This document shows, in pieces, positions 1 to 24,852 of a DNA stretch of 24,852 nucleotides. A program made the translations under genes and the position numbers. The notes below the pieces were generated by a model. That model saw only the letters and a list, made by a program, of their open reading frames with translations, searched no databases and had not been told where the DNA came from. Source of the DNA: a virus; IMG/VR virus record IMGVR_UViG_3300035162_000819, positions 1 through 24,852 of that record; one strand, 5' to 3'. Each line of letters starts with the position of its first letter. The stretch's first letter is position 1.

Positions 1-1
1 A

Positions 2-187
2 CCCGTTCGTTCCAACAACGGTTTCCAAATCCCCGTAGTTACTACCGCTAACCTTCCAGCTTTTGCGGATGTTGCTGTTGGCACAGCTTATATGGTTAGC
101 GACAATGGCGCGGGCAACGACGAGTATTGCGTTGTTATTAACACTGGCGCGGCTTGGGTTACGGCTGTTGGCGCTGCACTTAGCTAA
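2..187 (+). CDS. C-terminal fragment of a small phage virion protein (5' truncated)
   Basis: This reading frame is open from the first bases of the window and ends at TAA 185-187, giving 61 visible residues; the start lies upstream. The fragment is rich in Val, Ala, Gly and Asn, has no charged helix, and ends AWVTAVGAALS, which fits a beta-structured protein rather than an enzyme. It precedes two small beta-rich genes with only a 21-base gap, so it probably belongs to the same head-associated group, for example a capsid accessory or decoration protein. That role is inference from position. It could also be the tail end of a longer head or fibre protein, because the missing N-terminus is needed for any family call. 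The frame is secure: the other two forward frames hit stops early. Confidence 0.75.
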   Translation, partial: PVRSNNGFQIPVVTTANLPAFADVAVGTAYMVSDNGAGNDEYCVVINTGAAWVTAVGAALS

Positions 188-208
188 TTTAGCTAATAGG
201 AGACTACA

Positions 209-481
209 ATGGCTGGTTCAGACATACGAACAAAACGTTTAGCTGCCACGGGTTCTGCGGCGGTTGGGCCTGCTCGCATTCGTCAAATTCAAATAAAAAC
301 AACCACTGGCTCTCCCCGTCTTACTATTACGGATGGGAACGGTGGCTCGGTAGTTTTAGACATGGATTTAGACGCTTCGGACACACATTCGGTTAACATT
401 CCAGATGAAGGAATCCGCGTAACGGATATCTACATCTCGTTGTTTACCGCCTGCACGTCAGCTACTGTGTTTTACAGCTAG
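209..481 (+). CDS. Small beta-rich virion protein, copy 1 of a tandem pair
   Basis: This 90-residue protein starts at ATG 209 behind a good Shine-Dalgarno sequence (AGGAG at 198-202). It has no Cys-rich, catalytic or membrane segment. Alternating short hydrophobic strands, such as RQIQIKTT, PRLTITDGNG and SVVLDMDLD, suggest a beta-sandwich. It aligns loosely with the next gene: both begin MAG, have an ARI/GRL strand followed by a Gly-Ser turn, a D-G/D-N turn, an IPD/GDGI segment and a C-terminal T-x-F strand. This is best explained by an old tandem duplication. Position next to connector genes suggests a head decoration, stabilisation or small tail-attachment role, but no named family is recognised. 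The function is inference; the coding call is firm. Confidence 0.85.
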   Translation: MAGSDIRTKRLAATGSAAVGPARIRQIQIKTTTGSPRLTITDGNGGSVVLDMDLDASDTHSVNIPDEGIRVTDIYISLFTACTSATVFYS

Positions 482-493
482 GAGTAATTCTTT

Positions 494-781
494 ATGGCAG
501 GAAATGAGGTAAAAGCGGTACACAGTCATTCGACGGCTTCGTTTGCTACGGGCCGTGGGCGTCTGACGGGTTTTTTAATTAACCACTCTTCGGGCTCATC
601 GGGGGATGTTGTTATTTATGACAACGCCGCGGCGGCGTCTGGTGACGAGGTTTTGGAAATAGACGAAAAAGCCGCTGGTTTGTTTGGAATGGAAATACCG
701 GGTGACGGTATTTTGTTTTACAATGGTCTTTACGCTACTATCCCGGCCAACACTACTTTGACTCTTTTTATTCAAAAGTGA
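494..781 (+). CDS. Small beta-rich virion protein, copy 2 of a tandem pair
   Basis: This 95-residue protein starts at ATG 494, nine bases after AGGAG (480-484), which overlaps the stop of the previous gene. Like that neighbour it begins MAG and shows short strands separated by Gly/Ser/Asp turns (DVVIYDN, EVLEIDE, MEIPGDGILFYNG) and ends in a hydrophobic strand, TLTLFIQK. The shared order of motifs suggests divergence after duplication, although identity is low. No enzymatic residues or transmembrane helix are visible. In context it is probably a minor head or connector-associated structural protein. It could be a decoration protein that sits on the capsid surface, but nothing in the sequence proves this. 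Confidence 0.85.
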   Translation: MAGNEVKAVHSHSTASFATGRGRLTGFLINHSSGSSGDVVIYDNAAAASGDEVLEIDEKAAGLFGMEIPGDGILFYNGLYATIPANTTLTLFIQK

Positions 782-800
782 CGGTGTACGGCTACAACTA

Positions 801-807
801 AGGAGAG
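801..807 (+). promoter_or_regulatory. Strong ribosome binding site for the 56-residue ORF
   Basis: The sequence AGGAGAG lies a few bases before ATG 812. It is the best support that the short Lys-rich frame that follows is translated, because it sits in the only gap of about 30 bases in this region. Confidence 0.7.
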
Positions 808-811
808 TTAG

Positions 812-982
812 ATGAGTCTATACGACAACATGAACGCGAGAAAAAAGAACAAGACTTCTCGTTCTAAGGCGGCATCTACTGTTTCGCCTAAAGCTTATGC
901 CGATATGAAGGCGGGCTTTCCTAAAAAGAAAGCCGTTGTAAAAAAGAAATACGGCGGGGCCGTCGCAAAGAAAAAGAAGTGA
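812..982 (+). CDS. Lys-rich 56-residue small phage protein
   Basis: This gene is easy to miss because it encodes only 56 residues. It starts at ATG 812 behind AGGAGAG and stops at TGA 980-982, three bases before the next ATG. The protein begins MSLYDNMNARKKNKTSRS and ends in repeated Lys clusters (PKKKAVVKKK, VAKKKK). Lys and Arg make up about a third of it. A central AYADMKAGFPKKK segment resembles small proteins that I recall beside connector genes in marine phages, but no function is known to me. The strong positive charge fits binding to DNA or to an acidic surface inside the head. A role at the portal or as a packaged DNA-binding peptide is inference. The strand and frame agree with both neighbours. 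Confidence 0.72.
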   Translation: MSLYDNMNARKKNKTSRSKAASTVSPKAYADMKAGFPKKKAVVKKKYGGAVAKKKK

Positions 983-985
983 TAA

Positions 986-1651
986 ATGGCTTTATCTGGA
1001 ACATCAGACTTTGAACTAGACGTTGCGGAGTACATTGAGGAAGCTTTTGAACGTTGTGGTTTAGAGGTTCGGACGGGGTATGACCTGAAAACGGCAAAAC
1101 GTTCTTTGAATCTCATGCTTGCCGAATGGGCCAACAGGGGATTGAACCAATGGACAATAAAAAAGCGTAGTCAGGCGCTTGTTCAAGGCACGGGAGACTA
1201 CCTCGTTTTGGACGATGTCATAGACATTTTATCTGTGATAGTTAGAAGAGACGGAACGGACTATTCTTTGGATAGGTATAGCCGTGAAGAGTTCTTAACT
1301 ATACCCAACAAGACAACTCAAGGAAGGCCCGCTCAATTTTTTCTTGACCGTCAAACAACCCCGAGCTTAAAGCTTTGGCCTGTGCCAGAAAACACAACGG
1401 ACATTGTTTTTTATGACGCACTAACTCGAATGCAAGACGCGGACACATTTATAAATACGGTGGACATGCCCTTTCGATTTTACCCGTGCCTTGCTGCGGG
1501 TTTAGCATATTATATTGCTATAAAACGAGCTCCTCAAAGAGTTCAGCTTTTAAAAGCCGTTTATGAAGAAGAGTTTGAACGCGCTATGACCGAAGATAGA
1601 GATCGCGCCTCGTTTAACGTTGTACCTCGGTACGAGTATTTTAGGGTTTAA
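986..1651 (+). CDS. Head-tail adaptor, P22 gp4-like (probable)
   Basis: This 221-residue protein probably forms a ring under the portal that joins head to tail. Residues 36-60 contain an amphipathic helix, KRSLNLMLAEWANRGLNQW, of the type found near the N-terminus of P22 gp4-like tail accessory factors. A beta-rich centre follows (about residues 70-145), including the YSREEF segment at 98-103, GRPAQFFLDR at 113-122 and LKLWPVPE at 128-135. The C-terminus is helical (about 165-205) and ends YEYFRV. The length is somewhat greater than P22 gp4, which is about 166 residues. ATG 986 has only a weak ribosome site and follows the previous stop by three bases, so coupling is likely. The next-but-one gene has a similar helix-beta-helix plan. 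The family call rests on motif memory, not on a search. Confidence 0.6.
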   Translation: MALSGTSDFELDVAEYIEEAFERCGLEVRTGYDLKTAKRSLNLMLAEWANRGLNQWTIKKRSQALVQGTGDYLVLDDVIDILSVIVRRDGTDYSLDRYSREEFLTIPNKTTQGRPAQFFLDRQTTPSLKLWPVPENTTDIVFYDALTRMQDADTFINTVDMPFRFYPCLAAGLAYYIAIKRAPQRVQLLKAVYEEEFERAMTEDRDRASFNVVPRYEYFRV

Positions 1652-1653
1652 TA

Positions 1654-1971
1654 ATGTCTAACTTTGCCACTGGAAAAAACGCTTATGCCATATCAGATCG
1701 GTCCGGTTTTCGGTATCGCTACAAAGATATGCGTAAGGAGTGGAACGGGCTTCTAGTTGGAAGGGATGAGTACGAAAGTAAACAGCCTCAGTTAGGACCT
1801 TTTCGCAAGGTGTCGGACCCTCAATCTTTAAAGGACGCTCGCCCAGACCAACCCGAAAATTCTATTCAATGGGGGTGGAACCCCGTTGGATTTAATGATT
1901 GGCAGGAGTTATCTAAAAATTATCTGGTAGCGCAAGGCTCTGTTGGAATAGTGACGGTGGTAACAACATGA
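1654..1971 (+). CDS. Conserved small protein between two adaptor genes
   Basis: This 105-residue protein is not assigned to a named family. It is aromatic and charged, with a YRYKDMRKEWNGLLVGRDEY segment at about residues 21-40 and an Asn/Trp-rich part around IQWGWNPVGFNDW. It ends in a hydrophobic strand, VGIVTVVTT. Similar short proteins with the KDMRKEWNGLLV signature are, from memory, frequent next to connector genes in marine phages. The gene begins two bases after the previous stop and ends in an ATGA overlap with the following adaptor gene, which suggests stoichiometric co-translation. A structural role in the connector or at the tail attachment site is inferred from position. Its C-terminus resembles that of the 98-residue protein at 16640-16936. 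Confidence 0.8.
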   Translation: MSNFATGKNAYAISDRSGFRYRYKDMRKEWNGLLVGRDEYESKQPQLGPFRKVSDPQSLKDARPDQPENSIQWGWNPVGFNDWQELSKNYLVAQGSVGIVTVVTT

Positions 1972-2618
1972 GCTTCACATACGGACAGCTAAAGCAAGCA
2001 ATTCAAGACTATACGGAGAATGACGAAACCTCCTTCGTGACCAATCTGCCTCTGTTCATTAGGCAGGCTGAAGAGCGTATATTGAAAAACGTACAATTAA
2101 ATTTGTTTCGTAAAAATGTTACCGCAACGGTAACGGCTGGAAATCAATATCTTGGCATACCGGGAGATTATTTGGCCCCTTTCTCGTTAAGTATGCGAGG
2201 ACCAGACGAGGAAAAGTTTTTCCTTGATTTTAAAGACCCAAGTTTCATTCAGACCTACACTACCAACCCTGCTACGTTGGGCGCTCCAATGTACTACAGC
2301 GTCTTCGATGTTTCGAATTTTGTTTTAGCGCCCACGCCAAACGTTGCATACACCGCTGAGTTGCATTACCTTTATCGCCCATTGAGCCTTACCTCGGGGT
2401 CTGACGCCGCCACAACATGGTTAAGCACTAACGCAGAATTAGCGATGTTGTATGGTTCCTTGATTGAAGCTTACATATATATGAAAGGTGAGCAGGATGT
2501 TATGGCTATGTACAACCAGCGCCTTACAGAAGCTATTAACGGCATTAAAATGCTGGGTGAGGCCAAGGAAACAACCCAAAACTACAGGGTTGGACCAGTT
2601 ATTCGGGAAAAGCAGTGA
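1968..2618 (+). CDS. Second head-tail adaptor-type protein (SU10 adaptor-like)
   Basis: This 216-residue protein opens with TYGQLKQAIQDYTENDET and continues FVTNLPLFIRQAEERILK (residues 23-40). This double-helix start matches what I recall of the adaptor family named after phage SU10. A beta-rich middle follows, with YLGIPGDYLAPFSL (61-74) and FVLAPTPN (118-125), and a C-terminal helical part with WLSTNAELAMLYGSLIEAYI (151-170). The APTPN...ELHYLYRPL segment parallels LWPVPEN...IVFYDAL in the 986-1651 product, so the two adaptors may share a fold. The start overlaps the previous stop as ATGA. The likely role is a ring protein between portal and nozzle. No catalytic residues are seen. Confidence 0.65.
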   Translation: MSFTYGQLKQAIQDYTENDETSFVTNLPLFIRQAEERILKNVQLNLFRKNVTATVTAGNQYLGIPGDYLAPFSLSMRGPDEEKFFLDFKDPSFIQTYTTNPATLGAPMYYSVFDVSNFVLAPTPNVAYTAELHYLYRPLSLTSGSDAATTWLSTNAELAMLYGSLIEAYIYMKGEQDVMAMYNQRLTEAINGIKMLGEAKETTQNYRVGPVIREKQ

Positions 2619-2914
2619 TGTTTGATTTAAAAATGAGCCCTCCAAAAGATTCTAATCTGGTTAGCGTTACAACAACGAGTAATCGTGGCTTTACCCCAGA
2701 CGAGCTAGCGGAACAGTGCGTAAAAAAGATAATATCTATTTCAGACACGGCTCCTCCTGCGATCAAGGACCAAGCCACGGCTTTTGGTAATAGCATTGAA
2801 AAATTAATTGCGCATTATATGCGTCAAGCTATTAGCAGTGACCGTACAACTGTGTATAATGCGATAAACGACGCGGGTAATCCCGAAATGGCTAACCTCA
2901 TAAGGAGACTTTAA
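2618..2914 (+). CDS. Conserved 98-residue helical phage protein, function unknown
   Basis: ATG 2618 overlaps the previous TGA by one base (TGATG). A GTG three bases earlier would add one residue but is less likely. The protein has an N-terminal disordered part (MSPPKDSNLVSVTTTSN), then FTPDELAEQCVKKIISIS, a middle helix AIKDQATAFGNSIEKLIAHY, and a C-terminal helix RTTVYNAINDAGNPEMANLI ending in RRL. Such an all-helical protein in this position is, from memory, widely conserved in marine phages but uncharacterised. It is the only small helical protein within a beta-rich module, so it may be a chaperone, an assembly factor or an early host-directed protein rather than a structural unit. The Shine-Dalgarno sequence of the next gene (AAGGAG, 2902-2907) lies inside its last codons. 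Confidence 0.82.
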   Translation: MFDLKMSPPKDSNLVSVTTTSNRGFTPDELAEQCVKKIISISDTAPPAIKDQATAFGNSIEKLIAHYMRQAISSDRTTVYNAINDAGNPEMANLIRRL

Positions 2915-2915
2915 A

Positions 2916-3374
2916 ATGGCTTTCAGTGGAAACTTCATGTGTACTTCCTTCAAGCAAGAGTTGCTTGTAGGCGGACACAACTTCACAAATGGCGGGGATG
3001 TTTTTAAACTTGCCCTGTATGACAACAGCGCGAGTTTCACCGCTGCGACAACCGACTACACTGCAACTAACGAGGTTGGGGCTACAGGTTCTGCCCCTAC
3101 TCCATACGTTGCAGGCGGCGGGACTCTCACAAACGTGACCCCTACTACGTCTGGTACGACGGCGTTTTTAGATTTTAATGATCTAACGTTCACTGGTGTT
3201 ACGTTAACTGCTCGTGGCGCTTTAATCTACAACACGACTGAGGGTGCAGGTACAGGAACTACAAACTCTGTCATTGTGTTGGACTTTGGCTCGGATAAAA
3301 CAGCTACGTCTGGGGACTTCCAGATCGTATTCCCGGCTGCGGACGCGACGAACGCTATTATCAGGATTGCTTAA
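2916..3374 (+). CDS. Beta-rich phage tail-appendage protein
   Basis: This 152-residue protein starts at ATG 2916 after AAGGAG. It carries FKQELLVGGHNF at about residues 12-23, VFKLALYDNSASF near 29-41, the turn-rich YVAGGGTLTNVTPTTSGTT, and TARGALIYNTTEGAGTG. This set of motifs is, from memory, frequent in marine phage structural proteins near fibre genes. Thr, Ala, Gly and Asn dominate and charge is low, as expected of a beta-sandwich exposed on a virion. It overlaps the next start as TAATG. The role is probably a fibre-attachment or tail-tip beta domain. It has no lysozyme, peptidase or lyase residues that I can recognise, so an enzymatic role is unlikely. Confidence 0.75.
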   Translation: MAFSGNFMCTSFKQELLVGGHNFTNGGDVFKLALYDNSASFTAATTDYTATNEVGATGSAPTPYVAGGGTLTNVTPTTSGTTAFLDFNDLTFTGVTLTARGALIYNTTEGAGTGTTNSVIVLDFGSDKTATSGDFQIVFPAADATNAIIRIA

Positions 3375-3712
3375 TGCCCGTTTTTGATAGAGTAAAAGAA
3401 ACGACTGTGACGACTGGGACGGGAGACATTACCCTAGCTGGGGCTGTGTCAAACTTTCAAGCGTTTTCAGATGTGTTTTCGGTAGGAGACACGACCTTTT
3501 ACTCTATAGTGTCCGATGAAAATGGTTGGGAAACTGGAACTGGAACGTATTCGGGCGTTAATACGCTTTCACGAACAAATGTTCTAGAAAGCAGCAACTC
3601 TGGAAATAAAGTATCGTTTGCTGCTGGAGAAAAGTCCGTGTTTGTGACTTACCCCGCGAGTAAATCCGTAACGATTGACCAATCAATCGCGTTATCAATT
3701 GCGTTAGGATAA
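3374..3712 (+). CDS. Small beta-rich structural protein, fibre-associated
   Basis: This 112-residue protein starts at ATG 3374, sharing its first base with the previous stop. The N-terminus DRVKETTVTTGTGDITLAGA and the segments FYSIVSDENGWETGTGTY and NTLSRTNVLESSNSGNKVSF match a module I recall from marine phage fibre and tail proteins. There it may appear either as a free small protein or fused to fibres. The pattern is beta-strand, Gly turn, beta-strand throughout, and a hydrophobic Ile/Ala/Leu-rich end (SIALSIALG) could pack against a partner. It lies just before the giant fibre gene, four bases from its start, so the two products may assemble together. The function is inferred. Confidence 0.75.
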   Translation: MPVFDRVKETTVTTGTGDITLAGAVSNFQAFSDVFSVGDTTFYSIVSDENGWETGTGTYSGVNTLSRTNVLESSNSGNKVSFAAGEKSVFVTYPASKSVTIDQSIALSIALG

Positions 3713-3716
3713 GAAA

Positions 3717-6700
3717 ATGGGAAAAAAACTTATATTCGATTACACGTTCGATCCAGCAGCAAAAACGATTACGCTGGGCGATGTGTACGCGCAAAAAAGG
3801 TTCTTGTTGATAACTAACGTTACGACTGGAGACATTATATACCAGTTCAACGATAATGCGGCTGGACTGTCTAACATTACTTTTGACTACACAGATTATG
3901 ATACAACGCTCACACTAGCGTTCGACACTAGCGCCATGTCGAGTACAGACTCACTTCAAATTTTGCTGGAAGAAGAGAGTACTGACATTACGGTAAACCA
4001 ACGGTTTGTTGACCCGGTTTCAAAGATTCGCGTGTCCAACCCAGAGAACCTTATCGACACAGACTTCGAATACGGATTGCAGTCTACAAAATGGGAAACC
4101 TTAGAGCTTACTAATAACATCCCGACGTTTTTTGCCCGTAACGGGGATTTTGACATCTCAGTTGCGAGTATGGGCGTTGTTTCTGGAAGTAGCGTTGTTA
4201 CAGTTGTAACAAGCGAGGAGCATAACCTTCAAAGGGGTGCGCCTATTATTGTACAAGCCACAGGCAGTTCTTCTGCGGACGGCGGATTTGTTGTGTCTGC
4301 AATCTTGTCGGACACATCGTTTAACTACATTGCCAAGTCTTCTTTTTTGCAGACTAGAAGCATACTTGAAACTTTCACTCAGCTTTTCCCCGGATCGGTG
4401 TATTCCGGCACCGAGTTTAAGCTAACAAACATTGGCGGCATCACGACAGATGGCGCAAGCCCTAGCAATCTTACAGTCGGAACTCAATTCCCAACAGATT
4501 TTACAAATGGCACGAGCATGGCTTTGTCAAACACGTTTGCAAAGTCTACTTTGAATTTTGAAACTAGCGGCGTAGACATTGATAATATAACGGTATTAGA
4601 TACGTCATACACCTCCGCTACGCCTACGGGAGAAACAGATTTTCTTTCTTTAGGCGGGGTTTCCGCTGTTGATTGGCGAGTTGATACGAACAAGCCCGGA
4701 AATCAAATATACTTTCGAGAAGATGAACTTGTAATAGATACGGTAGCGGACACAATAACGTTTCCCACTGCTCATGGCTTTGTGAATAATGATACAGTTG
4801 TATATTTAGGGGATGCATCAACCAACACGGCGATTGGTGGCTTAGTCTATATGAACAGCTATTATGTTCAAGTAGTTGATGCTTTCACAATCCGGCTTGC
4901 TTATCTCCGCACAACTTCGACTACATACAGAATGCAGTTGTCCGGACCCGGGGTTTCGGGCGGGATTGTTAAGTCCGGTTTTGCGGCGGCTTATTGGCTT
5001 ACTTACTCTTATGCCTACAACTATAGCAGTAGTGTCTATCGGAACACTTATAATATATATACGGACGTCAGTACCTCAACGCAGACTTTCGGAATTATTG
5101 GCTACTCTCAAGCGGATAACCCCGTAATCGCTTCAAAAATTAACGGGAATGATCATCCGTTTTTTACCGAAGTTACGGGTCTCTTACAGCCTAATAACAC
5201 AAATTCCACCTACGATTATTATCTACGGTCTCGAAGTTCGAGCACTACTTACAACCGCATAATGTGGGCTTACGCTGCCACTAATAGCGGCACTACCTTC
5301 AACGGCTCCAGCACCAGTACAGACATGGCGCTGTTGCCCGTTCAGTTTAACGTAACCCCTTCTAGCTTGTGGGTTCCTAACCACGGGATTGTCACACCTA
5401 CCCCTGTCACCGTTACGGCTACCACCGGAACTCTCCCAGCCGGGTTATCCAGCGGGTCAACGTATATTGCCAACAGGTTAGATGACAATAGAATTAGCTT
5501 CACAACCACGACTGGTGCGGCCATTAGCTTTACCTCTTACGGCTCCACAAACTTAGTTTATCGGGTGCAGGGAGAGTTATCGCGGGAAACGGGTAACACT
5601 ATACAAATACCCGGAAACACGCTGTTACAGGGGGCCGCGATACAGTACAAAATTAACGGCGGAACAGCTATTGGTGGGCTTGTAGATGGAACGACCTACT
5701 TCACCGCGTTTAAAAGCAGTGATCGGTTTAAGGTTTCTACTACAGCAAATCCTTACGGAGTTGCCGAGACAATTCCTAATCAGAGTAGTTCGACATTTGC
5801 AAACACCGCCGGGAATTATCTCAGACTAAGTTCAAGTATGCCGTTTTCTGATGGTGATGCGGTGGAATATACTTCGTTAAGTCCCATTGGTGGGTTAAAT
5901 AACGGTCAAATATACTGGGCGGAACCTTGGTTCAGCATTTATATGTACCTTCACAACAGCAAAGCTGACGCAATTGCGGGATTGTCCTCAACTAGAGTTG
6001 ATCTTGTATCGCAAGGTTCGGGAAGCGGAACACTTACAAAAGTAAACATTATTGACCTTACAAGTGTCCCTTCTCCAAGCGAAACTCAAATTCTTTCTGC
6101 GGACTATGTAGGAGCGGCTGACGGAAACTATGTGGTTGCGTCTACTGCCTCGGACAATCTTTCGTTTAGTTTTAACGCGGGAAATCAGATTCAAGCTCGT
6201 ACCACTCTTGTAGATTCTCAAAACGTTTTTGTTGCGGATTTGGACGCTTTTTACATTGTAGATCACGGGTTTATTACTGGAGACAGCGTGGTCTACACAA
6301 CGTCTGGAACTACAAATATCACGGGTTTGACAAGCACCTCGACATATTATGTCATTCGCAAGAACAAAGATTTCTTGCAATTCGCTACTACACAAGAAAA
6401 CGCGACGCTGGAAACAGCCATAGCGCTTACTGAAACGGGTAGCAGCGCTACTGCTTTCACTGGCACAATAACGCTTCAACCCACAACAATTGTTGGGGGT
6501 TTCAACGGTCAGGGCACCGTTAGCTTTGCGGCGGGGGATACTACACTTAATGGAGAGGGAACATCGTTTACTTCCTATTTCAATAAAGGCGATACAATAG
6601 CTGTTAACATCCCCGAAACTGAGGCTGGACCTACTGCGTTAGTTAGTTACTCCACAAGTACGGATCAGTTTACCGCCACAGATCACGGCCTTGTTACAGG

Positions 6701-9374
6701 AAACGCTATTTACTTTTCAGGGGGGTCCGCGCCAACGAACCTTAGTTTTGGGGTGTTGTATTTTGCTAATGCACCAACGGCTAACACCTTTTCAGTTCAC
6801 TTCACGAAAACTGACGCGGACGCTGGAACCAACAAAATTGAGCTTCAAAGCCTTGGTACAACTGTCTCTGTTACAGGCATTTCATCCTCTGGCTCCGTAC
6901 ATGAAGCCAATATAGCTTATGTCAACTCAGACGGACAAATCACAACTACCAATGCGTTTCCTTCAACGGCTCAGACCAGTGTAAATTATTTGCAGACCAC
7001 ATCATTGTTGTTGCGCCCAGATGGTTTTGCGCTTCACCGACCATACGACGGCGGTGTGGAGCTAATCCCACCGACTAACCCCGACAGCCAGATGATCCGT
7101 CAGACTCGCAAATACTTCCGTTATCAATCCGGTAAAGGCATTCAAGTTTCGTTCGCGGTGAACTTTAGCCCAACTAGCCAAATCGACAACTTTTCTAGGG
7201 TCGGAGACGTTGGAACAATTAAAACTCGTTCACCTCATCGTTTAGCTTCTCAGCTTACTATCAACGTTTCAGGGTCTACCAACGGGGTCGATACGTTAGG
7301 CACTACTAATATAGGGACTGTTGTTGGGACAAATTCTGACAACGAGAACGTCTTTATTGTTGATGGAACGATAATAAGCTCTACAGAAACGTATCCTTTG
7401 TACGAAGGCCGAACATATAAGTTCGACCAAAGTGAAGCAACAAATAGTGGGCACCCTCTACGGTTTTCAGAAACCTCTGACGGCACACATGGTGGCGGGT
7501 CAGAATACACGACGGGTGTAACTATTGTTGGGACTCCCGGAACGGCGGGGGCGTACACTCAAATTGTAGTAGCTGCGGGTGCACCAACGATTTATACATA
7601 CTGCTCAAACCATAGTGGAATGGGCTTCAGCGTTCCAACTCCGGTCGATCCAGACAACAATCAGGCTAACCTTTGGAACGGCCTGCATACTGTCCTTAGT
7701 ATTATAGATGACTTTACGTTCACTGTTCAGTTGGACGGAACCCCATCAAATATTAATGCAACGGGGCTTGTTGAGTATTACGTCAACACTTGGCGGAATA
7801 GTTCTCTACGTTGCGGTCTGTATGACGATCAAAACGGAATATACTTTGAGTACGATGGCTCCGAGTTGTTCGCTTGCCGACGCAGTTCTATCTTGCAAAT
7901 AAGTGGGTATTCTAACGTAGCCTTCCGTTCAAGCGCTGTTACTGGAATTTCCACTAAGTTCCTTACTCAGCTAAATGTGGGTGATAATGTTGTCATAAAA
8001 GGCCAAAGTCACCGAATCTCAAAGATTGCCAGTGATGAGTTAATGTATATCATCCCAAGCTATAGTGGAGTAGACGCCGAAAAAGTAATTATTACGACTA
8101 CGGAAGACACCAAAACTCCGCAATCGTCTTGGAACTTAGATGTTTGTGACGGGACAGGGTACACGGGGTTTAATCTGGATATCAACAAAATTCAGATGGC
8201 GTATATAGACTATTCTTGGTACGGCGCAGGTAAAGTTCGTTTTGGGTTTAAAGATCAGCACGGGGACGTTCAGTATGTCCATAGTTTTGTGCATGGTAAC
8301 TTTAAAACTGAAGCGTACATGCGCTCTGGAAACATCCCTGCTCGGTACGAAATACAGAACATTGGTCAACCGACTTATGTTCCCGCGCTAGCGCACTGGG
8401 GTACTTCGGTTATTATGGATGGACGTTTTGACGCTGACCGTGCGTATGTGTTTAACGCCAGTTCTCCAAGCCAGACTCTTTTGGGTCAAAGCGCTGGTGG
8501 AACTCTAACCGTTAGTGGTAAAATTGAAACTACAGGGGTTTATTATCAGTACCGAGGATGGAGAAACTACCCTCAAATTGGGTACGCTCTTCGCCTAAAT
8601 TCTCCAAACGGGAATATCGGTTCTTTTGGAACGGGAACTGCTATATCTGGCGCTGGATTAACTGCGGGGACAAAGCTTGGTCTTCCATCAAGCGGGTCAG
8701 TAAGCCCGTATGCCTCGTATTTGCCGTCTATTAGCTCTCAGCAAGACCAGTCTAATTTCTCAAGCACTCGCGCGACTAGAAACCTTCTTGTATTAGACGC
8801 TCCACCCACAGTATCAAGTGGCTCCGATTCAGACTATATAATCGGAACCGCTGGACAAGACCTCAACGTCACTAAAGCATTGCCTTTAATCAGTGTGCGG
8901 CTGGCACCTTCTGTAGACACAAGCGCACCGGGATTTTTGGGTGAGCGTGAGATTATTAATCGGATGCAGTTAATTCTTAACTCTGTTGGCATCTTGTCCA
9001 CTCACGCGGTTTCAATCCAGTTGATTTTAAACGCACAGTTAAGCAACAACAATTGGGAGCGAGTTACTGCGCCCAGCTTGTCTCAGCTTATTTCTCACAC
9101 GGCGTCAGACATTATTGACGGTGGTGCCAGCGTGTACAACTTTGAGGCTCAAGGTGGTGCAGGTACGGCGGATCGTCAGCCTGTGCTTACAAACGAGGGT
9201 CTTGCAGAAGTTGCCACACTTGGTAACGCCATCTTAGGGGGGGATAACGTATACCCCGATGGACCGGATGTTTTGACAGTTGTTGCTACATTGAACGAAG
9301 ACCCGTCTGCGGTTTCTTCCACTAACCCCTTCATTATTTCAGGGCGCGTAAGTTGGTCTGAATCACAAGCATAG
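3717..9374 (+). CDS. Giant 1885-residue tail fibre/spike-type virion protein
   Basis: The largest protein of the window, very rich in Thr, Ser, Gly, Asn and Tyr. ATG 3717 follows AGGA. Residues 1-150 include an N-terminal beta domain and an IDTDFEYGLQSTKWE motif (about 112-127) that I recall from large marine phage structural proteins. Residues 167-1045 hold at least seven copies of a beta module with the signature H-G-h-x-x-G-D, then G-L and Y (listed separately). A KYFRYQSGKGIQVSFA segment (about 1137-1152) precedes an eighth module split by a cupredoxin-like insert (about 1229-1305). The region about 1480-1570 (IDYSWYGAGKVRFGFKD, EAYMRSGNIPARYE) and the last 140 residues (REIINRMQL, LGNAILGGDNVYPDGPDV) look conserved. 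A role as tail fibre, spike or peripheral virion protein is inferred. No hydrolase signature was seen. Confidence 0.8.
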   Translation: MGKKLIFDYTFDPAAKTITLGDVYAQKRFLLITNVTTGDIIYQFNDNAAGLSNITFDYTDYDTTLTLAFDTSAMSSTDSLQILLEEESTDITVNQRFVDPVSKIRVSNPENLIDTDFEYGLQSTKWETLELTNNIPTFFARNGDFDISVASMGVVSGSSVVTVVTSEEHNLQRGAPIIVQATGSSSADGGFVVSAILSDTSFNYIAKSSFLQTRSILETFTQLFPGSVYSGTEFKLTNIGGITTDGASPSNLTVGTQFPTDFTNGTSMALSNTFAKSTLNFETSGVDIDNITVLDTSYTSATPTGETDFLSLGGVSAVDWRVDTNKPGNQIYFREDELVIDTVADTITFPTAHGFVNNDTVVYLGDASTNTAIGGLVYMNSYYVQVVDAFTIRLAYLRTTSTTYRMQLSGPGVSGGIVKSGFAAAYWLTYSYAYNYSSSVYRNTYNIYTDVSTSTQTFGIIGYSQADNPVIASKINGNDHPFFTEVTGLLQPNNTNSTYDYYLRSRSSSTTYNRIMWAYAATNSGTTFNGSSTSTDMALLPVQFNVTPSSLWVPNHGIVTPTPVTVTATTGTLPAGLSSGSTYIANRLDDNRISFTTTTGAAISFTSYGSTNLVYRVQGELSRETGNTIQIPGNTLLQGAAIQYKINGGTAIGGLVDGTTYFTAFKSSDRFKVSTTANPYGVAETIPNQSSSTFANTAGNYLRLSSSMPFSDGDAVEYTSLSPIGGLNNGQIYWAEPWFSIYMYLHNSKADAIAGLSSTRVDLVSQGSGSGTLTKVNIIDLTSVPSPSETQILSADYVGAADGNYVVASTASDNLSFSFNAGNQIQARTTLVDSQNVFVADLDAFYIVDHGFITGDSVVYTTSGTTNITGLTSTSTYYVIRKNKDFLQFATTQENATLETAIALTETGSSATAFTGTITLQPTTIVGGFNGQGTVSFAAGDTTLNGEGTSFTSYFNKGDTIAVNIPETEAGPTALVSYSTSTDQFTATDHGLVTGNAIYFSGGSAPTNLSFGVLYFANAPTANTFSVHFTKTDADAGTNKIELQSLGTTVSVTGISSSGSVHEANIAYVNSDGQITTTNAFPSTAQTSVNYLQTTSLLLRPDGFALHRPYDGGVELIPPTNPDSQMIRQTRKYFRYQSGKGIQVSFAVNFSPTSQIDNFSRVGDVGTIKTRSPHRLASQLTINVSGSTNGVDTLGTTNIGTVVGTNSDNENVFIVDGTIISSTETYPLYEGRTYKFDQSEATNSGHPLRFSETSDGTHGGGSEYTTGVTIVGTPGTAGAYTQIVVAAGAPTIYTYCSNHSGMGFSVPTPVDPDNNQANLWNGLHTVLSIIDDFTFTVQLDGTPSNINATGLVEYYVNTWRNSSLRCGLYDDQNGIYFEYDGSELFACRRSSILQISGYSNVAFRSSAVTGISTKFLTQLNVGDNVVIKGQSHRISKIASDELMYIIPSYSGVDAEKVIITTTEDTKTPQSSWNLDVCDGTGYTGFNLDINKIQMAYIDYSWYGAGKVRFGFKDQHGDVQYVHSFVHGNFKTEAYMRSGNIPARYEIQNIGQPTYVPALAHWGTSVIMDGRFDADRAYVFNASSPSQTLLGQSAGGTLTVSGKIETTGVYYQYRGWRNYPQIGYALRLNSPNGNIGSFGTGTAISGAGLTAGTKLGLPSSGSVSPYASYLPSISSQQDQSNFSSTRATRNLLVLDAPPTVSSGSDSDYIIGTAGQDLNVTKALPLISVRLAPSVDTSAPGFLGEREIINRMQLILNSVGILSTHAVSIQLILNAQLSNNNWERVTAPSLSQLISHTASDIIDGGASVYNFEAQGGAGTADRQPVLTNEGLAEVATLGNAILGGDNVYPDGPDVLTVVATLNEDPSAVSSTNPFIISGRVSWSESQA
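4215..6850 (+). repeat. Seven-copy degenerate beta module in the giant fibre gene
   Basis: Protein-level repeats of roughly 50 residues occur at irregular spacing. Their anchor residues are near 167 (EEHNLQRGAPIIV), 352 (AHGFVNNDTVVY), 555 (NHGIVTPTPVTV), 630 (LLQGAAIQYKINGG), 707 (MPFSDGDAVEY), 849 (DHGFITGDSVVY) and 989 (DHGLVTGNAIYF). Most continue with G-G-L or G-L, a Tyr strand and a hydrophobic F-x-F/L strand. The repeats are not conserved at DNA level. Databases tend to label such modules as the FCCH domain of ubiquitin-activating E1 enzymes, because of fold similarity only. Confidence 0.65.
7401..7622 (+). other. Cupredoxin-like candidate copper-site segment within the fibre protein
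   Basis: Residues 1229-1302 begin YEGRTYKFDQSEA. They contain GHPLRF with His1246 and end TYCSNHSGMG with Cys1296, His1299 and Met1302. The order His, then Cys-x2-His-x2-Met about 50 residues later, is the ligand order of type 1 copper proteins such as plastocyanin and pseudoazurin. Copper binding is not shown. The segment could be a cupredoxin fold kept for structure only, but all four usual ligand types are present. Confidence 0.55.
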
Positions 9375-9383
9375 GAAGGTAAC

Positions 9384-10406
9384 ATGAGCGTTTTCGGCAC
9401 CTATGCCTTTAGTGAAGTCTCCTTTAGCTCGGTAACTGCTAGCGCGGTTGTCGAGGTTAACGGGGTGTCCGCTGGAGGGGCTGTTGGCTCAGTTGCAGTT
9501 GTTGAAGGTCAAGGCGTTTTAGTTGCTTTCTCCGGCTGGGGTGCAAACACTTGGGGTAGCGGCTCATGGGGCGAGACAAACTCCATTCCTGCGGCGGCTT
9601 TAGGAAGTGTTGGCTCAATTGCGGCTAAAATTGGAGCAGATGTTTCTGTATCTGGAGTTCAAGCTTCTGGACAAATTGGAAGCGCTCAGTCCGCGATAAA
9701 TATAGATGCTTATGTAGTTGGTCTAGGTGCTACTGGAGAGGTTAACTCTGTAGTAACGACACAAAGTGCTGATGTAGAAGTTGAAGGCGTAAGTGGAACT
9801 TCGCAAGAAGGCATCTTAGACGGTCTGGGCAACGCAATTACGTTCCCAATTGGATTAGGGGCAGTAGGCTCTGTTGGTGAATCCGAAGCTCTAGCCAGTG
9901 CAGACGTAGACGTAAATGGACTTCAAGCTTCTGGCGAGGTTGATGAAGTAGTCGTCACCGGAACAGCCGTAGTTTCTCTTGAAGGGGTTCAGGCTTCTGG
10001 CGAGATTTCGTCCCCTTCTGTAGAAATTAATGTGTCGGTTGACGTGGAGGGGTTAAACTCCTTTGCGTTAGTTAATGGAGTTGTGGCACTGGCTAGCGCC
10101 GAAGTTGATGTGATCGGCCTTGAGGCGTCCTCTGAAATTAATTCTGTAACGGCAAGAATCAACGCATTTGCGGTTCTTGAAGGAATTGTGGCCCTTTCTG
10201 GCCTTGGTGAAGTTGAGCCTAAAGGGTCTTCTTCGGTCAACTTGATTGGTGTACAAGGCTCCACACAGATAACAGGAGTTTTGGTATGGGGCCGTGTAGT
10301 CCCCGACAATCCAACAAATTGGATAGACCTTGATCCAACACCCGAAACAACCTACACTGAAATCAACCCTGCCCCCAACACGAATTGGGGAGATGTAGCG
10401 GCGTGA
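9384..10406 (+). CDS. 340-residue Val/Gly-rich repeat protein (fibre or appendage)
   Basis: ATG 9384 lies behind AGGAAGG. After a short start, MSVFGTYAFSEVSFSSV, nearly the whole protein consists of about ten degenerate repeats of roughly 22 residues with the pattern A-x-V-x-V-x-G-V/L-x-A-S-G-E-I/V. This is typical of a beta-solenoid or a stack of beta-hairpins. Residues 51-63 interrupt the series with three Trp-Gly pairs spaced by five residues (GWGANTWGSGSWG). The last 33 residues are a different repeat, with PTNWIDLDP, ETTYTEINP and NTNWGDVAA. There is no Cys and almost no Lys or Arg, so the protein is acidic. It sits between two fibre-type genes, which suggests a tail shaft, fibre stalk or decoration. 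No enzyme motif was found. Confidence 0.75.
   Translation: MSVFGTYAFSEVSFSSVTASAVVEVNGVSAGGAVGSVAVVEGQGVLVAFSGWGANTWGSGSWGETNSIPAAALGSVGSIAAKIGADVSVSGVQASGQIGSAQSAINIDAYVVGLGATGEVNSVVTTQSADVEVEGVSGTSQEGILDGLGNAITFPIGLGAVGSVGESEALASADVDVNGLQASGEVDEVVVTGTAVVSLEGVQASGEISSPSVEINVSVDVEGLNSFALVNGVVALASAEVDVIGLEASSEINSVTARINAFAVLEGIVALSGLGEVEPKGSSSVNLIGVQGSTQITGVLVWGRVVPDNPTNWIDLDPTPETTYTEINPAPNTNWGDVAA
9438..10286 (+). repeat. About ten copies of a 22-residue solenoid repeat
   Basis: The repeat consensus is A-x-V-x-V-x-G-V/L-x-A-S-G-E-I/V-x-S-V. Clear copies contain VSGVQASGQIGS, VNGLQASGEVDE, LEGVQASGEISS and VIGLEASSEINS. Parts are still visible at DNA level: the string TTCAAGCTTCTGG occurs twice (about 9658 and 9921) and TTCAGGCTTCTGG once (about 9988). 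This suggests fairly recent duplication or conversion among copies. Confidence 0.75.
9534..9572 (+). other. Trp-Gly triple motif in the 340-residue repeat protein
   Basis: Residues 51-63 read GWGANTWGSGSWG, with Trp at 52, 57 and 62. Nine of thirteen positions equal the motif at 15366-15404 in the nozzle-like protein. Confidence 0.7.
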
Positions 10407-10415
10407 GGATAAGAC

Positions 10416-11375
10416 ATGACAACAACATACACGGCTAACACTGGTATTGAAAAGCCCGGCACCGGAGAGCAATCTGGAGTATGGGGCACTACTGTAAACA
10501 CCAATTCGGATATCCTTGATCGGGCGATTAATGGGGTACTGACGTTGGGGCTTTCTGGGACAAGCTCCACGTTAACTACCACTGACGGAACCTTGTCCAA
10601 CGGACAGTATAAACTACTTGTTTTAAGTGGATCACCCTCCGGTACGCACACAATCACAATAGACCCGAACAACGCTCAAAAGATATATTTTGTCTACAAC
10701 ACTACGGCGCAAAGCGTTATTTTTAGTCAGGGCTCTGGAGCCAATGTAACGATTCTCGCCAGCGAATCCAACATTATCTACTGTGACGGCGGCGGTGCTG
10801 CTGCGGCGGTGTTTAACTTATCTGAGCAATTCAATGTTTCGCTGGACCTTAAGGTTACAAACAACTTGTCCGACCTTGCTAACGCTCCAACGGCCCTTGT
10901 TAATCTGGGAGTAACCGCTACTGCCGCGCAATTAGACTATAATTCCATAGCGACACTTGGGACTTCCGAAAACAATAAAACAGTAACCGCCGATGCAAAC
11001 GGAGACGTTTTGTTATCGGAAGAATTAAAGGCTAAAAGCTATAATGAAACGTACCTTGAGGTCTTTGATGCTGCGGGAACCACTACCCTAAGTTGCGAAT
11101 TAGCTAATACATTTATGCACACTCTAACGGCTGCAACTCAAGTTGCCTTCACTTCTCCCCCTACAACCGGAACAGGTTACACAATGAGTGTGGAGATAAT
11201 ACAGGATTCTTCAGGTAGCGGGTACACTCTTTCATGGCCCACTTCTGTAGATTGGCCGAACGCGACGGCCCCTGCCATTTCCACTGCGGCTAATGCTGTT
11301 GACGTTTTTGTTTTTACAACAAGAGACGGTGGAACCACATGGTATGGGTTTACGGCAGGACAGGCCCTAGGTTGA
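10416..11375 (+). CDS. Tail fibre-type protein with marine phage N-terminal motif
   Basis: This 319-residue protein starts at ATG 10416, ten bases after the previous stop, with GAGGAT upstream. Its N-terminus TYTANTGIEKPGTGEQSGVW followed by GTTVNTNSDILDRAI is a signature I recall at the start of many marine phage tail fibre or appendage proteins. A beta domain follows (about residues 40-140), then a linker with TATAAQLDYNSIA and ENNKTVTADANGDVLL (about 165-200). The C-terminal domain (about 210-319) is Thr-rich and ends DGGTTWYGFTAGQALG. The split into attachment end, linker and distal head fits a trimeric fibre or adaptor. It precedes two beta-propeller proteins and a tail-assembly chaperone, consistent with one fibre complex. 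Receptor binding is inferred. Confidence 0.75.
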   Translation: MTTTYTANTGIEKPGTGEQSGVWGTTVNTNSDILDRAINGVLTLGLSGTSSTLTTTDGTLSNGQYKLLVLSGSPSGTHTITIDPNNAQKIYFVYNTTAQSVIFSQGSGANVTILASESNIIYCDGGGAAAAVFNLSEQFNVSLDLKVTNNLSDLANAPTALVNLGVTATAAQLDYNSIATLGTSENNKTVTADANGDVLLSEELKAKSYNETYLEVFDAAGTTTLSCELANTFMHTLTAATQVAFTSPPTTGTGYTMSVEIIQDSSGSGYTLSWPTSVDWPNATAPAISTAANAVDVFVFTTRDGGTTWYGFTAGQALG

Positions 11376-11387
11376 TGGGAGCATCAT

Positions 11388-12827
11388 ATGTCAAACTTTT
11401 GGATTATTGAGACTGGAGCCGGGTCTGCTTTAGACATTTTTGAAAATGCAGGAAATGCGGTTGCCGTGGACAGTGAAAGCAACATTATAGTTGCTGGAAA
11501 TACTGAGGCAGGCGATGCCGCACTTACCGATAGCAATCAAATATTTGTGGCGAAGTATAGTCCTAAAGGCAACTTATTGTGGCAAAGAAGCCTTGGAGAT
11601 AACCCCGGAAATGAACGGGGGTACGCCGTTGATGTAAACTCTTCTAACGACATTATAGTTGGGGGGTCTACGCTTCCCGATGGCGCGGCCACGGTTCAAA
11701 CATATGCTGTAAGCTTGGATTCTGACGGCGAGTTAATATGGCAGCACTCTTTAGACACAGGTTCTTTGCAAGGTTCCATACAGGGTGTTGCTGCAAACGA
11801 ATCTGGTTTACACCCCGGAGGGGCTACTTTTGTTGGGACCGTTGGGACCGGATCGTCTCAAAGATTTATGATGTACAGATACGATCCAGCCTCTACTCCC
11901 AAGGTAATTTGGCAATATGGGTATGAACAAGACAACGTAAGCGGACGTACCGATTTTGAAGCGTTTGACGTATCTAGTGCACCTTCCACATACGCGGGAA
12001 ACCAGCTTCTTCATGCTGTTGGGTCTTACACGACTACGGCTACAGGCAGTGATTGTTTTTTTACGACCATTCAGGGCCAAAGTGGGATAGGGGGCCTAAA
12101 CGGCGCTGTAGGACTTTCTGGATCAAACACCGATAAGTTTCTTGCAGTTTCCCAGATCGGGCCGAGCCGTTATTACCTTAACACCATCTGTACGGGTTTT
12201 ACCGACAGCCCGTCTAGCGGATCGGACGAGGTTATTTTAGTCTCAAGATATACAAATATCTTTAGTGGCTATTCGTGGTCTATGGCGTTTGGGGGAAACG
12301 GCGGGAAAACGGGCCGAGGTTTAGGGGTTGCGCAAGATTCCCAAGACCGAGATACAGCTAATTCATATGTCGTAGGTTACACTCAACCAACAACTGCCGC
12401 AAACGCTACAGAAGGATATATACTTAAATTAGCACCCTCTCAAGACATGGGTTCCACTGTACCTTCGGTTCTTTGGCAAAGAAAAATAACGGCTACAGGT
12501 GTTGATAGCAACGGAGGAGCGGTTCGGTTAACCGGAGTGAAAGTTGATTATAATGGGGACGTTGTTGTTTCTGGTATAACGTCTAATGAAAGCACCATTT
12601 CGACTGGAGAGTCTAACGTGTTTGTAGCCAAGCTTCCTAGCGACGGATCAGGAACAGGTACTTTTGGACGTTTTACATATGCGGCTGAAAGTCTGTACGT
12701 CAACACTTCTCCCGGACTATACAATGTTGGGATGGGTATTTACAACCCTGACGCTCAAACGTATTCAGAAGCCGCCGTTCCAACTCTTGAAAACGACGAC
12801 ACTTCTCAGTTTACCGTGGTGGAATAA
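11388..12827 (+). CDS. Beta-propeller virion protein, copy 1
   Basis: This 479-residue protein starts at ATG 11388 after GGGAG. It is built of repeated blades of the type seen in SBBP (seven-bladed propeller) proteins: A-V-D-S-x-x-N-I-I-V-A-G followed by an I-F-V-A-K-Y strand and a G-x-L-L-W-Q-R strand. Clear copies are at residues 24-70 and 79-122, and later ones contain LWQRKI, DYNGDVVVSGITS and NVFVAKLPSDG. Central copies are more diverged. The last 50 residues (about 430-479) leave the blade pattern. The protein is probably exposed on tail or fibre and may bind a host glycan or protein; propellers are common ligand-binding folds. It shares blades and the KLPSDGS end with the next gene, so the two are paralogues. 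Confidence 0.75.
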   Translation: MSNFWIIETGAGSALDIFENAGNAVAVDSESNIIVAGNTEAGDAALTDSNQIFVAKYSPKGNLLWQRSLGDNPGNERGYAVDVNSSNDIIVGGSTLPDGAATVQTYAVSLDSDGELIWQHSLDTGSLQGSIQGVAANESGLHPGGATFVGTVGTGSSQRFMMYRYDPASTPKVIWQYGYEQDNVSGRTDFEAFDVSSAPSTYAGNQLLHAVGSYTTTATGSDCFFTTIQGQSGIGGLNGAVGLSGSNTDKFLAVSQIGPSRYYLNTICTGFTDSPSSGSDEVILVSRYTNIFSGYSWSMAFGGNGGKTGRGLGVAQDSQDRDTANSYVVGYTQPTTAANATEGYILKLAPSQDMGSTVPSVLWQRKITATGVDSNGGAVRLTGVKVDYNGDVVVSGITSNESTISTGESNVFVAKLPSDGSGTGTFGRFTYAAESLYVNTSPGLYNVGMGIYNPDAQTYSEAAVPTLENDDTSQFTVVE

Positions 12828-12829
12828 TT

Positions 12830-14242
12830 ATGTCTCAAAGCAAAAAAATGTTAATGGCGGCGGCAGGTTCTGGAGGAGAAAATGGGTGGTTTCGCACTTG
12901 GGGGACACTCAAGATCAACCGGAAACAAAAGGTAGCTTCAGACGCTTCTGGAAATATTTATAGTGTAGGTTATTCAGAGAGTTTGAATACGACTTCAACG
13001 GATTTTGTTACAGAAGGTGTTATAACGAAGCATACCAAGGATGGAGAGCTTCAGTGGGAACGATACTTTGCCCTTAGAGCAACCCCTGTTACATCCTTTA
13101 AAACATTTTTTAACGATTTAGATTTTGATTCTTCTGGAAATATTGCTTGCTTTGGTTACGATCAATCACGTTCTAACTCTAACGGGACTGACATTTTCTG
13201 TGTTAAGTACAACCCAGCAGGCGATAAGGTGTTTGATGTTTCATTTGTGTCACCTCCCAACCAACAAGGGATATATATATCCGCCGGGAAAATAGATACT
13301 TCCGATGATAGTATCTACTTTGCGGGGTCTCGACGTAATGGGGACAGTTTTTCTGCAACTGATGCTTACTTAGCAAAAGTAAATTCTGACGGAACATCTA
13401 TTACTTGGGCTAGAAAGCTAGAAACTTCAAGAAGAAATGCAACTCTTTATGATATTACTTTAGACTCGTCTGGCAATGTTATTGGCGTTGGGTTAGTGAA
13501 TACTAACAACAGTGGCGAGGCGATTTTAGTAAAATATAATTCCAGCGGTGTTTTGCAGTGGCAAAGAAAAGTAGACGGAGGCAGTAAAATTGTCTTTGAG
13601 GGCGTTATAACCGATTCTTCTGGCAATATTTATGTTACAGGCGATTCTTCGAGGGGTTCTCCAGAGTTCACCGGGTTGATTGTACTTAAGTACAACTCTA
13701 GTGGGGTTTTACAATGGAAACGCCGTGTTGATGCAACTTCCGGGAGCATCAGTCCAGAAGGCAAGGGCATTGTTTTTGCCCCGGATGGAACCCTTATCAT
13801 ATCGGGTTACTTAGGGTGGATTAGTCCAACACAAGCTTACGCCTACGGCGGCTACATACTTAACATGGACACGAACGGAAACTTTATTTACGACCGCGCT
13901 TTTGGTGGCACTCAGTACCTTAATCTTGGCAGAACATTTTTCAATGGAGTTACCGTACAAGGGGGTAGTATGGTTCACGTTGGAGAAACATCTATTCCAT
14001 CTGACAAAGAGCAATCAAGCTCTTTTGAATATGATTTCTTAGCTGTAAAACTTCCGGTTGATGGGTCTTTGACGGGTACTTATAGAACGAACTATATATA
14101 TGAGCCTGTTGGTCTTTCGGTGATTCCCGATGGTATGACCGATAGTGCGGGAGATTTAACAGATTCTGGGAGTAGTTTGACTTTTGCGTCACTTGGCTCC
14201 CCCCCAAACTTTGAAATCTACAACCGCCTTACTGTAATATAG
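12830..14242 (+). CDS. Beta-propeller virion protein, copy 2
   Basis: This 470-residue protein starts two bases after the stop of its paralogue, with only a weak ribosome site, so re-initiation is likely. The N-terminus MLMAAAGSGGENGW is hydrophobic then Gly-rich and is not a convincing signal peptide. Blades with D-x-S-G-N-I-Y-x-x-G, an h-x-x-K-Y-N-S-S-G strand and a V-L-Q-W-x-R strand recur, most clearly at about residues 36-80, 210-250 and 262-303. Two neighbouring blades both contain KYNSSGVLQW, which suggests recent blade duplication. The C-terminal part (about 430-470) changes to PDGMTDSAGDLTDSGSS and ends EIYNRLTVI. The likely role is as for copy 1: an exposed appendage or receptor-binding component. 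Different loop sequences may give different specificity. Confidence 0.75.
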   Translation: MSQSKKMLMAAAGSGGENGWFRTWGTLKINRKQKVASDASGNIYSVGYSESLNTTSTDFVTEGVITKHTKDGELQWERYFALRATPVTSFKTFFNDLDFDSSGNIACFGYDQSRSNSNGTDIFCVKYNPAGDKVFDVSFVSPPNQQGIYISAGKIDTSDDSIYFAGSRRNGDSFSATDAYLAKVNSDGTSITWARKLETSRRNATLYDITLDSSGNVIGVGLVNTNNSGEAILVKYNSSGVLQWQRKVDGGSKIVFEGVITDSSGNIYVTGDSSRGSPEFTGLIVLKYNSSGVLQWKRRVDATSGSISPEGKGIVFAPDGTLIISGYLGWISPTQAYAYGGYILNMDTNGNFIYDRAFGGTQYLNLGRTFFNGVTVQGGSMVHVGETSIPSDKEQSSSFEYDFLAVKLPVDGSLTGTYRTNYIYEPVGLSVIPDGMTDSAGDLTDSGSSLTFASLGSPPNFEIYNRLTVI

Positions 14243-14250
14243 AGATTGTT

Positions 14251-14706
14251 ATGGGGTACTACATAAACATATCCACCGGAGATTACCCAGTTACATTTTC
14301 TGAGTTGAAAGAACGTTTACCTAACGTTAGCTTTTCAAAAGAACCGAAAGAAATTCAATCCTATTGTCGAGTCGAAGACGGACCCACAGTAGAGTTTGAT
14401 GGCTATACTCAATATGTAACCGAAGGAAAACCTTACCTTATGAATGGTGTTTATGTGAGAAATTGGATCGTTTCAGACCATTCAAAAATAACTTTAAACC
14501 AAAACGCCGGAAGAAATCTTAATGCCAAAAAAACGGCTGCTCGAAAAAAAAGAAATCTTTTACTAGCCGCGACAGACTGGGCAGTATTACCGGATGTTCA
14601 TACTAGCTCAGATATGTTAGAATACCGTCAAGCACTTCGTGAAGTACCAAAGCAAAGTTCGTTTCCTTGGGAAATATCTTGGCCCGAACTTCCAAACCCT
14701 ACTTAA
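14251..14706 (+). CDS. Tail-assembly chaperone-like protein (Phage_tail_APC type)
   Basis: This 151-residue protein carries at its C-terminus (residues 98-145) the segments ARKKRNLLLAATDWAVLPDV and YRQALREVPKQSSFPWEI followed by SWP. This R-N-x-L-L-x-x-T-D-W ... Y-R-x-A-L-R-x-x-P-x-Q ... F-P-W pattern is typical of the small phage tail-assembly chaperone family (PF16778), known from genes lying next to tail fibres. The N-terminal 90 residues are less familiar (TFSELKERLPNVSF, DGPTVEFDGYTQYVTEGKPY) and probably bind the client. It directly follows the fibre and propeller genes, so one of these is the likely client. It is expected to act in the cytoplasm during assembly and may be absent from the virion. 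The start has a weak ribosome site. Confidence 0.72.
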   Translation: MGYYINISTGDYPVTFSELKERLPNVSFSKEPKEIQSYCRVEDGPTVEFDGYTQYVTEGKPYLMNGVYVRNWIVSDHSKITLNQNAGRNLNAKKTAARKKRNLLLAATDWAVLPDVHTSSDMLEYRQALREVPKQSSFPWEISWPELPNPT

Positions 14707-14720
14707 AGTGAGTTTTATAG

Positions 14721-16640
14721 ATGCCCTTACAAAAACTCCAATTTCGACCCGGGATCAATAAAGAAACCACTTCGTACACTAACGAGGGAGGGTGGCTGGA
14801 CTGTGATAAGGTTCGTTTCCGCGCGGGGCTTCCTGAGAAGATCGGCGGATGGAGCAAGCTTGGAAATAACTCTTTTTTAGGTTCGGCTCGTTCGCTTCAT
14901 CCTTGGAGTAGCTTGGAATTAGATAACTTCTTGGGTCTTGGTACAAGCTCAAAATATTACATAGAATCTGGGCAAGCTTTCTATGACATAACTCCTATTC
15001 GCGCTACAACTACGGCGGGAGACGTTACTTTTGTTGCGGCATCTGGTTCTTCTATATTGAACGTTTTAAACACGGATCACGGGGCGACACCGGGAGATTT
15101 TGTTACTTTTACTAATGCGGTGGGTCTTGGAGGAAACATTACTGCGGATGTTCTAAACCAAGAATACCTTGTGGATACTGTAGTAGACTCCGGTACTTAC
15201 ACCATTCGCGCTAGATCAGTGCAAACGTTGTCTGAAATAACCGTTGACGGTCAGTACGATCCTATTCTCGTTGTAGCCGCAGCGGGGGATACTGGAGACG
15301 GGGGAGCCGCTACAGTCGGAGCGTATCAAGTCAACGTTGGCTTGGACACCACTGTACTTGGCACTGGATGGGGTGCGGGAACGTGGGGCACTGTTGGTTG
15401 GGGATTAGCCGCAAGTCTAGGTGTTGCGAGTTTACTTCGAATATGGACGCAAGACAATTTTGGACAAGACCTTATATATAATGTGGAAGACGGCGGTATT
15501 TTTTATTGGTCGGCGTCAATAGCTTCACCATTGAATTCGCGTGGCGTTGCGTTGAATACTCTTGCTGGAGCAAGTGGCGCTCCAACAATTGCTAGGAAAG
15601 TAATTGTTTCAGATGTTGATAGACATGTAATAGCTTTTGGCGCAGACCCTGCTGACAACATTGGAACTCAAGACCCGCTTCTTATTCGATTTTCAGATCA
15701 AGAAAACCCTGCGGACTGGACACCTTCTGCAACCAACACAGCAGGAGACCTCCGCTTGGGGTCTGGCTCTAGGATTGTTACAGCGGTAGAGACCCGTCAA
15801 CAGATGCTTGTTTTTACAGACGTTTCTGTTCACGCTATGCAGTATGTTGGACCACCGTTTACGTTCGGTATTAATATGATTTCCGAAAATACAACAATAC
15901 GAAGCGGCTCCTCTGCAATCGCGGTTGATGATGCTGTTTATTGGATGGGTAAAAACGAGTTTTACGCTTATAACGGTGGGATTCAAAAACTTCCTTGCTC
16001 TGTGCGAGATTATGTTTTTTCTAACTTTAACTCTTCTCAATCTGAAAAAGTTTTTGCAGCATCAAACACGGCTTTTTCAGAGATTTGGTGGTTTTACCCT
16101 TCGGATTCTTCAGAAGACCTTAATCGTTATGTTGTTTTTAATTACGTTCAGCAAATATGGTATGTTGGAACTTTAGACCGAACGGCTTGGACAGACCGTG
16201 GGGTTAACGATTTGCCTATCGCCGCAAGCAATGATGGGTATTTATACACGCATGAAACGGGTTTTGATGACGGAAGCACTAATCCGCCTTCGCCTATAAG
16301 TTCATATGTTGAATCTAGTCAAATAGATATCGGAGAAGGTGACAAGTTTCTTTTTGTAAACAGGCTAATACCGGACCTGACTTTTAGAAACTCTACTGCT
16401 ATTGGACCTGCGGTTGATTTTACGTTAAAGACCCGAAACGCTCCCGGCGGAGCTTACTTGCAAGAAAACTTTAAACCTGTGGAAAAGAGTACCTCCGTAC
16501 CCGTCGAGCAATTTACTGAAGATGTCCATGTAAGGCTTAGAGGTAGGTCGGTTGCAATAAAAATTGAAAACAATACCACTGGTGTTGGGTGGCGTCTTGG
16601 GTCTCCTCGGATTGATATACGCCCTGATGGGAGAAGATAA
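14721..16640 (+). CDS. Nozzle/tail-hub-like protein, P22 gp10-related type (probable)
   Basis: This 639-residue protein starts with LQFRPGINKETTSYTNEGGW and then KVRFRAGLPEKIGGW, the N-terminal signature of a family common in marine podoviruses and resembling P22 gp10 (packaged-DNA stabilisation and tail hub). Residues about 97-167 form an inserted beta module with TDHGATPGDFVTF, the same type as in the giant fibre. Residues 216-228 hold a triple Trp-Gly motif. The C-terminal two thirds have propeller-like strands (FGADPADN, ENPADWTPSATNTAGDLRL, YWMGKNEFYAYNGG, EIWWFYPSDS) and end SPRIDIRPDGRR. It would sit below the adaptors and close the DNA channel. Its stop overlaps the next start (TAATG). 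The closest alternatives are T7 gp12-like nozzle proteins; fold similarity cannot be checked here. Confidence 0.68.
   Translation: MPLQKLQFRPGINKETTSYTNEGGWLDCDKVRFRAGLPEKIGGWSKLGNNSFLGSARSLHPWSSLELDNFLGLGTSSKYYIESGQAFYDITPIRATTTAGDVTFVAASGSSILNVLNTDHGATPGDFVTFTNAVGLGGNITADVLNQEYLVDTVVDSGTYTIRARSVQTLSEITVDGQYDPILVVAAAGDTGDGGAATVGAYQVNVGLDTTVLGTGWGAGTWGTVGWGLAASLGVASLLRIWTQDNFGQDLIYNVEDGGIFYWSASIASPLNSRGVALNTLAGASGAPTIARKVIVSDVDRHVIAFGADPADNIGTQDPLLIRFSDQENPADWTPSATNTAGDLRLGSGSRIVTAVETRQQMLVFTDVSVHAMQYVGPPFTFGINMISENTTIRSGSSAIAVDDAVYWMGKNEFYAYNGGIQKLPCSVRDYVFSNFNSSQSEKVFAASNTAFSEIWWFYPSDSSEDLNRYVVFNYVQQIWYVGTLDRTAWTDRGVNDLPIAASNDGYLYTHETGFDDGSTNPPSPISSYVESSQIDIGEGDKFLFVNRLIPDLTFRNSTAIGPAVDFTLKTRNAPGGAYLQENFKPVEKSTSVPVEQFTEDVHVRLRGRSVAIKIENNTTGVGWRLGSPRIDIRPDGRR
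15366..15404 (+). other. Trp-Gly triple motif in the nozzle-like protein
   Basis: Residues 216-228 read GWGAGTWGTVGWG, with Trp at 217, 222 and 227. The spacing of five between Trp residues is identical to the motif at 9534-9572. Confidence 0.7.
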
Positions 16641-16936
16641 TGTCCCGCCTAAACGCGATACCATACTTTCCCAACGCTCCGCAGCAATACGATCAGAAAT
16701 ACATAGCTGAAGTTGTTAGAGCGTTCTCGGTGTTTGTGCAGCAGAATCAGGCTCCCGGAGAGGGGAGAAACACTTTCACAGTGTTTACTGATCTACAGGA
16801 AGACGATTTTGGCTTAGAAAACGGTTCGGTTTTTCAACAGGGCGGGTTTTTAAAGGTGGCCTTGATAAATTCCCCTAACGTTAGGGGGTTAGTTGGAACA
16901 GGGCAAGTAGGCCCAATAACGGTGGTAACCCCATGA
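16640..16936 (+). CDS. Conserved small protein downstream of the nozzle gene
   Basis: This 98-residue protein starts at ATG 16640, sharing one base with the nozzle stop, with GGGAGAAG just upstream. It has a helical N-terminal half (YDQKYIAEVVRAFSVFVQQN, residues 17-36), an APGEGRNTFTVFTDLQEDD linker and a beta-like C-terminus that ends VGPITVVTP. The arrangement of a Tyr-containing helix followed by GEGRNTFTV is, from memory, recurrent beside nozzle genes of marine phages. It is unassigned. Its tight coupling to the nozzle suggests a nozzle partner, for example a tail needle, plug or trimeric tip. The helix followed by a small strand region would allow a trimeric coiled coil, but this is inference. 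A 16-bp perfect palindrome lies inside it. Confidence 0.78.
   Translation: MSRLNAIPYFPNAPQQYDQKYIAEVVRAFSVFVQQNQAPGEGRNTFTVFTDLQEDDFGLENGSVFQQGGFLKVALINSPNVRGLVGTGQVGPITVVTP
16872..16887. other. Perfect 16-bp palindrome inside a coding sequence
   Basis: The sequence CCCCTAACGTTAGGGG equals its own reverse complement; the flanking bases (T and G) do not extend it. It can fold as a six-pair stem with an ACGT loop in RNA, or bind a dimeric protein as DNA. No T-run follows, so it is not a standard terminator. It codes for part of NSPNVRG. Confidence 0.6.
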
Positions 16937-17106
16937 GTGAAGAATGCAACTGTAAGACTAGCGACGTAGTCCGGATGGCGCTAAGAGCACATAATCAACA
17001 TAAAGGTGTGTGCCCTAAGTGTGGACAAAGCTGGACGGAAACCGAAAGCCGTAGTATAAGTGTTTTAGTAACTGCGCCACAGGCTATGCAAGGGGATACA
17101 AAATGA
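16933..17106 (+). CDS. 57-residue Cys mini-protein, possible zinc-binding
   Basis: This short gene runs from ATG 16933 (ATGA overlap with the previous stop) to TGA 17104-17106, which itself overlaps the next start as ATGA. The protein MSEECNCKTSDVVRMALRAH... has Cys5 and Cys7, His20 and His23, and Cys27-Pro-Lys-Cys30-Gly, a typical half of a zinc ribbon or rubredoxin knuckle. Four Cys (or Cys plus His) could bind one zinc ion. The rest, after SWTETESR, is a short hydrophobic strand and a polar tail. It is the only Cys-rich protein of the window and is co-translated with an ejection-type protein. Its role is unknown: it may be regulatory, a chaperone or a small virion protein. Coding evidence is the double overlap and the motif. 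Confidence 0.75.
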   Translation: MSEECNCKTSDVVRMALRAHNQHKGVCPKCGQSWTETESRSISVLVTAPQAMQGDTK

Positions 17107-18449
17107 ATCAACAAATGGTACTTCCCGACGGCGGTTTAGCCACTTTCTTATTGTCTAACATGGATGAGTTTGACGATAGTCGGCTTGCCTTTGGAAGACA
17201 GAACGGCATTAATTCAATGCACGAAACTGCGGAAAAGATGGCCCGCATGGGTCGTAACGGCGACGTTCATGTGGGACACTTGGAACACGGGGAGGGTGTT
17301 GTTCCTCGTCAGGTCAGAGAGAACAACCCTGAATTAGTTCGGGCAATCGATTCTGCTATCGCGGCAGAAGGCGCGGACCCCAGCGCATATGTTGTAGGTA
17401 GCGATACTAACTCTATAAACCCGTATACGGGACAGCGGGAGTTCTTTTTAAAGAAGCTGGTTAGAGGCGTTAAAAAGATATTTAAGAAAGTAGCCCCTAT
17501 AATCATACCGTTTGCATTAAATCTTATTGCACCGGGTCTGGGGACAGTTGCCTCTGGTTTTATTGGGGGAGGTATTACGGCCCTTGCTCAAGGCGCAAAC
17601 TTTAAAGACGCTTTGAAAGCGGGTCTTGTTGGAGGTGCTCTGGGTGGAATCACTTCTGGTATGCAGGGCGTTATGAACAAAAACGCTACAGGAACGTTTA
17701 CTGAAAAGTTTGGACAAGGGTTAAGATCAGGCGCGGGAATAGATAAAAATAATATCTTTGGACAAAAGGGAGACCCTAGAAGTATTATGGGCCGTCCTTT
17801 TGAAGCTTCGACGATAGACCCTAACGCAAAACCGACGTTTGGTCAAAAAGTCATGGATTTCGCCATGCCTAACGCCGACCCTTCACAAGCTCAAATTAAC
17901 GAGTTAATTGGTAAATATACCGCTCAAGGTGTGTCGCCTGATATGGCTCTTCAACAAGCCACACAGCAACTAACCCCGGGGTTCTTATCTAAGTACGGCG
18001 GAACGATAGCGACTGGGACGGCCGCTGCCGCCGCGGCTGGCGCATTTGATCCAATCCCAGCCGAAGAAGTTGAAGACCCGTATGACGGGCCATCTCCGTC
18101 AGAAGACCGTTATGCAGAGAACCCTGACAAGTATAGGGTTGGTCAACCCGGCGCACCAAAATATGTTACTTTAGCAGACACACTAAAACCCGCAAGCTAT
18201 ACCCCCTATTATCAAGATTATTTGCCGCAAGAAGCCGCAAGAGGTGGAGAAATGTTCCCCCGCCGTAATGGTTATATCGCGGGCCCCGGAACTGAGACTT
18301 CCGATGACATCCCTGCGATGCTTTCGGACGGTGAGTTCGTAATGACCGCCCAAGCGGTCCGCGGCGTTGGTAACGGAAACAGACAACAGGGAGTTCGTAA
18401 GATGTATGATATGATGCGAGCTTTTGAAGGAGGCGCAGTAGCATCATGA
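17103..18449 (+). CDS. Internal virion/ejection-type protein, 448 residues
   Basis: The N-terminal part (residues 40-112) is conserved-looking, with ETAEKMARMGRNGDVHVGHL, EHGEGVVPRQVRENNPELVR and SINPYTGQREFF. A cationic stretch, FFLKKLVRGVKKIFKKV (114-130), leads into a hydrophobic Gly/Ala region (131-190: APIIIPFALNLIAPGLG and more) that could insert in a membrane. A helical middle and a TAAAAAAGAF segment follow. The C-terminus (390-448) has GPGTETSDDIPAMLSDGEFV and ends MMRAFEGGAVAS. This layout fits proteins stored in the head and ejected to build the channel through the cell envelope. The gene is first of four such genes and overlaps the next start as ATGA. The call is inferred from composition and order; the P22 counterpart could be gp7, gp20 or gp16. 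Confidence 0.62.
   Translation: MNQQMVLPDGGLATFLLSNMDEFDDSRLAFGRQNGINSMHETAEKMARMGRNGDVHVGHLEHGEGVVPRQVRENNPELVRAIDSAIAAEGADPSAYVVGSDTNSINPYTGQREFFLKKLVRGVKKIFKKVAPIIIPFALNLIAPGLGTVASGFIGGGITALAQGANFKDALKAGLVGGALGGITSGMQGVMNKNATGTFTEKFGQGLRSGAGIDKNNIFGQKGDPRSIMGRPFEASTIDPNAKPTFGQKVMDFAMPNADPSQAQINELIGKYTAQGVSPDMALQQATQQLTPGFLSKYGGTIATGTAAAAAAGAFDPIPAEEVEDPYDGPSPSEDRYAENPDKYRVGQPGAPKYVTLADTLKPASYTPYYQDYLPQEAARGGEMFPRRNGYIAGPGTETSDDIPAMLSDGEFVMTAQAVRGVGNGNRQQGVRKMYDMMRAFEGGAVAS
18427..18433 (+). promoter_or_regulatory. Strong but distant Shine-Dalgarno for the 18446 gene
   Basis: AAGGAGG is close to a perfect anti-16S match but lies 12 bases before ATG 18446, longer than the usual 5 to 9. Together with the ATGA overlap it suggests that termination-reinitiation contributes to starting the downstream gene. 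Confidence 0.55.
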
Positions 18450-19441
18450 CCACTACCGAGCAAATCGTCACGAATCGCCAAGACCCCGCAATTGAGGCTT
18501 ACCGTCTCGGTCTTTTAGAAGACACTCAAAAATTTATTTCAAATCAGATTGGAACGGGTGTTACTCCCCCTGATTACCAAGTCGCGGGGCTTTCTCCTTC
18601 GGAACAAGCTGCCGTTATGGCTTCTCAGGAAGGTGTAGGCGCGTATCAGCCTTATTTGAACCGTGGAATGGGGTCTCTGCAAGCGGCAGAAAACATGACG
18701 CTTGACGCGGCTAATCCGATGCAAACGGGGATTAATTCACTGGCCGGGTCGGATGCGTTATACGACCCCACCAGCTATACAAATTACATGAACCCTTATG
18801 AGGACTCGGCGGTTGCCTCGGCCCTGAGCGACATTCAAAGGTCCGGCGACATAGCTCAACAAGGCATCAAAGCCAATGCGATTCAGGCCGGAGCGTTTGG
18901 CGGGTCTCGTGGCGCTATTGCCGAGCAGGAACTCCAACGAAATACTATGGATCAACAAGCGCGGACCGCGGCCCAGATGCGCGCAGCCGGGTACGGACAA
19001 GCCCAGCAGCTTGGTCAGGGTGCTTTTGACTCTGCGATGAATCGTCAGCAGTCTATGGCAAATTCCTACGGGCAACTTGGTCAAGGGATTGGGCAACTTG
19101 GTAACCAGCTTGGTCAGATCGGCATTCAACAAGCGGGAATTGGAGAAATGCGCTCCGGTCTTGGTTCTTCGGACATTCAGAACCTTATGGCTACAGGCGC
19201 TAATGAAAGAGGTGTTCAGCAAGCTGGATTGGACGCTACTCGTCTATCGAATTTGCAGAGATACACTCAGCCTTATCAACAGTATGGCTTCCTTTCGGAC
19301 ATATATTCTGGTACTCCTTCGGGGTCATCTACACTAACGGCGTCTTCTATGCCCCAAGTTTCACCTTTCCAATCCGCGCTTGGTTTGGGAATAGCAGGAT
19401 TAAGCGCGGCCAGTGGCGCGTCAAAAGCGGGGTTATTTTAA
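18446..19441 (+). CDS. Gln/Gly/Ala-rich internal virion protein, 331 residues
   Basis: ATG 18446 overlaps the previous stop (ATGA). The protein is low in hydrophobic core residues and rich in Gln, Gly, Ala and Ser. The segment AIQAGAFGGSRGAIAEQELQ (146-165) followed by RNTMDQQARTAAQMRAAGYG is, from memory, a common signature of marine phage internal virion or ejection proteins. It continues into a helical Q-rich stretch with GQLGQGIGQLGNQLGQIGIQ (209-228), and the end LGLGIAGLSAASGASKAGLF (312-331) is small-residue-rich and could touch a membrane. Helix-Gly repeats at this place suggest an elongated or fibrous shape. P22 gp7/gp20 and T7 gp14 have comparable low-complexity parts. The exact counterpart cannot be assigned. 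Confidence 0.62.
   Translation: MTTTEQIVTNRQDPAIEAYRLGLLEDTQKFISNQIGTGVTPPDYQVAGLSPSEQAAVMASQEGVGAYQPYLNRGMGSLQAAENMTLDAANPMQTGINSLAGSDALYDPTSYTNYMNPYEDSAVASALSDIQRSGDIAQQGIKANAIQAGAFGGSRGAIAEQELQRNTMDQQARTAAQMRAAGYGQAQQLGQGAFDSAMNRQQSMANSYGQLGQGIGQLGNQLGQIGIQQAGIGEMRSGLGSSDIQNLMATGANERGVQQAGLDATRLSNLQRYTQPYQQYGFLSDIYSGTPSGSSTLTASSMPQVSPFQSALGLGIAGLSAASGASKAGLF
19070..19102 (+). repeat. Short direct repeat encoding GQLG units
   Basis: GGGCAACTTGGT occurs at 19070-19081 and again at 19091-19102, encoding the repeated GQLG units of the Q-rich stretch. This suggests local slippage or unequal exchange. Confidence 0.65.
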
Positions 19442-19442
19442 A

Positions 19443-22400
19443 ATGCCAAATGTAATGAACCGAGTTTTATTTCGACAAATGGGCGGTCCCGCTCAACCGA
19501 CGCCCCAAGACATGATGCCGCCTCAAGGTATGCCTCCCCCTGCTATGGAGCAGCAAGTTCAAAATGCAGAATCTATGGGTCAAGAAATAGGTGTAAAAAA
19601 AGCTGCGGACATGATGGGTACAATCGATGCGGCGGAGGATTATCAGACTCTGATTGACGGAATTAGAGGTAACTCAATGCCTTTAGAATCGCGTTATCAA
19701 GAGCTTGCGGGCCTTGTTGGGGCGCAAGACGCCATGTCAACCCCCGAGTCAGTGCTGGCTCTAGCTCAGCCGACGATTATGATGACCGAGCAAGGAGCTA
19801 TGGACAGCGGCATTGGCGAGTTAATGCAGGGAATTTCTGGTTCGGTTGACATGGAAGGTCCGATGGAAGAGGGTGTTGGCTCCCTCATGGCAGCGGGGGC
19901 GGGCAACACACCACCCGCAAATTTTAATCAGGGCGGGCCCGTAGAGGTCCGTAAGTTTGCTCCCGGGGGCTCTGTAATATCTGAAGCTCAAAGGATGGCT
20001 CCTGAGTTTCAAAAATACTTTGAGGGTTCGGTTGACCAACAAGCGCGGGCCGAGGCTCTTAAAGAGCAACGAGAAATGACTCAAGCGCAGATGTTGTTTG
20101 ACATTGCGGGCACTGCTTTAAATTTTGCAGGCAACACTCAGGGCGGTTCTATTGCGGAGCGCTTGGCAAATTCCGCGTCACAGACCCAGTTAACCGACAA
20201 GATCGGACAGCGGTCCGCGGGCCTTTTGCAGGCTAAACAAGCACAGGCTGCGGAAGACCGTCAGATGCGTATGGCTGGTTTGCAAGCAGGCTTGGGTCAG
20301 GCTCAGACGGATGAATCGGCAAGAAGGGCCTTAGAGTTAGCCCGCGCTAAATCAACGGCTTCAAAACCTGTTTCTTTGGCTCCGGGAGCTCAGTTGTTTT
20401 CCGCGGACGGAACGCTTCTGGCAACAAATTCTACGGTAACTCCAAAAACAACTACGCTAAGTGCTGGTCAGTCTGTCTTTGATGAAAAGGGCGTTTTGAT
20501 TGCGTCGATGCCTGCAAAACCTGTTACCTACACCCTTTCAGCAGGCCAAGCTGCGTATGGCGCAGACGGCGAACTTATTGTTGAAAGAGCGGACAAGCCG
20601 CAAGTAATCAATCTTTCTCCCGGCGCAATTGCTTACGACATAAACGGAAGAGAACTTGCCAGAGGCGCGGAAAAACCCGCAGTCACACATCTTTTGGGCA
20701 AAGATCAGCAATTAGTTGGTGCGGACGGAAAGGTCATTGCCAAAGGTAAAGTAACCAAGGAAACGGTTACTTTAGGCCCGGGTCAACAAGTGGTTAATGT
20801 TGCAGACGGTTCGGTTATAGCTAAAGGCCCCGCTAAGTTTGAAGCTATTACGATGTACAGCGTAGTTGATGGAACAGTTAAAAAAGAGTCTGTTAATGTT
20901 GGAACGCCCGAAGGCCTCGCTCGCGCTGAAGAATTGCAGGCAGACGGCTTTGTTCCAGACAACGACGAAGCTATGGCGTTTATCAACGATGCAATTGCTG
21001 AAGACAAAGAAAAAAGAGTCGTAGAAATTACAAAAGCGAAAGAGCAACGCGCAATTGACCAAGAAGAAGTTATTTACGGTCGAAACCGTGCCGACGAACT
21101 TGCGGATATAGACGCTCAAGTTGCGTCTACGATTGCTACGGAAGAACGTGCTTTGGGCAGGACTTTGAATGCCGAAGAACGCGCCCAAGTTACTTGGGAA
21201 ACTAGAAATACCGTGACCACCAAAAACGATCTTGACAGGTTGGCGGTTGCTCAAGGGATTAGCGACACAAGTCAGATTGCTGCCGAAGACCGCAAAGCGA
21301 TTGTGGACCAAAACAAGTTCGAGCAGAATCAAGCGGCAAAAATCGCAGAGGAAATCCGCGCAGTTGCTAACCGCGACACCATTGAGTTGCGTGAAGTTAA
21401 CGGCGAGCTCGTTCGAGTTGACACTCTTACCGGAGAGACTGAGGTTATCTTCGGTGAGCCTAAAGTCCCCGATTACTCGCCAGCGCAGGTTACTCTTCCA
21501 AACGCCGACGGCGTCCCTGTAACGACCGTGATCGACATTACAAGCCCGCAGGGCAAGGCAGTGATAGATCAAGTTAACGCCGCTAATGCCGCGGTTCCCG
21601 GTTCTGCGTCGTTCAAGAAAGTTCCAACAGCAAGCACCGCGGTTCAAGGCTTTCTTATTTACAACGAAGACGGGACCACAAAAGGTGTATATACTTCTTA
21701 TGATGGAAAAACCTACATCGATGACGACGGCAACGCTCAAAGAATAACTGGGGGCTCTCATCCTGTTAACGACACTATTGCATATGAAGTAGCAAAAAAC
21801 GAGAAAATGGTGGCGGGTGCTAGGTCACAACTAGAGGCTTTGGACGTAGAGATCGTTTCTCAAATGACCACTTTTGATAAAGACGGAAAGCCAATCCTTC
21901 TTAATAAACAACAGCAAAAAGAGGTCAGAGACGCTTTTGCTGCGGCGCGTAAGGGTACGGGCTTTTGGTCCAAAATATACGCTGGAATTGATGCGGTTGC
22001 GGGGGGCTTTGCGCCGGGCTTATTTTCTGACCTGTTCAAAGATACAACGGATGCTCGTCAGTTTGTTAAAATGGTTCGTGTTTTGGGACGCTCGGCCTTG
22101 GCTTCTTCGCCACGGTTTGCAATGGGCGACTTAAATGCCGTGCAAGGCTTGTTCCCAGATGAACAAGCTTTGTTGCGTAGCCCTTCAACAGAAGCCGCAA
22201 AGCTTAACGACATTGTATTTTACTTGGATGAAGAAAAAAGACGGCTTCTGGGTGAAATTGCTTCTGGAAAGTCTTTAGACAGCACAATGAAATCTCAAAT
22301 TAACCAAAAGTTGTTTGAGATTCAACGTCTTGAGACCATTCTTGGTCCGGTTGCAATGTTAGGAGAGGCTAGTGATAATGCGGCTAACTTTGACGCGGCG

Positions 22401-22466
22401 CTAGATACCATGACAAAAGCGAGACAACGAGCAAAAGATGCAGCAAAAGCGCAGAAAGGTCCGTAA
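19443..22466 (+). CDS. Large internal virion/ejection-type protein, 1007 residues
   Basis: I chose ATG 19443, just after the previous TAA; a GTG at 19413 would add ten residues but lies inside the upstream gene without a ribosome site. Residues 1-200 are Met/Pro/Gln-rich, with NFNQGGPVEVRKFAPGG at 160-176, a motif I recall from such proteins. Residues 200-305 are helical. Residues 308-466 hold six 26-residue repeats. Residues 490-640 are charged helices that may form coiled coils (EDKEKRVVEITKAKEQRA, TEERALGRTLNAEERAQV). The C-terminal part (about 838-985) has WSKIYAGIDAVAGGFAPGLF, MVRVLGRSALASSPRF and KLFEIQRLETILGPV, a helical domain probably conserved in the family. The size and place fit the large ejection protein that forms the DNA conduit. 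No transglycosylase catalytic motif was seen. Confidence 0.65.
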   Translation: MPNVMNRVLFRQMGGPAQPTPQDMMPPQGMPPPAMEQQVQNAESMGQEIGVKKAADMMGTIDAAEDYQTLIDGIRGNSMPLESRYQELAGLVGAQDAMSTPESVLALAQPTIMMTEQGAMDSGIGELMQGISGSVDMEGPMEEGVGSLMAAGAGNTPPANFNQGGPVEVRKFAPGGSVISEAQRMAPEFQKYFEGSVDQQARAEALKEQREMTQAQMLFDIAGTALNFAGNTQGGSIAERLANSASQTQLTDKIGQRSAGLLQAKQAQAAEDRQMRMAGLQAGLGQAQTDESARRALELARAKSTASKPVSLAPGAQLFSADGTLLATNSTVTPKTTTLSAGQSVFDEKGVLIASMPAKPVTYTLSAGQAAYGADGELIVERADKPQVINLSPGAIAYDINGRELARGAEKPAVTHLLGKDQQLVGADGKVIAKGKVTKETVTLGPGQQVVNVADGSVIAKGPAKFEAITMYSVVDGTVKKESVNVGTPEGLARAEELQADGFVPDNDEAMAFINDAIAEDKEKRVVEITKAKEQRAIDQEEVIYGRNRADELADIDAQVASTIATEERALGRTLNAEERAQVTWETRNTVTTKNDLDRLAVAQGISDTSQIAAEDRKAIVDQNKFEQNQAAKIAEEIRAVANRDTIELREVNGELVRVDTLTGETEVIFGEPKVPDYSPAQVTLPNADGVPVTTVIDITSPQGKAVIDQVNAANAAVPGSASFKKVPTASTAVQGFLIYNEDGTTKGVYTSYDGKTYIDDDGNAQRITGGSHPVNDTIAYEVAKNEKMVAGARSQLEALDVEIVSQMTTFDKDGKPILLNKQQQKEVRDAFAAARKGTGFWSKIYAGIDAVAGGFAPGLFSDLFKDTTDARQFVKMVRVLGRSALASSPRFAMGDLNAVQGLFPDEQALLRSPSTEAAKLNDIVFYLDEEKRRLLGEIASGKSLDSTMKSQINQKLFEIQRLETILGPVAMLGEASDNAANFDAALDTMTKARQRAKDAAKAQKGP
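20364..20840 (+). repeat. Six tandem 26-residue repeats in the 1007-residue protein
   Basis: The repeat consensus is T-L-S-x-G-Q-x-x-Y-x-A-D-G-x-L-I-A, with units SLAPGAQLFSADGTLLA, TLSAGQSVFDEKGVLIA, TLSAGQAAYGADGELIV, NLSPGAIAYDINGRELA, HLLGKDQQLVGADGKVIA and TLGPGQQVVNVADGSVIA. Each looks like a beta-hairpin joined by a Lys-Pro-rich linker. DNA identity among units is low, so they are old. Confidence 0.8.
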
Positions 22467-22469
22467 TAA

Positions 22470-24852
22470 ATGGCCGACACTTTCCCTATTACTTCCGTTG
22501 CCGCAGAACCCGTAGTTGAAGAAACCGCAGCTTCGCCGACTTTAGAGTTGGAAGAACTTCCGTATATGATGTACGACAAAGCAGAGTTTGACTCTTCTGT
22601 AAAACTTTTTGGCGGAGACACTTCAAAATTTGTGTCTAGTATGGTTGGGGTCCTACAAAAAGATTTTCCAGATCAACCCAATTTTATAACATACGGAGGT
22701 CTAAAAGACGGCACGGCCCCTATTTTAAACAGCTTTCCGGAACTTTCAAACAAGTCTCCCTCAGAAAGACGTTTATCCGACGAACAGATAATCAGCCTTT
22801 TTACTACAGACCTAGACGGGGACCCTATTCAGGCTGGGACAATGCTTGCGGGTGCAAAGCGCGAAGCTATTCCTATTGCTTCCACGGTTCCAACATTTGC
22901 GGGCGGTTTTGCTGCGGGTCAATACGCGGTAGCTGCGGTTCCCCCCGTAGGCCCCGGAGCGGTAATTCGTTTTGGAGTGCCCCTTGTGACAGGGACACTG
23001 GCTGCGGGGGCCGGATATGTTCTAGGTGAGAAAGTAAACGAGGCTATTCAAGGGGAAGAATCACCTGTCCTGCCGGGAACAGAAGCGGCTTACGAGGCTG
23101 GAAAAACGGCGGTGGGTGCTCTTGCATGGCTCCCAATGCCGTACATGGTTCCGAAACAGTTAAACTTCGGAGTAGAATTGGCCGAGAGTTTACTTGAGGA
23201 AGGTGCCAAAGTACCTGTGGGCCTTAAAGTTGCTAGAGTTTTAGAAAACACTGTAGGTTCTATGGGTGCTCAAGCTAGCGCCAACCCGTTTAAATTTGCG
23301 ACCTCAGAGTTGGTGGCTGGAGCGGGTGCAACGGCGGGCGCTTATGGCGCAGAAAACTATTCTTCCGGTAGCGGCGGCGTTAGAATAACGGGCGAACTCT
23401 TGGGCGGGTTAAGTTTTGCTCTTCTAGGAAATGTTTTGGCTAAACGCCTTCCAACAACTTTGGGAGCTATAAAAGCTGGATACGGAGCCGTAAAAGAGGG
23501 CCGTGTTCAGGAAGGCGTTGTTAACATTGCCACCTCATTTAAAGACAACCGTAAAACTCAAATTACTGATTACATCTTAGACGCTTTAGAAGAAAGCGGA
23601 GAAGACACCGAAGCTGTTATCGCAGCTTTGACCTCAAAAGAGTTTGAGTCCATGCTAATGGATGAAGCTGGAAACCCCATTGCTCGTACGGCGGCGCTTA
23701 AATCTGGTTCGCCTACTTTAGCCGCGTTAGAAAAGTCCTTGGAACAGATGTCGGTCGGTCTTTCAAAAGAACGCAACTCTGCCAATGTGCAAGCGGACCG
23801 CGCACTGCGGAACGTAATTGTATCTTTGTACGGGACGGGTGACAAAGACGCTATTCAAGAAGCCGCTGTTTTAGCTCAGTCAGTGTTTGATGCCGATCTA
23901 GAGAACGGCCTATTAAGCGCTATGCAAAAGGTTATGGACAACTTTGAAAAGGTTGCAGGCAAAAGAGGCCCTGATTGGGCGGCAGAAAGACAGGCTACGC
24001 TTGGTCAAAAACTGTATGGTGTTATTGACGAACGTTTTAAAGCGGGCCGCACTCAAGAAAGAACGCTTTGGAGAAATACGGGTCAAAACCTAGATATTAC
24101 AGAATTTGTAGACGCCGACGGTAACTCATCCGCTGTCCCTAATTTTATGTCTTATTGGGAAGACACTCTTCCCAATACACCGGAAGCTGCGGACGAGGTT
24201 AAAAAACCGCTAAGTGCATTAAATGCTTTCGTTGTTAGAAAAAGAAATGAGCTTTTTCCAGAAGAAGGCGTTGCCGCGGAAGTTGTGGTTAGCCCAAGAC
24301 TTCGAAAAGCGAACGAGAAGTTTGAAGATATTGTAGACTCCCTTGGCACTCAGAACAGGGCACAAGTTCGCAGCACTCGTGAACAAGCGGAAAATATTGT
24401 AGATTTAGACGAAAGAATTACTTTCTTGCGGGACCAAGCCAGTCTGGTCCGCAGAGGTGCGGTTGATTTTGAAGACCGTCGTTTAGAGATTAGAACAGCT
24501 AACGCCCTTGATGAGCTTGCGAACATCCAACGCTTAACCTCTAGAGATGCAGGTCGGGAAGCGTCTTTGGCTGCGACAGAACAAGCCACCGACGGCGCTA
24601 TTTCTGTGCGCGAGCTTACTGAAATGCGGACTACTGCTTTAAGCAAAGCTCGGATGCTTGCTGCGGCAGGGGATAGTTCTGGAGCAAGAGTTGCCTACGG
24701 TTTTGCAGAAGCTTTAATGCGAGATTTGGAAAGCTTCCCACAAGGCGTTGATCCAGCTTACGATACGGCCAGAGCTTACTCTCGTGCCTTTAATGATGCT
24801 TTCACTCGCACATTTGCCGGAGACGTTCTTGGAGTAAGCAAAACAGGAGCGC
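22470..24852 (+). CDS. Large internal virion-type protein, 3' end cut by the window
   Basis: The frame starts at ATG 22470, three bases after the previous stop, and stays open for 794 codons to the window edge. It begins MADTFPITSVAAEPVVEE. Residues 1-130 are soluble and mixed. Residues 135-188 (PIASTVPTFAGGFAAGQYA, GVPLVTGTLAAGAGYVLG) and 278-345 (TSELVAGAGATAGAYGAE, GELLGGLSFALLGNVLAKRL) are Gly/Ala-rich hydrophobic stretches that could enter a membrane. From about 345 on the chain is helical and charged, with EDIVDSLGTQNRAQVRSTRE and ELTEMRTTALSKARMLAAAG, and near the edge RAYSRAFNDAFTRTFAGDVL. This fits a large ejection protein like P22 gp16 or T7 gp16 in role, not by proven homology. The missing C-terminus may hold further domains, including an enzyme. 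Confidence 0.7.
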   Translation, partial: MADTFPITSVAAEPVVEETAASPTLELEELPYMMYDKAEFDSSVKLFGGDTSKFVSSMVGVLQKDFPDQPNFITYGGLKDGTAPILNSFPELSNKSPSERRLSDEQIISLFTTDLDGDPIQAGTMLAGAKREAIPIASTVPTFAGGFAAGQYAVAAVPPVGPGAVIRFGVPLVTGTLAAGAGYVLGEKVNEAIQGEESPVLPGTEAAYEAGKTAVGALAWLPMPYMVPKQLNFGVELAESLLEEGAKVPVGLKVARVLENTVGSMGAQASANPFKFATSELVAGAGATAGAYGAENYSSGSGGVRITGELLGGLSFALLGNVLAKRLPTTLGAIKAGYGAVKEGRVQEGVVNIATSFKDNRKTQITDYILDALEESGEDTEAVIAALTSKEFESMLMDEAGNPIARTAALKSGSPTLAALEKSLEQMSVGLSKERNSANVQADRALRNVIVSLYGTGDKDAIQEAAVLAQSVFDADLENGLLSAMQKVMDNFEKVAGKRGPDWAAERQATLGQKLYGVIDERFKAGRTQERTLWRNTGQNLDITEFVDADGNSSAVPNFMSYWEDTLPNTPEAADEVKKPLSALNAFVVRKRNELFPEEGVAAEVVVSPRLRKANEKFEDIVDSLGTQNRAQVRSTREQAENIVDLDERITFLRDQASLVRRGAVDFEDRRLEIRTANALDELANIQRLTSRDAGREASLAATEQATDGAISVRELTEMRTTALSKARMLAAAGDSSGARVAYGFAEALMRDLESFPQGVDPAYDTARAYSRAFNDAFTRTFAGDVLGVSKTGA

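Follow-up and report, generated by a model that had tools for sequence, protein, structure and literature searches.

Cupredoxins are electron carriers and domains of enzymes, and to our knowledge none has been described as a component of a virus particle. The question raised here is whether a giant fibre-type protein encoded by the virus record IMGVR_UViG_3300035162_000819 contains such a domain, and with it a candidate type 1 (blue) copper site. The whole stretch of DNA analysed (24,852 bases, the window) has its main genes all on the + strand, and the PHROG families matched across it cover virion structure, tail fibres and their assembly, and DNA ejection. The 1885-residue protein (Table 1) matches two families annotated 'virion structural protein' (PHROG 5838, E = 2e-158; PHROG 1645, E = 7e-36); across its last 577 residues it also resembles virion structural proteins in 172 phage records, mainly of cyanophages. 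It contains four cysteines in total, and Pfam gave no useful match to the full-length protein. Elsewhere in the window a 639-residue protein is closest to proteins of the Pelagibacter phages HTVC023P and HTVC027P, phage 023Pt_psg01 and Roseobacter phage CRP-901; because it resembles proteins of podovirus-like phages of about 60 kb, the window probably represents part of a genome of that kind. Some relatives of the 639-residue protein are annotated as phage stabilization protein.

Table 1. Positions in the window of the fibre-type protein, its inserted domain with the candidate ligands, and neighbouring genes.
Feature	Position	Strand	Basis or remark
Virion structural / fibre-type protein carrying the domain, 1885 aa	3717..9374	+	ATG ORF; PHROG 5838, 1645
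Inserted segment, residues 1188-1311 (124 aa)	7278..7649	+	Absent exactly from the ctQRb9 orthologue
Cupredoxin-like domain core, residues 1206-1306	7332..7634	+	Alignment A1, AlphaFold2, fold searches
His1246, candidate ligand 1 (GHPLRF)	7452..7454	+	Most conserved column among 300 domains; H in 291
Cys1296, candidate thiolate ligand	7602..7604	+	C in 279/295; sole domain Cys in 276/279
His1299, candidate ligand 3	7611..7613	+	H in 279/296; always kept or lost with Cys
Met1302, candidate axial ligand	7620..7622	+	M in 278/297; in ligand-bearing domains Leu is the sole replacement (3/279)
Next gene, 340 aa, no family found	9384..10406	+	No Pfam or PHROG match
Tail fibre-like protein, 319 aa	10416..11375	+	PHROG 7760 and 9017, tail fiber protein, E about 1e-14
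639-aa protein	14721-16640	+	Most like proteins of ~60-kb podovirus-like phages

The translation of positions 7401-7622 runs YEGRTYKF...GHPLRF...YTYCSNHSGM and has His1246, Cys1296, His1299 and Met1302 of the 1885-residue protein at the places named in the original prediction. That prediction had likened them to the ligands of plastocyanin-type proteins. The residue set and its order are indeed those of a type 1 copper site, but the loop spacing, C-x2-H-x2-M, is that of amicyanin (HCTPHPFM, compared with PDB 1aac) and not that of plastocyanin. The aromatic residue at position +4 from the first histidine has its counterpart in plastocyanin (PHNIVF). A fifth candidate ligand, His1258 (in GTHGGG), was dropped because the position is occupied by Trp in some phages and is missing from several relatives.

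The best AlphaFold2 model of the domain, obtained with 43 relatives in the alignment, has a pLDDT of 91.5 and a pTM of 0.84; the remaining four models have pLDDT values of 75-80, leaving one of the five above 81. The predicted structure is the Greek-key β-sandwich of cupredoxins. His52 of the model (His1246) precedes the strand formed by residues 54-57, and Cys102 (Cys1296) ends the strand 98-102 and is followed by His105 and Met108; cupredoxins likewise place the first histidine before a strand and the cysteine at a strand end. VIA-align of the model returns copper proteins of the cupredoxin fold, laccases and rusticyanin included, in all of its best 50 rows. The leading match is the N-terminal cupredoxin domain of Hyphomicrobium denitrificans nitrite reductase (Z-score: 8.7, r.m.s.d.: 3.0, 104 aligned), with Z values here at about the level where merely common arrangements score. 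No match reaching E = 0.001 was found by Foldseek against the PDB, where laccases, rusticyanin and pseudoazurin were prominent; independently predicted models of viral proteins, including the S-TIM5 virion structural protein (TM 0.85, r.m.s.d.: 1.9) and gp9-type baseplate connectors, match far better. The modelling supports a cupredoxin fold for residues 1188-1311, in agreement with the original prediction.

In sequence searches, the phage domain alone has no match in Pfam, and the only matches of its profile (A1) in the PDB are weak ones to antibody V domains; a mixed profile (A6) gives weak, scattered matches, plastocyanin among them. Of 32 relatives, 11 match the Pfam family Copper-bind (PF00127) with E no higher than 0.05, and a relative from Woeseiaceae (L123) scores 25.1 bits against a cut-off of 21.2. 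The best PDB sequence matches of the Woeseiaceae relative are plastocyanins (E = 0.003). When L123 was modelled separately (pLDDT 82.3), the Foldseek list was rich in plastocyanins and amicyanins, and VIA-align was led by nitrite reductase, rusticyanin, plastocyanin and pseudoazurin at modest Z (≤ 7.2). Homology between the profiles of the phage and bacterial domains is plain (hhalign probability 100, E = 1e-53), and the domain probably descends from type 1 copper cupredoxins.

The closest phage relative is Podoviridae ctQRb9, whose genome comes from Manatee Spring and encodes an orthologue of 1736 residues that is collinear with the 1885-residue protein at 36-38% identity along its length (blastp) and 57% across the last 577 residues (tblastn). 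In a global alignment residues 1188-1311 are exactly missing from ctQRb9, with both flanks matching well and collinear; the segment is a discrete, separable, mobile module. S-BM3, the second relative checked, has no match to the domain profile. The copper-type domain is thus a module that is gained or lost and lies outside the basic fibre protein.

Relatives of the GHPLRF and YCxNHSGMG segments in other marine phages, which the original prediction had mentioned, do exist, and in numbers that do not fit its view of such a site as unusual. The domain has at least 590 confirmed matches on viral contigs and is present in 67 of 50,697 phage records; with few exceptions these belong to marine cyanophages, pelagiphages or marine Methylophilales phages. 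A further 57 contigs come from genome collections, nearly all marine MAGs and single cells; some of these matches are phage genes within single-cell assemblies, and others are bacterial lipoproteins of SAR86 and Woeseiaceae, which have a signal with ACGGGG and the domain at the C-terminus. The phage proteins that carry it are mutually unrelated and include S-TIM5 structural proteins, tail fibres of podoviruses, and baseplate or fibre proteins of T4-like phages. In T4-like cyanophages the gp9-like baseplate wedge tail fibre connector terminates in a diverged and shorter form of the domain, which is matched in 336 phage records, mostly cyanophage; a scan without Cys, the second His or Met found all four ligands in 46 of 46 distinct copies of this form, the copies being closely related. 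Both marine phages, in structural and tail proteins, and marine bacteria, in lipoproteins, carry the domain as a mobile module. The virion proteomics of S-SCSM1, a phage with a domain-bearing protein, lists 45 proteins.

Conservation of the ligands was followed in 300 distinct domains. They were drawn from phage isolates, marine genomes and viral contigs, some of them with queries containing none of the four ligand residues. All four ligands are kept in 276; Met is replaced by Leu alone in two, Asp replaces the first His and Leu the Met in one, Cys and the second His are both lost in 16, and five are cut or gapped at the ligand columns. Complete sets were found in 49/51, 56/64 and 31/32 domains in the ligand-blind searches. 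Ranked by entropy among 115 columns, the ligand columns stand at 1, 5, 7 and 12, the first His heading the list. Cys and the second His are present together in 279 domains, both absent in 16 and never found singly, so that Cys1296 and the two histidines do not vary freely among homologues; the site is kept whole or lost whole, as a metal site predicts. Both synonymous codons occur at the positions of Cys, the first His and the second His, and selection therefore acts on the residues. Within the family it acts on the ligands jointly.

When a tree was built with the ligand columns left out, the 16 losses reduced to five changes; since that tree is poorly resolved, with well-supported branches that force only one change, five is a parsimony count and not a proven number. 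Copies that have lost ligands include the P-RSM6/S-WAM1/S-SZBM1 lineage, second copies in S-CAM22 and P-SSM7 proteins and a small PSS2 protein, showing that in some phages the fold is in use even where the site is gone.

We give a probability of about 0.7 to the reading that the insert is a self-contained cupredoxin domain with an amicyanin-type loop, a mobile insert in the fibre-type protein of a marine podovirus-like phage, which is likely to bind one copper in a type 1-like site. The step with the strongest support identifies the domain as a probable cupredoxin with a candidate working metal site, the metal most likely being copper.

Selection on the ligands would appear identical if the Cys, the two His and the Met held zinc or some other ion, or if copper acted as a structural lock that stiffens the domain. 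Free copper is kept very low by cells, and zinc could load first. Nonetheless we consider this unlikely: the Met is retained or replaced by Leu only, which suits type 1 copper better than zinc, a single Cys with Met is an unusual set for zinc, and the proteins matched in fold are copper proteins. Leu for Met is a known axial replacement in natural type 1 copper sites. Stabilization of a fold by metal, for its part, is established in phage fibres, with iron bound at the HxH motifs of T4 gp37 (PMC11705849).

Rather improbable is a metal-free β-sandwich, cupredoxin-derived or immunoglobulin-like, that serves as an adhesion module and keeps the ligand residues for packing. Degenerate copies do persist without ligands, the antibody V-domain matches noted above point in this direction, and some cyanophage copies are annotated as immunoglobulin (the PF07686 note in P-HM1 and P-HM2; MED4-213), a label that is understandable in P-HM1 and P-HM2 because YYYC resembles the YYC motif of Ig domains. 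An Ig disulphide requires two cysteines, however, and the phage domain has one, as do 276 of the 279 ligand-bearing domains; an inter-sheet disulphide is thereby excluded, and identity with the immunoglobulin V-set (PF07686) was rejected. Packing residues would be expected to change singly, whereas joint loss of Cys and the second His is what a joint site predicts, and the ligands are still kept at about 35% identity, bacterial proteins included.

One cysteine per domain within a Cys-poor protein could also be a redox or cross-linking thiol, joining fibre subunits or reacting with the host surface and tuned by His and Met with no stable metal, but this is very unlikely, as it explains neither why the distant first His is conserved together with the other ligands, nor the Met/Leu pattern at the axial position, nor the match to copper proteins. 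Chance assembly of the His, Cys, His, Met arrangement in a large fibre protein is negligible, since C..H..M arises in 0.035% of 20,000 shuffles and, with a suitably spaced upstream H...[FLIV], in none of the 20,000, and this wider pattern is conserved in hundreds of viral contigs.

Returning to the copper-binding cupredoxin, we infer the identity of the metal, a location on the particle or tail appendage, the route of uptake and the role as follows. The domain would most likely hold a single copper ion at a type 1-like site; having folded in the host cytosol into a pre-organized apo-domain, it would take up copper at lysis or in seawater and then be shown, metal-loaded, on the phage particle. 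Adhesion and stability would be the likeliest role of the rigid β-sandwich, with the metal site and its conserved surroundings docking to, or reacting with, a partner on the host surface or in the periplasm. Attachment or particle stability is favoured over catalysis because the carriers are virion proteins with no recognizable redox partner. By analogy with the iron 'Trojan Horse' idea (PMC11705849), copper-dependent docking to a host envelope protein is possible, as is electron exchange with the host periplasm. Between the first His and the Cys lies a long, strongly conserved segment, GTHGGGSEYTTGVT...GTPG..GAYTQI, that we know of in no ordinary cupredoxin; as it is foreign to them, the real function of the domain may lie there. 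A broader proposal is tentative and on balance doubtful: that copper-loaded, redox-active type 1 sites (in the mobile module and at the C-terminus of cyanophage gp9) are a general feature of marine tailed phages and take part in attachment or triggering, for example by electron exchange with the host envelope or copper-dependent docking to it.

Comparison with known systems shows where the domain departs from each. With amicyanin, plastocyanin and pseudoazurin (PF00127) it shares the predicted β-sandwich and the His...Cys, His, Met order, as well as the amicyanin loop and the aromatic residue of plastocyanin, but it is part of an 1885-residue virion protein and no free electron carrier, possesses the extra conserved segment and falls below the Pfam cut-off in sequence. 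The N-terminal domain of H. denitrificans nitrite reductase and the two-domain laccases give the best structural alignments and also use a cupredoxin as a module of a larger protein; these are enzymes with catalytic copper partners, whereas none is recognized for the phage domain. The cyanophage auxiliary metabolic gene petE encodes plastocyanin, which is likewise phage-encoded and has type 1 copper ligands, but is a free, host-derived electron carrier outside the virion proteins. Mobile Ig-like domains occur in phage structural proteins and resemble the present module in being β-sandwiches that are spread across unrelated virion proteins and are present or absent between orthologues; the cupredoxin-like domain differs in having no disulphide and a conserved copper-type ligand set. 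Metal-binding phage fibres, with the HxH iron sites of T4 gp37 and the 'Ferrojan Horse' hypothesis, offer a parallel in a metal site (putative here) on the appendage of a marine phage with a possible use in attachment (PMC11705849). Unlike these, our domain has a candidate Cys-His2-Met site in a β-sandwich, and inspection of residues 1188-1311 found no HxH motif.

In the openly licensed literature we found no paper on a cupredoxin or plastocyanin-like domain in a phage virion. The present analysis provides a testable name for an abundant domain of marine phages whose present annotations are hypothetical, tail fibre or immunoglobulin-like. Its occurrence in hundreds of ocean phages suggests that many marine virus particles may display an undescribed candidate copper site of redox type. 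Sites that are filled would make marine phage particles copper ligands and possibly redox devices, with a bearing on attachment, on the lifetime of particles in sunlit seawater and on the trace-metal chemistry of the ocean.

In T4-like cyanophages, the gp9-like baseplate wedge tail fibre connector has a short cupredoxin-like domain (HPFRIQS...YYQCTIHALM) at its C-terminal end, and this gp9-type domain has matches in 336 phage records. The complete ligand set (first His, Cys, second His and Met) is present in 46/46 distinct copies, which are close relatives of one another.

Two differing cupredoxin-like domains occur in one chain in cyanophages P-HM2 (L149) and P-HM1 (L151), where the record for the protein also notes an immunoglobulin domain (PF07686); the second domain (YYYQCSNHGGMIGTITV) looks closer to a classical cupredoxin. 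Three phage relatives (L033, L043 and L051) carry a tandem pair of the domain in a single protein, each copy with full ligands. Lipoproteins of SAR86 and Woeseiaceae have a C-terminal copy of the same domain, preceded in some by cadherin-like repeats. A structure search also returned small 'beta-sandwich proteins' (124-169 aa) of Marseillevirus LCMAC201 and Pithovirus LCPAC302, with a fold like that of the domain (E about 5e-5).

Relatives carrying the cupredoxin-like domain (L, sequence record)
Feature	Records and positions
gp9 of S-CAM22, C-terminal domain	L154:195-1415
Further gp9-like connectors, C-terminal domain	L157, L159, L161, L372-L451
SAR86/Woeseiaceae lipoproteins	L123:4387-6267, L127:4621-6333, L114, L106, L126
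Joint loss of Cys and second His	L145, L147, L160, L155, L156, L254, L304
Joint loss in second domain copies	L154, L157

Elsewhere in the window, the product of 11388-12827 matches part 252-373 of PHROG 8510 and its neighbour (12830-14242) part 46-243; this swapped order looks like the outcome of splitting and rearranging one larger protein. The adjoining small proteins 209-481 and 494-781 are probably a tandem duplication, since both match PHROG 28102.

Some relatives of the domain have jointly lost Cys and the second His (e.g. YCxNHSGM to YAEPAVPN) while keeping the fold, and these are natural site-less controls.
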